Origin: Streptomyces sp. NBC_01476
Lineage (GTDB): Bacteria > Actinomycetota > Actinomycetes > Streptomycetales > Streptomycetaceae
NCBI RefSeq assembly: GCF_036227265.1
Contig: NZ_CP109446.1
Location: 781,501-845,500, forward strand
Direction: 5' to 3'
DNA: 64,000 nt
Below are positions 1 to 64,000 of this stretch, in pieces. The position numbers and the translations under genes were made by a program. Positions within the stretch are counted from its first letter, which is position 1; the number at the start of each line of letters is the position of its first letter. Under the pieces are notes generated by a model that was not told the DNA's origin, did not search any database, and saw nothing but the letters and a program-made list of their open reading frames with translations.

Positions 1-69
1 GGTCGTACTCCACAGCAAGCTGAAACGCCTCGGCGGCATCCCGGGTGTCCTCCCCGCCGAGCGGGGGCC
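1..69. other. Unresolved left-edge sequence, possible partial coding
   Basis: These bases precede the LigD stop codon and are cut by the window edge. On the minus strand one frame (codons ending at position 2) reads LGGEDTRDAAEAFQLAVEYD, with codon-position bias typical of a real gene. The string is reminiscent of the late part of DJ-1/PfpI proteins. No start codon lies in this frame between the edge and the ligD stop, so it would be either a remnant or a gene overlapping ligD. A plus-strand frame is also open here. It cannot be decided from this window. Confidence 0.2.
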
Positions 70-1074
70 TTACTTCTTGGCGCGGCTGGGTTGGACTCGC
101 CTGGGTTCGCCGGTCATTTTGGGGTGCTCCGGGGGGTAGGGCAGGTCGCCGAGGCCGTGCTCGCTTTCGTCGCGGGTGGCGAGTTCGAGGGCTGCCTCCA
201 GGCGGAAGGCGTGGTCGTCCATGTCGGCGTGCACATCGCCCATCTCGGCGAACCGGTCCGGCATCGTCACCACGTCGAAGTCCTCCGGCACCGCGTCGGG
301 CACCTCGTCCCAGCGCAGGGGGGCGGACACCGGGGCGTGGGCGAAGGGCCGCACCGAGTAGGCGCTGGCGATCGTGCGGTCGCGGGCGGTCTGGTTGTAG
401 TCGACGAAGATCTTCTTGCCGCGCTCCTCCTTCCACCAGGCGGTGGTGATCCGCTCCGGGGCACGCCGTTCCAGTTCCCGGGCGACCGCGATGGCCGAGC
501 GGCGTACCTGGGTGAAGGTCCACTCGGGGGCGATGGGTACGAACACGTGCAGCCCGCGCCCGCCGGAGGTCTTCGGCCAGCCGGCCAGTCCGAGGTCTTC
601 GAGCACGCCCCGCAGTTCGAGGGCGGCGCGGACCGCGTCCGCGTAGCCGGTTCCGGGCTGCGGGTCGAGGTCGATGCGCAGTTCGTCCGGGTGCTCGGTG
701 TCGGCGCGCCGGACCGGCCAGGGGTGGAAGGTGAGGCAGCCGAGGTTCGCCGCCCACACCACCGCGGCGGGCTCGGTGGGACAGATCTCGTCGGCGTGAC
801 GGCCGCTGGGGAAGGCGATCCGGCCGGTCGGGATCCAGTCCGGCAGGTTCTTGGGGGCGCGCTTCTGGAAGAAGAACTCGCCCTCGACGCCCTCGGGGAA
901 GCGCTGCAGCGTGGTGGGCCGGTCCCGCAGGGCGCGCAGCGCGCCCTCGCTGACGCTCGCGTAGTAACGGGCCACGTCGCCCTTGGTGATCCCGCGCTGC
1001 GGGAAGTACACCTTGCCGGGGTTCGACACCCGCACGGTCCGCTCGCCGACGGTCAGCTCCAGCGACTCTGCCAT
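70..1074 (-). CDS. ligD: LigD-type polymerase domain protein (NHEJ DNA end repair)
   Basis: This 334-residue protein matches the stand-alone primase-polymerase (AEP) domain of bacterial LigD, which fills or extends ends during Ku-dependent non-homologous end joining. Visible landmarks are the N-terminal VSNPGKVYFP segment, the QKRAPKNLPDW stretch, FHPWP near residue 117, and the metal-binding Asp pair in RIDLDPQPG (D135 and D137). A SGGRGLHVFVP segment follows. The ATG at 1074 was chosen because homology begins immediately after it; the frame stays open upstream but only with Arg/Pro-rich sequence that overlaps the divergent ligase. No ligase or phosphoesterase domain is fused. The neighbouring ligase gene, 82 bp away and divergent, would supply the sealing step. 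A Ku gene is not in the window. Confidence 0.88.
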   Translation of the reverse strand: MAESLELTVGERTVRVSNPGKVYFPQRGITKGDVARYYASVSEGALRALRDRPTTLQRFPEGVEGEFFFQKRAPKNLPDWIPTGRIAFPSGRHADEICPTEPAAVVWAANLGCLTFHPWPVRRADTEHPDELRIDLDPQPGTGYADAVRAALELRGVLEDLGLAGWPKTSGGRGLHVFVPIAPEWTFTQVRRSAIAVARELERRAPERITTAWWKEERGKKIFVDYNQTARDRTIASAYSVRPFAHAPVSAPLRWDEVPDAVPEDFDVVTMPDRFAEMGDVHADMDDHAFRLEAALELATRDESEHGLGDLPYPPEHPKMTGEPRRVQPSRAKK

Positions 1075-1156
1075 GGGACCCACGCTAGGGCGCACCGCGC
1101 GCCGGCGCCCCTTTTCCACCGGGCGCGGGCGCGGCGCGAGCCGCACACTCTCCTCC

Positions 1157-2221
1157 ATGGACCTTCCTGTGATGCCCCCGGTGCGGCCGATGCTGGCGAA
1201 GGCCGCGAAGGCCATCCCGTCCGGCATGCTGTACGAGGCCAAGTGGGACGGTTTCCGGGCGATCGTCTTCCGCGACGGCGACGAGATCGAGCTGGGCAGC
1301 CGTTCGGGAAAGCCGCTGACCCGCTATTTCCCCGAGGTGGTGGCCGCGCTCCGGGACCGTATCCCGGTGCGCTGCGTGCTCGACGGCGAGATCGTGATCG
1401 CCCGCGACGGCCGGCTGGACTTCGAGGCGCTGCTGGAGCGGATCCACCCGGCCGACTCGCGGGTACGCCATCTGGCCGAGGTCACACCCGCCGGCTTCGT
1501 CGCCTTCGACCTGCTGGCGCTGGGCGACGCGTCGCTGATGGACACCCCGCAGCGGGAACGGCGGACGGCCCTGGTCGCGGCGCTGCGGGACGCCTCCGCG
1601 CCGGTCTTCACCGCGCCCGCGACCGACGACATCGAGGTGGCCCGCGGCTGGTTCGAGCAGTTCGAGGGCGCGGGACTCGACGGGGTGGTCGCCAAGCCGC
1701 CGGACCTGCCGTACCGGCCGGGTGAGCGCGCGATGGTCAAGGTCAAGCACGAGCGGACCGCGGACTGTGTGGTGGCGGGCCTGCGGCTGCACAAGAGCGG
1801 TCCGGTGGTCGGCTCGCTGCTGCTGGGGCTCTACGACGGAGCGGGGCACCTGCAGCACGTCGGTGTCTGCGCCTCCTTCCCGATGGCGCGGCGGAAAGCG
1901 CTGATGGGCGAGCTGGAGCCGCTGCGGATGGCGACGGTCGAGGGTCACCCGTGGGAACGCTGGGCCAGCGAGGAGGCGCAGGCGGCGGACCGTCTGCCGG
2001 GCGGCCCGAGCCGGTGGACCGGCACGAAGGACCTGTCCTGGCTGCCGCTGCGCCCGGAGCGGGTGATCGAGGTCGCCTACGACCACATGCAGGGCAGCCG
2101 GTTCCGGCACACCGCCCAGTTCCGGCGCTGGCGGGACGACCGCGAACCGGCCGGGTGCACGTACGCGCAGTTGGAGGAGCCGGTGAGCTACGACCTCGCC
2201 GAGGTGCTGGGCGGTCCGTGA
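1157..2221 (+). CDS. ATP-dependent DNA ligase (LigC/LigD-ligase type)
   Basis: This 354-residue protein has the adenylation and OB-fold domains of the small bacterial ATP-dependent ligases. The nucleotidyl-lysine motif is YEAKWDGFRA, with K29 as the expected AMP-carrying lysine. The motif around LDGEIVI, the DGVVAKPPDLPYRPGERAMVKVKH region (motifs IV and V in two parts) and a C-terminal OB domain with RFRHTAQFRRWR all fit the family. The ATG at 1157 starts directly at the conserved MPPVRPMLA segment; the frame is open upstream but overlaps the divergent ligD. The two genes share an 82-bp divergent promoter region, which suggests that they are co-expressed for nonhomologous or gap repair, probably in stationary phase or spores (inference). 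Confidence 0.88.
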   Translation: MDLPVMPPVRPMLAKAAKAIPSGMLYEAKWDGFRAIVFRDGDEIELGSRSGKPLTRYFPEVVAALRDRIPVRCVLDGEIVIARDGRLDFEALLERIHPADSRVRHLAEVTPAGFVAFDLLALGDASLMDTPQRERRTALVAALRDASAPVFTAPATDDIEVARGWFEQFEGAGLDGVVAKPPDLPYRPGERAMVKVKHERTADCVVAGLRLHKSGPVVGSLLLGLYDGAGHLQHVGVCASFPMARRKALMGELEPLRMATVEGHPWERWASEEAQAADRLPGGPSRWTGTKDLSWLPLRPERVIEVAYDHMQGSRFRHTAQFRRWRDDREPAGCTYAQLEEPVSYDLAEVLGGP

Positions 2222-2256
2222 CCGGGCCGCGGCGGTCGGCCGGGGAAACTCAGCGG

Positions 2257-2679
2257 TCAGCCGAGAAAGCTGAGCCGCACATTGCGCCGGGCGTTGTCGA
2301 CATTGGTGTCCACCAGGACGACGGACTGCCAGGTGCCGAGCTCCAGCCGGCCGCCGATCACCGGGAGGGTGGCGTGCGGCGGCACGAACGCGGGGAGCAC
2401 GTGGTCGCGGCCGTGTCCGCGGTGGCCGTGGCGGTGCTGCCAGCGGTCGTCGGCGGGCAGCAGCTCGCGCAGCGCGGCCAGCAGGTCGCTGTCGCTGCCG
2501 GCTCCGGTCTCGATCACCGCGATGCCGGCGGTGGCGTGCGGCACGAAGACATGGAGCAGTCCGTCCCGGCCGCGCGCCGCCTCGCTCAGGAACGACGCGC
2601 AGGCGTCGGTGAGGTCGTGCACCGCTTCGGACGAGCCGGTGGTGATGTCCAGGACGCGCGTGGTGAAAGTGTCGGCCAT
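2257..2679 (-). CDS. YjbQ/UPF0047 family protein
   Basis: This 140-residue protein belongs to the YjbQ (UPF0047) family, a small trimeric beta-barrel fold with a conserved metal- or phosphate-binding site. Some members have weak secondary thiamine-phosphate synthase activity; the true role is unsettled. Family landmarks are HVFVPHATAGIAVIE, the D-LL-L segment before a His-rich loop, and LGTWQSVVLVD. The His/Gly-rich loop RWQHRHGHRGHG is typical of actinomycete members. The ATG at 2679 gives the normal family length; the open frame upstream is composed of a repeat region and is unlikely to be translated. The gene converges on the ligase with only 35 bp between the stop codons. Confidence 0.85.
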   Translation of the reverse strand: MADTFTTRVLDITTGSSEAVHDLTDACASFLSEAARGRDGLLHVFVPHATAGIAVIETGAGSDSDLLAALRELLPADDRWQHRHGHRGHGRDHVLPAFVPPHATLPVIGGRLELGTWQSVVLVDTNVDNARRNVRLSFLG

Positions 2680-2717
2680 ACGTCCATGGTCACGCATCGC
2701 GCGGCGGCCGTGCGCGC

Positions 2718-2825
2718 GGGCCGCGCCACCCGGACGGCACCGGCGCGGCAGGCGGGCCGTGCCACTCGCACGGCACCAGCACGGAAGGCGGGCCGCGCCA
2801 CCGGCACGCCACCGGAACGGCACCG
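2718..2825 (+). repeat. Three tandem imperfect 36-bp repeats
   Basis: Copies start at 2718, 2754 and 2790. Each begins GGGCCGYGCCAC and contains a CGGCACC core. The array lies in the spacer between the YjbQ start and the leader peptide of the sulfonatase gene. The unit is a multiple of three, but I see no credible gene in any frame over it. Confidence 0.75.
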
Positions 2826-2882
2826 GCCCGGAAGCCGCCCGTACCGGCGGTGTCACCGCACCATCCGCGTGCCGAGACGCCA

Positions 2883-2912
2883 TTGACCGGCCGTCGGGCC
2901 GCTCGTTACCGT
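2883..2912 (+). promoter_or_regulatory. Probable promoter of the leader peptide/ssuD transcript
   Basis: TTGACC (2883-2888) and TACCGT (2907-2912) form a -35/-10 pair with an 18-bp spacer. Only six bases separate the -10 box from the ATG at 2919, so transcription would begin at or next to the start codon and give a leaderless message. Confidence 0.6.
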
Positions 2913-2918
2913 CGCTGC

Positions 2919-3002
2919 ATGTCACGTCCTTGCCTGCTCACCACGCGCGGTCACATCGACCTGCTGCGGGTGGCGTCGGCCGCGTGTCCCGCCGGCCGCT
3001 GA
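2919..3002 (+). CDS. Short leader peptide with Cys residues upstream of ssuD
   Basis: A 27-residue open frame starts at the ATG at 2919 and reads MSRPCLLTTRG followed by HIDLLRVASAACPAGR. It belongs to the short actinomycete leader peptides with a T-R-x-HIDL-RV-S-x-C core that are found in front of sulfur and cysteine metabolism genes. Two Cys codons (residues 5 and 23) could act as sensors of charged Cys-tRNA. The upstream promoter places the transcription start at the ATG, so it is probably leaderless. The monooxygenase gene starts 188 bp after its stop. Cysteine-responsive attenuation by leaderless short ORFs is known in mycobacteria; its operation here is inferred. Confidence 0.75.
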   Translation: MSRPCLLTTRGHIDLLRVASAACPAGR

Positions 3003-3127
3003 CGTACGACTTCTCCCGCCGCTCTCCCGCGTCCCGCCGCCGTTCCGGTCGCCTCCGGTGCCCCGCGGTCCGGCCGTTCCCCGAGACTCCCCGAGGCTCC
3101 GCGCACCGGGCCCGCCGCCCCCATCCG

Positions 3128-3154
3128 CGTGCGGGCTCCTCGCCCCAGCCCACG
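3128..3154 (+). promoter_or_regulatory. Hairpin between leader peptide and ssuD
   Basis: CGTG-c-GGGCT (3128-3137) can pair with AGCCCACG (3147-3154) across a 9-nt loop. It lies 37 bp before the ssuD start, and could take part in attenuation or hide the ribosome-binding site. It is modest in strength, and the GC-rich leader offers alternatives. Confidence 0.3.
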
Positions 3155-3190
3155 TTCGCCGCCCGAATGTCCAGGAAAGGCTCACGCCTC

Positions 3191-4375
3191 ATGTCCGTAC
3201 ATCTGCACTGGTTCCTGCCCACGGGAGGCGACGGCCGTACGCTGGTGGACCGGCACGCCTACACCGACGGCGGCGTCAAGCGGTCCCGGATCACCCCGGT
3301 GACCGGGATCCGGCCGCCCGACATCGACTATCTGGCGCAGATCGCGCGCGCCGCGGACCAGTTGGGCTTCGAGGGGGTGCTGACGCCGACCGGCACGTGG
3401 TGCGAGGACTCCTGGGTGATGACGGCGGCGCTGTCGCAGCACACCGAGCGGCTGAAGTTCCTGGTGGCCTTCCGGCCGGGGCTGATCTCCCCGGTGCTTG
3501 CGGCGCAGATGGCGGCGACGTACCAGCGGCTCACCCGGGGCCGGCTGATGCTCAATGTGGTGACCGGCGGTGACGCCACCGAGCAGAAGCGGTTCGGCGA
3601 CCATCTGGACCACGACAGCAGGTACGCGCGCACCGACGAGTTCCTCGCGGTGCTCCGGGGGGCGTGGGAGGGCCGGCCGTTCGACTTCCAGGGCGAGCAC
3701 TTCGACGTGCGGGGCGGCCTGACCGCGCTGCCGCCCGACCCGCTGCCGGAGATCTTCTTCGGTGGGTCGTCGCCCGCCGCCGGTCCGGTGGCCGCCCGGC
3801 ACAGCGATGTCTATCTGACCTGGGGCGAGCCGCCCGAGCAGGTGAAGCAGAAGATCGACTGGATCGGCGGCCTGGCCAGGGCCGAGGGGCGTACCGTCCG
3901 GTTCGGCATCCGGCTGCACGTGATCACCCGGGACGCGGCGGCGGAGGCGTGGGCGACGGCCGACCGGCTGCTTGGCGACCTCGACGCGGACACCGTGGCG
4001 GCCGCCCAGCAGGCGCTGGGCCGCAGCGAATCGGTGGGCCAGCAGCGGATGCTGGCGCTGCACGGCGGGCAGCGGGACAAGCTGGAGATCACGCCGAACC
4101 TGTGGGCGGGCGTCGGCCTGGTCCGCGGCGGCGCGGGTACGGCGCTGGTCGGCAGCCACGGCGAGGTCGCGGACCGGATCGAGGAGTATCACGCGCTGGG
4201 CATCGACCACTTCATCCTGTCGGGGTACCCGCACCTGGAGGAGGCGTACTGGTTCGGCGAGGGCGTGCTGCCGGAGCTTGCCGCCCGCGGGCTGCTGGCG
4301 CCCGCGCCGGCCGGGAACCCGCGGCCGGTGCCCGCGCCGGCCGGGGCGCCGGTGCTCTTCGCCGGGGGGAGGTGA
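3191..4375 (+). CDS. ssuD: FMNH2-dependent alkanesulfonate monooxygenase, LLM class
   Basis: This 394-residue protein is a close match to SsuD, which releases sulfite from alkanesulfonates using reduced FMN from a partner reductase, giving sulfur when sulfate or cysteine is scarce. Landmarks are HWFLPTGGDGR at the N-terminus, the GVLTPTGTWCEDSW segment, FRPGLISPVLAAQM, LMLNVVTGGD and FFGGSSPAA. The C-terminal HFILSGYPHLEEAYWFGE is also typical. Length agrees with the roughly 380-residue family norm, with a Pro/Ala-rich tail. ATG 3191 is preceded by AGGAAAGG; an in-frame ATG at 3167 lacks a ribosome-binding site. No reductase (SsuE) or transporter genes follow, so those partners must be elsewhere. 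The upstream leader peptide suggests control by cysteine. Confidence 0.9.
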   Translation: MSVHLHWFLPTGGDGRTLVDRHAYTDGGVKRSRITPVTGIRPPDIDYLAQIARAADQLGFEGVLTPTGTWCEDSWVMTAALSQHTERLKFLVAFRPGLISPVLAAQMAATYQRLTRGRLMLNVVTGGDATEQKRFGDHLDHDSRYARTDEFLAVLRGAWEGRPFDFQGEHFDVRGGLTALPPDPLPEIFFGGSSPAAGPVAARHSDVYLTWGEPPEQVKQKIDWIGGLARAEGRTVRFGIRLHVITRDAAAEAWATADRLLGDLDADTVAAAQQALGRSESVGQQRMLALHGGQRDKLEITPNLWAGVGLVRGGAGTALVGSHGEVADRIEEYHALGIDHFILSGYPHLEEAYWFGEGVLPELAARGLLAPAPAGNPRPVPAPAGAPVLFAGGR

Positions 4376-4525
4376 GGCTGGGAGTCGTCCGGCAACTCAC
4401 CCTGCCCGTAAGGGGATTGGCGGGACTGGTGTGACCCGATTGCCGTGTACGGCGATTGGTCTGTACCATTCAGCGGGCCTTGGGACATCGCCCTCCACTG
4501 CCGCGTCCGGAAGGGGGACACCGAC

Positions 4526-5341
4526 GTGCACGCCCTGCATCACCGGCTCGCCGCGCTGGTCGACTCATGCCTGCTGCCCTCCGTCGCGGGCCACCAGGTA
4601 CGGCTGCCGGACTGGCTGCTGCGCGGCCTGGAACGCGGCACACCGGGCGCGACCGTACACGCTTACGGACCGGCCGCCCGGGCCACCACCGACGCCCTGC
4701 GCGCGGCTCTCCCCGACGCGCTCACCGGCCACCCCGGTCCGCGCCGGGCGGGCGGCGGCAGCGCCGCCGCAGCCGAACTCGTGGCCGCGGGCGCCAATCT
4801 GCACCTGGGCGTACGGCCGGGACCGCGCGCCGACGAGACCCGGGTCTTCGTCACCGACCTGCAGACGCACGGCGTGGCCGCGGCGCTCGGGCCCTTCACC
4901 GGCACCGGCAGCCTGCGGCCGTTCGCCGAGGGCGCCGCGGCGGGCGTGCGGGCCATCACCGCCGGCCACTCCCCCGTGCCCGACGGCGTGCCCGCGGCGC
5001 TCAGCACGACCGCCATCACCGGCATCCTGCGCCGGGAACTCGGTTACGGGGGCGTCGTCGTCAGCGACGCCCTCGACACCCCATCGATCGTCGACGGCTG
5101 GGGCGTACCCGGCGCCGCCGTCCTCGCCTGGATCGCCGGCGTCGACCTGCTCCGGCTCGGCCCGGCGAGCAGCGAGGGTGTCCACGACGCCATCCACACC
5201 GCCGCCGCCCGCGCCGTCTCCGACGGTGACCTCCCGCTGGCCCGCCTCGAAGAGGCCGCCGAACGCGTCTCCCGGCTGCGCCGCTGGGCGTCGGAGCCGA
5301 GGATGCCCGCGGCACCGGTCACGGTGACCAGGAAGCGCTGA
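4526..5341 (+). CDS. GH3-like protein with degenerate active-site loop
   Basis: This 271-residue protein resembles the N-terminal TIM-barrel domain of GH3 beta-N-acetylglucosaminidases. The strongest match is GILRRELGYGGVVVSDALD, where D181 corresponds to the catalytic nucleophile. The segment that should read K-H-F-P-G-H-G in NagZ-type enzymes is instead GPFTGTG (residues 122-128), so the substrate-binding Lys and His are absent. The barrel is also short compared with the usual 330 residues or more, and there is no signal peptide. The GTG at 4526 is preceded by AAGGGGGAC; the frame extends upstream to 4445 without a comparable ribosome-binding site. It may be a non-catalytic or altered-specificity relative acting in the cytoplasm. 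Confidence 0.65.
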   Translation: MHALHHRLAALVDSCLLPSVAGHQVRLPDWLLRGLERGTPGATVHAYGPAARATTDALRAALPDALTGHPGPRRAGGGSAAAAELVAAGANLHLGVRPGPRADETRVFVTDLQTHGVAAALGPFTGTGSLRPFAEGAAAGVRAITAGHSPVPDGVPAALSTTAITGILRRELGYGGVVVSDALDTPSIVDGWGVPGAAVLAWIAGVDLLRLGPASSEGVHDAIHTAAARAVSDGDLPLARLEEAAERVSRLRRWASEPRMPAAPVTVTRKR

Positions 5342-5757
5342 CCCGGGAGCGCCGAACCGGGGTGCGCCGCCCGCTCGCCGGGCCGTATACGCCCGGCCGC
5401 GCCGCCTGACACGCGCCGGCCACCGCCGCACACCCCCCGGCCCCCCGGCCCCCACGCGGCCCAGCGTGAACGCGCGCCTCTCACGTCCGCCCGCCCGGGC
5501 AACCGCCGCCCTCGTGGCGGTTCTTGGCGTGTCACGGGTCTTTACGTAACCGCCACGCATGGATTAGAACGTCAGTCGTCCGATGTTCGTCGGCCTCCTC
5601 ACTTAGTTCATCCACGTCAGTGGTCAAACGCGCCCAGAGCACGGCCCATTCATCGGATCACTGCTCCGTGCCGTGCTTTCTCGCGCTTCCCCAAGCCCTT
5701 GCGCGCCTTTTCGTGCCTCGCAACCCGATCGTGTGTCGTACAGCCCTGGAGGGCATT
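5342..5757. other. Non-coding spacer upstream of the GH95-like gene
   Basis: This stretch has no convincing gene. Its GC content drops locally around 5520-5640, as expected for a promoter region. It contains the overlapping inverted repeats described at 5501-5557. I could not assign a -35/-10 pair with confidence. Confidence 0.5.
5501..5557 (+). promoter_or_regulatory. Mutually exclusive inverted repeats (operator or RNA switch candidate)
   Basis: AACCGCC (5501-5507) pairs with GGCGGTT (5516-5522) across eight bases. The same arm, extended as CGTGGCGGTT (5513-5522), is also a perfect 10-bp inverted repeat of AACCGCCACG (5548-5557) across 25 bases. The middle arm can therefore pair with only one partner at a time. 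It lies about 200 bp before the start of the secreted GH95-like gene. It could be a terminator of the upstream gene, a regulator-binding site or an RNA switch. Confidence 0.4.
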
Positions 5758-8700
5758 GTGCAGATCATCCCCCTGTACCGGCGGGCGCGGCTCCGGCGCG
5801 CCCTCGCGCTCTGGTCGGCGATGCTCGCCGCGCTCGCGGGCATGGTCCTGGCGGGTTCAGGACCCGCCGGGGCCGCGACGGGTGCGACGACCGCGTGGCG
5901 CCACGGGGCCTTCCAGCTCGATCCGGCCGGGGTCGTCAGCCGTTCGGACGTCGTCCTCGGAGCGCCGAACCTCGACCCCACCGCGTCCATGCCGCTGGGC
6001 AACGGGTCGCTGGGCGTGGCCGCCTGGGCGGCCGGCGGCTTCACCGCCCAGCTGAACCGGTCGGACACCATGCCGGACCGCAAGTCCCCCGGGCAGCTCA
6101 ACATCCCCGGCCTGTCGGTGATCTCGCACGCCGCCGACTTCAGCGGGCGGCTCGACCTGACCGACGGCGTGCTCCACGAGTCCGGCGGCGGCATGTCGAT
6201 GAAGGCGTGGGTGGCCACCGGCAAGGACGAGCTGATCGTCGAGGTCGCCGGCGCCGATCCGCACATCCCCCAGACGGCGACGATCAACCTGTGGTCAGGC
6301 CGGAAGCCGGCCGCCGCGGTCTCCGGCAAGGTCGGCACGCTGGCCGAGACCTGGGTGGACGGCGGTCCGCCGATCGGGAGCGGCCAGACCTTCGGCTCGC
6401 TCGCCGCCATCACCGCCGGCGGTCGGCACGTGTCGGCCACCGTGGCGGGCCCGACCCAGGTGAAGGTGAGCTTCACGCCGCACGCCGACGGGACCTTCCG
6501 CGTCGTCGTCGCGTCCCCCGGCTGGACCGGCGGCAACGCCGCAAGGACCGCGGCGAAGCTGATCGGCGACGACGCCACCGCCCGCGCGTCCTCCCTGATG
6601 TCCGCGCAGGACCGCTGGTGGGACCGGTACTGGACGCACTCCGGCCTGATCGAGATGAACTCCGCGGACGGCAGCGCCGCCTACATCGAGAACCTCCGCA
6701 CGCTCTACCTCTACGAGGAAGCGGCGTCGATGAAGAAGGGGATCTACCCGGGCAGCCAGGCCGGTGAGGCGGACATGTTCGCCTGGAACAAGGACACCCA
6801 GACATGGACGCCGTCCGCGTACTGGCTGTGGAACCTGCGTACGCAGATCTCGGCGAACATGAGCTCGGGCAACTACGACCTCAACACGCCGATCTTCGAC
6901 ATGTACGCCAACGACACCGCCGCCATCGAGGCCTGGACGAAGCTCGCGATGGGCGGCCGGCCGGGCTCCTGCGTCCCGGAGACCATGCGCTTCAACGGCA
7001 ACGGCCTCGACATCCCGACCGGCAACTGCAGTGAGGCCAGCTCCCCGAACTGGAACGCGCTGGACATCTCCAGCGGCCCCGAGGTGGCGCTCTACATGTG
7101 GCAGCAGTACCAGGCCACCGGCGACCGGAAGACGCTGAAGAAGTACTTCCCCTTCATGAAATCGACCGCGGTGTTCCAGCTCGCCTACCAGAGCGTCGGT
7201 CCCGACGGGCTGCTGCACGCCAACGCCAACGCGCACGAGACCCAGTGGGCGGTCCAGGACCCGACCACCGACATCGCGGTGGACCGTACGCTCTTCCCCA
7301 TCATCGAGCAGGCGGCGAAGGAACTCGGCACCGCCCGCACCACGGACGCCGCGCTGGTCAAGCGGGTCCACCAGGCACAGAGCGAGATACCGCCGTACCC
7401 GCGGACCGACCAGGCCACCAGGACGGCGCTGCTCAACCCGCACTACACCCAGGCCGAGACGGCGGCCGCGGACGCGACCGGCACCGACATGATCGCGATC
7501 TCCTACCAGCCGACCGCGGCCCGGCAGAACGGCGAGAACATCGAGCTGGAGCCGCTCTGGCCGTGGAACACGGTGAGCGACCAGGACAGCAACCTCTTCG
7601 CACTGGAGCAGCGCAGCTACGCGCACCGGCCCAACAAGGGCGGCAACGACTGGTCGATGGACGCGATCGACGCGGCCCGGCTGCAGAACCCCGCCGAGGT
7701 CCGCAGCGATCTGATCTCCCTCACCGAGGGGCACCAGGTCTATCCGAACGGCTTCGCCGACCTCGGTAACTCCGTGGGCTACCAGCCCTACATCGAGCAG
7801 GAGTCCGGCGTCGCGACCGCGGTCGCCGAAGCGCTCGCGCAGGACTACGACGGCATCATCCGCTTCGCACCGGCCTGGCCGGCCGACTGGGACGGCTCCG
7901 GCAGCGTCTACATCCAGGACAACGGCAAGGTCGATGTCCAGGTGCGGGGCGGCCAGTTGGTGACCGCGGCGATCGAGGCGGGCGGCAACGGCACCCTGCG
8001 GGTCAAGAACCCGTGGGCGGGACAGCGGGTGGAGGTCGTGGACGGCCGCACAGGGCATGTGGTGGTGGCGCCCTCCACCCGCGACCTCCTCAAGGTCCCG
8101 GTGCGCGCGGGCAGGTCGTACCTCGTGCAGCGGGTCTCCGCGCCCACCGGCGCCCTGCCGTACGCGCAGGTGACCGGTACCGCACCGACCGCGGCGCGGC
8201 ACCTCGGCGGGGTGCAGCTCGGTCTTGACACGACCGCGCGGTCCGGCACCGCCACGGTCGGCACCGTGCTCGACACCACCAACCACGCCTACGGTCTCAC
8301 CCAGGTCGACGACAGCGGCTCGGCCGGCGCCACCACCACGGCAGGCGACGTCGACGGCCTGACCGCGCGCACCACATCGGCCCCGGGCAGGCACGGCAGC
8401 AGCGACATGTACTTCGACGTCTCCGACGACGTCGCCGCGACCGGAGTGTACGACGGGACGATCGCGCTCTCCTACTTCGACAGCGGCACCGGCTCCATCG
8501 CGGTGCGGTACGACGCCGGGCCGAAGGATCCCGACCGTCTCGCGGGCACCATCGCACTCACCGGCAGCCGGACCTGGAAGTCGGCCGAAGTCGCCGTGAA
8601 GGGCGCCTACTTCGGGGGGCTGCAGAGCGCCGGCGCCGACTTCCGGCTGCACGCGGCGGGCAGCATCACCGTGCACAGCGCCGGCCTGACCGTCACCGGA

Positions 8701-9744
8701 CCCTGGGTGCCCGGCGAGCGGCGGTTCCCGCCGTCGCCGACGGTCACCACCCCGCGCAGCGGTGCCACGGTCAAGCTCGCCTCGGCCGTCTCCGGCACCA
8801 CGGTCCCCGACGGCACGGTGACCGTGCACGAGGGGACCGCGGTCCTGTGCGGGGCCGGCGCGGACGACACCGGCGCCTGGAGCTGCGCTCCGAGCGGGGG
8901 GCTGACGCCGGGGCGGCAGATCATCACCGTCACGGTGGCCGACCCGAGCGGCCTGGTCAGTGACGCCTCCGCCGGGCTCAGCTTCGACGCCTCCGACCTG
9001 CCGCCGGGCACGGCCGTGGTGGGCTCGGTCATCGGACCGGTCGACTTCGCTTACGGGATGAGCCAGGACGAGCGGCCCTCGGGCGGCTTCGACGGTCCGA
9101 CGACCGCCTCGGTGATCGACGGTCTGACCGCGCGCACCAGTACCCAGAGCAACATCTACTTCGACATCGACGACGCGGTGGCGCACGCCGGCTACTACAC
9201 GGCGCAGTTCACCGTCTCCTACTACGACCAGGGGTCCGGGTCCTTCGCCGTGCAGTACGACAACGGCAGCTCCGACCCGTACAAGTCGGCGGCCGGCATC
9301 CCGCTGACCGGCACCAACACCTGGAAGACCGCGACGGTGAGCGTCTCCGACGCCTTCTTCGGCGGTCAGCAGCACTCCGCGGCCGACTTCCGGCTGCGCA
9401 ACGGCGGCGGCCAGGTGACGGTGCACAGCGTCGCCGTGAAGATCAGCGGGGACGGGGTACCGGACGTCACGGACTTCGCGCCGCCGGTGACGATCACCTC
9501 GCCGGCGGCGGGAGCGACCGTCACCTCCGGCCCGGCGGTCTCCGGGACCAGTGAGCCGGACGCGGAGGTGACGGTGAAGGCCGAGGACAGCACGCTCTGC
9601 ACGGTCACCGCGGCCGACGACGGGACATGGACCTGCACCCCGTCCACCGCCCTGGCCGCCGGTCCGCACACCCTCACCGCCACGGCCGCGGACCCGACCT
9701 CGACACCCGCGAAGGAGGCCACCGTGGCAGTCACCGTGCGGTAG
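5758..9744 (+). CDS. Secreted GH95-like glycoside hydrolase with repeated C-terminal modules
   Basis: This 1328-residue exported protein starts at GTG 5758, behind CTGGAGGG, with an Arg-rich n-region and a hydrophobic signal ending near AGAATG. The N-terminal beta-domain carries MPLGNGSLGVAAW and QLNRSD, as in GH95 alpha-L-fucosidases and the related DUF5703 proteins. An (alpha/alpha)6-type middle follows, with ANAHETQWAVQDPTTDIAVD in the position of the GH95 catalytic loop and a C-cap containing IRFAPAWPADW. The last third contains two homologous modules of about 150 residues (near 8230-8700 and 9000-9460, each with YFD-D-A, SYFDSGTGS or SYYDQGSGS, and a HSA/HSV motif). Each is followed by an Ig-like bacterial repeat. 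The modules are probably carbohydrate-binding. Substrate specificity is not proven; a fucosyl or other deoxysugar glycan is likely. Confidence 0.72.
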   Translation: MQIIPLYRRARLRRALALWSAMLAALAGMVLAGSGPAGAATGATTAWRHGAFQLDPAGVVSRSDVVLGAPNLDPTASMPLGNGSLGVAAWAAGGFTAQLNRSDTMPDRKSPGQLNIPGLSVISHAADFSGRLDLTDGVLHESGGGMSMKAWVATGKDELIVEVAGADPHIPQTATINLWSGRKPAAAVSGKVGTLAETWVDGGPPIGSGQTFGSLAAITAGGRHVSATVAGPTQVKVSFTPHADGTFRVVVASPGWTGGNAARTAAKLIGDDATARASSLMSAQDRWWDRYWTHSGLIEMNSADGSAAYIENLRTLYLYEEAASMKKGIYPGSQAGEADMFAWNKDTQTWTPSAYWLWNLRTQISANMSSGNYDLNTPIFDMYANDTAAIEAWTKLAMGGRPGSCVPETMRFNGNGLDIPTGNCSEASSPNWNALDISSGPEVALYMWQQYQATGDRKTLKKYFPFMKSTAVFQLAYQSVGPDGLLHANANAHETQWAVQDPTTDIAVDRTLFPIIEQAAKELGTARTTDAALVKRVHQAQSEIPPYPRTDQATRTALLNPHYTQAETAAADATGTDMIAISYQPTAARQNGENIELEPLWPWNTVSDQDSNLFALEQRSYAHRPNKGGNDWSMDAIDAARLQNPAEVRSDLISLTEGHQVYPNGFADLGNSVGYQPYIEQESGVATAVAEALAQDYDGIIRFAPAWPADWDGSGSVYIQDNGKVDVQVRGGQLVTAAIEAGGNGTLRVKNPWAGQRVEVVDGRTGHVVVAPSTRDLLKVPVRAGRSYLVQRVSAPTGALPYAQVTGTAPTAARHLGGVQLGLDTTARSGTATVGTVLDTTNHAYGLTQVDDSGSAGATTTAGDVDGLTARTTSAPGRHGSSDMYFDVSDDVAATGVYDGTIALSYFDSGTGSIAVRYDAGPKDPDRLAGTIALTGSRTWKSAEVAVKGAYFGGLQSAGADFRLHAAGSITVHSAGLTVTGPWVPGERRFPPSPTVTTPRSGATVKLASAVSGTTVPDGTVTVHEGTAVLCGAGADDTGAWSCAPSGGLTPGRQIITVTVADPSGLVSDASAGLSFDASDLPPGTAVVGSVIGPVDFAYGMSQDERPSGGFDGPTTASVIDGLTARTSTQSNIYFDIDDAVAHAGYYTAQFTVSYYDQGSGSFAVQYDNGSSDPYKSAAGIPLTGTNTWKTATVSVSDAFFGGQQHSAADFRLRNGGGQVTVHSVAVKISGDGVPDVTDFAPPVTITSPAAGATVTSGPAVSGTSEPDAEVTVKAEDSTLCTVTAADDGTWTCTPSTALAAGPHTLTATAADPTSTPAKEATVAVTVR

Positions 9745-9761
9745 CGCTCACCTGCCGGTGC

Positions 9762-9803
9762 CGGTCCGGCCTGGGTCCTCCGCGAGGGGCCCCGGCCGGA
9801 CCG
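9762..9803 (+). terminator. Putative terminator after the GH95-like gene
   Basis: A 10-bp stem pairs 9762-9771 (CGGTCCGGCC) with 9794-9803, enclosing a G/C-rich loop and followed by CTTCTTCC. It begins 17 bp after the stop codon. Confidence 0.5.
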
Positions 9804-9847
9804 CTTCTTCCGGGAAGGTTTCCCCGGAGACCGAAGTTGCACCAGAC

Positions 9848-10972
9848 ATGGACGACTCGGGTGGCGTGCGGAACGTCGAGGTGGCGGTGGTCGGTGCCGG
9901 GCAGGCCGGGCTGTCGGCGGCGTACTTCCTGCGCCGGACGGGTTACGAGCCCGGCACCGGCTTCGTCGTGCTGGACCACGCTCCCGGCGCGGGCGGCGCC
10001 TGGCAGTACCGCTGGCCGTCGCTGACCTTCGCCAAGGCGCACGGCGTCCACGAGCTGCCCGGCATGCCGCTCGGCGACGCGGACCCCGACCGGCCGTCGG
10101 CCGAGGTGGTCGGCGCGTACTTCGCCCGGTACGAGGCCGCCTTCGATCTGCGGGTGCGCAGGCCGGTGGACGTGCTCGCGGTACGGGACGATGTCGGTGG
10201 CCGGCTCCGGGTGGAGACCGACGCGGGCGTCTGGTCGGCGCGGGCGCTGATCAACGCCACCGGCACCTGGGACCGGCCGTTCCTGCCGTACTACCCGGGT
10301 CAGGAGACCTTCGAAGGGCGGCAGCTGCACACCGCGGGCTACCGGGGAGCGGCCGAGTTCGCCGGCAGGCATGTGGTGGTGGTCGGCGGCGGCACCTCCG
10401 CCGTGCAGCTGCTCATCGAGCTGGCCGAGGTCGCCAGGACCACATGGGTGACCCGCAGGCCGCCGGTCTTCCAGGACATGCCGTTCGACGAGGACTGGGG
10501 CCGGGCGGTGATCGCCCGGGTCGAGGAGCGGGTCCGGCGGGGCCTGCCGCCGCAGAGCGTGGTCTCCGCCACCGGGCTCGCGGCGACCGAAGCGATACGG
10601 AAGGCGCAGGCCCGCGGCATCCTGCACCGGGAGCCGATGTTCGCACGGATCACACCGCACGGTGTGACCTGCGCGAACGGCCGCACCCTGGACGCGGACG
10701 TGATCTTGTGGGCGACCGGCTTCCGGGCCGCGCTCGACCATCTGGCGCCGCTGCGGCTGCGCGAGCCGGGCGGCGGCGTGCGGATGGAGGGCACCCGGGT
10801 GGTGAAGGACCCGCGGATCCACCTGGTCGGCTACGGCCCCTCGGCGAGCACCATCGGCGCCAACCGGGCCGGCCGCACCGCCGTCCGTGAGATCCGCGAT
10901 CTGCTGGCGGCCCGGAAGGCCGGCGGAGATCGTCCCCGTATTGCCCCGGCGCGGGAGGGCGCCAGCCTCTAG
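9848..10972 (+). CDS. FAD/NAD(P)-binding flavoprotein monooxygenase-like
   Basis: This 374-residue protein has two Rossmann dinucleotide-binding motifs: GAGQAGLSAAYFL near the N-terminus for FAD, and VVGGGTSAVQLL in the middle for NAD(P)H. Between them lie the GGAWQYRWPSL region and INATGTWDRPF, which are typical of flavin-containing and Baeyer-Villiger-like monooxygenases in actinomycetes. The late ILWATGFRAALDHL motif also fits this group. ATG 9848 has only a weak ribosome-binding site (GGAG at 9827), but homology starts within ten residues. It stands between the GH95-like gene and a small membrane protein gene, and its substrate is not evident. Confidence 0.8.
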   Translation: MDDSGGVRNVEVAVVGAGQAGLSAAYFLRRTGYEPGTGFVVLDHAPGAGGAWQYRWPSLTFAKAHGVHELPGMPLGDADPDRPSAEVVGAYFARYEAAFDLRVRRPVDVLAVRDDVGGRLRVETDAGVWSARALINATGTWDRPFLPYYPGQETFEGRQLHTAGYRGAAEFAGRHVVVVGGGTSAVQLLIELAEVARTTWVTRRPPVFQDMPFDEDWGRAVIARVEERVRRGLPPQSVVSATGLAATEAIRKAQARGILHREPMFARITPHGVTCANGRTLDADVILWATGFRAALDHLAPLRLREPGGGVRMEGTRVVKDPRIHLVGYGPSASTIGANRAGRTAVREIRDLLAARKAGGDRPRIAPAREGASL

Positions 10973-10981
10973 GTTGTGGGG

Positions 10982-11209
10982 ATGGGGACACACAGCTGGA
11001 AGACGGTGCTGTCGGTGCTGTCGGGGGTGTCCGCGGTCGCCGCACTGGCCGCGGTGGCGCTGGTCGTGGCGGCCCTGCTGGGTGCGGTGGGGTGGCCCGC
11101 CGTGGTCGTACCGGCGGCGGTCGCCGTACTGAGCGCGGCACTGTCGCTGCTGGCGGAGTCCGGTCCTGGCGGGAGCGGCGGCGGCCGTCCCGAGGGCCGG
11201 CATCAGTAG
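10982..11209 (+). CDS. Small two-helix membrane protein, unknown function
   Basis: This 75-residue protein has two hydrophobic segments (about residues 12-32 and 36-54), and a hydrophilic Gly-rich tail. I do not recognise the family. ATG 10982 lies six bases after TAGGTT (10970-10975), the spacing expected for a leaderless transcript, and no other ribosome-binding site is seen. It follows the flavoprotein stop codon by only nine bases. Confidence 0.5.
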   Translation: MGTHSWKTVLSVLSGVSAVAALAAVALVVAALLGAVGWPAVVVPAAVAVLSAALSLLAESGPGGSGGGRPEGRHQ

Positions 11210-11228
11210 GCCACCGAATACCCCGAAG

Positions 11229-11243
11229 AGACATCGGATGTCT
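11229..11243. promoter_or_regulatory. 15-bp perfect palindrome upstream of lutA (GntR-type operator candidate)
   Basis: AGACATC-G-GATGTCT is a perfect inverted repeat with a one-base centre, lying 87 bp before the lutA start. FadR-subfamily GntR regulators such as LutR and LldR bind short palindromes of this kind in front of lactate-utilisation operons. No regulator gene is adjacent, so the identity of the binder is inferred. Confidence 0.55.
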
Positions 11244-11330
11244 GCTTCCCAGCAGCCAACCGTTGCGGCAGTATGGGCGCATGTGTGATCGTCATCTGCC
11301 CGGCCCGCCCCTGAGCGCCGGGGAGTGCCC

Positions 11331-12146
11331 GTGCGCGTAGCCCTCTTCGTGACCTGTGTGAACGACCTGCTCTACCCGGACACCGGGCGGGCGGTCGTCA
11401 CCCTGCTGGAACGGCTCGGCGTCGAGGTCGGCTTCCCGCCGGCCCAGTCGTGCTGCGGACAGCCCCAGTTCAACACCGGCTACCGGTGGGAGACCGAGCC
11501 ACTGGTCCGCCGGTACGCCGCCGCCTTCGCGGATTACGACTACGTGGTGACGCCGTCGGGTTCGTGCACCGCGATGGTCCGCGACAACTACCCGCTGATC
11601 GGTGCGAAGGCCGCGGCGGAAGGACGTGGCACCGAACTCGCCGAAGCCGCCGCGCTGTCGGTGCCGAAGACCTACGAACTGACCGAGTTCCTGGTGGATG
11701 TGCTCAAGGTGACCGATGTGGGGGCCTATTTCCCGCACACGGTCACCTACCACCCCTCCTGCCACGGGCTGCGGATGCTGCGTCTGGGCGACCGGCCCCG
11801 GCGGCTGCTGGAAGCGGTCAAGGGCATCGAACTGCGTGAACTGGAGGGCGCGGAGGAGTGCTGCGGCTTCGGCGGCACGTTCTCGGTGAAGAATCCCGAT
11901 GTGTCGGCGGCGATGGGTGACGACAAGGTCCGCAATGCCGAGTCCACCGGCGCCGAGGTGCTGTGCGCCGCCGACAACTCCTGCCTGATGCACCTCGGCG
12001 GCATGATGTCCCGGCAGAAGAGCCGCGTCCGCCCGGTGCACCTGGCGGAGATCCTGGCCAGTACGGAGCAGCGTCCGCTGGAACTGCCCGATCAGGCCGG
12101 GCCCGTCCATGTGACCACCGGAAGCACCGTAGGAGAACAGCGATGA
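11331..12146 (+). CDS. lutA: L-lactate utilisation protein LutA, (Fe-S)-binding
   Basis: This 271-residue protein is LutA, one of three subunits of the LutABC complex that oxidises L-lactate to pyruvate in the cytoplasm. It contains the two cysteine-rich CCG domains of the family: SCCGQPQFNTGY near the N-terminus, and HPSCHGLR followed by ECCGFGGTFSVK in the second half. The GTG at 11331 lies five bases after GGGGAG; a GTG two codons earlier overlaps that site. Its stop codon overlaps the lutB start (ATGA), indicating translational coupling. Base composition and codon use (CTG, GTG, GAG, AAG) are normal for the window, in contrast to lutB and lutC. Confidence 0.93.
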   Translation: MRVALFVTCVNDLLYPDTGRAVVTLLERLGVEVGFPPAQSCCGQPQFNTGYRWETEPLVRRYAAAFADYDYVVTPSGSCTAMVRDNYPLIGAKAAAEGRGTELAEAAALSVPKTYELTEFLVDVLKVTDVGAYFPHTVTYHPSCHGLRMLRLGDRPRRLLEAVKGIELRELEGAEECCGFGGTFSVKNPDVSAAMGDDKVRNAESTGAEVLCAADNSCLMHLGGMMSRQKSRVRPVHLAEILASTEQRPLELPDQAGPVHVTTGSTVGEQR

Positions 12147-13789
12147 GCGGTACGTATCTGGGGTTGCCGTCGTTCCCGAAAGCCGCTCACGACTCCACCC
12201 GCGACACCCAACTCCGCGCGAACCTCACCCACGCCACCCACACCATCCGCACCAAACGCGCCACCGCCATCAACGAACTCACCGACTGGCCCCAACTCCG
12301 CGCCGCCGGCGCCGCCATCAAAGACCACACCCTCCACCACCTCGACCACTACCTCCTCCAACTCGAAGCAGCCGTCACCGCAGCCGGCGGCACCGTCCAC
12401 TGGGCCCTCGACGCCAACGAAGCCAACACCATCGCCACCCAGATCATCAAAAACACCGGCGAAACCGAAGTCGTCAAAATCAAATCCATGACCACCCAGG
12501 AAACCGGCCTCAACCACGCCCTCGAAACCGCCGGCATCCACGCCTACGAAACCGACCTCGCCGAACTCATCGTCCAACTCGCCAACGACAAACCCTCACA
12601 CATCCTCGTCCCCGCCATCCACAAAAACCGCACCGAAATCCGCGACATCTTCACCACCCACATGACCCACTGGGGACGCCCCGCACCCGACAACCTCACC
12701 GACAACCCCACCGACCTCGCCGAAGCCGCCCGCCTCCACCTCCGCGAAAAATTCCTCAACACAAAAATCGGCATCTCCGGCGCCAACTTCATGATCGCCG
12801 AAACCGGCACCATGGTCATCCTCGAATCCGAAGGCAACGGCCGCATGTGCCTCACCCTCCCCGACACCCTCATCACCATCGCCGGCATCGAAAAAATCAT
12901 CCCCACCTACCAAGACCTCGAAGTCTTCCTCCAAACCCTCCCCCGCTCCTCCACCGCCGAACGCATGAACCCCTACACCTCCCTGTGGACCGGCACCACC
13001 CCCCACGACGGCCCCCACACCTTCCACCTCATCCTCCTCGACAACGGCCGCACCGACACCCTCGCCGACACCACCGGCCAACAAGCCCTCCGCTGCATCC
13101 GCTGCTCCGCCTGCCTCAACGTCTGCCCCGTCTACGAACGCGCCGGCGGCCACGCCTACGGCTCCCCCTACCCCGGCCCCATCGGCGCCATCCTCACCCC
13201 CCAACTCCGCGGCACCACCACCCCCCTCGACACCTCACTCCCCTACGCCTCCACCCTCTGCGGCGCCTGCTACGACGTCTGCCCCGTCGCCATCAACATC
13301 CCCCAAGTCCTCGTCCACCTCCGCGAACGCATCACCCAAGGCGGACCCACCACCACCCACGGCACCCGCACCACCATCCAACCCGCCAAAGGCCACCGCC
13401 TCGAACGCACCACCATGCGCGCCACCCGCTGGACCCTCAACCACCCCACCGCACTCCAACACGCCCACAACCTCGCCACCCACACCCGCCACCTCCACCC
13501 CCAACACCTCCCCGGCCCCGCCCACCACTGGACCGACACCCGCAACCTCCCCCCACTCCCCCCACACACCTTCCGCCACTGGTGGCAACACCACCACCAA
13601 ACACCCCCCACCACCAACACCGGAAAAGGAACAGACACCAGATCAGAAACAGCAACAGGCCCCGGCACAGACACCGGCACAGCAGGCACCGGCACCGGCA
13701 CCGGCACCGGCACCGGCACCGGCACCGGCACCGGCACCGGCACCGGCACCGGCACCAACACGCAAACCGACGGGGGACCTCAGCAATGA
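12143..13789 (+). CDS. lutB: L-lactate utilisation iron-sulfur protein LutB
   Basis: This 548-residue protein is LutB, the ferredoxin-like subunit of LutABC. It carries the LUD domain (KIGISGANFMIAETGT) and two 4Fe-4S motifs, CIRCSACLNVCPVYE and CGACYDVCPVAI. ATG 12143 overlaps the lutA stop and follows AGGAGAACAG. About the first 12 codons look like the neighbours (CTG, GGG, TTG, CCG, TCG). From about 12178 onward Lys is AAA, Glu is GAA, Gln is CAA, Leu is CTC and Val is GTC almost without exception. The C-terminus is longer than usual, and ends in a Thr-Gly repeat tail encoded by a GGCACC array. The core motifs are intact, so the protein is probably functional, but the coding DNA looks foreign or recoded. 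Confidence 0.9.
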   Translation: MSGTYLGLPSFPKAAHDSTRDTQLRANLTHATHTIRTKRATAINELTDWPQLRAAGAAIKDHTLHHLDHYLLQLEAAVTAAGGTVHWALDANEANTIATQIIKNTGETEVVKIKSMTTQETGLNHALETAGIHAYETDLAELIVQLANDKPSHILVPAIHKNRTEIRDIFTTHMTHWGRPAPDNLTDNPTDLAEAARLHLREKFLNTKIGISGANFMIAETGTMVILESEGNGRMCLTLPDTLITIAGIEKIIPTYQDLEVFLQTLPRSSTAERMNPYTSLWTGTTPHDGPHTFHLILLDNGRTDTLADTTGQQALRCIRCSACLNVCPVYERAGGHAYGSPYPGPIGAILTPQLRGTTTPLDTSLPYASTLCGACYDVCPVAINIPQVLVHLRERITQGGPTTTHGTRTTIQPAKGHRLERTTMRATRWTLNHPTALQHAHNLATHTRHLHPQHLPGPAHHWTDTRNLPPLPPHTFRHWWQHHHQTPPTTNTGKGTDTRSETATGPGTDTGTAGTGTGTGTGTGTGTGTGTGTGTGTNTQTDGGPQQ

Positions 13790-14430
13790 CCACCAACACC
13801 AGCCGCGACGAAATCCTCCGCCGCATCCGCCAAGCCCTCGGCACCCCCACCCCCACCACCCCACCCGACCCCACCACCATCCCCCGCAACTACCTCACCA
13901 CCCACGCCCACCGCACCCCCCAACAAACCACCGACCTCCTCGCCGACAACCTCACCGACTACCGCGCCACCGTCCACCGCACCACCGAAACCCACCTCCC
14001 CCACACCATCGCCAACCTCCTCACCCACCACGGCACCCAACGAGCCATCACACCCCCCGGCCTCCCCCCACACTGGCTCACCCACACCACCACCCCCTCA
14101 CCACAACCACCACCGACACCCACCCCGACCCCCACACCCTCGACACCATCGACACCGTCATCACCCACAGCGCCCTCGCCATCGCCGAAACCGGCACCAT
14201 CATCCTCGACGCCTCACCCGACCAAGGCCACCGCGCCATCACCCTCATCCCCGACCACCACATCTGCATCATCACCCCCGACCACATCGTCGAATCCCTC
14301 CCCCAAGCCCTCCCCCGCCTCAACCCCACCCGCCCCCAAACCTGGATCTCCGGCCCCTCCGCCACCAGCGACATCGAACTCACCCGCATCGAAGGCGTCC
14401 ACGGCCCCCGCGCCCTCGACGTCATCATCG
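12178..14430 (+). other. Composition island: strongly C-over-G biased coding strand
   Basis: Within this segment the coding strand is extremely rich in C and poor in G. For example, I count 32 C and 10 G in 12961-13020. Third codon positions are almost only C or A. The change is abrupt at both ends: a dozen codons into lutB, and at the last codons of lutC (GTG AGT CGC). The proteins encoded are still normal LutB and LutC, so the bias is at the DNA level. Replacement by a homologous segment from a donor with different codon use is one explanation. Confidence 0.75.
13685..13756 (+). repeat. Hexanucleotide microsatellite (GGCACC) x 12
   Basis: Twelve perfect copies of GGCACC encode alternating Gly and Thr at the LutB C-terminus. 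Copy-number change would add or remove two residues without shifting the frame. The array lies 30 bp before the lutC start. Confidence 0.92.
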
Positions 14431-14441
14431 TGAGTCGCTGA
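13786..14441 (+). pseudogene. lutC: Frameshifted LutC, L-lactate utilisation protein
   Basis: ATG 13786 overlaps the lutB stop. The first part is clearly LutC (SRDEILRRIRQAL, DNLTDYRATVHR, ITPPGLPPHWL). Around 14093-14097 the match leaves this frame and continues in another one, which reads VITHSALAIAETGTIILDA, then QTWISGPSATSDIELTRIEG and VHGPRALDVIIV, ending at TGA 14439-14441. One missing C in the run CCCCC at 14093-14097 would explain the shift exactly. Unrepaired, the first frame runs into Pro/Ser/Thr-rich sequence and stops at 14433. The run lies in very C-rich DNA, so a sequencing or assembly error is as likely as a real mutation. If it is real, the LutABC complex would lack a working LutC. 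Confidence 0.82.
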
Positions 14442-15087
14442 ACCGCTCCGCCGCAGGACGGGCGAGGTGCAGCCGGCCCGCGGTGAACCGGGCCTGCCGC
14501 AGGTCGTCGATGGTCAGGTCGACCTCCGCCTCGCGGCTGCGCGGCCCGATGCCGATGACACTGCCGACGGCGGCTGCCCGGGCCGCCCGGATGCCGCTGG
14601 GCGCGTCCTCGAAGACGACGCAGTCGGCGGGCAGGAGACCGAGCCGGCCGGCCGCGGCGAGATATCCCTCAGGGTCCGGTTTGCCGTGGCGGACATCGTC
14701 GGCAGTGATCAGGACGGCGGGTTCCGGGATCCCCGCGGCGGCCAGGCGGGCCTTGGCCAGCGCCCGTACCCCTGAGGTGACGACCGCCCAGGTGCCGGCG
14801 GGCAGCGAGGACAGCAGGTCGGCGGCGCCGGGCAGCGCGGTGACCTGTGCCGCGTCCTCGACTTCGTACCGGTCGATGGCCGCCAGCGCGTCCGGCACCC
14901 GGTCGGCCGGGAGGAGCGCCGCGACGGTGTCGGCGGAACGGCGGCCGTGTACCAGGGCGTTGACCACCTCCGGGTCGAAGCCGTACTGCTCGGCCCACCG
15001 GGTCCACGCGGACTGGACACTGGCATCGGAGTCCACCAGTACGCCGTCGCAGTCGAAGAGCAGGCCGCGGGGGGTGAGCACGGTCAT
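14425..15087 (-). CDS. HAD-family sugar-phosphatase-like hydrolase
   Basis: This 220-residue HAD hydrolase resembles phosphoglycolate phosphatase, beta-phosphoglucomutase and 2-deoxy-sugar-phosphatase members. Motif I is LLFDCDGVLVDSD, with the nucleophilic Asp; motif II is VVTSG; motif III is the Lys of HGKPDPEGY; and motif IV is VVFEDAPSGI. The cap domain is inserted after motif I. The ATG at 15087 overlaps the stop of the upstream dehydrogenase gene (ATGA), so the two are translationally coupled. Its 3' end overlaps the end of lutC by 17 bp on the opposite strand. A role on a sugar phosphate from the surrounding carbohydrate genes is plausible but not shown. Confidence 0.85.
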   Translation of the reverse strand: MTVLTPRGLLFDCDGVLVDSDASVQSAWTRWAEQYGFDPEVVNALVHGRRSADTVAALLPADRVPDALAAIDRYEVEDAAQVTALPGAADLLSSLPAGTWAVVTSGVRALAKARLAAAGIPEPAVLITADDVRHGKPDPEGYLAAAGRLGLLPADCVVFEDAPSGIRAARAAAVGSVIGIGPRSREAEVDLTIDDLRQARFTAGRLHLARPAAERFSDSR

Positions 15088-16145
15088 GAGACGGGCCGAT
15101 TGCGGTAGCGGCCGACGAGTTCCGGGGCGGCGACCTGCATCCGGGCCGGCGGCATCCCCCGCTGGACGAGGCGGAGGTCGTCCAGGACCATCCGGCCGAT
15201 CTCGGTGAACGCCTGCGGGATGCCGCCGGCCCGGTGCGGGGAGAGCACCAGGCCCTCCATGCCGCGGGCCCGGTGCCCGGCGGCCAGGGGTTCCTCGGGC
15301 CAGACGTCGACGCCGGCCAGGAACCGGCCGTCGGCGACCCGGTCGAGCAGGGCGTCGTAGTCGACGACGGCGGCCCGGCTGACCAGGACAACCCGGGCGC
15401 CGGAGGGGATCCGGTCGAGTTCGGCGGGCCCCAGGAGGTGTTCGCTCTCGCTGGTGACGGTGGCGAGCACGAAGAGGAACCGGCTGGCCTCCAGGGTCTC
15501 GGCCAGCGTGGCCGGCAGGACGTCGTGGCCGCGGAGCACGGCGTCGGGCAGCCACGGGTCGTACACCCTGATGGTGGGTGCGAAGGGAGCCAGCAGCGGG
15601 CGCAGCGCCCGGCCCAGGTTGCCGAAGCCGATCAGGCCGACGTCGGCGTGCCGGAGCAGGATCGAGTCCTGGGTGCCGGCGAAGACGTAGGACTCGCGGC
15701 CGGCCCGGAAGGCGCGGTCCTCGCGGCTGATGCCGCGGGCGAGGTCGAGGGCGAGACCGAGGGCGTGTTCGGCGACCGCCTGGGCGTAGGCCGGGCCGCA
15801 GCCCAGGACGTGCACGCCCCGTTCGTGGCAGGTCGCGTAGTCGACGTTCGGGAAGAAGTTGCCCTCGACGTTGAGCAGCGCCCTGAGTTTCCCGGCTCGC
15901 AGCAGCCGTTCGCGGGGGAGGTCGGGCTGCCCCACGATGGCGAAGGCGTCGGGGAGGTGGGCGTCGAGTTCCGCCTCCGGCCGTCCTGAGAGGTCGACGA
16001 CGTCGAATGCCTCGTTGAGCAGGTTCAGCGTGTCGGGTGTGAAGATGCGGTCGGTCTTCTGCGGGGCGGGCCGCAGCACCACCAAGGGCTTGGGCGGTGT
16101 GCCGGGCGCCGTGGCGGCGCTTTCCTGGCGGTCTGTGGCAGGCAA
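15084..16145 (-). CDS. D-isomer-specific 2-hydroxyacid dehydrogenase family protein
   Basis: This roughly 353-residue NAD-dependent dehydrogenase has the Rossmann motif VGLIGFGNLGRALRPLL and the three catalytic positions of the family: Arg in VLVSRAAVVD, Glu in VDVWPEEPL and His in LSPHRAGGIP. It would interconvert a 2-hydroxyacid and a 2-ketoacid; members near sugar genes often act on hydroxypyruvate or glyoxylate-type compounds. The start is uncertain. The longest frame begins with TTG at 16145, while an internal GTG at the VVLRPAPQK segment is also possible. The gene forms a two-gene operon with the HAD hydrolase and lies convergent to lutABC. Confidence 0.82.
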   Translation of the reverse strand: MPATDRQESAATAPGTPPKPLVVLRPAPQKTDRIFTPDTLNLLNEAFDVVDLSGRPEAELDAHLPDAFAIVGQPDLPRERLLRAGKLRALLNVEGNFFPNVDYATCHERGVHVLGCGPAYAQAVAEHALGLALDLARGISREDRAFRAGRESYVFAGTQDSILLRHADVGLIGFGNLGRALRPLLAPFAPTIRVYDPWLPDAVLRGHDVLPATLAETLEASRFLFVLATVTSESEHLLGPAELDRIPSGARVVLVSRAAVVDYDALLDRVADGRFLAGVDVWPEEPLAAGHRARGMEGLVLSPHRAGGIPQAFTEIGRMVLDDLRLVQRGMPPARMQVAAPELVGRYRNRPVS

Positions 16146-16251
16146 GTCGGTCCCATTTCGTCCTGGCGGGTGCGTACCGGGCCGGCGTCGCAGCCGCCGG
16201 CCGGCTGTGACCAGCGTACGAGCCGCCGGCGCGGCCGGGGGCGCACAGGGG

Positions 16252-16289
16252 AACGGGAGCGGCCCCGTGTGGCGGGGGCCGCTCCCGTT
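16252..16289 (-). terminator. Strong hairpin terminator of the GH78 gene
   Basis: A perfect 15-bp stem pairs 16252-16266 (AACGGGAGCGGCCCC) with 16275-16289, with an 8-nt loop. It lies 33 bp beyond the stop codon of the minus-strand rhamnosidase gene, and also separates it from the dehydrogenase operon. Confidence 0.8.
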
Positions 16290-16322
16290 GGTGGTGGGTG
16301 CGTCAGGAGTTCCGGGTCTCGC

Positions 16323-19300
16323 TCACGGCGCGAGTTCGGCGATCCGGGTGAAGCTGTTCTGGGCGCCGGTGACCACGACCCGCAGTTGGGTGGTGGTCAC
16401 CGGGGCGGTGAACGGGATGCGCTGGGTGACCGCGGTGTTGCCGGACACGGTGGCCCGGGTGGTCCACTGCGTGCCGTCCCAGCTCTGGACGGTGAAGTCG
16501 GTGGGGACGCCGTCGGGGAACGAGATGAGGGCCACGCTGCCGAGCGTCACCGGGGACGGGGTCGTGAGGGTGAGGGTGTCGGGATAGACGCTGTCGGTGT
16601 CGTCGTTCCAGAAGGTCGCGGTGTTCCCGTCGATGGCGTTGGCGGGGTCGTAGGTGCGGGTCGCGCCGTCGACCACGTTGGGCGCGTGGAAGCTGGAGGC
16701 GGTCACGGTGGTGCCGGCCGGCCAGTTGCCGAAGACGGAAAGGTGCGCGGTGGTGGTGGCGACGGTGCCGTCCGGTGCCCTGAGCTTCAGGGGGATGTCG
16801 TAGTCGCCGCCGGTGGCGTCGGCGGGGACGCTGATCCGCACGGTGGCGAGTGTCTCCGTCGGGGCCGGGGTGAGCGGGATACGTGCCGGGGTCGTGGTCG
16901 CCGTCCAGCCGGCCGGCAGCTGGGCGGTGAGCTCGGCGGAGCCCGGCGTGGTGGAGGACGCCCCGATCACGGCGCTGACGTCGGCGGCGGAGCCGGCCTT
17001 GACCGATGACGCGGTGCCCGCGGTCACCGAGAGGTGGGAGACCGGGGTGCGGGGGGCGGTGACGGTGAAGGTGTAGTCGCCGGAGCCCGCGGTCAGGGTC
17101 AGCGCCCGGTCGGTGGCCTTTCCGGTGGTCAGGCCCGGGGCGGACTGGGCGTGGCGGCCGCCGGCGTAGAGGGTGTGTCCGCTCTCCTTGACGGTGGATC
17201 CGGTGCCGCCGAGCAGCGGCAGTTCGATCGTGGCGGTCGCCCCGACCGGGACGACGGCATGGTAGGTGAGGGTGCTGCCGTCGCGCTGCCAGGAGCTCTT
17301 GACGGTGCCGCGGACGGTCTGCTGTTCGGCCGTCACATGGGTCAGGTCGCCGACGACGCTCGGCGCCAGGGTGAGGCTGCTGTACCCGGAGCCGCTGGTG
17401 CCGGGCTGGATGCCGGCGAGCTGCTGGTAGTACCACTGGCCGATGGAGCCGCCGAGGCCGATGTGGTCCTTGGAGGACGTGCCGTCGGGGGCCGTGGAGT
17501 TCGGCCACTTCTCCCAGATGGTGCCGGGGCCCTGCTCGACCATGTATCCGAAGCTGGGGGCGTCGTCGCGTTCGGCGATGGCGAGCGCCACGTCGTTGCG
17601 GTGGAAGGCGCCGAGTGCCTGGAAGACGTAGGTGGTGCCGACGAATCCGGTGGTGACGTGGTTGCCGTGTGCCGCGATGTCCTGGACCAGGCGGTCGAGT
17701 GAGGTCTGCTCGTGGCCCGCCGGGACGAGGCCGAGCACGAGCGGCATCGCGTAGGAGAGCTGTGAGCCGTTGCCGAAGACGCCGGTCGCGGCGTTGAAGT
17801 ACCGCTTGAGGAAGCCGGTCCTCACCTGGTCGGCGAGCGCGGAGTAGTGGGCCGCGTCCGCGGTGTGGCCGGTGACGGCGGCCATCTTCGCCAGCAGGTT
17901 CGCGTCGAGGTAGTAGAAGAGGGTCTGGTAGTAGCTGTGCGGGGTGCTGACGGAGGCCAGCCAGTCGTCGCCCCACGAGGTCGGCGAGCCGACCACGATG
18001 TGGTCGGTGTCGCTGATGGTGGCGAGGTAGTCGACCCACGCCTTGACCTGGCTGTAGTTATCGGTGATCGGCTGCTTGCTGCCGTACTGGGTGTAGGAGT
18101 CCCAGATGATCTGCGGGTAGGCCGAGCCCCACGCCGGGTCGGTGGCCCAGCCCTGGCTGCCGTTGGTGGGGGCCACCGACGGGAGGCTGCCGTCGGCGTT
18201 GGCGCTGGTGACGATGTCGCCCAGCCACTTGTCGTAGAAGGACTGCATGTCGAAGTTGCTCATCGCCTCCTGGTCGGAGTCGCCGGCGTCGCCGAGCCAG
18301 CCGTGCCGCTCGCGGGTCGGGCAGTCCATCGGGATGGACTCGAGGTCGTTGAGCTGAGTCTGGGTGACCGCGTCCTGGATCTTGTTCAGCAGCGGGTTGG
18401 AGGTGCTGAACTGTCCGGTGGTGGGGACGTCGGTGTGGACGACCTGGGCGGTCACGGTGACCTTGGCGTCGTCGGGCAGCCCGCTGAGCTCGGCGTAGCG
18501 GAAGCCGGCATAGGTGAAGTGCGGGGTGTAGGTCTCGGTGCCGGCGCCGCTGAAGGTGTAGTGGTTGGTCTGCCGGGGCGGGTCGGAGGCGGAGAAGCTG
18601 ATGTTGGTGGTGGAGACGTTGCCGTTCGCGTCGAGTATCTCGCCCTGGGTGATGTCGGCCTTGGTGCCGGCCGGCGCGGTGGCCTGGAGGGTGGCCCAGC
18701 CGGTGTGGTTCTGGCCGAAGTCGTAGACGCGCTTGCCCGCCGCGGGGCGGGTCTCCTTGACCGGCTTGAGGGTCTGCACGACCCGGGCCGGCGGGGAGAC
18801 ATCGGCCCGCAGGTCCGTCATGGCGTCGAGGACCGTGGTGGAGTGGGCGCCGTAGGCGCCGAGTTCGGCCAGCCGGAAGGTGCAGCTGGTGCCGATGCAG
18901 CGCAGTTCTGTGACGGTGACCCGGAGGTAGCGGCCGGTGACGTCGGTGCTGATGTCCACCGGTGAGGTGCCGGGGTTGGGCTGGTCGGCTCCGGTGCGGT
19001 CGGCGACGGTGGTCGCGGTGGCGAAGGACGGGTCGTCACTGACCTGGACCTTGTAGCGGACCGGGAAGCCGGCGCCGGGGAAGTCGCCCCCCGTGTCGTT
19101 GGTGGGCCGGGCCGGGAAGAGCCGGATGGTGCGCAGCTTCTGGTCGGAGCCGAGGTCGGTCTGCACCCACTTGGTGGTGTCCGGGGTCGACTCGATCGCC
19201 GAGTGGTAGCCCTCCGAGGCGTCGGTGGAGGCGTCGACGCCGTCGGTGAGCGCGGCCGGCGACCAGCCGGCGGTGGTCGTGGTGTCCAGGGCGGTGACCG

Positions 19301-20306
19301 GCTTGCCCTGGGCCAGGCTCCGCGGGTGCGCGGCGGGGAACAGCGCGTGCACCGGCGCCCAGGAGGAGTCGTCGTAGCCGGTGGTGTCCCAGCCGGGGGC
19401 GGCCTTGCGGGCGTCGTAGGTCTCGCCGTACCAGAAGTCCTCGCCGGTCACCGGGCCGGCCGAGGTCTTCCAGGACGGGCCGGTGCCGAAGGTGGCGGTG
19501 GATCCGTCGGTGTAGGTGACGTCGATCTGCGCGATGACCACCGGCTGGCCGCTGAACTGGCCTTTCGCCGTCATCAGGGCGAGGGTGTTGCGGCCCTTGT
19601 GGAGCTGCCCGGTGACGTCCAGGCCGCGGTAGAGGACCCGGGAGTTGTAGTCGGTGACCGAGGAGTCGAGGACTTCTGAGGGTTCGACCCGGGCGCCGTT
19701 GAGGTGGGGTTCGGCGATGCCCTGCGCGCCGAAGTACAGCCGGGCCCGGGCGACCGGCTTGGACACGTCGAAGTCGCCCCGGGTCAGCGCGCCGTCGTCG
19801 GTGCGCAGCCACCAGGCGGACCAGTCGGACGCGTTGAGCAGTCCGGTGTCGAAGGAGGCGGGCGCCGACCACGGGGAGGCCTTGCCCTGCTTGTTCCAGG
19901 TCCTGACCGACCAGGTGTAGGTGTGGTCGCTGACCAGCGCGGGTCCGGCGTAGGCCACGTCGGTGGAGTTCGCGGAGCGGACCCGGCCGGAGTCCCAGCC
20001 GGCTGCCCGGTGGTCGTCGCGGCCGGCCGGGCGGGGCTGGACGCGGATCTCGTACGCGGTCTGCGCCTCGGCGCGTCCCGTGTCGCGCACGGTCCAGGCG
20101 AAAGTGGGCCGGGTCCGGTCGAGCAGTACGTCCGACGCCTGCCCGTCGGCCCGCAGTTGGGCGGGGGCCAGGGGTGTGCCGGAACCTCCTCCCTGGTGTG
20201 ACGGCTCGGCCGTGGCGACGGTGGGGACGGCCAGTGCCGTCGCGACGAACGCGGCGAGTACCACCGCCCGTTTCCGTTTGCCTCTTCGCTGTCCGGGTGC
20301 GGCCAT
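16323..20306 (-). CDS. Secreted alpha-L-rhamnosidase, GH78, with CBM-like modules
   Basis: This 1327-residue exported enzyme has a classical signal peptide (KRKRAVVLAAFVATALAV, ending near ATAEP). The GH78 architecture is clear: an N-terminal fibronectin-like part with RPTFAWTVRD, beta domains including YDFGQNHTGW, and the (alpha/alpha)6 catalytic domain with MDCPTRERHGWLGDAGD, where the acidic residues are the catalytic candidates. The GYMVEQGPGTIWEKWPN segment is also characteristic. A discoidin/F5-8C-like domain is inserted near residues 330-490. Another lies at the C-terminus after an NPCBM-associated-type domain. ATG 20306 is preceded by GAGGAGG. It removes terminal L-rhamnose from plant or bacterial glycans outside the cell. 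A LacI-type operator-like site lies about 20 bp upstream. Confidence 0.92.
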   Translation of the reverse strand: MAAPGQRRGKRKRAVVLAAFVATALAVPTVATAEPSHQGGGSGTPLAPAQLRADGQASDVLLDRTRPTFAWTVRDTGRAEAQTAYEIRVQPRPAGRDDHRAAGWDSGRVRSANSTDVAYAGPALVSDHTYTWSVRTWNKQGKASPWSAPASFDTGLLNASDWSAWWLRTDDGALTRGDFDVSKPVARARLYFGAQGIAEPHLNGARVEPSEVLDSSVTDYNSRVLYRGLDVTGQLHKGRNTLALMTAKGQFSGQPVVIAQIDVTYTDGSTATFGTGPSWKTSAGPVTGEDFWYGETYDARKAAPGWDTTGYDDSSWAPVHALFPAAHPRSLAQGKPVTALDTTTTAGWSPAALTDGVDASTDASEGYHSAIESTPDTTKWVQTDLGSDQKLRTIRLFPARPTNDTGGDFPGAGFPVRYKVQVSDDPSFATATTVADRTGADQPNPGTSPVDISTDVTGRYLRVTVTELRCIGTSCTFRLAELGAYGAHSTTVLDAMTDLRADVSPPARVVQTLKPVKETRPAAGKRVYDFGQNHTGWATLQATAPAGTKADITQGEILDANGNVSTTNISFSASDPPRQTNHYTFSGAGTETYTPHFTYAGFRYAELSGLPDDAKVTVTAQVVHTDVPTTGQFSTSNPLLNKIQDAVTQTQLNDLESIPMDCPTRERHGWLGDAGDSDQEAMSNFDMQSFYDKWLGDIVTSANADGSLPSVAPTNGSQGWATDPAWGSAYPQIIWDSYTQYGSKQPITDNYSQVKAWVDYLATISDTDHIVVGSPTSWGDDWLASVSTPHSYYQTLFYYLDANLLAKMAAVTGHTADAAHYSALADQVRTGFLKRYFNAATGVFGNGSQLSYAMPLVLGLVPAGHEQTSLDRLVQDIAAHGNHVTTGFVGTTYVFQALGAFHRNDVALAIAERDDAPSFGYMVEQGPGTIWEKWPNSTAPDGTSSKDHIGLGGSIGQWYYQQLAGIQPGTSGSGYSSLTLAPSVVGDLTHVTAEQQTVRGTVKSSWQRDGSTLTYHAVVPVGATATIELPLLGGTGSTVKESGHTLYAGGRHAQSAPGLTTGKATDRALTLTAGSGDYTFTVTAPRTPVSHLSVTAGTASSVKAGSAADVSAVIGASSTTPGSAELTAQLPAGWTATTTPARIPLTPAPTETLATVRISVPADATGGDYDIPLKLRAPDGTVATTTAHLSVFGNWPAGTTVTASSFHAPNVVDGATRTYDPANAIDGNTATFWNDDTDSVYPDTLTLTTPSPVTLGSVALISFPDGVPTDFTVQSWDGTQWTTRATVSGNTAVTQRIPFTAPVTTTQLRVVVTGAQNSFTRIAELAP

Positions 20307-20325
20307 GGTGACGCCTCCTCAGCAC

Positions 20326-20337
20326 AAAAACGTTTCA
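20326..20337. promoter_or_regulatory. LacI-type operator-like site upstream of the GH78 gene
   Basis: AAAAACGTTTCA contains the 8-bp palindrome AAACGTTT. It matches the common LacI-family consensus TGAAACGTTTCA at 10 of 12 positions. It is 20 bp before the start codon, so a bound repressor would block expression. Confidence 0.5.
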
Positions 20338-20545
20338 CTGCCCTGGCATGTCTTACCCGCCGCCCGACGCCTGGGCAATACTCAGGACAAAGATCGCCGC
20401 CCGCCAACTGCCCGGACACCGGCGCGACGTGGCGCAGATTTCGCCGTACTTACTGGCATTTCCGAGGAGTTGCCGCGAAAATTTGGTCCCGCATCATGGT
20501 TGCCGTTCCGGCCAGGGCGTCGATAGCGTGTGCCGCATCCAGGTG

Positions 20546-20557
20546 TGAATCATTTCA
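20546..20557. promoter_or_regulatory. Second LacI-type operator-like site upstream of the GH78-like gene
   Basis: TGAATCATTTCA matches TGAAACGTTTCA at 10 of 12 positions, with both outer half-sites (TGAA and TTTCA) intact. Together with the site at 20326 it would allow one regulator to control both divergent genes. Confidence 0.4.
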
Positions 20558-20709
20558 ATCCACAGTGCGATGCCCGGCGGTCGTCCGCGCGCGCCGCGCC
20601 GTGGCAGTTCCTCAGGACGCCCCCCGTGTACCCCAGCCGCCAGGCGAGCCGCCGCGGCCTGATGAGGGTCGGCCGGGCGGCACCGTACCTACGCGAGCGG
20701 GAGCAAAGC

Positions 20710-22908
20710 ATGGCGAACAGCACGGAGCAGGGCGGCGCGGGGCCGAAGCGGCGCGCGCTGCTGAGAGCGGGCGCGGCCACGGTGGCCGTGGCCGCGGGGA
20801 TGCGCGGCACCCCGTCCGTGGCCGCGCCCGCGGACGGCGCCCCAGCGCTGCCCCCGGCCGGCGCCGCCACCGCGGACGGCGCTTCGCACGGCGGCGGCCC
20901 GGCGGCCCGCCGTGCGGCGCCTAGCGGACGGTGGGACACCTTCAAGCTGTCCCCCGCCGGCCGCACGGTCGTCCCGGTCGCGGTCCACACCACCACCGGC
21001 AGCGTCGGCAACCCCGCCTACCTGATCAAGAAGTCCGGCTCGGCCCACACCCGGCTGCGCGGCCAGGGCTCCTCGGTCACCCTCGACTTCGGCCGCGAGG
21101 TCGGCGGCCATGTCACGCTCACCTTCGGCGACACCTCCGACCCCGGCCAGAGCGTGGGCCTGACGTACTCCGAACTGTCCACCTACATCAGCACCACGGC
21201 CAGCGACGGCTCCAACGGCGGCTCGAACAACGAGCCCCCGGTCAGCTACTCGGCGGCGCCGGGCGGCCGGATCAGCACCCAGACCTCGGTGCCCACCGCC
21301 GGCACCGATGCGGCCGGCAACCCGGCGAGCCAGCTGCGCGGCGGCTTCCGCTATCTGACGGTGGTCAACCAGACGGCCGGGACGGTGGACATCACCGGGA
21401 TCTCGGTCAACATCGCCTTCGCGCCCAACGTCGCGGACCTGCGGGCCTACCCCAACTACTTCTCCTGCGACGACGATCTGCTCACCCGCATCTGGTACGC
21501 GGGCGCCTACACCGTGCAGACCAACATCGTGGCGAGCAACCAGGGCCGCGTCTGGGGGCCGCCCGGCGTGGGCTGGAACAACAGCGCCAGGATCGGCGAG
21601 TCCGGCGACACGGTCCTGGTGGACGGGGCCAAGCGGGACCGTACAGTGTGGCCGGGCGACCTGGGCATCTCGGTGCTCACCGACTATGTCTCGCTGGGCG
21701 ACCTGCAGACGGTGCGGAACTCGCTGCAGACCCTCTACAACCACCAGTCCGGCAACGGGGCCCTCCCGTACGCGGGTCCGGCGGTGAACTTCATCGGCAA
21801 CTCCGACGCCTACCACCTGTGGACGCTGATCGGGACGACCTCCTATCTGCAGTTCTCCGGTGACATCGCGTGGGCGACGGCCATCTACCCCCAGTACAAG
21901 GCGGCGCTCGACTACATCACCGCCAAGATCGACTCCGACGGCCTGCTGAACGTCACCCAGGCCGCCGACTGGGCACGCGCCGACTCCGACGGGAAGAACC
22001 TGGAGGCCAACGCGATCATGTACCGCGCGCTGACCGGCGCGGGCCCCTTCGCCCGGGCGGCCGGTGACGCGGCGACCGCCACGGCCGCCGCCACGAAGGC
22101 CGCGGCGCTCAAGGCCGCCGTCGGAACCGCCGGCTACTGGGACGGGAGCGCCGGCCTCTACCGCGACAAGCCCGGCAGCACCCTCTACCCGCAGGACGGG
22201 AACGCGCTGGCGGTCTGGTTCGGCCTGGTGGACGACCCGGACCGGGCAGCCGCCATCAGCACGGCGCTGACCAAGCGGTGGACGTCCGTCGGCGCGCTGT
22301 CCCCGGAGAAGAGCGACTCCGCCGTGCATCCCTTCCCCGGCGGGATGGAGGTGCACGCGCACTTCGCGGCCGGCCGCAGCCGCAGCGCGCTCGACCTGAT
22401 CCGGCTGGAGTGGGGCTACATGCTCAACGCCCCGCAGGGCACGGCCAGTACGTTCTGGGAGGGCTACCGGACCGACGGCACCTCCGACTACTCCGGTTCC
22501 TACATGAGCGCGGCGCACGGCTGGTCCACCGGACCGACCTCCGCCCTGACCTTCTGTCTGCTCGGCATCGCGCCCGCCGCGGACGGCAGCGCGACCTACC
22601 GGATCGCCCCGCAGCCCGGCGGGGTGGGCCGGGCCGAAGGGCAGCTGACCACCCCGGCCGGCGTCATCGCGGTGTCCTGGCGCGACCGCGGCCGGGGCGA
22701 GTTCGACCTCACCGCCGACGCTCCCGCCGGCGCGGTCGGTGAGATCGCCGTCCCGGTGACCGACGCCAGGTCCTTCGTGGTCCGGGTCGACGGCAGGACC
22801 GCCTGGGACCGCACCTCCCGCGCCTACGGGGCCCGCGCCGAAGCCGGTTCCGTGGTCCTCACCGGCGTCCCGGCCGGCAGCCGTACGGTGACGGTCCGCC
22901 GCCGCTGA
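20710..22908 (+). CDS. Tat-exported GH78-like alpha-L-rhamnosidase
   Basis: This 732-residue protein has a twin-arginine-type signal (PKRRALLRAGAATVAVAAG). A beta-rich N-terminal half contains VTLDFGREVGGHVTLTFG. The (alpha/alpha)6 half has VLVDGAKRDRTVWPGDLG, which aligns with the DCPQRERxGWxGD motif of GH78 enzymes, and later FWEGYRTDGTSDY and SAAHGWSTGPTSALTFCLLG. It is closer to the shorter, fungal-type GH78 relatives than to its divergent neighbour. ATG 20710 was chosen because the RR motif follows directly; the open frame upstream crosses the promoter region. It probably complements the larger rhamnosidase on a different linkage or chain length (inference). Confidence 0.8.
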   Translation: MANSTEQGGAGPKRRALLRAGAATVAVAAGMRGTPSVAAPADGAPALPPAGAATADGASHGGGPAARRAAPSGRWDTFKLSPAGRTVVPVAVHTTTGSVGNPAYLIKKSGSAHTRLRGQGSSVTLDFGREVGGHVTLTFGDTSDPGQSVGLTYSELSTYISTTASDGSNGGSNNEPPVSYSAAPGGRISTQTSVPTAGTDAAGNPASQLRGGFRYLTVVNQTAGTVDITGISVNIAFAPNVADLRAYPNYFSCDDDLLTRIWYAGAYTVQTNIVASNQGRVWGPPGVGWNNSARIGESGDTVLVDGAKRDRTVWPGDLGISVLTDYVSLGDLQTVRNSLQTLYNHQSGNGALPYAGPAVNFIGNSDAYHLWTLIGTTSYLQFSGDIAWATAIYPQYKAALDYITAKIDSDGLLNVTQAADWARADSDGKNLEANAIMYRALTGAGPFARAAGDAATATAAATKAAALKAAVGTAGYWDGSAGLYRDKPGSTLYPQDGNALAVWFGLVDDPDRAAAISTALTKRWTSVGALSPEKSDSAVHPFPGGMEVHAHFAAGRSRSALDLIRLEWGYMLNAPQGTASTFWEGYRTDGTSDYSGSYMSAAHGWSTGPTSALTFCLLGIAPAADGSATYRIAPQPGGVGRAEGQLTTPAGVIAVSWRDRGRGEFDLTADAPAGAVGEIAVPVTDARSFVVRVDGRTAWDRTSRAYGARAEAGSVVLTGVPAGSRTVTVRRR

Positions 22909-22915
22909 CCCGCCC

Positions 22916-22958
22916 CCGCGGGCGGCGCGGCCCACCCGGCCGGGCGCGCCGCCCGCGG
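22916..22958. terminator. Bidirectional terminator between GH78-like and deacetylase genes
   Basis: A perfect 14-bp stem pairs 22916-22929 (CCGCGGGCGGCGCG) with 22945-22958, around a 15-nt loop. It lies between two convergent genes and can serve both. Confidence 0.7.
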
Positions 22959-23002
22959 ACTCCCCGGCCGGAGCGGCCGGGCCGCCCACCGCGCCGCAGG
23001 CG

Positions 23003-24298
23003 CTACTTCGTGATGAAGGTCGTCCAGTCCGGTGACTCCCCCGGGTCCAGGTTCCGCAACCGCGCCAGCACCGCGGGGTCTTGGACGTCCAGCCAGTCGC
23101 AGAGCTCCTTGAAGGACACACAGCGCACGTCCTCGCGCTTGCACACGTCCTTGACGACGTCCTCGACGGCCTGCATGTAGATGCCGCCGTTCCAGGTCTC
23201 GAAGTGGTTGCCGATGAACAGCGGCGCCCGGCTGCCGTTGTAGACCCGCTCGAAACCGTTCAGATACCCCCGCCGGGTCTCCCGCTCCCACAACGGGTAC
23301 TTCGCCGGATCCCCCTCGGTGACATCGCCGCCGGACTGGTTGTAGAGGAAGTTGAAGTCCATCGACAGCACCTGGAAGTCCTTCCCCGGGTAGGGCACCA
23401 GTTCCAGCGGGAAGTTCCACACCCCGTCCTTCTTCGCCGGCCACTGCTGGAAGTCACCCGGCGAGCTGGCGTCGTACCGCCAGCCCAGCGACTTCTCGGC
23501 GGGCAGCAGGTTGTCCTGCCCCTCCAGGCACGGCGCCCGGCCACCGACGAGTTCCTGGGCGTAGTCGAAGGGCAGCGGCGGGATGCCGGTGAAGCCGGTG
23601 TTGGTCTTCCAGTTCTGCACGAAGGAGTACGCCTGGGAGATCTCGCTCTTCCACTCCTGGGTGCTCCAGTCGAGGCCGGCGCCCTTGTCCGGGGCGCAGA
23701 AGTGGCCGTTGAAGTGGGTGCCGATCTCGTCGCCCTCCTCCCAGGCAAGCCGCAGCTGCTCCAGCGTCCACTTGATGTGCTGGTCCGTGGGGAAGTCGAT
23801 GGCGGACGCGCCGGGCGCGTGCTGCGGGGGGTGGTAGAGGGTCCGCTTCGCCTTCGGGAGCAGATAGATCCCGCTGAGGAAGAACGTCATGTCGGCGTTG
23901 TTCGCCTGGGCGAGTTCGCGGAAGCGGGAGAAGTAGTGGTCGTCGTTCTCCAGCGCGCCGTCCCAGGAGAAGACCACGAACTGCGGGGGTTTCTGACCCG
24001 GTTTCAGTTTCTCCGGCGCCGGCTGCCCCGGCTGCGGCCCGGTGTAGGCGGTGGAGCCGTCGCCGATCACCGTGTGCGCGCGGGACGTCGCCGGGGCGGG
24101 GCCGGGCTTCGGCGCGTGCCGCACCGGGGTCTCCTTCGCCCGGGGGGCGGCACTGGACGCGCGGTCCGCCGCATCACCTCTCCCCCCGCCGGCCCCGACG
24201 GCCGGCACGCCGGTCAGGCACAGGGCCAGCAGGGCGCAGCCGACATAGGTGCGGCGTCCTGGGCGCGCCAGGGGGATGCGGATCCAGGAACGGGGCAT
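23003..24298 (-). CDS. Secreted polysaccharide deacetylase-like (NodB fold) protein
   Basis: This 431-residue protein has an N-terminal signal (RRTYVGCALLALCLTGVPA) and an Ala/Pro-rich linker to about residue 85. A NodB-type barrel follows. PQFVVFSWDGALEND corresponds to the D-D motif of the family, and GDEIGTHFNGHFC gives the metal-binding H-x3-H. Later segments such as APLFIGNHFETWNGG and RCVSFKELCDWL fit the deacetylase C-terminal half. The second motif-1 Asp appears as Gly-Ala rather than the common DDGP, so activity is likely but not certain. ATG 24298 is preceded by AGAGG. It may act on cell-wall or environmental N-acetylated polysaccharide, and is divergent from a PBP gene. Confidence 0.78.
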   Translation of the reverse strand: MPRSWIRIPLARPGRRTYVGCALLALCLTGVPAVGAGGGRGDAADRASSAAPRAKETPVRHAPKPGPAPATSRAHTVIGDGSTAYTGPQPGQPAPEKLKPGQKPPQFVVFSWDGALENDDHYFSRFRELAQANNADMTFFLSGIYLLPKAKRTLYHPPQHAPGASAIDFPTDQHIKWTLEQLRLAWEEGDEIGTHFNGHFCAPDKGAGLDWSTQEWKSEISQAYSFVQNWKTNTGFTGIPPLPFDYAQELVGGRAPCLEGQDNLLPAEKSLGWRYDASSPGDFQQWPAKKDGVWNFPLELVPYPGKDFQVLSMDFNFLYNQSGGDVTEGDPAKYPLWERETRRGYLNGFERVYNGSRAPLFIGNHFETWNGGIYMQAVEDVVKDVCKREDVRCVSFKELCDWLDVQDPAVLARLRNLDPGESPDWTTFITK

Positions 24299-24409
24299 GG
24301 AGAGACCTCTTGACGGACGGAACTGCGGAGTCCTCACCTTGCGGTCCACGGGTGATGATCACTGGACCGAACGGTCACGGAACCGTAACTGCCGCCGTAC
24401 GCACGGCTG

Positions 24410-24426
24410 TTGACGGTGACCGTCAA
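24410..24426. promoter_or_regulatory. 17-bp perfect palindrome in the deacetylase/PBP divergent region
   Basis: TTGACGGT-G-ACCGTCAA is a perfect inverted repeat with a one-base centre. It lies 112 bp upstream of the deacetylase start and 157 bp upstream of the PBP start. A TTGAC -35 element is embedded on each strand, so a bound regulator could control both directions. Confidence 0.5.
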
Positions 24427-24528
24427 GACCGCCCGGTGCCTGTTACAGATCTGTGGCGATCTCATCGCGGGACGGTCCGACGCTCTCCCTAGGCTCCAGC
24501 GGTCCTGGGCCCGAGGGCCCGGTGTCCG

Positions 24529-24572
24529 AATGACCAGCCAATGACCAACAAATGACCAGCAAATGACCAGCA
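24529..24572. repeat. Four tandem 11-bp repeats (PHO-box-like) before the PBP gene
   Basis: Copies of AATGACCAGCA begin at 24529, 24540, 24551 and 24562, with one or two substitutions each. On the minus strand the units read GGTCATT plus four variable bases. This fits the 11-nt direct-repeat unit of the Streptomyces PhoP box (G-G/T-T-C-A-Y-Y...). The array ends 10 bp before the PBP start codon. Read as RNA, the same array forms overlapping mini-ORFs of the form ATG ACC ARC MAA TGA, each stop overlapping the next ATG. Confidence 0.7.
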
Positions 24573-24582
24573 GGGGACCGGA

Positions 24583-26571
24583 ATGTTCGCGCGGCTGTTC
24601 ACACCAAAGGGTCGGAGCGTGTGGCGGCGCCTGCGCCCGCGCTACCCGCGGCCGGGGCGCACCGGGTACCGCCGCTGGCTGCCGTCGCTCCGGCAGACGC
24701 TGCTCCTGTTCACCTGGGGGTTCCTCGCCCTGGTCGCCGTCATCGGCGTGGCCTACGCGCGCACCGCGATCCCGGCCGACCTCAACGCCGTCGCGGTCCA
24801 GCAGGACAACGTCTACTACTGGGCGGACGGCACCGAGATGGCCCGGGTCGGACCGATCGACCGGCAGACGATGCCGCTGGACCGTATCCCCTCCTCGGTG
24901 CAGTGGGCGGTGCTGGCCACCGAGAACGCCAACTTCTACAACGACCACGGTGTCTCCCCCAAGGGCATCGCCCGGGCGGTGACGAAGATGGCGACCGGCG
25001 GCGACGCGCAGGGCGGCTCCACCATCACCCAGCAGTACGTGAAGAACGTCTATCTGAACCAGGACCAGACGGTCTCCCGCAAGATCAACGAGATCTTCAT
25101 CTCCATCAAGCTGGACGACAAGGTCAGCAAGAAGCAGATCCTGGAGGGCTACCTCAACACCAGCTGGTTCGGCCGCGGCGCCTACGGGGTGCAGCGCGCC
25201 GCCAAGGCGTACTACGGCAAGGACGTCTCCCAGCTGACCACCAGTCAGGGCGCTTTCCTGGCCGCGCTGCTGAAGGGCGCGGGGATGTACGACCCGTCCA
25301 TCGGTCCGGCCAACCACCGCCGGGCGGTGGCGCGCTGGAACACAGTGCTGGACCGGATGGTGGAGATCGGCCGGCTCTCCGCGAAGGAACGCGCCACGTA
25401 CAAGGTCTTCCCCGAACCGATAGCGCCGGCCGCCCCGCCGGGCCTGGCCGGACAGACCGGCTACCTGGTGGACACCGCGCGCAGTTACGTCTCCGCGCAC
25501 AGCGGCATCTCCGACGCGCGGTTCGACCTGGGCGGCTACCAGATCTTCACCACCTTCGAGAAGCCGAAGGTGGACGCGCTTGCGGCCTCGGTGAAGCAGC
25601 AGCTGAGCACGCTGCGCCCGGGCACCCGGCCGGCCGACCGTGACGTCCGGGTCGGCGCCGCCTCGGTCGCCACCGACGGGCGGATCCTGGCCCTGTACGG
25701 CGGCCCGGACTACATCAAGCAGGGTTTCGACGACGCCAACATCTCCGTGGTGCCGGCCGGCCCGGCGTACGCGCCCTTCGTGTACGCCGCCGCCCTGCGC
25801 GACGGCATCGTGCGCGAACGCGGCGCCCCCCGCGCCCGGGTCACCCCGGACACGCCCTACAACGGCGACAACAAGGTGCCCGTGCAGACACCCGAAGGGC
25901 CGTACTGGAGCCGCAACGGGCAGATCGTCAGGACCGCCAACGCCGGCAACCGCTCCTGGGGCATGATCCCGCTGCGCCAGGCGGTGGCCGACTCGGTCAA
26001 CGGCCCGATCGTGCAACTGGGCATGGACGTCGGACTCGACCGGGTGCGCCGGGCCTCGATCGACGCCGGACTGCTGCCCGACTCCGGCTTCGGGGAGCAG
26101 ATCCCGGACTTCTCCCTGGGCACCTCCACGCCGAGTCCGATCCGGATGGCCGGCGCCTACGCGACCTTCGCGGCGGCCGGCACCCACACCGACCCGTACT
26201 CGGTGCTGCGGGTCACCCGCGACGGCGAACGGATCGGCCTCGAACAGCCCCGGGTCACCCATCCGTTCACCCCTAAGGTCGCCTCACAGGTGGACGGCGC
26301 ACTGCGCCAGGCGGTCGGTTCGGGCGCCGCGAAATCCGTCGCGGCGGCCGGCCCCGGCCTGGCCGGCACACCGGGCACCGCGCTGGGCGACCGGGCCGGC
26401 TGGTTCGTCGGCTACGACCGGACGGTGGCGTCGGCCGTGTCCGTCTTCCGGATCGACCCCGCCTCCCAGGAGGTCCGGCCGCTCACCGGAATGGCCGGTG
26501 AACCCGGCGCGAAGGCGGCCGGCGCCTTCCCTGCCGCCATCTGGACCCGCTACATGGCGTCGATCCGCTGA
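24583..26571 (+). CDS. Class A PBP-like glycosyltransferase with inactive transpeptidase domain
   Basis: This 662-residue membrane-anchored protein has a cytoplasmic Arg-rich start, one transmembrane helix (about residues 38-58) and a GT51 peptidoglycan glycosyltransferase domain. ATENANFYNDHGVSP (E114 catalytic) and GGSTITQQYVKNVY are intact. The C-terminal part has the fold markers of a penicillin-binding transpeptidase, but the active site is gone. The usual GSTFKPF is GPAYAPF, with P394 and A397 in place of Ser and Lys. The usual KTG is TPG at 596-598. Only SVN (471-473) remains. It should therefore polymerise glycan strands but not cross-link or bind beta-lactams. ATG 24583 follows CAGGGGACCGG. 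The 11-bp repeat array upstream suggests phosphate-linked control. Confidence 0.85.
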   Translation: MFARLFTPKGRSVWRRLRPRYPRPGRTGYRRWLPSLRQTLLLFTWGFLALVAVIGVAYARTAIPADLNAVAVQQDNVYYWADGTEMARVGPIDRQTMPLDRIPSSVQWAVLATENANFYNDHGVSPKGIARAVTKMATGGDAQGGSTITQQYVKNVYLNQDQTVSRKINEIFISIKLDDKVSKKQILEGYLNTSWFGRGAYGVQRAAKAYYGKDVSQLTTSQGAFLAALLKGAGMYDPSIGPANHRRAVARWNTVLDRMVEIGRLSAKERATYKVFPEPIAPAAPPGLAGQTGYLVDTARSYVSAHSGISDARFDLGGYQIFTTFEKPKVDALAASVKQQLSTLRPGTRPADRDVRVGAASVATDGRILALYGGPDYIKQGFDDANISVVPAGPAYAPFVYAAALRDGIVRERGAPRARVTPDTPYNGDNKVPVQTPEGPYWSRNGQIVRTANAGNRSWGMIPLRQAVADSVNGPIVQLGMDVGLDRVRRASIDAGLLPDSGFGEQIPDFSLGTSTPSPIRMAGAYATFAAAGTHTDPYSVLRVTRDGERIGLEQPRVTHPFTPKVASQVDGALRQAVGSGAAKSVAAAGPGLAGTPGTALGDRAGWFVGYDRTVASAVSVFRIDPASQEVRPLTGMAGEPGAKAAGAFPAAIWTRYMASIR

Positions 26572-26650
26572 CCCGGTCCCCGCGGCACTCGCGGCGGCGG
26601 CCCCGCGGTGCCCGTATCGTCGTCCCGACAGGCCGACGAAAGGATTCGGG

Positions 26651-26995
26651 GTGGCTGACACACCGCAGGACACCGCTGGTGACGGGCACGTGGAGGTGGT
26701 CGACAACCCGGCCGAGCGGTTCTACGAACTCCGTGTCGACGGCGAGCCGGCGGGGGTGCTCGTCTACGAGTCGGCCGGCTCGCGCCGGGTGATCACCCAT
26801 ACGGTGATCCAGCGCGGCTTCCAGGGCCGTGGGCTCTCCGGGCGGCTGGTCCGGGCGGCGCTGGACGATCTGCGGGCCCGGCACCACACCGTCACGAGCT
26901 ACTGCGAGGTCGTGGACCGGTTCATCGAGGCCCATCCGGAGTACGCCGACCTCATCGATCCGGAACAGCCGGGCGCCGGCCACAAGGGCCGCTGA
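26651..26995 (+). CDS. GNAT-type N-acetyltransferase, short Gcn5-like (YjdJ type)
   Basis: This 114-residue protein is a minimal GNAT domain of the YjdJ/DUF4442-neighbour type. The acetyl-CoA-binding turn is RGFQGRGLSGRLVRAAL, and the C-terminal TSYCEVVDRFIEAHPEYADL is characteristic of the family, including the conserved Cys. The start is GTG at 26651, preceded by GAAAGGA; the open frame further upstream has no ribosome-binding site and overlaps the PBP gene. The acetyl acceptor is unknown. A strong terminator follows directly. Confidence 0.82.
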   Translation: MADTPQDTAGDGHVEVVDNPAERFYELRVDGEPAGVLVYESAGSRRVITHTVIQRGFQGRGLSGRLVRAALDDLRARHHTVTSYCEVVDRFIEAHPEYADLIDPEQPGAGHKGR

Positions 26996-27000
26996 GCGCG

Positions 27001-27044
27001 CGCCGGTTCGCGGAGGGGCGTCATCCCCCGTCCGCGAACCGGCG
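27001..27044. terminator. Bidirectional terminator between GNAT and DUF5709 genes
   Basis: A 14-bp perfect stem pairs 27001-27014 (CGCCGGTTCGCGGA) with 27031-27044, and the loop carries a further GGGG/CCCC pairing. It lies between convergent genes, five bases after the GNAT stop. Confidence 0.78.
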
Positions 27045-27092
27045 GCAGCGGCAGCGCGCGTCACTCGCGGCGGGACGCCGGGGCCGGCCGGC

Positions 27093-27554
27093 TCAGTACG
27101 CGTCGCCGTCGGTGTCCGGCACGATGTGGACGGCGGCCTCCTCGGCGGACGCCGCTCCCCCGTCGATGCCGATGTCCCGGGCCCAGTAGTCGGCTTCGGT
27201 ACGGCCGAGACCGGTGTCCTCGCTGTCCCACGCGGTCAGCCGGCCGGCCCGTACGTCGCCGACCTCGCCGTCGATGAGTTCGCCGTCGGAGTCAGGGGAG
27301 TCGCCGAGGCCGTCCCAGTCCGCTCCGGCGTCGTCGTCCTTGAGTTCGCGGTCGAGCCGGTGGCCGAGGTCCTCGTGCGAGGCCGCCTCCCGTGCGGTGA
27401 GACCCCACTCGGCGACCGCCAGCGGACGCTCCACGGGTGAGTAGCCCTGGTCCTGGTAGCCGTCGGTCTCCTCGTCGTCCAGCCCCTCCTCGGGCGGAAG
27501 GAGACCGGGGTCGTCCGTACCGTCCAGGCCTATGCCGTCGTCCTGTGTGGTCAT
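27093..27554 (-). CDS. DUF5709 family protein
   Basis: This 153-residue, strongly acidic protein belongs to DUF5709, a family confined to actinomycetes. Characteristic segments are LDGTDDPGLLPPEEGLDD, YSPVERPLAVAEWGLTA, SHEDLGHRLDRE and a C-terminal AEEAAVHIV. It has no signal or membrane segment, and no function is known. ATG 27554 is preceded by GGAAGAGG. Expression conditions are not visible. It shares a 296-bp divergent region with the downstream acetyltransferase gene, in which I see no clear regulatory site. Confidence 0.85.
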   Translation of the reverse strand: MTTQDDGIGLDGTDDPGLLPPEEGLDDEETDGYQDQGYSPVERPLAVAEWGLTAREAASHEDLGHRLDRELKDDDAGADWDGLGDSPDSDGELIDGEVGDVRAGRLTAWDSEDTGLGRTEADYWARDIGIDGGAASAEEAAVHIVPDTDGDAY

Positions 27555-27850
27555 TGTCGGCCTCTTCCTTCGCTCTTGTTCGTTCTTCTTCGCCCTGCCC
27601 GGACGCCGGCACCGGGCCGGGCGGCCCGTGCTGCTGTCCGGCTCCCGCCACGACAGCACGACGGTACCGAAGCCGGGTCCGGATTCCACCCACCGGCCGG
27701 ATCGGGCGGGCCGCGGAAGGCCCGCCCCCGGGGTGCCCGGATACGCTGCGGACAGACCCGCCGGGCGCGGCGGGGCGCGTCACTGACCCGTGCGGGGGCC
27801 GGAGCACCGGCCGCCGTCAGAGCACCTTCGAAGGCAGGCGGTCGTAGAAC

Positions 27851-28432
27851 ATGTCCGGTAATGAGCACGGTGTCGTCCTCGACGGGTCCCGGATCCTCAC
27901 CCCCCGGCTGGTCCTGCGGCCGTGGTCGGTCGAGGACGCGGAGGCGGCGCTTGAGGTCTACGGGTCCGAGGACGTGACCCGGTGGCTGGCCCCGGCGATG
28001 ACGCGTACCACCGATGTGGCGGCGATGCGCGAACTCCTCGGCTGCTGGACCGCGAACTGCGAGGTGCTGGAGCGTCCGGCGGGCCGCTGGGCGATCGAGC
28101 TGCGGGAGACCGGCGCGCTGATCGGCGGCACCGCGCTCCTCCCGCTGCCGCCCTACGGTGTCGACCTGGAGATCGGCTGGCAGCTCGCCAAGGCGGCCCA
28201 GGGCCAGGGCTACGCCGCCGAGGCGGGTCACGCGGTGGCCTACTACGCCTTCGACGCGGGCATCGACGAGCTCTTCGCGGTGGTACGGCCGCGCAACGAG
28301 CGCGGGGCGGCGACCGCCCGGCGGGTCGGCATGGAGTGGGTGGGCGAGACCGAGAAGTACTACGACCTGCGGCTGCAGGTGTACCGGCTGCGCAAAGGCG
28401 AGCTGGACACGTCGGGTCCCAAGCCGCGCTGA
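27851..28432 (+). CDS. GNAT N-acetyltransferase, RimJ/RimL-like
   Basis: This 193-residue acetyltransferase has the RimJ/RimL layout: LTPRLVLRPWSVEDAEA at the start, GGTALLPLPPYGVDLEIGW in the middle, and the acetyl-CoA loop AAQGQGYAAEAGHAV. The next part, RPRNERGAATARRVGMEWVG, carries the conserved Asn/Arg region of the family. Members acetylate ribosomal protein N-termini, antibiotics or small amines; the substrate here is unknown. ATG 27851 has no strong ribosome-binding site, but homology begins at once. Confidence 0.85.
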   Translation: MSGNEHGVVLDGSRILTPRLVLRPWSVEDAEAALEVYGSEDVTRWLAPAMTRTTDVAAMRELLGCWTANCEVLERPAGRWAIELRETGALIGGTALLPLPPYGVDLEIGWQLAKAAQGQGYAAEAGHAVAYYAFDAGIDELFAVVRPRNERGAATARRVGMEWVGETEKYYDLRLQVYRLRKGELDTSGPKPR

Positions 28433-28475
28433 GCCCGTCGCCGGCGGGGTCGCGGTCACCCCCGGCGGCGCGCGA

Positions 28476-28826
28476 TCACTGCGGCTGCGGCTCGTGCCGG
28501 TCAGCCCAGCGCTGGCCGTACTGCACCAGCGGCGCCAGGGACTCCATGAGGTCACGGCCCCGGTCGGTCAGGTGGTAGCGGACCTGGACCGGGGTGGACG
28601 GGATCACCTCCCGCTCCATGAGCCCGGCCGCCTGCAGTTCGCCGAGGCGCAGCGTGAGCAGGCGGTCGGAGAGCCCGGGGATCATCGCCATGAACTCCGT
28701 GAAGCGCTCGGCGCCGCGGGTCGCCGCGAGCAGGACGCCGGAGGTCCACCGCTTGCCCACCAGTTCCATCGCGGACGTCGCGCGGCGGCATTCCTCGTCG
28801 TCGATGTGCTGCCAGTCGGAAATCAC
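28476..28826 (-). CDS. HxlR-family winged-helix transcriptional regulator
   Basis: This 116-residue regulator has the HxlR signature: C-R-ATSAMELVGKRWTSGVLLA, then RFTEFMAMIPGLSDRLLTLRLGEL as the recognition region (given here across the helix-turn-helix), and YHLTDRGRDLM. Family members often sense reactive electrophiles, quinones or disulfide stress through a conserved Cys near the N-terminus, and C13 (ECRRAT) is present here. The start is GTG 28826, which lies inside the palindrome at 28825-28841; self-repression is therefore likely. It is divergent from the fused flavoenzyme gene, its probable target. Confidence 0.88.
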   Translation of the reverse strand: MISDWQHIDDEECRRATSAMELVGKRWTSGVLLAATRGAERFTEFMAMIPGLSDRLLTLRLGELQAAGLMEREVIPSTPVQVRYHLTDRGRDLMESLAPLVQYGQRWADRHEPQPQ

Positions 28827-28841
28827 TTACGAAAAGTAAGT
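28825..28841. promoter_or_regulatory. HxlR-type operator overlapping the regulator start
   Basis: ACTTAC-GAAAA-GTAAGT is a perfect inverted repeat with 6-bp arms in an AT-rich patch. It overlaps the regulator's GTG start and lies 51 bp before the flavoenzyme start, the classic position for a divergent HxlR operator. Confidence 0.7.
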
Positions 28842-28891
28842 CGCTTATCTGTCGCTTGTCAAGGAAGCCGGCCCGCCAGGACGCTGGAGCC

Positions 28892-31177
28892 ATGCCCGAT
28901 TACCGCCATCCGCTGAGCTTCGGATCCTTCATCACGCCGACGAACAGTCCGTCCGGTACGGCCCCGGCGCTCGCCCGGCTGAGCGAGCGGCTCGGCTACG
29001 ACCTGGTGACGTTCCAGGACCACCCCTACCAGCCGTCCTTCCACGACACCTGGACGCTCATGACCTGGGCGGCCGCCGGGACCGAGCGGATCCATGTCGC
29101 GCCGAACGTGCTCAACACCCCGCTGCGCCTTCCGGCCGTCACCGCCCGCGCGGCGGCGAGTCTCGACCTGCTCTCCGGCGGGCGCCTCGACCTCGCGCTG
29201 GGCGCCGGGGCCTTCTGGGACGCCATCGAGGCGATGGGCGGCCGGCGTCTCACCCCGGGGCAGGCCGTCGACGCCCTCGGTGAGGCGATCGACATCATGC
29301 GCGGTGTCTGGGCCGCGGAGGAACGCTCCCCGCTGCGCGTACCCGGCACGTACCACCAGGTCGACGGCGCCAAGCGCGGACCGGCGCCGGCGCATGACAT
29401 CCCGCTCTGGATCGGCGCGTACAAACCGCGGATGCAGCGGCTGGTGGGGCGCAAGGGAGACGGCTGGCTGCCCAGCCTCTTCGCACTGCAACCCGGCGAT
29501 CTGCGCACCGGCAACGCGATCATCGACGAGGCGGCGGCCGGGGCCGGCCGCGACCCGCGGGAGATCCGGCGGCTGCTCAACATCTCCGGCTCCTTCACCG
29601 GAGACGGAACCGGCCCGCTGACCGGTCCGGCCGGCACCTGGGTGGAGGAGCTTCTGCCGCTGGTCCTGGAGGACGGGGTGAGCACCTTCATCCTGGCCTC
29701 GGACGACCCCGCGGTCCTCCAGGAGTTCGCGGAGGAGGTCGCCCCGGCGCTGCGCGAGGCCGTGGCGGCCGAACGCGGCGCGGGGGCGGCCGTCGGTACG
29801 GTCCGCGGCTCCGGTGCCCGCGCGAAGCGGCGTCCCGGCATCGACTACGACGGGCTGCCCGCGTCCCTGGCGGCGCGGGCGGTCGAGCCCGGCGACACCG
29901 CCTACGGACGGGTCCGGTCCACGTACATGCGCGGCGGGGCACCCGGGCTCGTGCTGCGGGTCCGCGACGCGGCCGAGGTGGCGGAGGCGCTCGCCTTCGC
30001 CCGTAAGCAGCCCGGGGTCCCGCTCGGCGTCCGCAGCGGCGGCCACGGGATCAGCGGGCGCTCCACCAATGACGGCGGGATCGTCATCGACCTGTCCGCG
30101 CTGAACACCATCGAGGTCCTGGACGAGGAGACCCGCAGGGTCCGCATCGGGCCGGGCGCCCGGTGGATGGACGTCGCCACCGCGCTGGCCCCGCACGGCT
30201 GGGCGCTCAGCTCCGGCGACTACGGCGGGGTCGGTGTCGGCGGGCTCGCCACCACCGGCGGGATCGGATGGCTGGTACGCGAACACGGACTCACCATCGA
30301 CCATCTGCGGGCGGTCGACATCGTGCTCGCCGACGGCACGGCGGCCCGGGCGAGCGCGGAGGAGAACCCGGACCTGTTCTGGGCAGTCCGCGGCGCGGGG
30401 GCGAACTTCGGGATCGTGGTGGCGTTCGAGTTCGAGGTCGACGTCGTCGGTGACGTGGCCTGGGCGCAGCTGGTCTTCGACGCGAGCGACACCGCGCAGT
30501 TCCTGGAGTCCTGGGGCGCCGCGGTCGAGGCGGCGCCGCGCGATCTGACCAGCTCGGTGATCCTCGGCGGCCGGCGGCCCGGGCAGCCCGCGTACGCCCA
30601 GGTCCTCACGGTCGTCGACTCCGACGACCCGGACACCGTGCTCGACCGGCTCAAGCCGCTCGCGGCGGTCGCGCCGCTGCTGGACCAGTCGATCCAGATC
30701 GTGCCGTACGCGACCGTCATGGCCCACAACGTGCAGGGCGGGGACCATCAGGGGCAGGGCGAGCCGCACGCGCACTCCGGTCTGATCGACCACATCACGC
30801 CGGAGTTCGCGGCGCGGGCGGCGGACCTCATCGCCACCGGGGCGACCTACTTCTTCCAGATCCGCTCGGTCGGCGGCGCGGTGTCCGACGTCCCGGCCGG
30901 TGCCACCGCGTACCCGAACCGCTCGGCGAACTTCTCGGTCGCCTCCTTCGGCACGAATGCCTCGGGCCTCGACGAGCAGTGGGAGCGGCTGCGCCACCAC
31001 TTCGACGGCATGTACCTCAGTTTCGAGACCGGCCGCGCACCGGAACTGGTCCAGCAGGCGTTCCCCGGCGAGGCGCTTGTCCGGCTGCGCGCCCTGAAGG
31101 AGAAGTACGACCCGGACAACGTCTTCCGCGACAACTTCAACATCCTGACCGGGGACGACGTGACACCGTCCCCCTGA
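28892..31177 (+). CDS. Fused LLM flavin oxidoreductase and FAD-linked (BBE-type) oxidase
   Basis: This 761-residue protein joins two flavoenzymes. Residues 1-300 form a luciferase-like monooxygenase domain (FGSFITPTNSPSG, LDLLSGGRLDLALGAGAFWD, IPLWIGAYKPRMQRLV). After a linker near 305-330 comes a PCMH-type FAD domain with GVRSGGHGISGRSTNDGG, whose His is the expected 8-alpha-histidyl FAD anchor, and a C-terminal BBE segment (YDPDNVFRDNFNIL). The Cys that gives bicovalent FAD in berberine-bridge enzymes is absent (SSGDYGGVGVGG). ATG 28892 is very close to GGAG. The reading frame is continuous without a stop at the junction. Both domains could act in succession on one substrate. Divergence from an HxlR regulator suggests induction by an electrophilic or aromatic compound (inference). 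Confidence 0.85.
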   Translation: MPDYRHPLSFGSFITPTNSPSGTAPALARLSERLGYDLVTFQDHPYQPSFHDTWTLMTWAAAGTERIHVAPNVLNTPLRLPAVTARAAASLDLLSGGRLDLALGAGAFWDAIEAMGGRRLTPGQAVDALGEAIDIMRGVWAAEERSPLRVPGTYHQVDGAKRGPAPAHDIPLWIGAYKPRMQRLVGRKGDGWLPSLFALQPGDLRTGNAIIDEAAAGAGRDPREIRRLLNISGSFTGDGTGPLTGPAGTWVEELLPLVLEDGVSTFILASDDPAVLQEFAEEVAPALREAVAAERGAGAAVGTVRGSGARAKRRPGIDYDGLPASLAARAVEPGDTAYGRVRSTYMRGGAPGLVLRVRDAAEVAEALAFARKQPGVPLGVRSGGHGISGRSTNDGGIVIDLSALNTIEVLDEETRRVRIGPGARWMDVATALAPHGWALSSGDYGGVGVGGLATTGGIGWLVREHGLTIDHLRAVDIVLADGTAARASAEENPDLFWAVRGAGANFGIVVAFEFEVDVVGDVAWAQLVFDASDTAQFLESWGAAVEAAPRDLTSSVILGGRRPGQPAYAQVLTVVDSDDPDTVLDRLKPLAAVAPLLDQSIQIVPYATVMAHNVQGGDHQGQGEPHAHSGLIDHITPEFAARAADLIATGATYFFQIRSVGGAVSDVPAGATAYPNRSANFSVASFGTNASGLDEQWERLRHHFDGMYLSFETGRAPELVQQAFPGEALVRLRALKEKYDPDNVFRDNFNILTGDDVTPSP

Positions 31178-31201
31178 CATCCCCCTGACATTCCTCCGGC
31201 A

Positions 31202-31241
31202 CCGCGGCGCCCACCGGGAAGCATCCGGCCGGGCGCCGCGG
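31202..31241 (+). terminator. Terminator after the fused flavoenzyme gene
   Basis: An 11-bp perfect stem pairs 31202-31212 (CCGCGGCGCCC) with 31231-31241, and a CCGG/CCGG pairing is possible inside the loop. It lies 24 bp after the stop. Confidence 0.6.
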
Positions 31242-31281
31242 CGCGTTCCCGGCCGGGCGCCGACAGCGCAGCACACAGCGC

Positions 31282-31312
31282 CTAATGTGTAAGCTTGAGG
31301 CGTGAACATTAG
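31282..31312. promoter_or_regulatory. Inverted repeat spanning the CGNR regulator start
   Basis: CTAATGT (31282-31288) and ACATTAG (31306-31312) are perfect inverted arms separated by 17 bp. They flank the GTG start at 31302, in an AT-rich patch unusual for this genome. TAATGT may also serve as a -10 box. Autoregulation by the CGNR protein is a likely use. Confidence 0.5.
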
Positions 31313-31904
31313 CACCGGCGTCGAGGACTTCCAGTCCGCCGGCTTCCCCATGGGCGGCGAACCGCTGGTCGCGCTGGACCTCGCGGACACGCTGATCACC
31401 GTCGGCGACCCGCCGGCGGACCTGATCGCCGCACCCGCGGCCGGTGCGGCCTGGTGGGAGCTGCAGGCGCGGCGGCTGCCGCCGGGACCGGTGCCGGAAC
31501 CGGTGGCGGTACGCCGGCTGCGGACGGCCGTGCGCGAGGTGCTCGACGCGCGCCTGGAAGGGCGCGCCGCCGATCCGGCCGCGCTTGAGGACATCAACGC
31601 GGCGGCTGCCTCGGCCCCGAGCAGCCCGCGCCTGGTGGCGGACGGGGACGGGCTGCACGCCGGGACCCGCTGGCACACCGAGTACGGCGGGAACGCCCGG
31701 CTCGCCGCGATCGCCGCCGAGGTGATCGCTCTGCTGACCTCCCCGGCCCGCGCCGAGCTGCTGCGGCGGTGCGCCAACCCGGACTGCTCGATGCTCTTCC
31801 TCGCCGAGAACCGGCGCCGCAAGTGGTGCACGGCCAACCTCTGCGGCAACCGGATCCGCGTCGCCCGGCACTACGACCGCACCCACAGGCAGGAGCAGCG
31901 ATGA
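31302..31904 (+). CDS. CGNR zinc-finger (ABATE domain) regulator
   Basis: This 200-residue protein has an N-terminal ABATE-type domain beginning LVALDLADTLI, and a C-terminal CGNR zinc finger: CANPDCSMLFLAENRRRKWC followed by TANLCGNRIRVARHY. The four Cys ligands and the CGNR signature are all present. Such proteins are putative DNA-binding stress regulators in actinomycetes and proteobacteria. The start is GTG 31302; GAGG lies only one base upstream, so a leaderless transcript is possible. Its stop overlaps the next start (ATGA). The inverted repeat around its start suggests self-control. Confidence 0.85.
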   Translation: MNISTGVEDFQSAGFPMGGEPLVALDLADTLITVGDPPADLIAAPAAGAAWWELQARRLPPGPVPEPVAVRRLRTAVREVLDARLEGRAADPAALEDINAAAASAPSSPRLVADGDGLHAGTRWHTEYGGNARLAAIAAEVIALLTSPARAELLRRCANPDCSMLFLAENRRRKWCTANLCGNRIRVARHYDRTHRQEQR

Positions 31905-32812
31905 GCAGCAGGGGATTCCACGAGGGCGAACGCGAGGTCCAGCGCCGGGCCGGCGTCGAACACGACGCCGCCCGCCTCGAAGGCATGCTCCGGCCGGCCC
32001 TGCTCACCGGGGGCGCGGCCGCCTTCCTGGCACAGCGGGACCTGGCCGTCCTGACCGGCCGCGACCGTGCCGGGCAGCTGTGGGTCTCGGCCCTGCCGGG
32101 ACACCCGGGCTTCCTCGACGGTTCCGGTACGACCCTGAGGGTGGGCACCGTCCCGGTGGGAGGCGACCCGCTGCACGACCTGCCGGCCGGCCAGGAGGTC
32201 GGGCTGCTGGCCATCGACCTCTCCCTGCGCCGCCGGGTGCGGGTCAACGGGACACTGACCGGCGTCGGCGCCGACGGCCTGGAGATCGACGCGGAGCAGG
32301 CGTACGGCAACTGCCCGCAGTACATCCAGCGGCGTGATCTCCGGCTCGGCGCGGAGCCCGGCCCGCCGCCGGGGACGGCTTCCCGCGCCCCGGGATTCAC
32401 CGCCGGCCGGACCCGCCTCATCACCGCCGCCGACACCTTCTTCCTCGGCACCAGCCACCCGACCCGCGGCGCCGACGCCTCGCACCGCGGCGGCTCCCCC
32501 GGCTTCGTCCGGATCGACGGCGACGACCTGTGGTGGCCCGACTACGCGGGCAACAACATGTTCAACAGCCTGGGCAACCTCGCGGTGGATCCCGCGGCGG
32601 CGCTGCTCTTCATCGACTTCGGCACCGGGAGCGCGCTGCAGCTGTCCGGGACCGCGGCGCTGGAGTTCACCGCCCCCGGCGCCCCGGGCGACGACGGCGG
32701 GACCGGCCGGCGGGTCCGCTTCCACCCGGAGCGGTTCGCCGGCACCGCGCTCCCGCTGCGCGGCGCGCCCGGCGTCGGTTATTCGCCGTACAACCCGCCC
32801 CTGGCGGGCTGA
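31901..32812 (+). CDS. Pyridoxamine 5'-phosphate oxidase-like flavin-binding protein
   Basis: This 303-residue protein resembles the FMN-binding split-barrel family of pyridoxamine-phosphate-oxidase-like proteins. Segments include FLAQRDLAVLTGRDRAGQLW, VSALPGHPGFL, GNCPQYIQRR, FFLGTSHPTRGADASHRGG, and NNMFNSLGNLAVDPAAALLF. The two halves look like an internal repeat of the barrel. ATG 31901 overlaps the CGNR stop and is preceded by AGGAG, so the pair is translationally coupled. It is probably the effector under the CGNR regulator. The oxidised substrate is unknown. Confidence 0.78.
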   Translation: MSSRGFHEGEREVQRRAGVEHDAARLEGMLRPALLTGGAAAFLAQRDLAVLTGRDRAGQLWVSALPGHPGFLDGSGTTLRVGTVPVGGDPLHDLPAGQEVGLLAIDLSLRRRVRVNGTLTGVGADGLEIDAEQAYGNCPQYIQRRDLRLGAEPGPPPGTASRAPGFTAGRTRLITAADTFFLGTSHPTRGADASHRGGSPGFVRIDGDDLWWPDYAGNNMFNSLGNLAVDPAAALLFIDFGTGSALQLSGTAALEFTAPGAPGDDGGTGRRVRFHPERFAGTALPLRGAPGVGYSPYNPPLAG

Positions 32813-32927
32813 CCGCGGACGTTTTCCCCGCCGGCGTGGCAGTTGTCGGTCGCCCTCCGCACGCCCCGGCGATATAGCCTTGATCAGCAGGCGGGTCCTT
32901 GTCGATTCCACGCCAGGAGGCCGCACG

Positions 32928-34676
32928 ATGGCGACGCTGCTCTCCCTCAATGTCGGAAAGCCCAAGGATGTGTCCTGGAGCGGCAGGACCGTTCACACCG
33001 GTATCTGGAAAGCCCCGGTCGAGGGCCCGCGCATGGTGCGACGGCTCAACATCGACGGTGACGGCCAGGGCGATCTGCAGGGCCACGGCGGGGAAATGCG
33101 GGCCGTGCTGGTGTATCAGGCGGATTCCTACGCGTACTGGCGCCGGCACTTCGGCCGCGACGATCTGGAATTCGGTCACTTCGGCGAGAATTTCACCGTC
33201 GACGGGCTGTCCGACGACGAGGTGTGCATCGGGGACCGCTATCGCATCGGCGACGCGGAATTCGAGGTCACCCAGCCGCGGGTCACCTGTTACCGGGTCG
33301 GGATGCGGCTGGGCGAGCCGTCCATGCCGTCGCTGCTGGTCTCCCACCACCGGCCCGGCTTCTACCTCCGGGTCATCACCGAGGGCGAGGTCCGGGCGGG
33401 CGACGAGATCACCCGGGTCCGCACCGGCCCCGGCGCGCTGAGCGTCGCCGCCATCGACGCGCTGCTCTACCTGCCGGACCGCGACCCGGAGATGATCAGG
33501 ACCGCGCTGACCATCGAGGCCCTGAGCCCGGGCTGGCAGCAGTCCTTCCGTGAGCTGGCCGAGACCGCCGGAGCGCCCGGCGCGGCGGCCCCGAAGCCCG
33601 GCCAGGAGCCCTCGGGGTGGCCGGGGTTCCGCCGCCTGCGGGTCACCCGCATCGTGCCGGAGAGCAGCACGGTCGACTCGATCTACTTCGTCCCCGCCGA
33701 CGGCGGTCCGCTGCCGCCTGCCAGGGCGGGCCAGTACCTGACCGTCCGGGTGTCCGACGCGCCCGCGCCGCCGCCGGTGCGCAGTTACTCGCTCTCCTCC
33801 GCGCCGGGCGCCGAGAGCTACCGGATCAGCGTCAAGCGCGAGGTCCACGGTCTGGTCAGCAATTACCTGCACACCCGGCTGCGGCCCGGCGCGCTGCTGG
33901 AGGCGGCCGCCCCGCGCGGCGACTTCGTGCTGGACACCGCGAGCGAGCGCACCGTCGTGCTGGTCTCGGCCGGGATCGGCGCCACCCCCGTACTCGCGAT
34001 GCTCCACCATCTGGCGGCGGCGAAAAGCATCCGCCCGGTGTGGTGGCTGCACACCACACGCAGTCCCGACCAGCACGCCTTCGCCGACGAGGTGCGGGAG
34101 CTGCTGGCCGCGCTGCCCGACGCGCACGAGCACGTCTTCTACACCGCGCCCGCCGACCCGCGGCGCGCGCCGGTGCCTTCGGCGACGTACGGGCGGCTGA
34201 CCGCGGACGCCCTCGCCGGGCTGGGCCTGCCGGCCGACGCGGACGCGTATCTGTGCGGGCCCGACGCCTTCATGACCGACCTGCGGACCGCGTTCGGCGA
34301 TCTCGGTGTGCCCGGCGAGCGCGTCCACAGCGAACTCTTCGGCACGCTGGCCTCGATCAACCCGGGCGTCAGCGGTGCCAGTACCGCCGCACCGCACCAG
34401 CCGCCGGGGGAAGCCGGCACCGGCCCGCTGGTCACCTTCACCCGCAGCGGCCTGTCCACCCCGTGGTCACCGCGGTACGGCTCGCTGCTCGAACTGGCCG
34501 AAGCCTGCGACGTGCCCACCCGCTGGTCGTGCCGCAACGGCGTCTGCCACACCTGCACCACCCCGCTGCTGTCCGGGCAGGCGCGCTACTCCCCGGAACC
34601 GCTCGAACCCCCGGCGCCCGGTGATCTGCTGATCTGCTGCTCCGACCCCACCACCGACCTGGTGCTCGACCTCTGA
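32928..34676 (+). CDS. MOSC - ferredoxin reductase - 2Fe-2S ferredoxin fusion protein
   Basis: This 582-residue protein has three parts. An N-terminal MOSC domain (about 1-215) includes DGQGDLQGHGGEMRAVLVYQ and a conserved Cys in TQPRVTCYRVGMRL. A flavodoxin-reductase domain follows (about 225-470), with the FAD motif VRSYSLSSAP and NAD-binding segments SAGIGATPVLAMLHHL and LCGPDAFM. The C-terminal plant-type ferredoxin carries CRNGVCHTCTTPLLSG, plus the last Cys in LLICCSD. MOSC proteins with fused electron-transfer modules resemble the YiiM/mARC group that handle molybdenum cofactor and reduce N-hydroxylated compounds. ATG 32928 follows CAGGAGG. It would be a self-sufficient NAD(P)H-dependent system. 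Confidence 0.88.
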   Translation: MATLLSLNVGKPKDVSWSGRTVHTGIWKAPVEGPRMVRRLNIDGDGQGDLQGHGGEMRAVLVYQADSYAYWRRHFGRDDLEFGHFGENFTVDGLSDDEVCIGDRYRIGDAEFEVTQPRVTCYRVGMRLGEPSMPSLLVSHHRPGFYLRVITEGEVRAGDEITRVRTGPGALSVAAIDALLYLPDRDPEMIRTALTIEALSPGWQQSFRELAETAGAPGAAAPKPGQEPSGWPGFRRLRVTRIVPESSTVDSIYFVPADGGPLPPARAGQYLTVRVSDAPAPPPVRSYSLSSAPGAESYRISVKREVHGLVSNYLHTRLRPGALLEAAAPRGDFVLDTASERTVVLVSAGIGATPVLAMLHHLAAAKSIRPVWWLHTTRSPDQHAFADEVRELLAALPDAHEHVFYTAPADPRRAPVPSATYGRLTADALAGLGLPADADAYLCGPDAFMTDLRTAFGDLGVPGERVHSELFGTLASINPGVSGASTAAPHQPPGEAGTGPLVTFTRSGLSTPWSPRYGSLLELAEACDVPTRWSCRNGVCHTCTTPLLSGQARYSPEPLEPPAPGDLLICCSDPTTDLVLDL

Positions 34677-34813
34677 CGGCGCCCTCGGTTGCGCCGCACG
34701 GGGGTGTTCGGCGCTCCGATGCGGGTACGGCCCGGCCGGCGGCAGGAGAGCTGGTCTACCGTGGCCTGCGGACCGGACTGCTTCGGAAACCGCACACGCA
34801 AGGGATGGCACTG

Positions 34814-35677
34814 ATGGAACTCGGGTTGCACATCGCCGACTTCACCTGGACGGGCGGGGCGCCGCGGCTGGGGGCGGACCTGGCGCGGGCGGCACGGGAG
34901 GCGGAAGCGGCGGGCATCGCCCGGCTGACCGTGATGGACCACCTGTGGCAGATCACCGGGGTGGGGCCGACCGAGCACGAGATGCTGGAGGCGTACACCA
35001 CGCTGGGTTTCCTGGCCGCGCACACCGAACGGGTGCTGCTGCACACGCTGGTGACCGGTGTCGTCTACCGGGAGCCGGGGCTGCTGGCCAAGCAGATCAC
35101 CACCCTGGACGTGCTCTCCGGCGGCCGGGGCGGCCTGGGCATCGGCGCCGCCTGGTTCGAGGGCGAGGCGAAGGGGCTCGGACTGCCGTTCCCGCCCACC
35201 GCGGAGCGCTTCGAGCGGCTGGAGGAGACGCTGCAGATCTGTCTGCAGATGTGGGGTGACGACGAGAGCCCCTACGAGGGGAAGCACTACCGGCTGGAAC
35301 GGACGCTGAACGTGCCCGCGCCGCTCAGCTCGCCGCACCCGTATCTGCTGATCGGCGGCGCCGGGGAGCGCAAGACGCTGCGGATGGTGGCGCAGTACGC
35401 CGACGCGTGCAACATCTTCGGCGGCCCGGAGGCCGGGCACAAGCTCGATGTGCTGCGGGAGCACTGCCAGACCCTCGGCAGGGACTACGACAGCATCGAG
35501 AAGACCACCCTGCTGACCGTCAACCCCAGCACCACCCGGGAGGACCTGCTCACGCAGCTCAACGCGATGCGGGCGCTCGGATTCACCGTCACCTACATCT
35601 TCGGCTCGGAGATCACCGATCCGCGGATCACGATCGACCTGCTCGCCTCCGTCCTGCCGGACATCGCCGAGGACTGA
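34814..35677 (+). CDS. LLM class F420-dependent oxidoreductase
   Basis: This 287-residue luciferase-like protein fits the F420-dependent subgroup: MELGLHIADFTWTGG at the start, HTLVTGVVYREPGLLAKQ in the core, LDVLSGGRGGLGIGAAWFEG, and PYLLIGGAGERKTLRMVAQY. Such enzymes transfer hydride between F420H2 and varied organic substrates. ATG 34814 lies eight bases after AAGGG; the ATG three codons earlier sits directly on that site. It stands alone after the MOSC fusion gene, with 137 bp between them, and converges on phzF-like. Confidence 0.86.
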   Translation: MELGLHIADFTWTGGAPRLGADLARAAREAEAAGIARLTVMDHLWQITGVGPTEHEMLEAYTTLGFLAAHTERVLLHTLVTGVVYREPGLLAKQITTLDVLSGGRGGLGIGAAWFEGEAKGLGLPFPPTAERFERLEETLQICLQMWGDDESPYEGKHYRLERTLNVPAPLSSPHPYLLIGGAGERKTLRMVAQYADACNIFGGPEAGHKLDVLREHCQTLGRDYDSIEKTTLLTVNPSTTREDLLTQLNAMRALGFTVTYIFGSEITDPRITIDLLASVLPDIAED

Positions 35678-35707
35678 CCACGGCGTGGCCGCGGGCAACC
35701 GGGCCGG

Positions 35708-36376
35708 TCAGCGGTGCACGGTCTCCTGGAGCCGGACCCGGCCGCCGATGTCGATCGTGTCGTCGGCGCCCGGGGCGGTCAGGATCTGTGAGCCGCGGCC
35801 CTGGCTGATGTTGAGCGACCGGCCGAGCCGGTGGGTGAGCAGCAGCGCGGCGGCGCCGGTGGCCTCGTCCTCGTCGATGCCGTCGCCGCGGCCGGGGAAC
35901 GCCCGGGCCCTGACCCGGCCGGCCGCCTCGTCCTGCCAGCTCCAGGCGTACACCCACTCCCCCGGCTCGGGCACGGCCAGCGCGTCGACCTCCTGCGCGG
36001 ATCCGTACTGCCGCAGGGTGCGCGGCGGCGCCCAGCCGGCCTCGGCGGTGATCCAGGTGAACTCGCCGTCACCGCGGGCGAAGACGTCCCCGACGGCGAG
36101 TTCGAGTATCTCCACGTCCAGCAGCCAGGCCGCGCCGACCAGCGGATGTCCGGCGAACGGCAGCCGCAGCCCCGGGGTGTAGATCTCCAGCTTCCCGCGC
36201 TCCGGGTCGTCCACGAACACGGTCTCGCTGAAGCCGAGTTCCTTGGCGAGCGTCTGCCGGGACCCCTCGTCGGGGAAGCGCCGGCCGTCACGGACGACGC
36301 CGAGGGCGTTGCCGTGGTCGCCGGCGGGACCGCAGAAGACACGCAACACGTCGATGTCGGTGCGAGCGTTGTTCAC
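35708..36376 (-). CDS. PhzF-family isomerase-like protein, short
   Basis: This 222-residue protein belongs to the PhzF/epimerase fold family. Recognisable parts are DVLRVFCGPAGDHGNALGVV, the conserved Glu in FSETVFVDD, LRLPFAGHPLVGAAWLL, and the C-terminal DEDEATGAAALLLTHRLG followed by QGRGSQIL. It is shorter than the roughly 280-residue norm because the interdomain part is compact, a form common in actinomycetes. No other phenazine genes are nearby, so a phenazine role is unlikely; the physiological substrate is unknown. The start is GTG at 36376. Confidence 0.84.
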   Translation of the reverse strand: MNNARTDIDVLRVFCGPAGDHGNALGVVRDGRRFPDEGSRQTLAKELGFSETVFVDDPERGKLEIYTPGLRLPFAGHPLVGAAWLLDVEILELAVGDVFARGDGEFTWITAEAGWAPPRTLRQYGSAQEVDALAVPEPGEWVYAWSWQDEAAGRVRARAFPGRGDGIDEDEATGAAALLLTHRLGRSLNISQGRGSQILTAPGADDTIDIGGRVRLQETVHR

Positions 36377-36721
36377 AGGGGCATTGAAACAGGCGCCGGC
36401 GACACTCCCCCACCCCTCAGTGGCCGTGCGGACCCGACGTGATCCTCGTTACATGCCACGGCTTCGCCGGGCCTCGTGCCGGGCGTCGTCCGGCAGGTGC
36501 GGGCAGCCGCTGCCGCGCCGGTGACCGCGCAGGTGGGAGGGGGTGCGGGAAGTCGGTGGGCGGCGGAGGTTTGAGGTTCCGTTTGGCGGGTTCGCCGGGT
36601 GGGGCCGGATACCGGGGCGGGGGGCACGGGGGCGTGCAGAGGCGTGCGGGCGGCGCACGAGGGGCAGGCAACTCATGCGGCCGTGGACGCATTGCGAGCG
36701 GCCGACGCTGAGGAGGCAGTC
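36377..36721. other. Spacer between phzF-like and DUF5133 genes
   Basis: No gene is supported in this 345-bp stretch. The second half is a G-rich plus strand. A clear AGGAGG ribosome-binding site at 36711 belongs to the DUF5133 gene. I could not identify a promoter with confidence. Confidence 0.4.
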
Positions 36722-36958
36722 ATGATGTGGGCAAACCCTGCGGTGCTGCAGGAACTGATCGAGCGTTACGAACGGCTCACCGCGCAGGCCGAGGGCGGGG
36801 GCGCGACACCGCAGGTGACCAGCCAGTTGCGGGACACCGCCTACACGCTGTGCGTGTCCACCGGTACGCGGGACGTCGAGGCGGCGCTGCGTGCCGCGCG
36901 GCGCAGGCTGGACGGTGCGGAGGAGGCGGGAGGGCACAGCACGGCGGGCGCGGTCTGA
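36722..36958 (+). CDS. DUF5133 family small protein
   Basis: This 78-residue protein belongs to DUF5133, a Streptomyces family of small cytoplasmic proteins, often near regulatory or stress genes. Its core is MMWANPAVLQELIERYERL, then LRDTAYTLCVSTGTRDV and a basic C-terminal helix. ATG 36722 is five bases after AGGAGG; a second ATG follows immediately. Its function is unknown. A second family member lies 3.4 kb downstream in the opposite orientation, with a similar ribosome-binding site and start context. Confidence 0.82.
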   Translation: MMWANPAVLQELIERYERLTAQAEGGGATPQVTSQLRDTAYTLCVSTGTRDVEAALRAARRRLDGAEEAGGHSTAGAV

Positions 36959-37019
36959 ACGGTCCCGCGGTACCGGCGCCGTCGGCGGCACCGCGAGGCC
37001 GGAGGCACCCGGGGTGGTC

Positions 37020-37535
37020 TCAGCCGGTCTCGGTACCGGTGATGGGGGCGGTGACGTGGGTGGTGACGTGGGTGGTGACAGGGCCGGTGACAGGGCCGGG
37101 CGGGGTCTTCGTGGTGGCCTTCGCCATCAGCCAGGAGAGGGTCCACGTGCCCGGGCCGGTGATGGCGAGCAGCAGGAAGCTCCAGCAGAAGACGACCGAG
37201 AGTTCACCGCCGTTCTGGATCGGCCACACCGCGTGTTTCTGATGGACGGTGAAGTAGGCGTAGGCCATGGAACCGGAGCTGATCACCGCGGCGACGCGGG
37301 TGCCGGTCTGCCCGATGCCGAGGAACACCAGGATGCCGCCGGTAAGTTGGATCAGGCCTGCCCACCAGCCGGGCCAGGCGCCGACGGACGGCCGGTCGCC
37401 GTCGCCGCCGAAGGCACCCAGGACGGTCGAGGCTCCGTGGCAGGCGAAGAGCAGGCTGATCACCATGCGGTACAGCGACAGGACGGATGGGCTGGCGTCG
37501 TCAAGTCTCTTGCCGAGGTCTGACACAGGTGACAC
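37020..37535 (-). CDS. DoxX-family membrane protein
   Basis: This 171-residue protein has four hydrophobic helices and matches the DoxX family: LYRMVISLLFACHGASTVLG, WWAGLIQLTGGILVFLGIG, SGSMAYAYFTVHQKHAVWP and VFCWSFLLLAITGPGTWTL. Some DoxX proteins take part in membrane redox and detoxification complexes. The start is GTG 37535, five bases after AGGAG. The C-terminal tail (GPVTGPVTTHVTTHVTAP) is encoded by four 12-bp repeats and is probably not structured. Confidence 0.85.
   Translation of the reverse strand: MSPVSDLGKRLDDASPSVLSLYRMVISLLFACHGASTVLGAFGGDGDRPSVGAWPGWWAGLIQLTGGILVFLGIGQTGTRVAAVISSGSMAYAYFTVHQKHAVWPIQNGGELSVVFCWSFLLLAITGPGTWTLSWLMAKATTKTPPGPVTGPVTTHVTTHVTAPITGTETG
37050..37097. 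repeat. Four tandem 12-bp repeats in the DoxX C-terminus
   Basis: Two copies of GGTGACGTGGGT (37050 and 37062) are followed by two copies of GGTGACAGGGCC (37074 and 37086). The unit preserves the frame and gives a Thr/Val-rich tail. Confidence 0.85.
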
Positions 37536-37939
37536 GGGATCTCCTAGGAGTCGGGTGCGGCACTGGCTCGGACGGACGGGACGACCGGCCCGAACGGAAG
37601 GAGGGCTTCCGCCGGGTGACGGTCCGTGCGCCACTGAGTACGGAAGCGGGACCCGTGGTGTTCAAGTGACAAGAGTTGATTTCCGGCCATCCTAGAGCGG
37701 CCGTCTTCGGCCACCGGGCGAGCGGATCTGTGCGGCGAGTCGGCCCGCGCCTGCCCGCGTTTCGCTTTACGGGCGCCCAGCCGGGCTCCGTCAGCCGGGA
37801 TCTCCGTCAGCCGGCGGCCGCACGCGGATGGCGAGGCACCTCGCCGGTGAGGTCGATGCGGACACCTCGCTCCACCGAAGTGCCACGTGCCCGCCGGCTC
37901 GCCCGAAGCGGGCGCGGTGGCTGCCGCGGCTCCGGGCGC
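37536..37939. other. Spacer between the ArsR-type and DoxX genes
   Basis: No gene is supported in this 404-bp stretch. CGCCCG-AAG-CGGGCG at 37900-37914 is a short hairpin just beyond the ArsR-type stop, and could be its terminator. A less GC-rich patch near 37650-37690 may hold the DoxX promoter. Confidence 0.4.
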
Positions 37940-38929
37940 TCAGCTCTCCCCGGTCCGCCCGGCGAGGAGGTCACCGGCCTCGGTGCGGCGATAGACCACG
38001 CGCCGGCCGACTCTGGTGCCGGCCACGAGACCTGCCTCGCGCAGTACGGCCAGGTGACCTCCGACGGTGCCGAGCGACAGTTGGAGGTGGGCGGCGAGTT
38101 CGCTGCTGGTCCCGGGGCGCTCCAGCTCGTGCAGGATCGCCGCGCGGCCTGCGCCGATCAGCCGCCCCAGGGCCCCGCCCGGGACCGGGTGCGGCGAGGC
38201 CGCGGCGGACCCGCGGGCCGGGTAGACCAGTGCGTACGTCGCCGGCGCGCGCTCGCACAGCCACGTGCCCCTCGACACGGCGGCGACCGGCACGAACAGC
38301 ATGCCGTCCTCGCCGACCACGCGGTCGGGGGAGCCGTGGTCGCTGAAGCGGATCGCGTCGGTGCCGGCCCAGGCGCTGCGGCGGCTCATCTGCCGCAGCG
38401 CGCGCGGCCAGCCGTAGGCGGCCAGCAGCCCGGCCCGGTAGGTGATGTCCCGTTCCAGCAGCGCCCGGCGGCGTGGCCAGTCGGGGGCGACATGAGCGGT
38501 CCAGGTGGAGCGGAACAGGTCCGCCGTCCTGGCGGCCCAGGCGCGGCCGGTCAGCCAGCTGTCCAGGTCGTGGGTCTTCCAGCTGTACGCCACCGACTTC
38601 TCCAGCTCGGCGCGTACCTGGTCGTCGGACATGCCCGCCACGTACGGGAGTTCGCTCTCCAGGGCGGTGCGCATGCCGCCGGCCGGCGGAGGCGTGACGT
38701 GACCGGGCAGCCATTTCGTCGAGCCCAGCAGTCGCACCATCCCGCCGGCGAAGGGGTCGGCGTCGAGGGCGGCGCGGAAGGCACCGTGGTGGCGGGCGTA
38801 CCAGGCGGCCGGCCACGGGTCGCCGTACGGCGCGTCCAGAGCCATCATCGACGCGAGCGTCTCGGCAAGCGGCGACAGGGCGAACCGGGACCGCGACAGG
38901 GCCAGGGAACTCATCCGCAGCAGTGTCAC
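37940..38929 (-). CDS. ArsR-type regulator with large N-terminal domain (DUF5937-like)
   Basis: This 329-residue protein ends in an ArsR-like winged helix (residues about 245-320: LIGAGRAAILHELERPGTSS, then LAAHLQLSLGTVGGHLAVLREAGLV, given in two parts, and VGRRVVYRRTEAGD). The long N-terminal part, beginning LSRSRFALSPLAETLASM, resembles the ligand or accessory domain seen in actinomycete ArsR proteins paired with transporters. The start is GTG 38929, six bases after GGAGG; an ATG five codons later is an alternative. The gene is divergent from an MFS exporter gene that it probably controls. Confidence 0.82.
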   Translation of the reverse strand: MTLLRMSSLALSRSRFALSPLAETLASMMALDAPYGDPWPAAWYARHHGAFRAALDADPFAGGMVRLLGSTKWLPGHVTPPPAGGMRTALESELPYVAGMSDDQVRAELEKSVAYSWKTHDLDSWLTGRAWAARTADLFRSTWTAHVAPDWPRRRALLERDITYRAGLLAAYGWPRALRQMSRRSAWAGTDAIRFSDHGSPDRVVGEDGMLFVPVAAVSRGTWLCERAPATYALVYPARGSAAASPHPVPGGALGRLIGAGRAAILHELERPGTSSELAAHLQLSLGTVGGHLAVLREAGLVAGTRVGRRVVYRRTEAGDLLAGRTGES

Positions 38930-38940
38930 CTTCCGCCTCC

Positions 38941-39054
38941 CGACCTCGGCGCCCGACCTTTCACCGCCCGACCTCGCCGCCGGACCTTTCACCGCCCGAC
39001 CTCGCCGCCGGACCTTTCGCCGCCCGACCTTTCGCCGCCGGACCTTTCGCCACC
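38941..39054. repeat. Degenerate tandem repeat in the arsR/MFS divergent promoter
   Basis: About eight units alternate between GACCTTTCRCCGCCC (15 bp) and GACCTCGCCGCCG (13 bp). They fill most of the 173 bp between the divergent genes. Each unit starts with GACCT, so the array offers regularly spaced candidate binding sites. Confidence 0.75.
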
Positions 39055-39102
39055 CGCCGAAACGATAGTGGCCGCCCCCGTGCCGTCAGCAGACTCCGGC
39101 CC

Positions 39103-40497
39103 GTGCACCCACCCCTCACACCGCCCCGGCCCCTCCCGCCGCTCGGAACCGCTGCGCGCGGGGACTTCCGCTGGTTCCTCGGCGCACAGTCGGTGTCGCT
39201 GCTCGGCACTGCGCTGGCGCCGGTCGCGCTGGCGTTCGCGGTCCTCGACGCCTCCGCGGACCCCGGCGACCTCGGGGTCGTCCTCACCGCCCGCATGGTG
39301 CCGCTGCTGGTGTTCCTCCTGGTGGGAGGCGCCACCGCCGACCGTTTTCCGCGCCGGACGGTGCTGGTGACCGCGAACCTGGGCGCCGCGCTCACCCAGG
39401 GCGGCGTGGCCGCGCTGCTGCTGACCGGCCGCTACGCCCTGCTGCCGGTGGCCGTACTGGAGTTCCTGGGCGGTGTGCTCGCCGCCTTCACCACGCCGGC
39501 CCTTCGCGGCATCGTGCCGCACCTCGTCCCGGGGGACCGGATCCGGCAGGCGAACGCGGTGCTCGGATCGGTGCGCAACGGCACGAAGGTCCTCGGCCCG
39601 AGCCTGTCGGCCCTGCTGGTGGTGGCCGTGGGCGGCGGCCCGGCCATCGCCTTCGACGCGCTGACGTACCTCCTCGCGGCGGGGTGCCTCACCCGGATGT
39701 CACCGCTTGCCCGGCCGGCCGGGGCCGGCCGTCCGCCGGGCCTGCTCACCGGCATCAGGTACGGCTGGGCGGAGTACCGCCGCATCCGCTGGGTCCGCTC
39801 GGTGTCCCTCTGCTTCTGCGTGATCAATCTGGTGCAGGTCGGCAGCTGGCAGATCCTCGGCCCGGTGCTCACCCGGCAGGCCGACGGCGAGGCGGCCTGG
39901 GGGTTCGTGCTCAGTGCCCGCGGCGCGGGTCTGCTGGTGATGAGCGCGCTGATGTACCGGCTCGCGGTCCGGCACCTGTTGCGGGTGGTCCTGCCGGCGG
40001 CCGCGCTCGGCGCGCTGCCTCTCCTCGCGCTGGGCGCGCGCCTGCCCGCCCCCTGGCTGGTCGCCGCCGCCTTCACCGCCGGCCTGGGATCCTGCGCGGC
40101 GGCCGTCGGCTGGGACACCTCGCTGCAGGAGCACGTCCCGCCGCACGCCCTGTCGCGGGTGTCGTCCTTCGACGACCTGCTGTCCTACCTGGCCATCCCT
40201 GTCGGCCAGTTGAGCGTGGGGCCGCTCGCCGCGCGCTTCGGTGGCTTCCGGGTGACCGCGGCGGCCGGCGTCGTGCTGGCCGCCGCGGCGCTGGCCCCGC
40301 TGGCTTCCGCCGCGGTGCGCCGCCTGCCCCACGCCCAAGGGGTCCAGGACCGGCCGGCCGCGGCGACCGGCCGCGACGACGGCGCCCCGGCCGGGCCGGA
40401 CCGGCCTACGCGGCCGTCGCGGCTTCGGCGGTGGAGCGGGCGAGGTGGTCGCGGGCCACGGCGAGGGCGAGGCCGGCATGGCGGGTGCCGGTGCTGA
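39103..40497 (+). CDS. MFS transporter (drug-exporter-like)
   Basis: This 464-residue protein has about twelve membrane helices, and begins GDFRWFLGAQSVSLLGTALA. The MFS loop motif GGATADRFPRRTVLV follows helix 2, and AFTTPALRGIVPHLVPGDR is typical of the EntS/macrolide-type exporters. The start is GTG 39103, with no ribosome-binding site, probably leaderless. The membrane part ends near residue 410. The remaining tail is Arg/Pro-rich and runs antisense across the end of the DUF5133 gene (92-bp overlap), so the functional end may differ from the stop used here. It is probably repressed by the divergent ArsR-type protein. Confidence 0.84.
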   Translation: MHPPLTPPRPLPPLGTAARGDFRWFLGAQSVSLLGTALAPVALAFAVLDASADPGDLGVVLTARMVPLLVFLLVGGATADRFPRRTVLVTANLGAALTQGGVAALLLTGRYALLPVAVLEFLGGVLAAFTTPALRGIVPHLVPGDRIRQANAVLGSVRNGTKVLGPSLSALLVVAVGGGPAIAFDALTYLLAAGCLTRMSPLARPAGAGRPPGLLTGIRYGWAEYRRIRWVRSVSLCFCVINLVQVGSWQILGPVLTRQADGEAAWGFVLSARGAGLLVMSALMYRLAVRHLLRVVLPAAALGALPLLALGARLPAPWLVAAAFTAGLGSCAAAVGWDTSLQEHVPPHALSRVSSFDDLLSYLAIPVGQLSVGPLAARFGGFRVTAAAGVVLAAAALAPLASAAVRRLPHAQGVQDRPAAATGRDDGAPAGPDRPTRPSRLRRWSGRGGRGPRRGRGRHGGCRC

Positions 40498-40630
40498 GGC
40501 AGAGGGTGTGGGCGGTGTCGCGCAGCTTGGCGAGGAGCTGGGGCTCGGGCGGACCCGCGAGCTCCAGCTGACGCAGCCGCTCGTAGCGTTCGACGAGCGT
40601 CCGCAGTGTGGTGGGGCTGGCCCAGATCAT
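40406..40630 (-). CDS. DUF5133 family small protein, second copy
   Basis: This 74-residue paralogue of the 36722 gene shows MIWASPTTLRTLVERYERL and LRDTAHTLCLSTGTRHAG. ATG 40630 is five bases after GGAGG. The bases around the start (GGAGGCAGAGATGATCTGGGC) resemble those of the first copy, so similarity extends beyond the protein. It converges on the MFS gene, overlapping its last 92 bp. Function unknown. Confidence 0.78.
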   Translation of the reverse strand: MIWASPTTLRTLVERYERLRQLELAGPPEPQLLAKLRDTAHTLCLSTGTRHAGLALAVARDHLARSTAEAATAA

Positions 40631-40935
40631 CTCTGCCTCCCATGCGTGGCCGCCCGCCGGCTTCGTATACGGCCACCGGGCCGTCTGCCCGGCCGCCGCG
40701 CGTCCACGCACCGGAGTGGGCCGGATCACAGGCCGGATCACAAGCGGAGCGTCGTCGGACCCGCGGAACGCCGGAGGACGTTCAGGTCCCCATTGCGCCG
40801 CACCATCATGTCCACGGCCGGAACACGGCGCAGCTTCTGGACAGATGGGGCCGGACGGTCGGATGACGGCTGCGCCACCGCGCCCGGTTCGGATGAGAAC
40901 AGGCATACGGGTACGAGCTGAGGCATGATGACCGC
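40631..40935. other. Divergent promoter region of DUF5133 and kinase genes
   Basis: No gene is supported in these 305 bp. A perfect 12-bp tandem duplication, GGCCGGATCACA, lies at 40719-40742. The kinase start has no strong ribosome-binding site. Confidence 0.5.
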
Positions 40936-42711
40936 ATGGCAAGCGACGGGGGAGAGACGGCCCCTTCCTCACCGCCGCGCGATGTGGTCGCGGACCGGTA
41001 CCGCATCACCGGACGGCTGGGCCGCGGTGGCATGGGCACCGTGTGGCGGGCCACCGACGAACTGCTGTGGCGGCAGGTCGCGGTCAAGGAACTGCACCTT
41101 CCCGGCGAGGGTCTGAGTCCGCGTCAGATCGGCTTACGGCGCGAGCGGGCGCTGCGCGAGGCCCGCACCGCCGGGCTGATCCGGCACCCGCACGTGGTCG
41201 TGGTGCACGACGTGGTCGAGCACCAGGGCCACCCGTGGATCGTGATGGAACTGATCGACGGCCGGTCGCTGGCCGACATCCTGGAGACCGAAGGACCCCT
41301 GCCCCCGCGCGAGGCGGCCCGGGTGGGGGCGGCAATCGCGGGCGCGCTGCGCGCCGCTCACGAACAGGACATCCAGCACCGGGACGTGAAGCCCGCGAAT
41401 GTGCTGATCGAGCGGAACTCCGGCCGGGTGGTGCTGACCGACTTCGGCATCGCCCGGGTGCCGGGCAGCGGCACCATCAGCGAGACCGGCGCCTTCATCG
41501 GCTCCCCCGAATACACCGCGCCGGAGCGGATGTCGGGGCGCGGCGCCGGTCCGGCCGCCGACCTGTGGTCGCTGGGCGCGCTGCTGTGCGCCGCGCTGCA
41601 CGGGGAGTCGCCGTTCCGCCGCGACTCGATCGGCGAGATCGTGCACGCCGTCGCGATCGACGCGTTCACCGCGCCGAAGGAGGCGGGCCCGCTGCTGCCG
41701 GTGGTGCTGGGCCTGCTGGAACGCGATCCGGAACGGCGGATGGACGCGGTGACGGCGCGGCGGCTGCTGGGGACCTACGCGGAGACCGGGGAGGAGCCGG
41801 CCGCCCCCGTCGCGGAGCCGGCGGTCCACCAGCGGGCGGCCCGGGAGCCGGCCGCGGTAGCGCGGTCCGAAGCCGCGGCGGAGCCGGGGCCGCGCGAGAA
41901 GCCCGGCACGTCCGCCGCCCCGCAGGGCCCGCCCCCTCAGGAGTCCGCAGGCGACCGCCAGGTCCCGGCCGTGCTGCCGGACGCGGGCCCCGCACCGCAC
42001 CGCGCCCGGGAGCGGCGCCGCGGCGGCGGTCTCCAGGTGGCCGCGGTCGGCGCCCTCGTCGTCCTCGCGGTGAGCGCCGGCGCGGCGGCGGCCTTCCTGC
42101 TGAGCCGGCAGCACTCGGGCGACGACGCGGGAGCGCCGCCGGCCACCGCCTCTCCCCCGCCGCCGACGGGCGGTTTCGCAGCGCCGCCCGGCGGCTATCC
42201 GCCCCCGTGGAGCGGCGACGGACCGCCCACCCCGCCACCGGACGGCCAGGGACCGCCGCCGGGGGCGTCCGGCGCACCGCCGCTGCCGCCGGGCTTCCAG
42301 CGCGTCACCGACCCGGCGGGCTTCTCGGTGATCCTGCCGCCCGCCTTCGCGCGCGACGCCCGGCCGCCGGACACGTACTACTGGTCCCCCGACCACTCCG
42401 TCCGGTTCGCCGAGCGCACCTCGCGGCCGGATCCGCACGGCCCGTACGCGGCCCTGCGCGCCCGGCATCTCGCCGGCCCGAGGACCTATCCCGGCTACCG
42501 GGACGCGGCGGTCACCAGGACCCAGCAGCACGGACAGCCGGCCGCGCTCTGGGAGTTCACCTCCACCGACGCCGGGGCGCGCCGCACCTTCGAGCTGTGC
42601 TGGACCGAGCACGGCCGGATGTACGACATCGCCCTGTCGGGACCGGCGGCGAATGCCGGGCGGGCCCGGAACACCTTCGCCATCGCCCGGGGCACCTTCC
42701 AGGCGGAGTGA
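40936..42711 (+). CDS. Transmembrane Ser/Thr protein kinase (PknB-like)
   Basis: This 591-residue kinase has all Hanks motifs: GRGGMGTVWRATDE, the invariant Lys in VAVKEL, HRDVKPANVLIE, DFGIA, and the APE segment in YTAPERM. The kinase domain covers about residues 18-280. A Pro/Ala-rich juxtamembrane part leads to one transmembrane helix (VAAVGALVVLAVSAGAAAAF). Outside the cell lie a Pro-rich linker and a PsbP/MOG1-like domain of about 140 residues, starting FQRVTDPAGFSVILPP. It lacks PASTA repeats, so the sensed signal is not peptidoglycan in the usual way. ATG 40936 has only a distant GAGG. Confidence 0.92.
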   Translation: MASDGGETAPSSPPRDVVADRYRITGRLGRGGMGTVWRATDELLWRQVAVKELHLPGEGLSPRQIGLRRERALREARTAGLIRHPHVVVVHDVVEHQGHPWIVMELIDGRSLADILETEGPLPPREAARVGAAIAGALRAAHEQDIQHRDVKPANVLIERNSGRVVLTDFGIARVPGSGTISETGAFIGSPEYTAPERMSGRGAGPAADLWSLGALLCAALHGESPFRRDSIGEIVHAVAIDAFTAPKEAGPLLPVVLGLLERDPERRMDAVTARRLLGTYAETGEEPAAPVAEPAVHQRAAREPAAVARSEAAAEPGPREKPGTSAAPQGPPPQESAGDRQVPAVLPDAGPAPHRARERRRGGGLQVAAVGALVVLAVSAGAAAAFLLSRQHSGDDAGAPPATASPPPPTGGFAAPPGGYPPPWSGDGPPTPPPDGQGPPPGASGAPPLPPGFQRVTDPAGFSVILPPAFARDARPPDTYYWSPDHSVRFAERTSRPDPHGPYAALRARHLAGPRTYPGYRDAAVTRTQQHGQPAALWEFTSTDAGARRTFELCWTEHGRMYDIALSGPAANAGRARNTFAIARGTFQAE

Positions 42712-42806
42712 CCCCCGAGCGGCCGGGGGCCGCAGGGTGCGGGTATTTCAGGGGCCGTTGTCGGTGGGCGGCGCTAGCGTGGGAACCACCGACCCGGGGA
42801 GGGGAC

Positions 42807-43688
42807 ATGGGGTTTTCCGGTGACTTCGTCGTGGCCCGCAGCGACCAGCCGCTGCTGGAGCTGCCGCCGTTCGCCGCGGGCGCCGTGTGCGGGACGTGCG
42901 GAGGCGACGACTGCTCAGGTCCGTACGAGGTCCGGCCGGGAGGCTGGCAGACCCTCCGGATCCAGCACGGACCGATGACGGACGACGTGCCGGCCTGGCT
43001 GGACACGCTGGCGGCGGCCACCGGCGCCCCCGCCCTGCTGGGCCGGGTGGCGGACAGCGGCCTGTGCCAGGTCTGGGGGACGGCGGTCTCCGGGGCTTCC
43101 TGGACCACCTTCCTCGATCCGGTGCTGGCCGCGCGGCACGGCATACCCGTCCCGGACGCGGCCGAAGTGCCCCGCACCGCGCGGCGGATCGCCGCCTGGG
43201 CCGCGGAGGCGGGGTGCGCCGCTGATCACGGCGCCCTGCTGTCGGTCCTGACCAGGCGGGCCGATCCGTTCGCGGCGGACCTGTTCCGCGAGCTGGTCGA
43301 CGCCTGCGGGCTGCCCCCGGCCGGCCCGGGCCCGGCGGCTGCCGGCGAGCCGGACGTACCCGCCCACCCGGGTCACCGCGCCGACCCGCGCGTCCCGCGG
43401 GGCGCCGCGCTGGAGGCGGCCGTGCTGCGGCTGGCACACGACCGGCACCTGGTGCTGGAGTGCGCCACCGACCTGCAGTGCTACGCCCAGGTCTGGCTGC
43501 GGCCGGACGGGACGTACCAGCTGGAGTACCGGGACCGCAGCCCCGCCGAGCACTACTGGACCCGGACCGGCTCCGTGGAGGAGGTCATCGCCGCGCTCAC
43601 CGGCTGGGTGGCGGGCGAGGTGGCCTGGCGCGAGTCCTTCCAGTGGGCCTCGCTGGCGGGGTGGTTCACCGAGGAGCCCACGGCGTGA
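42807..43688 (+). CDS. Hypothetical protein, possible TY-Chap-type chaperone domain
   Basis: This 293-residue soluble protein begins with a short Cys-containing part (AGAVCGTCGGDDCSG) that could bind a metal. Its C-terminal half contains LEAAVLRLAHDRHLVLECA, QCYAQVWLRPDGTYQLEYRD and SVEEVIAALTGWVAGE. This pattern, a two-layer fold with a TY-type motif, resembles the TY-Chap putative peptide chaperone domains of actinobacteria, which pair with conflict or secretion systems. I regard that as tentative. ATG 42807 follows GGGGAGGGG. It lies downstream of the kinase gene with a 95-bp gap, and might be its substrate or co-regulated partner. Confidence 0.6.
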   Translation: MGFSGDFVVARSDQPLLELPPFAAGAVCGTCGGDDCSGPYEVRPGGWQTLRIQHGPMTDDVPAWLDTLAAATGAPALLGRVADSGLCQVWGTAVSGASWTTFLDPVLAARHGIPVPDAAEVPRTARRIAAWAAEAGCAADHGALLSVLTRRADPFAADLFRELVDACGLPPAGPGPAAAGEPDVPAHPGHRADPRVPRGAALEAAVLRLAHDRHLVLECATDLQCYAQVWLRPDGTYQLEYRDRSPAEHYWTRTGSVEEVIAALTGWVAGEVAWRESFQWASLAGWFTEEPTA

Positions 43689-43703
43689 ACCGGAGGGCCG
43701 CGG

Positions 43704-44474
43704 CTATCCGGTGACCCGCACCGTCCGTACGGTCACCCCGGCCGCGGCCAGCGCCTCGGTCTCCTCCTGTGGCGCGCCCTCCTCGGTGACCACGGTGTGC
43801 AGGGCGGTGGCCGGCGCGACGAAGGCGAGGGCGGTGCGGGAGAGCTTGGCCGCCTCCGCGACGGCGATCACCCGGCGGGCCGAGGTGATGGCTGCCCGCT
43901 TCGTGGCGGCCTCGGCCAGGTCGTAGGCGGTCAGGCCGTCGGCAGCGGTCAGGCCGCAGCAGCCGAGGACCGCGGTGTCGAAGCGCAGCGCCGCGAGCGA
44001 CGCCTCGGTGAGGGGTCCGGTCAGCGCGAGTTCCCCGGGGCGGGGCTCGCCGCCGGGGACCAGCAGCCGCATCCGGGGGGCGCCGGTGAGGGCGTTGAGG
44101 GCGTGCAGGGAGAGCGGCATGACGGTCAGCCGGCGGTGTTCCAGCGCGCGGGCGACCTCCAGGCAGGTGGTGCCGCTGTCGATGAGGACGGTCTCGCCGT
44201 CGCCGATCAGCCCGGCCACCTCGGCGGCGATCCGGCGCTTGGCCGCCAGTCCCTCGGTGGCACGCAGGGCGAAGGGCGGTTCCTCGCCGCGCAGCATCAG
44301 GCTGCGGGCGCCACCGCGGTAGCGCTCCAGCACGCCCTGGTCGGCGAGGAGTTCCAGGTCGCGGCGGACGGTCATCTCCGAAGCGCCGGTCATGGCGGCC
44401 AGCTCCGTGACGCTGAGCCGGCCCGCCTCGCCCACGGCCTCGGCGATCCGCCGGTGTCGTTCGGTGCTCACCAT
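43704..44474 (-). CDS. DeoR/GlpR-family transcriptional regulator
   Basis: This 256-residue regulator has an N-terminal DeoR helix-turn-helix (RLSVTELAAMTGASEMTVRR, DLELLADQGVL). The C-terminal sugar-phosphate sensor domain carries LIDSGTTCLEVARAL, GCCGLTAADGLTAYD and the conserved Lys of AEAAKLSRTALAFV. Family members respond to phosphorylated sugars or nucleosides. ATG 44474 was preferred; an ATG three codons earlier is possible. It is divergent from an MFS transporter, and an inverted repeat lies between the two. Confidence 0.9.
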   Translation of the reverse strand: MVSTERHRRIAEAVGEAGRLSVTELAAMTGASEMTVRRDLELLADQGVLERYRGGARSLMLRGEEPPFALRATEGLAAKRRIAAEVAGLIGDGETVLIDSGTTCLEVARALEHRRLTVMPLSLHALNALTGAPRMRLLVPGGEPRPGELALTGPLTEASLAALRFDTAVLGCCGLTAADGLTAYDLAEAATKRAAITSARRVIAVAEAAKLSRTALAFVAPATALHTVVTEEGAPQEETEALAAAGVTVRTVRVTG

Positions 44475-44505
44475 GCCGCCCATTGAAGCACCGAATGCGC
44501 CCGAC

Positions 44506-44556
44506 CAAACACCAGGATTGTTCAAAAAGAGCCTTAACGAACAGCACCAGTGTTTG
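44506..44556. promoter_or_regulatory. Inverted half-sites between the DeoR regulator and MFS genes
   Basis: CAAACAC (44506-44512) and GTGTTTG (44550-44556) are inverted across 37 bp in an AT-rich patch. The layout fits a DeoR-type looped or spaced operator. The second arm sits inside the MFS promoter. Confidence 0.5.
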
Positions 44557-44563
44557 TTATGTT
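44534..44563 (+). promoter_or_regulatory. Promoter of the MFS gene (leaderless)
   Basis: TTAACG (44534-44539) and TATGTT (44558-44563) are spaced 18 bp apart, and the ATG follows seven bases later. The transcript would begin at or near the start codon. Confidence 0.5.
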
Positions 44564-44570
44564 CGCCGGC

Positions 44571-45812
44571 ATGCAGAGATCCCTCCGTGCCGCGCGGATC
44601 GCCACCTTCGCCTACTTCGCCCTCAACGGGCTCGTGCTCGGCATGTGGGTGGTCCACATCCCCACCATCGAGCACCGGGCCGGGATCAGTCACGCGGTCC
44701 TCGGCTCGCTCCTGCTGCTGCTCGGCGGCGGGGCCTTCGCGGGCATGCAGCTGGTGGGGCCGCTCGCCGACCGCTTCGGCGCCCGTACGGTGGTGCCGCT
44801 CAGCGCCGCGCTCTGCTCGGCGGCGGTGGTCCTGCCCGGCCTCGCGCGCAGCGGCTGGACCCTCGGTGCGGCGCTGCTCGCCCTGGGCCTCGGCAACGGC
44901 TGCCTCGACGTGAGCATGAACGCGCACGCCGTCCAGGTGGAACACGGCTACCGCCGGCCGGTGATGTCCTCCTTCCACGCCGTCTACTCGCTGGGCGCGG
45001 TCGCCGCGTCCCTCGTCGGCGCCCGGACCCTGAGCTGGGGATGGAGCGCGCCAGTGACGCTGGGCGGCACCGCGCTGGTGGGCATCGCGGCTGCCGCGGC
45101 AGCCGCACCGGCGTTGCTGCCCCGCGCGTCGTCGCCCGGCAAGCCCGGCAAGCCCGGCGAGGCCGGCGAGGGCACCGCCGCGGAGGGTGCGCCGCGGACG
45201 GCCCGGCGCCGCACCCCGCCGCGGATCTGGGGGCTGGCCGCGATCGCGCTGATGGTCATGCTCTGCGAGGGCGTCGCCAACGACTGGAGCGTGCTGTCGG
45301 TGCGCGACGTGCTGGACGCGTCCGCGGCCACCGCCGCCCTCGCCTACGGCGCCTTCTCGACCGCGATGACCGCGGGCCGGTTCGTCACCGACCGGGTGGC
45401 GGCCCGCTTCGGCCCGGTCGCCGTGGTCCGCTACGGAGCCTCGACGGCGGCGGCCGGCATGGCCGCGGTGGTCTGCTCGCCCTGGATCCCGCTGGCGCTG
45501 GCCGGCTGGACCGTCTTCGGCATCGGCCTGTCCGGCTGTGTGCCGCAGTTGTTCAGCGCGGCCGGGCACACCGACAAGGACGCGGCGGGCGCCCATGTCT
45601 CCCGGGTGGCGGGGCTCGGCTACCTCGGCATGCTGGCCGGCCCCGCGATCATCGGCGCCCTGACCCGTCTGATGCCGCTCAATGTGACGTTCCTGCTCCC
45701 GCTGGGCTTCTGCGTCATCGCCGCCGCGGCCTCCGGTCTGGTCGGTGTGCCCTCCCCCGTCCACGACCTCGACCGGCCGGAGCGGGCGCGGACCGCACCG
45801 ACCACCTCCTGA
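44571..45812 (+). CDS. MFS transporter (YbjJ/FucP-like)
   Basis: This 413-residue permease has twelve predicted helices. Distinctive parts are YFALNGLVLGMWVVHIPTIE, the loop motif VGPLADRFGARTVVP, MNAHAVQVEHGYRRPVMSSF and, in the second half, LCEGVANDWSVLSVRD. This pattern is typical of the YbjJ/FucP-like branch of sugar-related MFS proteins. A charged central loop (residues about 185-215) carries a Lys-Pro-Gly repeat. ATG 44571 has a -10 box seven bases upstream and no ribosome-binding site. The DeoR regulator and the inverted repeat suggest control by a sugar phosphate. Confidence 0.86.
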   Translation: MQRSLRAARIATFAYFALNGLVLGMWVVHIPTIEHRAGISHAVLGSLLLLLGGGAFAGMQLVGPLADRFGARTVVPLSAALCSAAVVLPGLARSGWTLGAALLALGLGNGCLDVSMNAHAVQVEHGYRRPVMSSFHAVYSLGAVAASLVGARTLSWGWSAPVTLGGTALVGIAAAAAAAPALLPRASSPGKPGKPGEAGEGTAAEGAPRTARRRTPPRIWGLAAIALMVMLCEGVANDWSVLSVRDVLDASAATAALAYGAFSTAMTAGRFVTDRVAARFGPVAVVRYGASTAAAGMAAVVCSPWIPLALAGWTVFGIGLSGCVPQLFSAAGHTDKDAAGAHVSRVAGLGYLGMLAGPAIIGALTRLMPLNVTFLLPLGFCVIAAAASGLVGVPSPVHDLDRPERARTAPTTS

Positions 45813-45827
45813 CCGGCCACCGGGCGG

Positions 45828-46169
45828 TCAGACCGGGACCGGCGCCGCCTTGGCCGCCTCGACCGTCGGATAGACCTTCAGCACCTGGTCCATGCCCACG
45901 ATGCGGATCAGCCGCTCCAGTACCGGACGCGGCGCGGCGATCCGCAGATCGGTCTGGCGGCCGACGGAGAGCAGCACGCGCAGGAAGCTGGAGTCGCCGA
46001 AGGTGATGCCGCTCGCGTCGAGCACCACGGCCGGTCCGGCGAGGGCGGCCCGCTCCAGCTGGAGGGTGAGCGGCAGGAGGTTGTCCAGGTCGAGTTCGCC
46101 CTGGGGAACAATTACCTCGATGTCGGTGGCGGCGGTCTGCGACGCGCCGGCACCCTCGTTGATCGTCAT
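45828..46169 (-). CDS. STAS-domain anti-sigma factor antagonist (RsbV-like)
   Basis: This 113-residue protein is a single STAS domain: IEVIVPQGELDLDNLLPLTL, VVLDASGITFGDSSFLRVLL and LERLIRIVGMDQVLKVYPTV. The Ser pair in DSSF corresponds to the phosphorylation site of RsbV/SpoIIAA proteins. When dephosphorylated, such proteins bind an RsbW-type kinase and free its sigma factor. A phosphatase (49964) and an RsbW-like ATPase (52803) lie within 7 kb. The ATG at 46169 fits the homology start. It converges on the MFS gene with 15 bp between them. Confidence 0.85.
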   Translation of the reverse strand: MTINEGAGASQTAATDIEVIVPQGELDLDNLLPLTLQLERAALAGPAVVLDASGITFGDSSFLRVLLSVGRQTDLRIAAPRPVLERLIRIVGMDQVLKVYPTVEAAKAAPVPV

Positions 46170-46300
46170 GCGCGGGAGTCTGCCCCGGGACCGGGAGTTC
46201 AAAAGAAGCGGCCGGGTGTTCGAAGCGCCTCTTGATCGCCGCCCGGCCCTCGGCTTGGCTGGGGGCGGCGTCCCTCACCGCGGGGGGCCGGAGAGGCGGG

Positions 46301-46651
46301 GTGGCCGTGCGGGAAGAGCACGAGTTCTTCGATACGGAGCAGGTGCCGTGGCGTGACGCCGCCGGGTCGCCGGGGGTGAGTGAGCGGGTGCTGTCGTCCG
46401 GGCCCGACCCGGCGGTGGAGCTGACCCGGCTGGCGAAGTGGGCGCCGGGCCTGGACACCAGCGCGGCCGGGGTGATCCGGCATGCCTTCTTCGAGGAGGT
46501 GTACCTGCTGGCGGGCGAGCTGGAGGACCTGACGCTGGGCGTCACCTTCGGCCCCGGTCACTACGCCTCCCGGCCCCCGGGCATGCCGCACGGCCCGTAC
46601 CGGACCACGACGGGCTGTGTGATGTTCGAGCTCCGCCACCCGGCGACCTGA
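46301..46651 (+). CDS. Cupin-domain protein
   Basis: This 116-residue protein has a cupin barrel of the ChrR type: VIRHAFFEEVYLLAGELEDL, FGPGHYASRPPGMPHGPYRT and GCVMFELR. The conserved His and Glu can bind a metal. It could be a small dioxygenase, isomerase or sensor; nothing points to one substrate. The start is GTG 46301, shortly after GGAGAGG; a GTG two codons later is an alternative. Confidence 0.75.
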   Translation: MAVREEHEFFDTEQVPWRDAAGSPGVSERVLSSGPDPAVELTRLAKWAPGLDTSAAGVIRHAFFEEVYLLAGELEDLTLGVTFGPGHYASRPPGMPHGPYRTTTGCVMFELRHPAT

Positions 46652-46797
46652 AGAGCCCGGCCCCGCGGCACCGGCCCCCACGGTGCCGGGGCCGCAGAGC
46701 CCGGTCCCCGCGGCGCCCGCCCGCCCTCGATGCGCGTTCCGGCCGCGGTGGCGTGACCATGGAGGGAGCGGGGGACCACGGCAGACGGGACCTCACC

Positions 46798-48672
46798 ATG
46801 AGCGCAACCGAGCACCTGGTCGGCGAGGACTACCTGCCCGTGGCGGAACACGGGCTGATCGGCGATCTGCGGACGGTCGCCCTGGTGGGCACCGACGGGC
46901 GGATCGACTGGTTCTGCGCGCCCCGCTTCGACTCACCCAGCGTCTTCGGCTCGCTGCTCGACGCGCGCAAGGGCGGGCACTGGACCATCAGCCCGGTGTG
47001 CCGGCAGGCGACCCGGCAGCAGTTCTACTTCCCCGACACCAACATCCTGATCACCCGCATGCTCACCGAGGACGGCATCGTGGAGATCCAGGACTTCATG
47101 CCGGTGGTCCGCGCCCATGACGACAACCACCGGCAGCGGCTGGTGCGGCGGGTGGTCGGGGTCCGCGGCCGGATGCGGCTTGACGTGGAGATCGCGCCCC
47201 GCCTGGACTACGGCCGGGCCCGGCACGAGACCGTGCCGCTGCCCTCCGGGGTGCGGTTCCGCGGGGACGCCCTCAGCGTCACCGTGCACAGCGACGTAGG
47301 GCTGCGGGTCGAGGGCGACAACGCGTGCGGGCGGTTCCTCATCGAGGAAGGGCAGTCCCTGCTCTTCGTACTGCACACCGCCGACCCGGCCGACCCCGGG
47401 GCCGTCGACCAGGAGACCGCCGAGGCGAGCGGGGTGGACGCCGACGCGGTGGACGCGCTCTTCAGCGCCACCGCCGCCTTCTGGCACACCTGGCTGCGGC
47501 AGTGCACCTACCGCGGGCGGTGGCGGGAGATGGTGCAGCGCTCCGCCCTGACCCTGAAGCTGCTCACCCACGAGCCCACCGGCGCGATCGTGGCCGCGCC
47601 GACGCTGGGACTGCCCGAGCACGTGGGCGGCGAGCGGAACTGGGACTACCGGTACGTCTGGATCCGCGATGCGGCGTTCTCGCTGTACGCACTGCTGCGG
47701 CTGGGGTTCACCGACGAGGCGAAGGCGTTCACCCAGTGGCTGACCGCCTGTCTGCGGAACGTCGGCGACGGCGAGAACGGACCGCTGCGGGTGCTGTACT
47801 CGATCGACGGCCACGCACATGTGCCCGAGCAGACGCTCGACCACCTGGAGGGCTACCGCGGTTCACGGCCGGTACGGATCGGCAACGACGCGGCCGGCCA
47901 GCTGCAGCTGGACATCTACGGCGAACTCATCGACTCCATCTACCTCTTCAACAAGTACAGCGTCGGGATCTCGCACGACAGCTGGTCGGACCTGTGCGTC
48001 ATCATGAACTGGCTGCTGGAGCACTGGGACAGCCCCGACGAGGGGATCTGGGAGACCCGGGCCGGTCAGCAGCACAACACCTACTCCCGGCTGATGTGCT
48101 GGGTGGCCGTCGAGCGGATGATCAGGATGGCCCGGCAGCGCGGGCTGCCGGGCGACCTCACCCGGTGGGCCACCGCCCGGGACCGGATCTACCACCAGAT
48201 CATCGACCGCGGCTGGAACCCCGAGGCGGGCACCTTCGTACAGCGGCTGAGCGACGGGAGGGGCGAGCCGCCGCGGGTGGTGCTGGACGCCGCGCTGCTG
48301 CTGCTGCCGATGGTGAAGTTCCTCTCCCCCGACGACCCGCGGTTCCGCACCACCATGGACGCGATCGCCGGCCAGCTGGTGATGGACAGCCTCGTCTACC
48401 GCTACGACCCCACCATGTCGCCGGACGGCCTCAACAGCCCCGAGGGGACCTTCTCCATCTGCTCCTTCTGGTGGGTGGAGGCCCTGACCCGCACCGGCCA
48501 GATCGCGCGGGCCCGGCTGGCACTGGAGAAGACCTTCACCTACGCCAACCACCTGGGCCTGTACGCCGAGCAGATCGGGATGACCGGCGAGCACCTGGGC
48601 AACTTCCCGCAGGCGTTCACCCACCTGGCGCTGATCAGCGCGGCGACCAATCTGGACCGGGCCATGCCGTAA
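46798..48672 (+). CDS. GH15-family hydrolase (trehalase/glucoamylase-like)
   Basis: This 624-residue cytoplasmic protein matches the GH15 group that includes mycobacterial trehalase and bacterial glucoamylase-like enzymes. The N-terminal beta-sandwich shows GLIGDLRTVALVGTDGRIDW and FDSPSVFGSLLD. The (alpha/alpha)6 catalytic domain starts near residue 240, with RNWDYRYVWIRDAAFSLYAL. Further landmarks are YSIDGHAHVPEQTLDHLEGY, GNDAAGQLQLDIYGELIDSI, and the C-terminal EGTFSICSFWWVEALTRTG. ATG 46798 follows ACGGGACC. The likely substrate is trehalose or another alpha-glucan. It stands before the phosphatase/stress region, consistent with a role in osmolyte turnover (inference). Confidence 0.9.
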   Translation: MSATEHLVGEDYLPVAEHGLIGDLRTVALVGTDGRIDWFCAPRFDSPSVFGSLLDARKGGHWTISPVCRQATRQQFYFPDTNILITRMLTEDGIVEIQDFMPVVRAHDDNHRQRLVRRVVGVRGRMRLDVEIAPRLDYGRARHETVPLPSGVRFRGDALSVTVHSDVGLRVEGDNACGRFLIEEGQSLLFVLHTADPADPGAVDQETAEASGVDADAVDALFSATAAFWHTWLRQCTYRGRWREMVQRSALTLKLLTHEPTGAIVAAPTLGLPEHVGGERNWDYRYVWIRDAAFSLYALLRLGFTDEAKAFTQWLTACLRNVGDGENGPLRVLYSIDGHAHVPEQTLDHLEGYRGSRPVRIGNDAAGQLQLDIYGELIDSIYLFNKYSVGISHDSWSDLCVIMNWLLEHWDSPDEGIWETRAGQQHNTYSRLMCWVAVERMIRMARQRGLPGDLTRWATARDRIYHQIIDRGWNPEAGTFVQRLSDGRGEPPRVVLDAALLLLPMVKFLSPDDPRFRTTMDAIAGQLVMDSLVYRYDPTMSPDGLNSPEGTFSICSFWWVEALTRTGQIARARLALEKTFTYANHLGLYAEQIGMTGEHLGNFPQAFTHLALISAATNLDRAMP

Positions 48673-48776
48673 CCTGCCGTCCCGGCCGGCCGCGCTCGCG
48701 CCGGCATGCGGCCGCGATCAGCGGGAAGGCCAAGCCGTGGCGCCACCGAAGATCGCGCCGACGGGAGCTGTGACCG

Positions 48777-49493
48777 ATGACGCGTACCCGCGCCGATGCG
48801 CCGACCAGGCATCCCCGCCACGAGCGCCGGGGGGAGGCGCGGCTGCCGGGGGTGCTCGCGGTCCTCGTCGCGGTCGCGCTGTACGTGGCGCTGCCGCAGC
48901 GGCTGCTGATCGCGCCCCGCTTCGTACTGCCGGCCCTGGAACTCCTGCTGCTGGTCCCGCTGGTGGCCTTCAACCCCCGCCGGCTCACCCGGCAGACCCG
49001 CACCACCAGGGTGCTCTCCCTGACGCTGGTGTTCGTCGTCGCCGCGAGCAATCTGGTGGCGCTCGGCCTGCTGATCCGCGATCTGGTGTCGCCCGGTGTG
49101 GAGGACGGCGGGTCACTGCTGGTGGCCGCCCTCCAGGTGTGGCTGACGAATGTGATCGTCTTCGGGCTCGCCTTCTGGGAACTGGACCGCGGCGGTCCGG
49201 TGAGCCGGACCCAGGCGGCCCGGGCCGATCTGCCACTGGCCGACTTCCGCTTCTCGCAGGACGAGAACCACGACGCGGTGGAGGAGGTCGCGGACGGTGC
49301 GAGCGTCAAGTCCGACTGGGTGCCTACGCTGATGGACTATCTGTATGTGTCCGTCACCAACTCGACCGCCTTCAGCCCGACCGACACGATGCCGCTGTCG
49401 ACCCGGGCGAAGCTGCTGATGAGCGTGGAGAGCGTGTCGGCGCTGACGACGTCCCTGCTGGTCGTCGCCCGGGCGGTCAGCGTTCTGCACTAG
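48777..49493 (+). CDS. Integral membrane protein (DUF1345-like)
   Basis: This 238-residue protein has about six hydrophobic segments. Its C-terminal region, WVPTLMDYLYVSVTNSTAFS, PTDTMPLSTRAKLLMSVESV and TSLLVVARAVSVL, resembles DUF1345 and the pore region of small ion-channel-like proteins. ATG 48777 follows GGGAG. The phosphoesterase gene starts seven bases after its stop, so they form an operon. Function is unknown. Confidence 0.72.
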   Translation: MTRTRADAPTRHPRHERRGEARLPGVLAVLVAVALYVALPQRLLIAPRFVLPALELLLLVPLVAFNPRRLTRQTRTTRVLSLTLVFVVAASNLVALGLLIRDLVSPGVEDGGSLLVAALQVWLTNVIVFGLAFWELDRGGPVSRTQAARADLPLADFRFSQDENHDAVEEVADGASVKSDWVPTLMDYLYVSVTNSTAFSPTDTMPLSTRAKLLMSVESVSALTTSLLVVARAVSVLH

Positions 49494-49500
49494 GAGTTCC

Positions 49501-50004
49501 ATGCGGCTGCTGCTGACCAGCGACACGCACCTGCCGAAGCGGGCGCGGGAGCTGCCCGCGGAGCTGCTGGCCGGGCTGGCACGGGCCGACGCGGTCATCC
49601 ACGCGGGCGACTGGGTGGACGAGGCCACCCTGGACCTGCTGCAGGCGCGGGCGCGGCTGCTGATCGGTGTCCACGGCAACAACGACGGGCCCGGCCTGCG
49701 GGCCCGGCTGCCCGAGGTGGCGCGGGCCGAACTCGGCGGGCTGCGGTTCGCGGTCGTGCACGAGACCGGGCCGGCCCAGGGGCGCGAGGCGCGGTGCGCC
49801 GAGCGGTTCCCCGATACGGACGTGCTGGTCTTCGGGCACAGTCACATCCCGTGGGACAGCACGGCCGCCACCGGCCTGCGCCTGCTCAACCCGGGCTCGC
49901 CGACCGACCGCCGCCGTATGCCGCACCGCACCTACATGACCGCGCGGGTGGCCGGCGGCCGGCTCACCGCGGTACGGCTCCACGACCTCCCGCCGCGCGC
50001 CTGA
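49501..50004 (+). CDS. YfcE/MJ0936-type metallophosphoesterase
   Basis: This 167-residue protein is a small calcineurin-like phosphoesterase. The metal-binding motifs are LLTSDTHLPKRA (D-x-H), IHAGDWVD, VHGNNDGPGL (GNND), and VFGHSHIPWD (GHSH), followed by NPGSPTDRRR. Family members cleave phosphodiesters such as 2',3'-cyclic nucleotides. ATG 49501 is preceded by AGGAG. Its end overlaps the convergent phosphatase gene by 41 bp. Confidence 0.92.
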   Translation: MRLLLTSDTHLPKRARELPAELLAGLARADAVIHAGDWVDEATLDLLQARARLLIGVHGNNDGPGLRARLPEVARAELGGLRFAVVHETGPAQGREARCAERFPDTDVLVFGHSHIPWDSTAATGLRLLNPGSPTDRRRMPHRTYMTARVAGGRLTAVRLHDLPPRA

Positions 50005-51322
50005 CTCCCCGGGCGGGCGGTACGCCGACGGCCAGCAGGGCGGTGTCGTCGGCGAGGCCCGTGCCGAAACCGGTCACCAGGTCGCGCAGGGCGGCGATGA
50101 GCGTGTGCGGGCCGGCCCCCGGCGGCATCGCACGGCCGAAGTCGAGCAGCGCGTCCTCACCGTAGAGGCGGCGGTCGGGGCCGATGCGCGCCTCGGTGAG
50201 GCCGTCGGTGTAGAGCAGCAGGGTGTCGCCGGGGTTGAGGACGATGCGCAGCGACGCGAAGTGCGGCTCGGGCAGGATGCCGACGAGCAGGCCGCCGATG
50301 GCCGGCAGGTAGTCGGCGGTGCCGTCGCCCCGCAGCAGCAGGGGTGGCGGGTGACCGCCGCTGGCCAGGTGGACGGTGAAAGCCGGTCCGGCCCGTTCGA
50401 GCACCGCGAAGACGGCGCTGCAGTACTGCGGCTCGGCGCCGGTGTACCGCTCGAAGAGCGCTCCGTTCAAGGTGGCGAGCGCCGCCGCCGGGTCGGGGTC
50501 GTGCAGGACCGTCGTGCGCAGGGTGTAGCGGGCCAGTGAGGTGACGGCCGCGGCTTCCGGGCCCTTGCCGCAGACGTCGCCGAGGAAGAACGCCCAGCGC
50601 CGCGCGTCCAGCGCGAACAGGTCGTAGAAGTCGCCGCCGAGCCGGTCGGGCGCGGCGGTGTGGTAGTAAGCGGCCGACTTCAGGCCCTCGATGGTCGGCA
50701 GCGCGTCCGGCAGCAGGCTGCGCTGCAGGACCGCGAGCGCCTCCCGGAGCCGTACCCGGTCGGTCTCCGCCGCGCGCCGGGCCTGTTCCGCGACGCGGCC
50801 GACCTCCTCGGCGGTGTGCAGCGCCTCCTCGGCGATGCGGCCGGCCTCCTCGGCGGCCCGGCGGCCACGCAGCAGCTCCCGCTCGTAGGCCCGGCGCTCG
50901 CGGGCGTCGAAGACGGTGGTGCGGATCAGCAGCGGCTCGCCGTCCTCGCCTCTCTTCACCACGGACGTGACGAGGATCGGCAGCCGGCTGCCGTCGGCTG
51001 CCGCCAGCTCCAGGGCGATGCCGTTGACCTGGCCTTTCATCCCGAGCAGCGGGGCGTAGTGCGTCTCGTGGTAGAGCTTGCCGCCCACCGTGAGCAGATC
51101 GGCGAAGCGGAGCCGGTCCAGGACCTCCCCGCGGGTGCGGCCGAGCCAGCCCAGCAGAGTGGTGTTGATCTTGACGATGGTGCCGTCCATCAGGGTGGTC
51201 AGATAGCCGCACGGGGCGTGCTCGTACAGCTCCTCGGCACTGTCCTCCGGGAGGTCGGCGAGCCGCCGGCCCGCCGGGAGGTCCTGACCGGCCGGCGGCG
51301 GGCGGCCGTCGCGGGAGGTCAC
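49964..51322 (-). CDS. rsbP: PAS - PP2C/SpoIIE-type phosphatase (RsbP-like)
   Basis: This 452-residue protein has a PAS domain (about residues 30-145: LYEHAPCGYLTTLMDGTIVK and TVFDARERRAYERE), then a coiled coil rich in RRAAEEAGRIAEEAL-type heptads, and a PP2C/SpoIIE phosphatase domain (about 205-440). The phosphatase metal motifs are DRLGGDFYDLFAL, FFLGDVCGKGPEAA, LLLYTDGLTEAR and GLADDTALLAV. The order PAS - coiled coil - PP2C is that of Bacillus RsbP, which dephosphorylates RsbV under energy stress. The start is GTG 51322, overlapping the upstream hydrolase stop (GTGA). The paired hydrolase supports the RsbP assignment; the STAS target is inferred. Confidence 0.86.
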   Translation of the reverse strand: MTSRDGRPPPAGQDLPAGRRLADLPEDSAEELYEHAPCGYLTTLMDGTIVKINTTLLGWLGRTRGEVLDRLRFADLLTVGGKLYHETHYAPLLGMKGQVNGIALELAAADGSRLPILVTSVVKRGEDGEPLLIRTTVFDARERRAYERELLRGRRAAEEAGRIAEEALHTAEEVGRVAEQARRAAETDRVRLREALAVLQRSLLPDALPTIEGLKSAAYYHTAAPDRLGGDFYDLFALDARRWAFFLGDVCGKGPEAAAVTSLARYTLRTTVLHDPDPAAALATLNGALFERYTGAEPQYCSAVFAVLERAGPAFTVHLASGGHPPPLLLRGDGTADYLPAIGGLLVGILPEPHFASLRIVLNPGDTLLLYTDGLTEARIGPDRRLYGEDALLDFGRAMPPGAGPHTLIAALRDLVTGFGTGLADDTALLAVGVPPARGVRRAAGGRGAVPR

Positions 51323-52131
51323 CGTACGCCGCGGACGAAGTCGGTGATCGCCTCCGCGGTGGCCCGCGGGGCGCTGAGCTGCGGGCAGTGCCCGGTGGCT
51401 TCGAGGGTGACCAGACGGCTGCCGGGAATCGCCGCGTGCACGTACGCGCCGACCTCGCGGGGGGCGATCACGTCCTGGGCGCACTCCAGCACCAGCGTGG
51501 GCAGGGCCACGCCCGGGAGATCGCCGCGGTTGTCGGACAGGAACGTGGTGCGGGCGAAGACCCGGGCGATCTCCGGGTCCACCGTGCAGAAGCTGTCCTC
51601 GAACTCCGCCGCCAGCTCCGGGCGGTCCGGATTGCCCATGATCACCGGCGCCATCGCGGCGGACCAGCCCAGGTAGTTCGACTCCAGGGAGTCCAGCAGT
51701 TCGTCGATGTCGCCGGCGCTGAAGCCGCCGCGGTAGCCCTCCTCGTCGATGTAGCGGGGCGAAGGGGTGACCATGACCAGGGCGGAGAACCGCTCCGGCG
51801 CCGCGGCGGTGGCCAGCACACCGACCATCGCGCTGACCGAGTGGCCGACGAAGACGACATCGCGCAGGTCCAGCTCGTCGCAGATCTCCAGCACGTCCTT
51901 CGCGTAACCGTCGAGGCTGGAGTAGCGGTCGGCGTGCCAGTGCGCGGTACGGGAGCGGCCCGCGCCCACGTAGTCGAAGAGGACGACCTCGAAGTGCTCG
52001 GCGAGGGCCGGTACGACCAGGCGCCACATGTTCTGGTCGCAGCCGAACCCGTGCGCCAGCATCAGCACCGGCCCGTCCTTCGGGTCGGTGCGGACCACAT
52101 TGTTCCTGCCGCGTATGTCCACTTTGTCCAT
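51319..52131 (-). CDS. rsbQ: Alpha/beta hydrolase, RsbQ-like
   Basis: This 270-residue alpha/beta hydrolase closely follows RsbQ: LAHGFGCDQNMWRLVVPALA near the start, LFDYVGAGRS, VVFVGHSVSAMVGVLAT with the nucleophilic Ser, MVTPSPRYIDEEGYRGGFS, and the late His in EATGHCPQLSAP. In B. subtilis RsbQ is a positive regulator of RsbP; its hydrolase activity supplies or senses an unknown small molecule. RsbQ-type folds are also related to strigolactone and karrikin receptors. ATG 52131 is preceded by GTGGGA. It is cotranscribed with, and overlaps, the PAS-PP2C gene, exactly as in the rsbQ-rsbP operon. Confidence 0.88.
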   Translation of the reverse strand: MDKVDIRGRNNVVRTDPKDGPVLMLAHGFGCDQNMWRLVVPALAEHFEVVLFDYVGAGRSRTAHWHADRYSSLDGYAKDVLEICDELDLRDVVFVGHSVSAMVGVLATAAAPERFSALVMVTPSPRYIDEEGYRGGFSAGDIDELLDSLESNYLGWSAAMAPVIMGNPDRPELAAEFEDSFCTVDPEIARVFARTTFLSDNRGDLPGVALPTLVLECAQDVIAPREVGAYVHAAIPGSRLVTLEATGHCPQLSAPRATAEAITDFVRGVR

Positions 52132-52216
52132 GGTCCCACTCCGCGCTCGGGGTCCGCTCCCCGGCGCGGGCGGACCGGCACCGCTCAGCCGGCTCAGCCG
52201 GGGGACACGCGAGGGA

Positions 52217-52555
52217 TCAGGGGGTCAGCGGGTGGCCGCCGTCTCCTTCGACGGTGACCCGTTCGGGGTCGGCCGTCGCGTCGCGGTCGGCGATGGTGAC
52301 GTCGATCTCGCCGTCGCCGTCGGTGTCGAACTGGTAGAGGTCGGCTCTGCCGTCGCCGGTGGTGTCGGTCATCCACACATCGGGCTTGCCGTCCCCATTG
52401 GTGTCCGCGCTGAGCAGCACATGGTGCTCGTCCCCGCGGGTCTCCACTTCGTCCGGGTCGGCGCTCCCGGGATTCCGGGGGTTCGCGGCGTGCTCGGGGT
52501 TCGCGGTGTGTACGGGCGTCTCGGGGTTCATGGAGGCCGGTTGCCCGGCGGTCAT
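52217..52555 (-). CDS. Small acidic protein with EF-hand-like calcium loops
   Basis: This 112-residue protein has three consecutive loops of the form D-x-N/T-x-D-G-x-x-D: DTNGDGKPDVW, DTTGDGRADLY and DTDGDGEIDV. These are typical Ca2+-binding loops. The N-terminal part is Pro/Asn-rich and there is no signal peptide. ATG 52555 was used; an in-frame ATG at 52531 gives 104 residues and neither has a clear ribosome-binding site. It lies 85 bp upstream of rsbQ on the same strand and may be in the same transcription unit. Function unknown. Confidence 0.7.
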   Translation of the reverse strand: MTAGQPASMNPETPVHTANPEHAANPRNPGSADPDEVETRGDEHHVLLSADTNGDGKPDVWMTDTTGDGRADLYQFDTDGDGEIDVTIADRDATADPERVTVEGDGGHPLTP

Positions 52556-52802
52556 GGCCGGAAACCGGTGGGGGCCGTCCGGTGCTTGCCCGGCCCGCTT
52601 TCGTTTCGGGTGCCGTCCGGCGGCAAGGCGCCCGGGTAGGCCGGAACAACCGACCGGCGCGGCGGCCCGGCCGGCCAGTGAAAAGGCCGGGGCCGCCACG
52701 CCGCAGGCTGCACCGGCACGGTGAACTGCCAGGCCCGACCAGTCTCAGCGCACCGTCCCTGAAGACCGAGCTGTACCAAGCTATCCAGTCATGGGGGAAG
52801 CG

Positions 52803-53267
52803 ATGAGCGCACACCGCCATGTGGGCGGAGGATCGCCCGCCGACGTACGGTCGGAGCCGCCCGGCTCCGACCGGCTTCCGGTCGGTGCGGCGGACGTGCG
52901 GCAGCGGGTCCGGGTCGCACTGCGGGAGAGCGGCGAGGACTGCGACCCGCGGCCGGCGGAGGACGCACTGCTGGTCGCCTCGGAACTCGCGACCAACGCG
53001 ATCATGCACGGCGGCGGTATCACCGGATTCCAGGCCCGGGTGGCCGACGGCATGCTGGTGCTGGCGATCAGCGACCATGTCGCGGTCGCGCCGGTGACCA
53101 GCGCGCGGCTCCCCCACGACTACCGGCCCGGCGGATTCGGCTGGCCGATCATCCAGCGGCTCGCCCGCCGGGTGGTCGTGGAGCCGTACGGGAGGACCCC
53201 CGGGGAGGGGCCCTCCGACGCCGGGCCGGTGGGCAAGACGATCACGGTCACGCTGCCGCTGCACTGA
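52803..53267 (+). CDS. RsbW-like ATP-binding anti-sigma factor
   Basis: This 154-residue protein is a stand-alone HATPase of the anti-sigma/serine kinase type. The N-box is LLVASELATNAIMHGGG, and the glycine-rich lid is GGFGWPIIQRLARRVVVE. The first 40 residues are a disordered Gly/Pro-rich lead. Such proteins are abundant in Streptomyces and sequester sigma factors or phosphorylate STAS antagonists. ATG 52803 follows GGGGGAAG; an ATG four codons earlier lacks that site. It is divergent from the EF-hand/rsbQP group and is its closest candidate partner. Confidence 0.85.
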   Translation: MSAHRHVGGGSPADVRSEPPGSDRLPVGAADVRQRVRVALRESGEDCDPRPAEDALLVASELATNAIMHGGGITGFQARVADGMLVLAISDHVAVAPVTSARLPHDYRPGGFGWPIIQRLARRVVVEPYGRTPGEGPSDAGPVGKTITVTLPLH

Positions 53268-53279
53268 CCCGCGACCGCG

Positions 53280-53326
53280 CGGAGGTGGTGGGCGGTCCCC
53301 GATCCGGGAACCGCCCACCACCTCCG
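53280..53326 (+). terminator. Strong terminator after the RsbW-like gene
   Basis: A perfect 17-bp stem pairs 53280-53296 (CGGAGGTGGTGGGCGGT) with 53310-53326 across a 13-nt loop. It starts 13 bp after the stop codon. The rest of the spacer, to 53510, holds no gene that I can support. Confidence 0.82.
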
Positions 53327-53510
53327 CACGTCACACCCACCGCCCGCCACCGTCCGCCGCCGGGACGAGCACCCGCGCCTGACGCCCGTCAGGGCAGTGC
53401 GCGGGGTCCCGGGTCTGGTCGCGGAAGCGGAGACCGCCGTCCGGGCGCGTGCCCGGGGGTACGGCCGAAGCGGGCCCCCCGGGGCAAGGCCCCGTACGTC
53501 CGGCCGGTGC

Positions 53511-54767
53511 TCAGGGGAGGACGCACACCGGCATCGGGGTCGGGAACGGCGTGCCCGCGGGGGTCAGGGCGCCTGACGCCTGGTCGACGTGGAAGACGGT
53601 CACCGTGCCGGAGTTCTGGTTCGCGGCGAAGAGCAGCCCGCCGGACGGGTCGAGGCTGATGTGCCGCGGGTACGCGCCGCCGGCCGGGACCGCGTCCAGC
53701 AGGCGCAGGGTGGCACCGCCGTCCTCGACGGCGAAGCGGGCGACGCTGTCGTGGCCGCGGTTGGAGACGTAGACGAAGTGGCCGTCGGCCGAGACCACCA
53801 CCTCGGCGGGGTAGTTGCGGTCCTCGGTCCGCTCGCCGGCCGGCACGGTGGGCTGCGGGTCCCCCGGGGTGAGCGCGCCGGTGCCGGGGCCGTAGCCGCA
53901 GACGATCACGGAGTCGCCCAACTCGTTGGCGAGATACGCGAAGCGGGCCGACGGGTGGAAGGCGAGATGCCGCGGCCCCGAGCCCGGCTCGACCGGTGCC
54001 TGCGACACGGCGGCCAGCTTCCCCGCGGCCGGGTCGAGGCGGTACGTGTACACCGTGTCGGTGCCGAGGTCCACGGCCAGGACGTACGCCCCCGCCGGGT
54101 CGCTCAGCACCATGTGGGCGTGCGGGCCGTCCTGCCGGTCGGGGTCGGGGCCGGAACCGGTGTGCTGCACGAGATCGGTACGGGGCAGCACACCGCCGTC
54201 GGCCGCGAGCGGGTGGACGGCGATGCTGCCCGAGTCGTAGTTGGCGCTCAGCAGGTGCCTGCCGCCGGAGTGCACCGACAGGTGACAGGGCCCGGAGCCG
54301 CCGGTGCTCTGCGCGCCCAGCACCTCAAGTCCGCCGTCGGCGCCCACCGACATGGCGGTCACCGCGCCCTTCGCCTGCTCGTCCACCGCGTACAGACGGC
54401 TGCCGTCGGCGGACCGGGCGAGGAACGACGGATTGGCGACACCGTCGCGGGTGCCGGCCGCGGTGAGCGCCCCCGTCCGCGAGTCGTAGGAGGCCAGCCC
54501 GACGCCGTTGCCGCCCCCGTCGGTGGTGTAGGTCCCCAGGTAGAGCAGGCGGGCGGGGCCGGCTGTGTCCCGGGGCTCAGGGGCGGCCGGGCGGTCCGCC
54601 GGCGGCGGGGTCCTCGCCTCGCAGGAGGCACCGGTCAGCAGGGCGGCGAGCGTTCCGGTGCCGGCCACGGCGAGCAGTCCGCGCCGGCTCAGGGTGCGCG
54701 GCGGCCGGGCCGCGCCCCCGCCGCCGAGGGGTGCCCGTATGCCGTCGATACCGTCGCCGCTGCCCAT
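53511..54767 (-). CDS. Exported lactonase-family beta-propeller (YbhE/Pgl type)
   Basis: This 418-residue protein has a Tat-type signal (TLSRRGLLAVAGTGTLAALL), followed by a Cys in TGASCEA that could be lipid-modified, although the box is not canonical. The mature part is a seven-bladed propeller of the 6-phosphogluconolactonase (YbhE) type: RLLYLGTYTTDGGGNGVGLA, GPCHLSVHSGGRHLLSANYD, RHLAFHPSARFAYLANELGD, and YPRHISLDPSGGLLFAANQN. The exported location argues against the pentose-phosphate role; carbohydrate lactone or muconate-type substrates are possible. ATG 54767 is preceded by GGAGG. It is divergent from an MmyB-type regulator. Confidence 0.86.
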   Translation of the reverse strand: MGSGDGIDGIRAPLGGGGAARPPRTLSRRGLLAVAGTGTLAALLTGASCEARTPPPADRPAAPEPRDTAGPARLLYLGTYTTDGGGNGVGLASYDSRTGALTAAGTRDGVANPSFLARSADGSRLYAVDEQAKGAVTAMSVGADGGLEVLGAQSTGGSGPCHLSVHSGGRHLLSANYDSGSIAVHPLAADGGVLPRTDLVQHTGSGPDPDRQDGPHAHMVLSDPAGAYVLAVDLGTDTVYTYRLDPAAGKLAAVSQAPVEPGSGPRHLAFHPSARFAYLANELGDSVIVCGYGPGTGALTPGDPQPTVPAGERTEDRNYPAEVVVSADGHFVYVSNRGHDSVARFAVEDGGATLRLLDAVPAGGAYPRHISLDPSGGLLFAANQNSGTVTVFHVDQASGALTPAGTPFPTPMPVCVLP

Positions 54768-54923
54768 ACCGCCTCCAGATTCCGCGGACCGCCGCTGTCC
54801 CCCTCCAACCTGGACCGGACCAGGCACGGTGGCAAGGCGGCGTCCGCCCGCCGGAGGGTGACGGGGTCCGGCAGTACCCCTCTGCGGCGACCCCCGGCCC
54901 GGCCCCCGTCGTAGCGTGGAAGC

Positions 54924-55814
54924 ATGACCGACCACCAGCCCGTGCCGGGCGAAAAGGGCGAGCTGCGGGAGTTCCTGCGCACCCGGCGGGCCCGTATCAC
55001 CCCCGAGGAGGCCGGGCTTGCCCCCACCCCGGGCCCCCGGCGGGTACCGGGGCTGCGCCGTGAGGAGGTCGCCCAGTTGGCCGGGGTGAGCGTCGACTAC
55101 TACGTACGGCTGGAGCGCGGCCGCAATGTCAACGTCTCCGAGACCGTGCTGGACGCGATCGCCCGGGCGCTGCGGCTCAACGACGACGAGCACGGCCATC
55201 TCTTCGCGGTGGCGCGGCCGGCCCGGCCCCGGTCACGGCCGCTGCCGCCGCAGCGGGTCCGGCCGGGCCTGTACCGGGTGCTGGAGACCCTGACCGAGGT
55301 GCCGGCGCTGGTCGTCGGGCGCCACACCGACGTGCTCGCCACCAACCGGCTGGCCCGCGCCCTCTACACCGACTTCGACGCGCTGCCGCACCACGAGCGG
55401 AACATGGCCCGCTTCATCTTCTTCGACCCGGGCGCCCGCGCGCTGTACGCGGACTGGGAGGACGTCGCCCGCGCCTGCGTCGCCTCCCTCCACCTGTCCG
55501 CCGGACAGCACCCGAACGACCCCCGGCTGGCCGGGCTGATCGGCGAGCTCTCGCTGCGCGACCAGGACTTCCGCCGCTGGTGGGCCGACCACGACGTGCA
55601 CCGCCGTACCTACGGCTCCAAACACTTCCACCATCCGCTCGTCGGCGAACTCGTCCTCGACTACGAGGCGCTGGCCGTCACCGGGGAGCCGGACCAGGTG
55701 CTGGGCATCTACACCGCCGAGGCCGGTTCAGCGGCCGGGGAGGCGCTGCGGCTGCTGGCCAGCTGGACGAGCGAGGCCGCCGCGCCCGACCGTCCGAACC
55801 TGCCCGCGGGCTGA
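54924..55814 (+). CDS. XRE-family regulator with MmyB-type ligand-binding domain
   Basis: This 296-residue regulator has an XRE helix-turn-helix (LRREEVAQLAGVSVDYYVRL, ERGRNVNVSETVLDAIARAL), followed by the MmyB-like PAS-type domain (VLATNRLARALYTDFDALPH and RFIFFDPGARALYADWEDVA). Actinomycetes carry many of these, usually divergent from oxidoreductases and sensing fatty-acid-like ligands. TAGCGT six bases before ATG 54924 suggests a leaderless start. It is divergent from the lactonase gene. Confidence 0.9.
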   Translation: MTDHQPVPGEKGELREFLRTRRARITPEEAGLAPTPGPRRVPGLRREEVAQLAGVSVDYYVRLERGRNVNVSETVLDAIARALRLNDDEHGHLFAVARPARPRSRPLPPQRVRPGLYRVLETLTEVPALVVGRHTDVLATNRLARALYTDFDALPHHERNMARFIFFDPGARALYADWEDVARACVASLHLSAGQHPNDPRLAGLIGELSLRDQDFRRWWADHDVHRRTYGSKHFHHPLVGELVLDYEALAVTGEPDQVLGIYTAEAGSAAGEALRLLASWTSEAAAPDRPNLPAG

Positions 55815-55851
55815 CGCCGGCGCCGGAGGTTGGCACAGCCGGCGCGGGAGG

Positions 55852-56694
55852 TCAGTCGCGGTCCGTCCGGTGCCCGTCCCGCCCCACCGCGTGCAGGGAG
55901 CCGAGCAGGGCGAGCGAATCGGCGTCGGCGCTGCCTGGTTCCGCGCTGCCGACCAGCAGGGACTGCCCGGGCGCCTCCTGCACGTCGAACGCCTGGTAGG
56001 TGAGGGTGATCCGGCCCACATCGGGGTGGTCGAAGACCTTGATCCGGCTGCCGAGACGGCTGACCCCGTGGTCCTCCCAGAGCGCCGCGAAGTCCTCGCT
56101 CGCCCCGAGCAGCTCCTTCACCAGCGCGGCGACCCCGGGGTCGCGCCGGTCGTGCCCCGCGGCCAGCCGCAGGGCGGCGACGGTGTCACGGGCGACCGAC
56201 GGCCACTGGGCGAACAGCCGCCGGGCGGCGGGGTCGCGGAAGAGCGCACGGACCATGTCGCGGGGGTCGGCGAGGGGGGAGAGCAGCGCGTCGGCCAGCG
56301 CGTTCGAGGCGAGGACTTCGAGCCGGCGGTTGATCACGTACGCGACCGCCATCGGGAAGCCGTCCATCAGCCGCAGCAGGGCAGGCGACACCGCCTCCTC
56401 CTGCGCCGCGGCCGGTTTCGGCGCCAGCCCGGCCAGCCGGTAGGCGTGCCCGCGTCCGTCGTTGTCCAGCCGCAGGGCCCCCGCGATGGCGTCGAGCACC
56501 GGCCCTGAGGGGTGGCGCTCGCGGCCCTGCTCCAGGCGGGCGTAGTAGTCCACGCTCACCCCGGCGAGCACCGCGACCTCCTCGCGCCGCAGCCCGGCGA
56601 CGCGCCGGGCGCCGGTCCCGGGGAAGCCCATCTCGGCGGGGTCCAGCCGGGAGCGCCTGGCCCGCAGGAAGTCCCCCAGGTCATTGCCGCTCAT
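55852..56694 (-). CDS. XRE-family regulator with MmyB-type ligand-binding domain, second
   Basis: This 280-residue regulator is a paralogue of the preceding one: FLRARRSRLDPAEMGFPGTG, LRREEVAVLAGVSVDYYARL and EQGRERHPSGPVLDAIAGAL make up the DNA-binding part. VLASNALADALLSPLADPRD and VKVF-type segments form the MmyB-like domain. TACGAT lies six bases before ATG 56694 on its strand, so it too is probably leaderless. It is divergent from the SDR gene at 56831, its likely target. Confidence 0.9.
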   Translation of the reverse strand: MSGNDLGDFLRARRSRLDPAEMGFPGTGARRVAGLRREEVAVLAGVSVDYYARLEQGRERHPSGPVLDAIAGALRLDNDGRGHAYRLAGLAPKPAAAQEEAVSPALLRLMDGFPMAVAYVINRRLEVLASNALADALLSPLADPRDMVRALFRDPAARRLFAQWPSVARDTVAALRLAAGHDRRDPGVAALVKELLGASEDFAALWEDHGVSRLGSRIKVFDHPDVGRITLTYQAFDVQEAPGQSLLVGSAEPGSADADSLALLGSLHAVGRDGHRTDRD

Positions 56695-56830
56695 CTTGGC
56701 ATCGTACGTCGCATCGCGGGCCCGGCGGTCCTGGGTGTGCCGCACCCAGGAAGCCTCGCCCTGCCCCCGCCGGGTACGGCGGCGCATGCTCGCAGGAGTC
56801 CACCGCACCGCATCTCCGAAAGGCTCCGCC

Positions 56831-57568
56831 ATGACCGTCACCCCCACCACCGGCAAGGTCGTCCTCATCACCGGCGCGAGCAGCGGCATCGGCGAAGCCA
56901 CCGCCCGGCGGCTGGCCGGGTCGGGCCACCGGGTGGTCCTCGGCGCCCGCCGGGCCGACCGGATCACCGCGCTCGCCAAGGAACTCACGGCCGGGGGCGC
57001 GGACGCCCTCCCCCACGAACTGGACGTGACCCGCCCGGAGAGCGTGCACGCCTTCGTCCGGGCGGCACAGGCCCGCTACGGACGGGTCGACGTGCTGGTG
57101 AACAACGCGGGCGTCATGCCGCTGTCGCCGCTGGACGCTCTGAAGGTCGACGAGTGGAACCGCATGATCGACGTCAATCTCCGCGGGGTGCTGCACGGCA
57201 TCGCGGCGGTGCTCCCGCTGATGCACGCCCAGGGTTCGGGGCACGTGGTGAACATCGCCTCCGTCTCGGGGCTGCGGGTCGACCCGACGGCGGCCGTCTA
57301 CAGCGCCACCAAGTTCGCGGTCCGCCCGCTGTCAGAAGGGCTCCGGCAGGAGAGCCGCGAGCTGCGGGTCACCGTGGTGAGCCCGGGTCTGACCAGCAGC
57401 GAACTGACCGACGGTATCAGCGACGGTGACGTGCGGGACGCGGTGCGCGGCCAGATGGCCATCGCGATCCCGGCGGCGGCGATCGGCGCCGCGATCGACT
57501 ACGCCGTCAGCCAGCCGGCGGAGGTCGACGTGAATGAGATCGTCGTCCGGCCCACCGCGCAGGGCTGA
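56831..57568 (+). CDS. Short-chain dehydrogenase/reductase
   Basis: This 245-residue SDR has the cofactor motif VVLITGASSGIGEATARRL, the NNAG motif in VDVLVNNAGVMPLSP, and the catalytic Ser and YxxxK (Y157-x3-K161 region, in AVYSATKFAV). The GARRADR segment after the second strand suggests NADP(H) preference. The C-terminus AEVDVNEIVVRPTAQ is typical of the YdfG/CsgA-like group. ATG 56831 is preceded by AAAGG. The divergent MmyB-type regulator with a 136-bp shared promoter suggests local control. Confidence 0.92.
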   Translation: MTVTPTTGKVVLITGASSGIGEATARRLAGSGHRVVLGARRADRITALAKELTAGGADALPHELDVTRPESVHAFVRAAQARYGRVDVLVNNAGVMPLSPLDALKVDEWNRMIDVNLRGVLHGIAAVLPLMHAQGSGHVVNIASVSGLRVDPTAAVYSATKFAVRPLSEGLRQESRELRVTVVSPGLTSSELTDGISDGDVRDAVRGQMAIAIPAAAIGAAIDYAVSQPAEVDVNEIVVRPTAQG

Positions 57569-57570
57569 GC

Positions 57571-57589
57571 GGCCCGGGGGCCCCGGGCC
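57571..57589. terminator. Palindromic terminator between SDR and PAP2 genes
   Basis: GGCCCGGGG-G-CCCCGGGCC is a perfect inverted repeat between two convergent stop codons, and can form a strong short hairpin on either strand. Confidence 0.5.
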
Positions 57590-57595
57590 GGCCGG

Positions 57596-58447
57596 TCAGA
57601 CGACCGGCCGGCTGAGCCAGCCGTCCGCCGTGACGCCCACGGTCCGGGTGCGGTACGCCGGCTTGCCGCTGAGCAGCCGCTGGATCAGGAAGCCGAGGGT
57701 CAGGGTGAGGGCGCCGCCCGCCGCGTCGGCGATGAAGTGGTTGCCGGTGGAGAGGATCACTGTGAGGGTGGCCAGCGGGTAGAGGGCGCCGAGTATCCGC
57801 ACCCAGGTGTGCTTGGCCAGGAAGGCGATGGTCAGGCCGCTCCAGGCGGCCCAGACGATGTGCACCGACGGCATCGCCGCGTACAGGTTCGACACCGTGG
57901 AGACGTGTCCCGACCCCCATGAGCCCCAGGTGTGGTGGGTGACCACGGTGTCGATGAACCCCTCGTCGGGCAGGAAGCGCGGGGGCGCCAGCGCGAAGAA
58001 GGCGAAACCGAACAGGGCCAGCAGGGTCGCGCTGAACAGGGCGGTGCGGCCGGCCCGGTAGCGCTCGGGGCGGAAGGCGTAGAGCCAGATCAAGGTCAGC
58101 GGCGTCACTATGAAGTGCAGCGTGGCGTAGTAGTAGTTCATGCCGACCACCAGCCACGACACCTTGTCGACGGCGTGGTTCAAGGTCAGCTCGATGTCGA
58201 CGTGCAGCCACCGTTCGGCGGACAGGATCTCCCGGGCCCGGTGCAGCGCCGCCGTCCGGTGCGAGGGCACGTAACGCCGGGTCCGGCTGTAGGCCAGATA
58301 CAGTCCGACCGTGAAGGCCAGCTCCACCAGCAGATGTGGCCGGCCGGTCCGCCGCAGCCGGTCCGGCAGCAGGGGGCCGAACCTCGGCCGGCCTTCCCGT
58401 CGCGCGGAGGTCTCCTGGGCGGTCTCGACCGGGCGCGTCGCGGTCAC
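57596..58447 (-). CDS. PAP2-family phosphatase (inositolphosphotransferase-like)
   Basis: This 283-residue membrane protein has about six helices and the PAP2 motifs of the Aur1/Ipt1-like group: AMPSVHIVWAAWSG and STGNHFIADAAGG, with the catalytic His residues. A hydrophilic N-terminal part of about 50 residues precedes the first helix. GTG 58447 follows GGGGGA; upstream in-frame sequence is Arg-rich and unlikely to be coding. It probably acts on phospholipid or prenyl-phosphate head groups at the membrane. Confidence 0.86.
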   Translation of the reverse strand: MTATRPVETAQETSARREGRPRFGPLLPDRLRRTGRPHLLVELAFTVGLYLAYSRTRRYVPSHRTAALHRAREILSAERWLHVDIELTLNHAVDKVSWLVVGMNYYYATLHFIVTPLTLIWLYAFRPERYRAGRTALFSATLLALFGFAFFALAPPRFLPDEGFIDTVVTHHTWGSWGSGHVSTVSNLYAAMPSVHIVWAAWSGLTIAFLAKHTWVRILGALYPLATLTVILSTGNHFIADAAGGALTLTLGFLIQRLLSGKPAYRTRTVGVTADGWLSRPVV

Positions 58448-58730
58448 AAGCGCTCCCCCTCCTGGCACTTCTGATGGCTCTCGGCTCCTGCGGCGCCGAC
58501 GCCGGCAGGCGTCGCGCGCGAGGTGTGACGCTCCAGCGGAAGGCGCCCCGACGACCCGCAAGACAATACATCGGTCACCCAAGCTTCCCGTCAGTGCCCC
58601 GTTCACGTTCATCTGCCGCGACTACGCCTGCCCCGAGGCCCCCGCGGCATCGCTCCCGGCCGGTTCCGGACCGGGTGCGGAAACGGTTATCCGGGTGCGG
58701 TGCCCGGCGGTGTGCCGTTAGCGTCCCGTC

Positions 58731-59228
58731 ATGCCCTGGCTGCCCGAGGACTTCGTCCACCCGCTGCGCGTACCGCTGCCCGGCGGGGCCCACCACCTGC
58801 GCCCGATCGCCGGCTCCGACACGGATCTCGACTACCCCGCGGTGATGGGCTCGCGCGAACGGCTGTGGGCCATTTACGGCGAGGCGTGGGGATGGCCGCC
58901 GGCCACCATGACGTACGAGCAGGACCTGGCCGACCTCGAACGCCACGCCCGCGAGACGGAAGCGCACGAGTCCTTCAACTACGCGCTCTTCGACGCGGCC
59001 GGTACGGCGCTGGCCGGCTGCGTGTACATCGATCCGCCGGAGAAGGCCGGCGCCGACGCCGAGATCTCCTGGTGGCTGGTGGACGAACTGGCCGGCACCG
59101 GCCTGCAGGCGGCCCTGGACGCCTTCGTGCCGCGCTGGATCGCCGAGCAGTGGCCGTTCCGGCGGCCCCGGTACGTGGGACGCGACCTGTCCTGGCAGGA
59201 GTGGCTGGCGCTGCCGGACGCGGACTGA
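58731..59228 (+). CDS. GNAT-like N-acetyltransferase
   Basis: This 165-residue protein is a compact GNAT relative. FVHPLRVPLPGGAHHLRPI at the start, YALFDAAGTALAGCVYIDPP in the middle, and AEISWWLVDELAGTGLQAAL in the cofactor region fit the family, though the acetyl-CoA loop is weak. Alternatively it has lost activity. TAGCGT (58719-58724) lies six bases before the ATG, so the transcript is probably leaderless. Confidence 0.72.
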   Translation: MPWLPEDFVHPLRVPLPGGAHHLRPIAGSDTDLDYPAVMGSRERLWAIYGEAWGWPPATMTYEQDLADLERHARETEAHESFNYALFDAAGTALAGCVYIDPPEKAGADAEISWWLVDELAGTGLQAALDAFVPRWIAEQWPFRRPRYVGRDLSWQEWLALPDAD

Positions 59229-59373
59229 GGTCCGGTCCCGGAAGGGGCGGGGGCGGGAGCGGGAGCAGAGGCGGGGGCCGGGGCGCAGGCGGGGGCGGAG
59301 GCCGGGGACGGGGCACTGGCGGAAGCAGACGCCGGGGACGGGCCCGCGGAGGGCGCCGGGGCAGGCCACGCCG
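59229..59373 (+). other. G-rich purine tract with repeated GGGG runs
   Basis: Between 59230 and 59340 the plus strand carries many runs of three to five G separated by short spacers (for example GGGGCGGGGGCGGGAGCGGG). It could form G-quadruplexes in single-stranded DNA or, since it lies just after the acetyltransferase stop, in the RNA. No gene is supported here. Confidence 0.6.
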
Positions 59374-59841
59374 TCAGGCCGGCAGCAGGGAGCAGGCGGC
59401 CCAGGCGAGGGCCACCGCGGTGGCGTCCTCGGCGAGGGCGGCCGGCCAGTCCGGCAGGCCGCGGCCGGCCGTCGCCCGCCGCCAGCAGGCGCCCGCGTGG
59501 GAGCCGGCGAAGGCGGCAGCCGCGCCGGTGGCCAGGGCCGCGGGCAGCGGCAGCCCGGAACGGCTCCGCCGGGTCAGCGCCGCCGCGGCGAAGGCGCCCA
59601 GTGCGATCCGCGGCACGAGGCCGGCCGGGCTCAGCCTGCTGGGTGTGGTCGGGAGCTTGTCCGCGGCGAGTTCGCCGAGTGCTCCGGTCACCGTCGCCGC
59701 GGTGGCCTTCCGGCCGGCCAGCAGTGCGGCGGGGCGGGACGTCGTCCGCGGGCCGGTGGTCAGCGCGACCGCGGCCACCCCGAGTTGGCTGCGCAGCCCC
59801 GAGACCACTCCGATGATCGCCGCGCCCGCCAGTGCCTTCAC
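59374..59841 (-). CDS. Membrane protein, DUF4126-like
   Basis: This 155-residue protein has three or four hydrophobic helices with many Ala and Gly. ALAGAAIIGVVSGLRSQLGV and LVPRIALGAFAAAALTRRS resemble the DUF4126 family, whose function is unknown. GTG 59841 follows GGGGAA; an ATG further upstream (59898) gives a 19-residue longer form. It is downstream of nothing obvious on its strand. Confidence 0.62.
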   Translation of the reverse strand: MKALAGAAIIGVVSGLRSQLGVAAVALTTGPRTTSRPAALLAGRKATAATVTGALGELAADKLPTTPSRLSPAGLVPRIALGAFAAAALTRRSRSGLPLPAALATGAAAAFAGSHAGACWRRATAGRGLPDWPAALAEDATAVALAWAACSLLPA

Positions 59842-60024
59842 GGCTTCCCCGCTCTCCTTGTCGCCGCGACCGCCGCACCCGGCCGCCCCGGCATCCATGA
59901 TCCGGACATGACTGCTGATGCCCGCCGGCCGGCGGCGATAACGGTACGGCGGGGCCAAGCACTCGGTCGGCCCTGGCAGCGGGATCCGCGGCGCCGCCGC
60001 GGCGCGTCCCTGCCCGCACAGCGG

Positions 60025-60067
60025 ACAGGGACGCCCCCCGGACCGTGGGTCCGGGGGGCGTCCCTGT
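60025..60067 (-). terminator. Very strong terminator of the LAETG protein gene
   Basis: A perfect 20-bp stem pairs 60025-60044 (starting ACAGGGACGCCCCCCGGACC) with 60048-60067 around a 3-nt loop. It lies 22 bp beyond the stop codon of the minus-strand surface-protein gene. Confidence 0.85.
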
Positions 60068-60088
60068 TCACGCCGGAGCGTGGTGACG

Positions 60089-61039
60089 TCAGTTGCCCGC
60101 CGTGCGGTTGCGACGCCGGGTGAAGTAGACGGCGCCGCCGCCGATCACCAGGAGTGCCGCGCCGCCGCCGGCGAAGGCCACGGTCTGCGAGCCGTTGCCA
60201 CCGGTCTCGGCGAGGTTGCCGGTCGGGGTGCTGGAGACCGGCGAGACGACCGGGGTACCGGTCGGCGGGGTGACGCTGCCGCCGCCGGCCGCCGGGGTGG
60301 TCGCCGAGGGAGACGGGGAAGCGGTGTCCGACACGCTCGGCGACGGGGAGCCGCTGTCGCTGGGCGACGTGCTGGGCGAGGCGGACGTGGAGTCCGACGG
60401 CGTCGGCGTGGCCGACGTCGAGTCACTCGGGGTCGGGGTGGCCGACGTGGAGTCGCTCGGGGTCGGGGTGGCGGAGTCGGTCGGCGACGCCGGCGGGGTG
60501 GTCGGCGGCGTGTCGCACTTCTGGCCGCCGTTCCACGCGGTGATCAGCTGGGTCGGCGTGGCCGAGTCCGGGTAGTGCGGCAGCTTCCCCTCGGTGCCGT
60601 CGTACTTCGTGCCGTTGCCGTACAGGTCGACCTGACCGAAGCAGGTCGGGGCGACATCACTGATGTCGAGCGTGGCCTGCTTGTTCTTGCTGGACAGCGT
60701 CGCGGTGTCCCAGCCGAGGAAGGCCTGGGTGCCGGAGTGCGCCCAGTCCGGGCCCTCGGCGCTGTAGGACGCCAGCGAGACGGGGTACTCGCAGCCCTGC
60801 TTGGAGTTGCCGGTGAACTTCACGGTGATCGTGGTCGGCGGCTTGCCACCGTCGATGCGCCCGTTGGTGGTCCAGTGCTTGCCCCCGTCGAGGGAGAACT
60901 TCACCGAGACCTGGCCGCACTTGTCGGACGAACCGCCGTTGTGCGCCTGCGCGGCACCCACGCCGGCCACCGAAAGAGCCACCGTCATGGCAGCGGTGCC
61001 GGCAACGGCTATGGCGCGTCTGGTTATTGAACCGTGCAC
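60089..61039 (-). CDS. Sortase-anchored cell-wall surface protein (LAETG)
   Basis: This 316-residue protein has a signal peptide (ITRRAIAVAGTAAMTVALSV, ending near AQAHN), a globular domain to about residue 175 with two Cys pairs, and then a Thr/Ser/Pro-rich stalk with three exact-length 10-residue repeats (ATPTPSDSTS type). It ends in the sorting signal LAETG (60200-60214), a hydrophobic helix and RRRNR. LAXTG is the class E sortase substrate in Streptomyces. It would be covalently linked to peptidoglycan. The start is GTG 61039, nine bases after GGGAG. The globular domain starts CGQVSVKFSLDGGKHW, which I do not recognise. Confidence 0.84.
   Translation of the reverse strand: MHGSITRRAIAVAGTAAMTVALSVAGVGAAQAHNGGSSDKCGQVSVKFSLDGGKHWTTNGRIDGGKPPTTITVKFTGNSKQGCEYPVSLASYSAEGPDWAHSGTQAFLGWDTATLSSKNKQATLDISDVAPTCFGQVDLYGNGTKYDGTEGKLPHYPDSATPTQLITAWNGGQKCDTPPTTPPASPTDSATPTPSDSTSATPTPSDSTSATPTPSDSTSASPSTSPSDSGSPSPSVSDTASPSPSATTPAAGGGSVTPPTGTPVVSPVSSTPTGNLAETGGNGSQTVAFAGGGAALLVIGGGAVYFTRRRNRTAGN
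60384..60473 (-). repeat. Three tandem 30-bp repeats in the surface-protein stalk
   Basis: Copies begin at 60384, 60414 and 60444. They encode ten-residue Thr/Ser/Pro units in the stalk, and copy-number change would alter the reach of the domain from the wall. Confidence 0.85.
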
Positions 61040-61351
61040 TGAGAGTTGCTCCCTGATCCCTGGGCGGAGCAGCCGGGAGCAGGCAGAGCGGGTGAAGACG
61101 CACGCGATATGCGAGACCCGGACCCCTGGCCTGCGAGAGCCTCGCCGCCGAAATGGAAGATCTACGGCCAGATGGCCAGGGCGCTGAGTATGCCGGGTGT
61201 CCGGTACATCTGTACAGCTAACCCTGGTCCAATTGCCAAAGTTTGTACGACTGATCGCCCAAAGGAGCCGTCCGAGCGATTCAGCACCGACTTGCACCCA
61301 TCCGGCCCCATGCGCGGAATAGACCCTCGCACCAGGCCGGTTGCGTCGTAC
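61040..61351. other. Divergent region between surface-protein and LLM genes
   Basis: No gene is supported in these 312 bp. An AT-richer patch at 61200-61260 contains the palindrome GTACA-TC-TGTAC (61204-61215), and probably the promoters of both genes. Confidence 0.45.
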
Positions 61352-62221
61352 ATGACTGATCAGACATACAGCCGCTTCGGCCGGGTCGGTATCTGGTCCG
61401 GCGCGCTGAGCAGGGCGGACGCACCCGCACCGGAGGAGAACCGGGAGGCCGTCGCCGAGCTGGAAGAGCTGGGGTACGGCACGGTCTGGCTGGGCGGTTC
61501 GCCGCTGCTCGACCAGGTGTTGCCGGTCCTCGACGCCACCAGCCGGATAACGGTGGCGACCGGGATCCTGAGCATCTGGCGGCAGGACGCCGCCTCGGTG
61601 GCCGCCGGACTGGCGAAGGTGGACGCCCCCGCCGCCGACCGGTTCGTGCTCGGGCTCGGCACCAGCCACGAGGCCATGACGCCCGGATACACCCGCCCCT
61701 ACTCGAAGATGGTGTCGTATCTGGACGAGCTGGACGCGGCGCCGGTCCCGGTGCCGGCCGGCCGGCGGGTGCTGGCCGCACTCGGGCCGAAGATGCTGAA
61801 GCTGTCCGCGACACGCGCCCTGGGCGCGCACCCGTATCTGGTCACCGTCGAGCATGTCGCCCAGGCCCGGGCGGAGTTGGGCCCGGACGCGCTGCTGGCA
61901 CCGGAGCTGGGCGCGGTGCTGGACACCGATCTCGGCCGGGCCCGGGCGACCGCACGCGGTGCGCTCGCCCCGTACCTGAAGATGCCCAACTACACCAACA
62001 ACTGGCTGCGGCGGGGCTTCGAGGAGGCCGATCTGGCCGACGGCGGCAGCGACCGCCTGGTGGACGCGCTGTACGTACTCGGTGATCTGGACGCGATCCG
62101 GGCCCGGGTGGACGCCTTCCACGCGGCGGGCGCCGACCATGTGGCGGTGCAGGCGCTGAGCGCGGACGGTTCGCTGCCGCGCGCGCAGTGGCGGGAGCTG
62201 GCCGCGGCGCTTCCGCTCTGA
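61352..62221 (+). CDS. LLM class F420-dependent oxidoreductase
   Basis: This 289-residue luciferase-like protein matches the F420-dependent subgroup with the start FGRVGIWSGALSRAD. Further segments are ELEELGYGTVWLGGSPLLDQ, RFVLGLGTSHEAMTPGYTRP and LKMPNYTNNWLRRGFEEADL. The substrate is not known. ATG 61352 has no clear ribosome-binding site. It is followed by a good terminator, so it is probably transcribed alone. Confidence 0.86.
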   Translation: MTDQTYSRFGRVGIWSGALSRADAPAPEENREAVAELEELGYGTVWLGGSPLLDQVLPVLDATSRITVATGILSIWRQDAASVAAGLAKVDAPAADRFVLGLGTSHEAMTPGYTRPYSKMVSYLDELDAAPVPVPAGRRVLAALGPKMLKLSATRALGAHPYLVTVEHVAQARAELGPDALLAPELGAVLDTDLGRARATARGALAPYLKMPNYTNNWLRRGFEEADLADGGSDRLVDALYVLGDLDAIRARVDAFHAAGADHVAVQALSADGSLPRAQWRELAAALPL

Positions 62222-62233
62222 CCCGGGCGCTGT

Positions 62234-62265
62234 TTCCCCGGGCCGGGTCAACTCGGCCCGGGGAA
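62234..62265 (+). terminator. Intrinsic terminator after the LLM gene
   Basis: A 12-bp perfect stem pairs 62234-62245 (TTCCCCGGGCCG) with 62254-62265 across an 8-nt loop, followed by GCGGCTTTTG. It lies 12 bp after the stop. Confidence 0.82.
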
Positions 62266-62453
62266 GCGGCTTTTGCGCCCGGGTGGGCTGCGCGCCGGCC
62301 GAGGAGCGGCCGTGTCGTACGGGCGTTCCCATCCGCGCGGGGCTACGGTGTCCCCCACACGGCCGATGGGGTGCGCTCAGGCACCGCCGGGCCGGGAGGA
62401 CTCGGGTCCGGCCGCGGCCGGCCCGGTGCGGGATCGCGAGCGAGGTGCACGGG

Positions 62454-63110
62454 GTGTTTTCCACACAGGGGGCCCTCGCCGAGCGGCTGGCGCGGGTGCG
62501 CTGGATCGCCGGCGGCACGGGGGCGGGCAAATCGACGGTGGCCGGGCTGCTCGCGGCGCGCTACGGCGTGACCGTGCTCGACGGTGACCGGGCGGACCAC
62601 GGCTGGGCGGTCCGCGCCGACCCCGACGCACATCCCCGGCTGGCCGCGCTGGCCCGGCTGCGGCCCGGTGAGATGTGGGCCGGGCGCTCGGCCCGGGAGG
62701 TGTTCGAGGCGATGCCGGGGCTGCACGGCGAGACTGCCGGTTTCCTGGTGGCCGACCTGCTCTCGTACCCGCCGGAGCAGCCGGTCGTCGTCGACTATTT
62801 CGGCATCCTCCCCCGTGACCTCGCCCCGCTGCTGGCCCGGCCCGAGCAGGCCGTGCACCTCCTGCCCACCCCGGCCTTCCGGCGCCGCGTGCTCTCGGCC
62901 CGTTACGCGGACCCGGCCAGGGCCCGGGCCAACTGGGGCGGCCTGGATCCCGCCGAGGTGCTGGAGCGGCGGCTCGACCGCGACGCGCTGTGGGACGCGG
63001 AGGTACGGGCCCAGGCCGACCCGGCGGCGATCCGCACGGTGGACGGTACGCGGTCTCCGCAGGAGCTGGCGCGGGAGCTGGCGGCCCGGTTCGGACTCCT
63101 GGCCGGCTGA
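62454..63110 (+). CDS. P-loop ATPase/kinase-like protein
   Basis: This 218-residue protein starts with a Walker A motif, WIAGGTGAGKSTVAGLLAAR, followed by VTVLDGDRADHGW. VVVDYFGILP may be a Walker-B-like strand. The size and lid-like Arg-rich middle (AFRRRVLSARYADPARARAN) resemble small-molecule kinases such as shikimate or adenylate kinase, but no specific family is clear. The start is uncertain: GTG 62454 lies eight bases after GAGG, and GTG 62445 is also possible. Confidence 0.72.
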   Translation: MFSTQGALAERLARVRWIAGGTGAGKSTVAGLLAARYGVTVLDGDRADHGWAVRADPDAHPRLAALARLRPGEMWAGRSAREVFEAMPGLHGETAGFLVADLLSYPPEQPVVVDYFGILPRDLAPLLARPEQAVHLLPTPAFRRRVLSARYADPARARANWGGLDPAEVLERRLDRDALWDAEVRAQADPAAIRTVDGTRSPQELARELAARFGLLAG

Positions 63111-63175
63111 TCGGGAGTGCCACCGGCTGACGAGGGTAGGCGCCGGACCTGCACCTTCCACTAAGGAGCCGTCCC

Positions 63176-63718
63176 ATGGCCGAAGACCTCCTGCAGGACC
63201 CGGAAGCCCTCAAGCACCGGACCGCCTACGACCGTGACGGCAAGCCGATCGGCGTGGTGGCCGAGGTGTATCTGGACTACCGCAGCCGCCTGCCGGAATG
63301 GATCACCCTGCACAGCGACCCGGAGGGCACCGAGCACACGTTCGTCCCGCTCCAGGACGCCTTCGCCGCGGCGGACGGCGGCCTGCGCGTCGCCTACGCC
63401 CGGGACACCGTGTCCGCGGCGCCCCGGATCAACGCCGACCAGCATCTCGCCCTCGACCAGGAGCAGGAGCTCTACGCGTACTACGGGCTGACCCTGCCGG
63501 CCACCGAGGAGTCCGCCGCGCCGGGGGTCGGCGACACCCGCCCGCCGCTGCCGCTCACCGGTGCGGCGGGCGAGGTCTCCGGCGTGGCCGAGCTCTCGCC
63601 AGGACCGGCCCCGCAGCTGGTCTCCGGGGAGCCCGGCGACCTGCCGCGGCTGCGGCTGTACGCTCCCGAGGCCGGCGGAGCGACGGTGGCGCCCGACGGA
63701 CCCGGCGAGAAGGGCTGA
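63176..63718 (+). CDS. PRC-barrel-like protein
   Basis: This 180-residue protein begins with a PRC-barrel-like domain: HRTAYDRDGKPIGVVAEVYL, YRSRLPEWITLHSDPEGTEH and TFVPLQDAFAAADGGLRVAY. The rest, after about residue 110, is a Pro/Gly-rich tail without clear domains. Related actinomycete proteins are stress-associated and of unknown function. ATG 63176 is preceded by AAGGAG. Confidence 0.75.
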   Translation: MAEDLLQDPEALKHRTAYDRDGKPIGVVAEVYLDYRSRLPEWITLHSDPEGTEHTFVPLQDAFAAADGGLRVAYARDTVSAAPRINADQHLALDQEQELYAYYGLTLPATEESAAPGVGDTRPPLPLTGAAGEVSGVAELSPGPAPQLVSGEPGDLPRLRLYAPEAGGATVAPDGPGEKG

Positions 63719-63817
63719 CACCACCGCGGCCGGGCTCAGGCGGGGCCGGGGTGCCCGGACAGCACACCGGGCCGGCCGTACGGCGAGTGCCCGCGCGTGC
63801 CGCCGGTGGATCTGCCA

Positions 63818-64000
63818 TCACCAGGAGGTCCGGCCTCCGCCCGGCCGGGGAACGGGGCGGGACACCCACTCGCTCTGCCGCCGGTCGTCCTCGTGGGTCA
63901 CGAACACCGGGTCCCGGCCCTTCGCCGGCTCCCGGCGCGGCGGCGGGTCGAAGAAAACCGGCAACGGCACGTGATGTCCCGCGCGTCCACCGTCCGGACG
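63818..64000 (-). CDS. Hypothetical protein, 3' end only (cut by window edge)
   Basis: The last 60 codons of a minus-strand gene run off the right edge and end at TGA 63818-63820. The visible part reads VPLPVFFDPPPRREPAKGRD, then PVFVTHEDDRRQSEWVSRP, with strong coding-type third-position bias. I do not recognise the family. The 99-bp spacer to the PRC-barrel gene holds nothing that I can name. Confidence 0.65.
   Translation of the reverse strand, partial: RPDGGRAGHHVPLPVFFDPPPRREPAKGRDPVFVTHEDDRRQSEWVSRPVPRPGGGRTSW

Follow-up and report, generated by a model that had tools for sequence, protein, structure and literature searches.

Strand-asymmetric recoding of lutBC in an actinomycete probably accompanies recurrent gene conversion between lutABC copies on opposite chromosome arms

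Why does the inner part of two catabolic genes differ so sharply in base composition from its surroundings? The window analysed here, a 64,000-nucleotide stretch of the Streptomyces sp. NBC_01476 chromosome (positions 781501–845500), carries a lutABC operon in the usual order: LutA with a CCG domain, LutB with LUD, 4Fe-4S, and LutB_C domains, and LutC with a LUD domain. The initial annotation had described a coding strand that is rich in C and poor in G, starting near codon 12 of lutB and continuing to the last codons of lutC, and our measurements agree. The features concerned are as follows.

11325–12146, plus strand: lutA, cysteine-rich domain protein (Pfam CCG), of ordinary composition (GC skew +0.02)
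12143–13789, plus strand: lutB, 548 aa, with a LUD domain, a 4Fe-4S dicluster, and LutB_C; the skew begins at codon 12
12178–14430, plus strand: skew island, with a GC skew of −0.53 and a TA skew of −0.44
13685–13756, plus strand: GGCACC tandem repeat; its longest uninterrupted run has 12 units in this copy and 4 in a second copy of the operon
13786–14441, plus strand: lutC, inside the island, frame broken near 14092; open in the second copy (234 aa)

On the coding strand, the island contains 0.513 C, 0.237 A, 0.157 G, and 0.093 T, and the GC skew falls to −0.70 in its lowest 500-b window. A tally by eye of positions 12961–13020 gives 32 C versus 10 G, the very count reported earlier. Third positions of lutB are 0.80 C, 0.14 A, 0.05 G, and 0.01 T; those of lutA are 0.45 C and 0.41 G. 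At the fourfold degenerate sites of lutB residues 13–480 (278 codons), C reaches 0.95 and G 0.01, and the corresponding lutA values are 45% C and 48% G. The excess of A-ending Lys, Glu, and Gln codons noted previously is equally clear, with a fraction of 0.96 in lutB residues 13–480 (49 codons) versus 0.26 in lutA (31 codons). Both edges of the island, at 12178 and 14430, are abrupt. The G+C content of lutB is 0.66, versus 0.70–0.74 in unskewed members of the genus.

Within the window, |GC skew| calculated over 600-b windows exceeds 0.28 solely at the island. As a background we sampled 40 stretches of 20 kb along the 8.4-Mb chromosome and analysed these 800 kb in 500-b windows with 250-b steps. 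The median |GC skew| was 0.066, and none of the 3120 overlapping windows reached 0.45. Ketoacyl synthase (PF00109) loci of the same genome were considered as a second case and dropped, none of the 20 showing an island-like skew (maximum |0.24|).

The encoded proteins had been called canonical, which holds for the domain content of LutB only. Its LUD, Fer4_8, and LutB_C domains are retained, and it carries the cysteine motif CIRCSACLNVCP at residue 318. Its score of 422 bits is nevertheless below the NCBIfam cut-off of 445 bits for LutB/LldF, and its tail, encoded by the GGCACC repeat, is rich in Thr and Gly. In lutC the two halves lie in separate frames, the C-terminal half matching the LUD domain in a frame unlike that of the start. 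A run of C near 14092 is one C shorter than in the second copy, and the frame break reflects either a sequencing error or a real pseudogene.

The second lutABC copy of this genome (G000; relatives are coded G0xx) lies at about 7.851–7.854 Mb on the minus strand. The two copies are on opposite chromosome arms and face each other over 7 Mb. When positions 9000–17000 of the window were compared with it, the alignment was restricted to 11321–14431; the partner of lutB/lutC is at G000:C1:7851289–7852896. The shared stretch includes a tract of near-identity.

11758–14430, strand not assigned: conversion tract; partner on G000:C1 at about 7.85 Mb, minus strand

There is not a single difference between the copies over the 1901 b from 11758 to 13658. 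From 13659 to 14412 they differ by a few substitutions, the lutC indel, and 36 b of the GGCACC repeat, which is shorter and interrupted in the second copy. Just upstream of the tract, identity is about 82%. The first ~430 bp of lutA are diverged, with 13–20% differences per 100 b between 11300 and 11700; the last differences are at 11756 and 11757, and the remainder of lutA is identical. In this genome the identity of the copies thus extends 420 b further upstream than the skew. The earlier proposal that the inner parts of the two genes had been replaced was right as to the kind of event, and the partner is the second copy of the same genome, not a lineage with other codon use. We consider it very probable that recurrent ectopic gene conversion between the opposite-arm lutABC copies is the setting in which the skew arose.

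If lutBC had been replaced horizontally with DNA of a lineage that uses other codons, this would account for the abrupt edges within a gene and for codons unlike those of the neighboring genes. This origin is contradicted by the LutB phylogeny, which included 35 sequences of the genus (inferred to be Actinacidiphila) and eight from Streptomyces. The LutB of the window nests within the genus, its nearest relative being its own second copy, followed by those of G020 and G034, and no nesting with a foreign lineage was found among these sequences. Moreover, the skew is graded among the relatives, and its edges fall at differing places. To our knowledge, no lineage has 95% C at fourfold sites genome-wide. 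On the basis of the tree and the graded relatives, we rejected a foreign origin, to which we give hardly any credence. Exchange within the genus is possible, lutB being placed by its gene tree alone.

The genes flanking lutABC define two types of locus. L-type loci have families F8, F9, and F10 upstream, F10 being an FGGY sugar kinase; we take the three to belong to rhamnose catabolism. F9/F10 precede lut in 40 of the 80 named loci. R-type loci have F2 upstream, usually with F4 and F7 or F3, and downstream F1 (ABC transporter) and F15, usually with F6, F5, and F11. R-type genes occur at seven of the 80 loci, six of these within the genus.

In a tree of lutB residues 60–395, the two copies pair by genome in all six cases (G000, G034, G025, G019, G023, and G011). 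We compared it with a tree of lutA residues 3–117, a region outside most tracts. There, the G025 and G019 copies pair by locus, L with L (support 100/92) and R with R (96/88). In G000, G034, G023, and G014 the two copies stay separate; both G020 copies fall in one group. Overall, this lutA tree is not sorted by locus, with seven changes for R and six for L. Read from these trees, the pairing of lutB by genome, unlike most lutA 5′ ends, amounts to concerted evolution by ectopic gene conversion. Locus-specific selection had been expected to show as the same pattern in all close relatives, with a lutBC tree matching that of lutA, which differs from what we observe.

If lutBC had been duplicated recently, when it was already skewed, near-identity of the G000 tract would follow with no need for recurrent conversion. 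However, the loci of the copies have two types of upstream flank, both of which recur across the genus, and their lutA 5′ ends are apart in four genomes and ordered by locus in G025 and G019; grouping by genome applies at most to G020. In addition, five genomes share the tract pattern but not the tract ends. A recent duplication is for these reasons very unlikely, and we retain recurrent conversion.

The flanks in G000 are hybrid. Upstream of the window copy the genes are of the R-type, and its downstream side is without R-type genes. The second copy has an L-type upstream side and R-type genes downstream at their usual spacing. In G034, one copy is R-type on both sides and the other is an L copy with other downstream genes. 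Two genes of the window are informative in this respect.

9758–10972, plus strand: pyridine nucleotide-disulphide oxidoreductase, family F2 (Pfam, synteny), marking the R-type upstream side
57695–58318, minus strand: gene common to the L-type downstream side of G034 and G002 (tblastn, 73–74% identity)

The hybrid flanks are explained by a crossover between the inverted copies, which would swap the arms around the chromosome center. From this arrangement, at least one crossover within lut likely took place in this genome, so that opposite chromosome arms would recombine at lut. The second gene listed lies 45 kb downstream of the window copy and occurs on the same strand in G034 and G002, where it follows the L copy at a distance of 30–40 kb. 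It is one shared gene out of 22 ORFs taken from each of these two genomes, and it hints that the downstream side of the window is L-type and the crossover reciprocal. The single-copy genomes G029 and G028 combine an L-type upstream side with F1 and F15 7.7–8.7 kb downstream, and the hybrid flank could therefore be old. The position of obgE is compatible with an arm swap, yet it varies across the 13 genomes searched.

If conversion is the setting of the skew, tract and skew should coincide in other genomes as well. Five pairs have two comparable lutB copies (G000, G034, G025, G011, and G023). In all five, the stretch of about 95–100% identity between copies is, with exceptions, the skewed stretch; outside it, identity is mostly 55–93% and the skew is nearer zero. 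The tract runs from mid lutA to the end of lutC in G000, from late lutA to about +1200 of lutB in G034, from the start of the contig to +1200 in G011, and from 0 to +1200, with a weaker skew, in G023. In G025 it begins at about +450 of lutB and continues until the contig ends; the part before +450 is 95% identical and less skewed. The exceptions are the 3′ half of lutA in G000 and one G025 lutA bin, 97–100% identical and unskewed, one G034 lutC bin, 97% identical with little skew, and one G011 copy that remains skewed past the tract end (−0.28 to −0.57).

We quantified this association in 30-codon bins, adding the partial G019 pair and scoring bins as in-tract at 98.5% identity. Wherever a bin held both states, the in-tract mean was the more negative (18/18, several of these bins resting on a single copy pair). 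The mean skew was −0.38 in-tract (79 cells) versus −0.11 out-of-tract (71 cells). A circular-shift test, in which tract positions were moved within genomes, gave p = 0.0002, the lowest value that 5000 shifts allow. When the genomes are taken one by one, identity and skew are rank-correlated in G023 and G011 and strongly so in G034 and G025; in G019 the correlation is weak (−0.12 in-tract, −0.05 outside), and in G000 there is none. Identity in G000 reaches further than the skew at the lutA end, and the broken lutC frame probably misaligns codons. The unusual mutational regime that the initial annotation offered as its other reading comes nearer to these observations: the regime accompanies conversion, its edges largely move with the tract, and its sign appears tied to the replication strand.

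Over the genus, lutB skew is graded from −0.53 to −0.01; among the non-genus members of the 80 named loci it is −0.20 at most. All seven two-copy genomes (G000, G034, G025, G023, G011, G019, and G020) have a skew of −0.15 or below, as do eight of the 22 single-copy genomes of the genus (−0.16 to −0.43), the other 14 being weaker. This count omits G014, G015, and G018 (lutB not found), G003, which has a C-terminal piece of lutB alone (skew −0.40), G030, whose lutB was found but carries no skew value, and G032, where lutB has a skew of −0.03 and a second lutB is distant, at 60%. The number of lut copies and the skew are linked, not one to one, and the lineages are not independent. The skewed genomes fall mostly in one clade, which implies few independent origins.

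The eight skewed single-copy genomes are G002 and seven that were examined for a lost partner. Among these seven, such a loss is supported in G009 by a lutA remnant behind F10. Support is less direct in G021 (truncated F9) and in G031, G008, and G022 (F9 absent), and F9 is likewise absent from the unskewed G010 and G032. In G006 and G012, F9 and F10 are kept with no lut remnant there. The assemblies of G009 and G012 comprise 80 and 130 contigs, respectively, and a collapsed second copy is possible in them.

As reference for the direction of change we used the consensus of 23 lutB sequences without skew, 13 from the genus and 10 from Streptomyces. In the window lutB, keto bases have become amino bases at 147 of 512 sites, and the reverse has occurred at 6 of 580; there are also 17 A/C exchanges and one G/T exchange. 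When each of the 13 unskewed genomes of the genus was left out in turn, these genomes showed 11–38 keto-to-amino and 13–39 amino-to-keto changes. Consensus C changed to A 14 times, to G three times, and to T twice in the window; in the unskewed genomes it changed mostly to G (8–29). Amino-to-keto changes number 1–13 in the strongly skewed G034, G020, G006, G011, G025, G009, and G031; in the mildly skewed G023, G021, G012, G022, and G008 they number 21–36, no lower than in unskewed genomes. At fourfold sites with consensus G, the window lutB now has C at 40 of 42 and A at one; C has likewise replaced G at 41 of 44 such sites in G034 and at 37 of 37 in G020. Nonsynonymous positions of lutB shift in the same direction.

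Selection on codons or on the mRNA against G in lutBC could leave the protein domains intact and bring synonymous sites almost to saturation, as observed. It is difficult to reconcile with the near absence of skew from the same genes in 14 of 22 single-copy genomes of the genus, with a skew that largely ends at tract ends within genes, and with the shift at nonsynonymous positions. Moreover, A-ending Lys, Glu, and Gln codons are rare (0.05–0.15) in the five unskewed relatives tabulated. Such selection appears extremely improbable, and skewed islands of polyketide synthase genes, described next, also speak against it.

Both lut copies are transcribed toward the chromosome center, and their coding strand has the lagging-strand polarity. 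Since both point to the center, lut cannot separate transcription from replication. Acyltransferase (polyketide synthase) loci of complete or near-complete genomes can do so, and 27 of them, out of 30 retrieved, gave an initial lead. We then took 26 stretches around acyltransferase matches (20 of 20 kb and 6 of 12 kb); as these include the places of the lead, they are an extension of it and not an independent test. Islands, defined by |GC skew| > 0.25 and |TA skew| > 0.15 of the same sign, were present in 12 of the 26 stretches and numbered 34. The sign was that expected for an A/C-rich lagging strand in 33 of the 34 (27/27 and 6/7), the wrong-sign one being a weak island at G017:5360200–5360900. 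Since only about eight clusters contributed these islands, and those of G031 and G021 resemble each other, the binomial p of 4e-9 overstates the case. One acyltransferase locus, G029:1045902, also has the wrong sign (GC skew −0.31, no TA skew). The gene dnaA is near the middle of the contig (0.48–0.60) in all 11 genomes.

In the 17 co-directional islands, for five of which the strand was taken from the acyltransferase matches, the coding strand is rich in G and T. A polarity set by the coding strand, that is by transcription, was dropped once co-directional synthase loci of the initial lead proved to have G-rich coding strands, and codon selection is disfavored by synthase islands that are transcribed with the fork and take the opposite coding-strand sign. 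The sign of the skew in synthase islands appears to follow the replication strand and not the coding strand. Weak islands in the 800-kb sample of the G000 chromosome obey the same rule in 18 of 22 cases, which could equally come from ordinary strand skew.

A dependence on replication raises the question of whether mutation biased by replication strand, such as deamination of cytosine while the DNA is single-stranded, might be boosted at recombining repeats without mismatch rejection. The sign follows the replication strand and equals the ordinary excess of G and T on the leading strand (PMC3174206). However, deamination predicts G to A, and consensus G at fourfold sites became C almost everywhere; deamination was not favored for this reason. 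A mutation bias would need a strand-biased G to C process, and we regard it as an unlikely, though not negligible, source of the skew.

Recurrent conversion being the preferred setting, we infer that the skew itself is produced by biased conversion, and its source might lie in the mismatch endonuclease of these bacteria. A profile search of the G000 genome gave one NucS match and no MutS_V match. In Mycobacterium smegmatis in vivo, oligonucleotides whose pairing creates a G-G, G-T, or T-T mismatch reduce the yield of recombinants by a factor of more than 500, and other tested mismatches escape; without nucS, all frequencies are high, that of G-G being slightly lower (PMC11551767). Among the substrates reported for Streptomyces ambofaciens NucS in vitro, only G/T, G/G, and T/T are cut, with the aid of the replication clamp (PMC11109965). 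NucS of M. smegmatis also restricts recombination between non-identical sequences (PMC8228993), and its repair patch is short, an A-C mismatch 5–6 bp away mostly surviving (PMC11551744).

We propose tentatively, at somewhat short of even odds, that lagging-strand, single-strand conversion filtered by NucS is the source of intense skew in actinobacterial repeats. Donor single strands would anneal to gaps in the lagging-strand template. NucS would undo the resulting G-G, G-T, and T-T mismatches, and the others would persist. A donor C over a recipient G would form C-C and stay, and a donor G over a recipient C would form G-G and be undone; similarly, a donor A over a recipient G would stay and a donor G over a recipient A would be undone. 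Every round of conversion would then shift the lagging polarity from G/T to A/C, base by base, the recoding of the protein being a by-product. Lagging-strand entry, action of NucS at the lut loci, and a sufficient number of conversion rounds are assumed steps.

The strand preference would stem from the donor and not from NucS. A contrary view in the literature is that NucS is a priori not strand-specific (PMC12999951). The model fits both skews, their shared sign, the base changes of the strongly skewed genomes, and the dependence on replication. If true, it predicts G to C together with G to A and few C to G, C to T, A to G, or A to T changes, as well as an enrichment of such repeats in NucS-bearing phyla. 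We found no statement of NucS-biased conversion in the open-licence literature searched.

A 2021 study reportedly found GRINS in other gene families as well as in polyketide synthases, and is said to have left their mechanism open. GRINS are described as repeats of 0.5–1 kb or more with over 80–90% identity and GC and TA skews over 0.15–0.25, located in polyketide synthases and commonest in actinobacteria (PMC9899208, PMC10394414). A repeat qualifies when 500 bp or more share > 80% identity with a further region (PMC9899208). The lutBC island, with its 2.7-kb tract including 1901 b without difference and its two skews, lies well within these limits. As GRINS are portrayed in these sources and in PMC11907408, the likeness extends to a high-identity repeat of more than 0.5 kb within the genome, strong GC and TA skews of the same sign, a tie to gene conversion, and an actinobacterial host. 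Unlike GRINS as described there, the island lies in a lactate-utilisation operon and not in a modular synthase; its partner is not in the same polyketide synthase but in lutB and lutC at a separate locus, 7 Mb off on the other arm; and its skew edges can be compared with conversion edges over orthologous loci. We thus consider it a variant of GRINS, having the repeat, skew, and conversion features and not the synthase location: a GRINS-like element in which part of lutABC has been exchanged repeatedly between two copies.

In GC-biased gene conversion, composition is driven by conversion and mismatch handling and not by selection on the gene. The island would resemble it in that composition is set by these two processes, and differs in that the bias is strand-asymmetric, from keto to amino bases, with a lower and not a higher G+C. 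The ordinary replication-strand skew of bacteria also leaves the leading strand richer in G and T. The island is far stronger (−0.53 over 2.25 kb versus the chromosomal median of 0.066), is confined to repeated tracts, and has fourfold changes that are nearly all G to C.

Recoding of this kind reaches an ordinary catabolic operon, beyond synthases, and GRINS-type skewed repeats are tied here to both gene conversion and replication direction. The lut loci are a natural experiment, with one orthologous gene pair in many species and varied tract extents. A skew that largely follows the tract, together with a sign that appears to depend on the replication strand, narrows the cause and offers a testable mechanism. 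Finally, assemblies in many contigs break at the lut genes or lack them. Contigs end inside or beside lut in G025, G020, G019, G011, G014, and G003, which points to repeats at lut in those assemblies.

The Thr/Gly tail of LutB is encoded by a GGCACC tandem repeat, which comprises 12 perfect units in the lutB gene of the window versus 4 in the second lutABC copy of this genome, located at about 7.85 Mb on the opposite chromosome arm. Relative to the same copy, the lutC gene of the window shows a one-base frame break at about position 14092, inside a run of C; it is either a pseudogene or a sequencing error. Upstream of the second copy lies a member of F9, one of the three gene families (F8, F9, and F10) preceding lut at L-type loci. 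It carries an in-frame TAA, the gene being otherwise 87% identical, and this TAA may compromise the function of the genes on the L-type upstream side.

Window 13685-13756: 3' end of lutB, GGCACC tandem repeat
G000:C1:7855443-7857581: F9 gene upstream of the second lut copy in the same genome

In three related genomes, contigs terminate within or beside lut (G014 C14/C6, G018 C507, and G003 C102/C157/C168), and lutB is absent from these assemblies entirely or for the most part. Near-identical skewed repeats may be lost during assembly.

The co-directional polyketide synthase islands L296 (G034, 2.92 Mb) and L278 (G006, 8.39 Mb) have coding strands rich in G and T, with third-position frequencies of 0.67-0.69 for G and 0.06-0.17 for T. 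Their coding-strand composition is the mirror image of that of the lut island. Among 34 synthase islands, only L302 (G017:5360200-5360900) has a sign contrary to the replication rule, according to which the lagging strand is rich in A and C. Elsewhere in the window, a single 500-base interval (16401-16900, top strand) displays a weak skew opposite in sign to that of the lut island (GC +0.29, TA +0.21).
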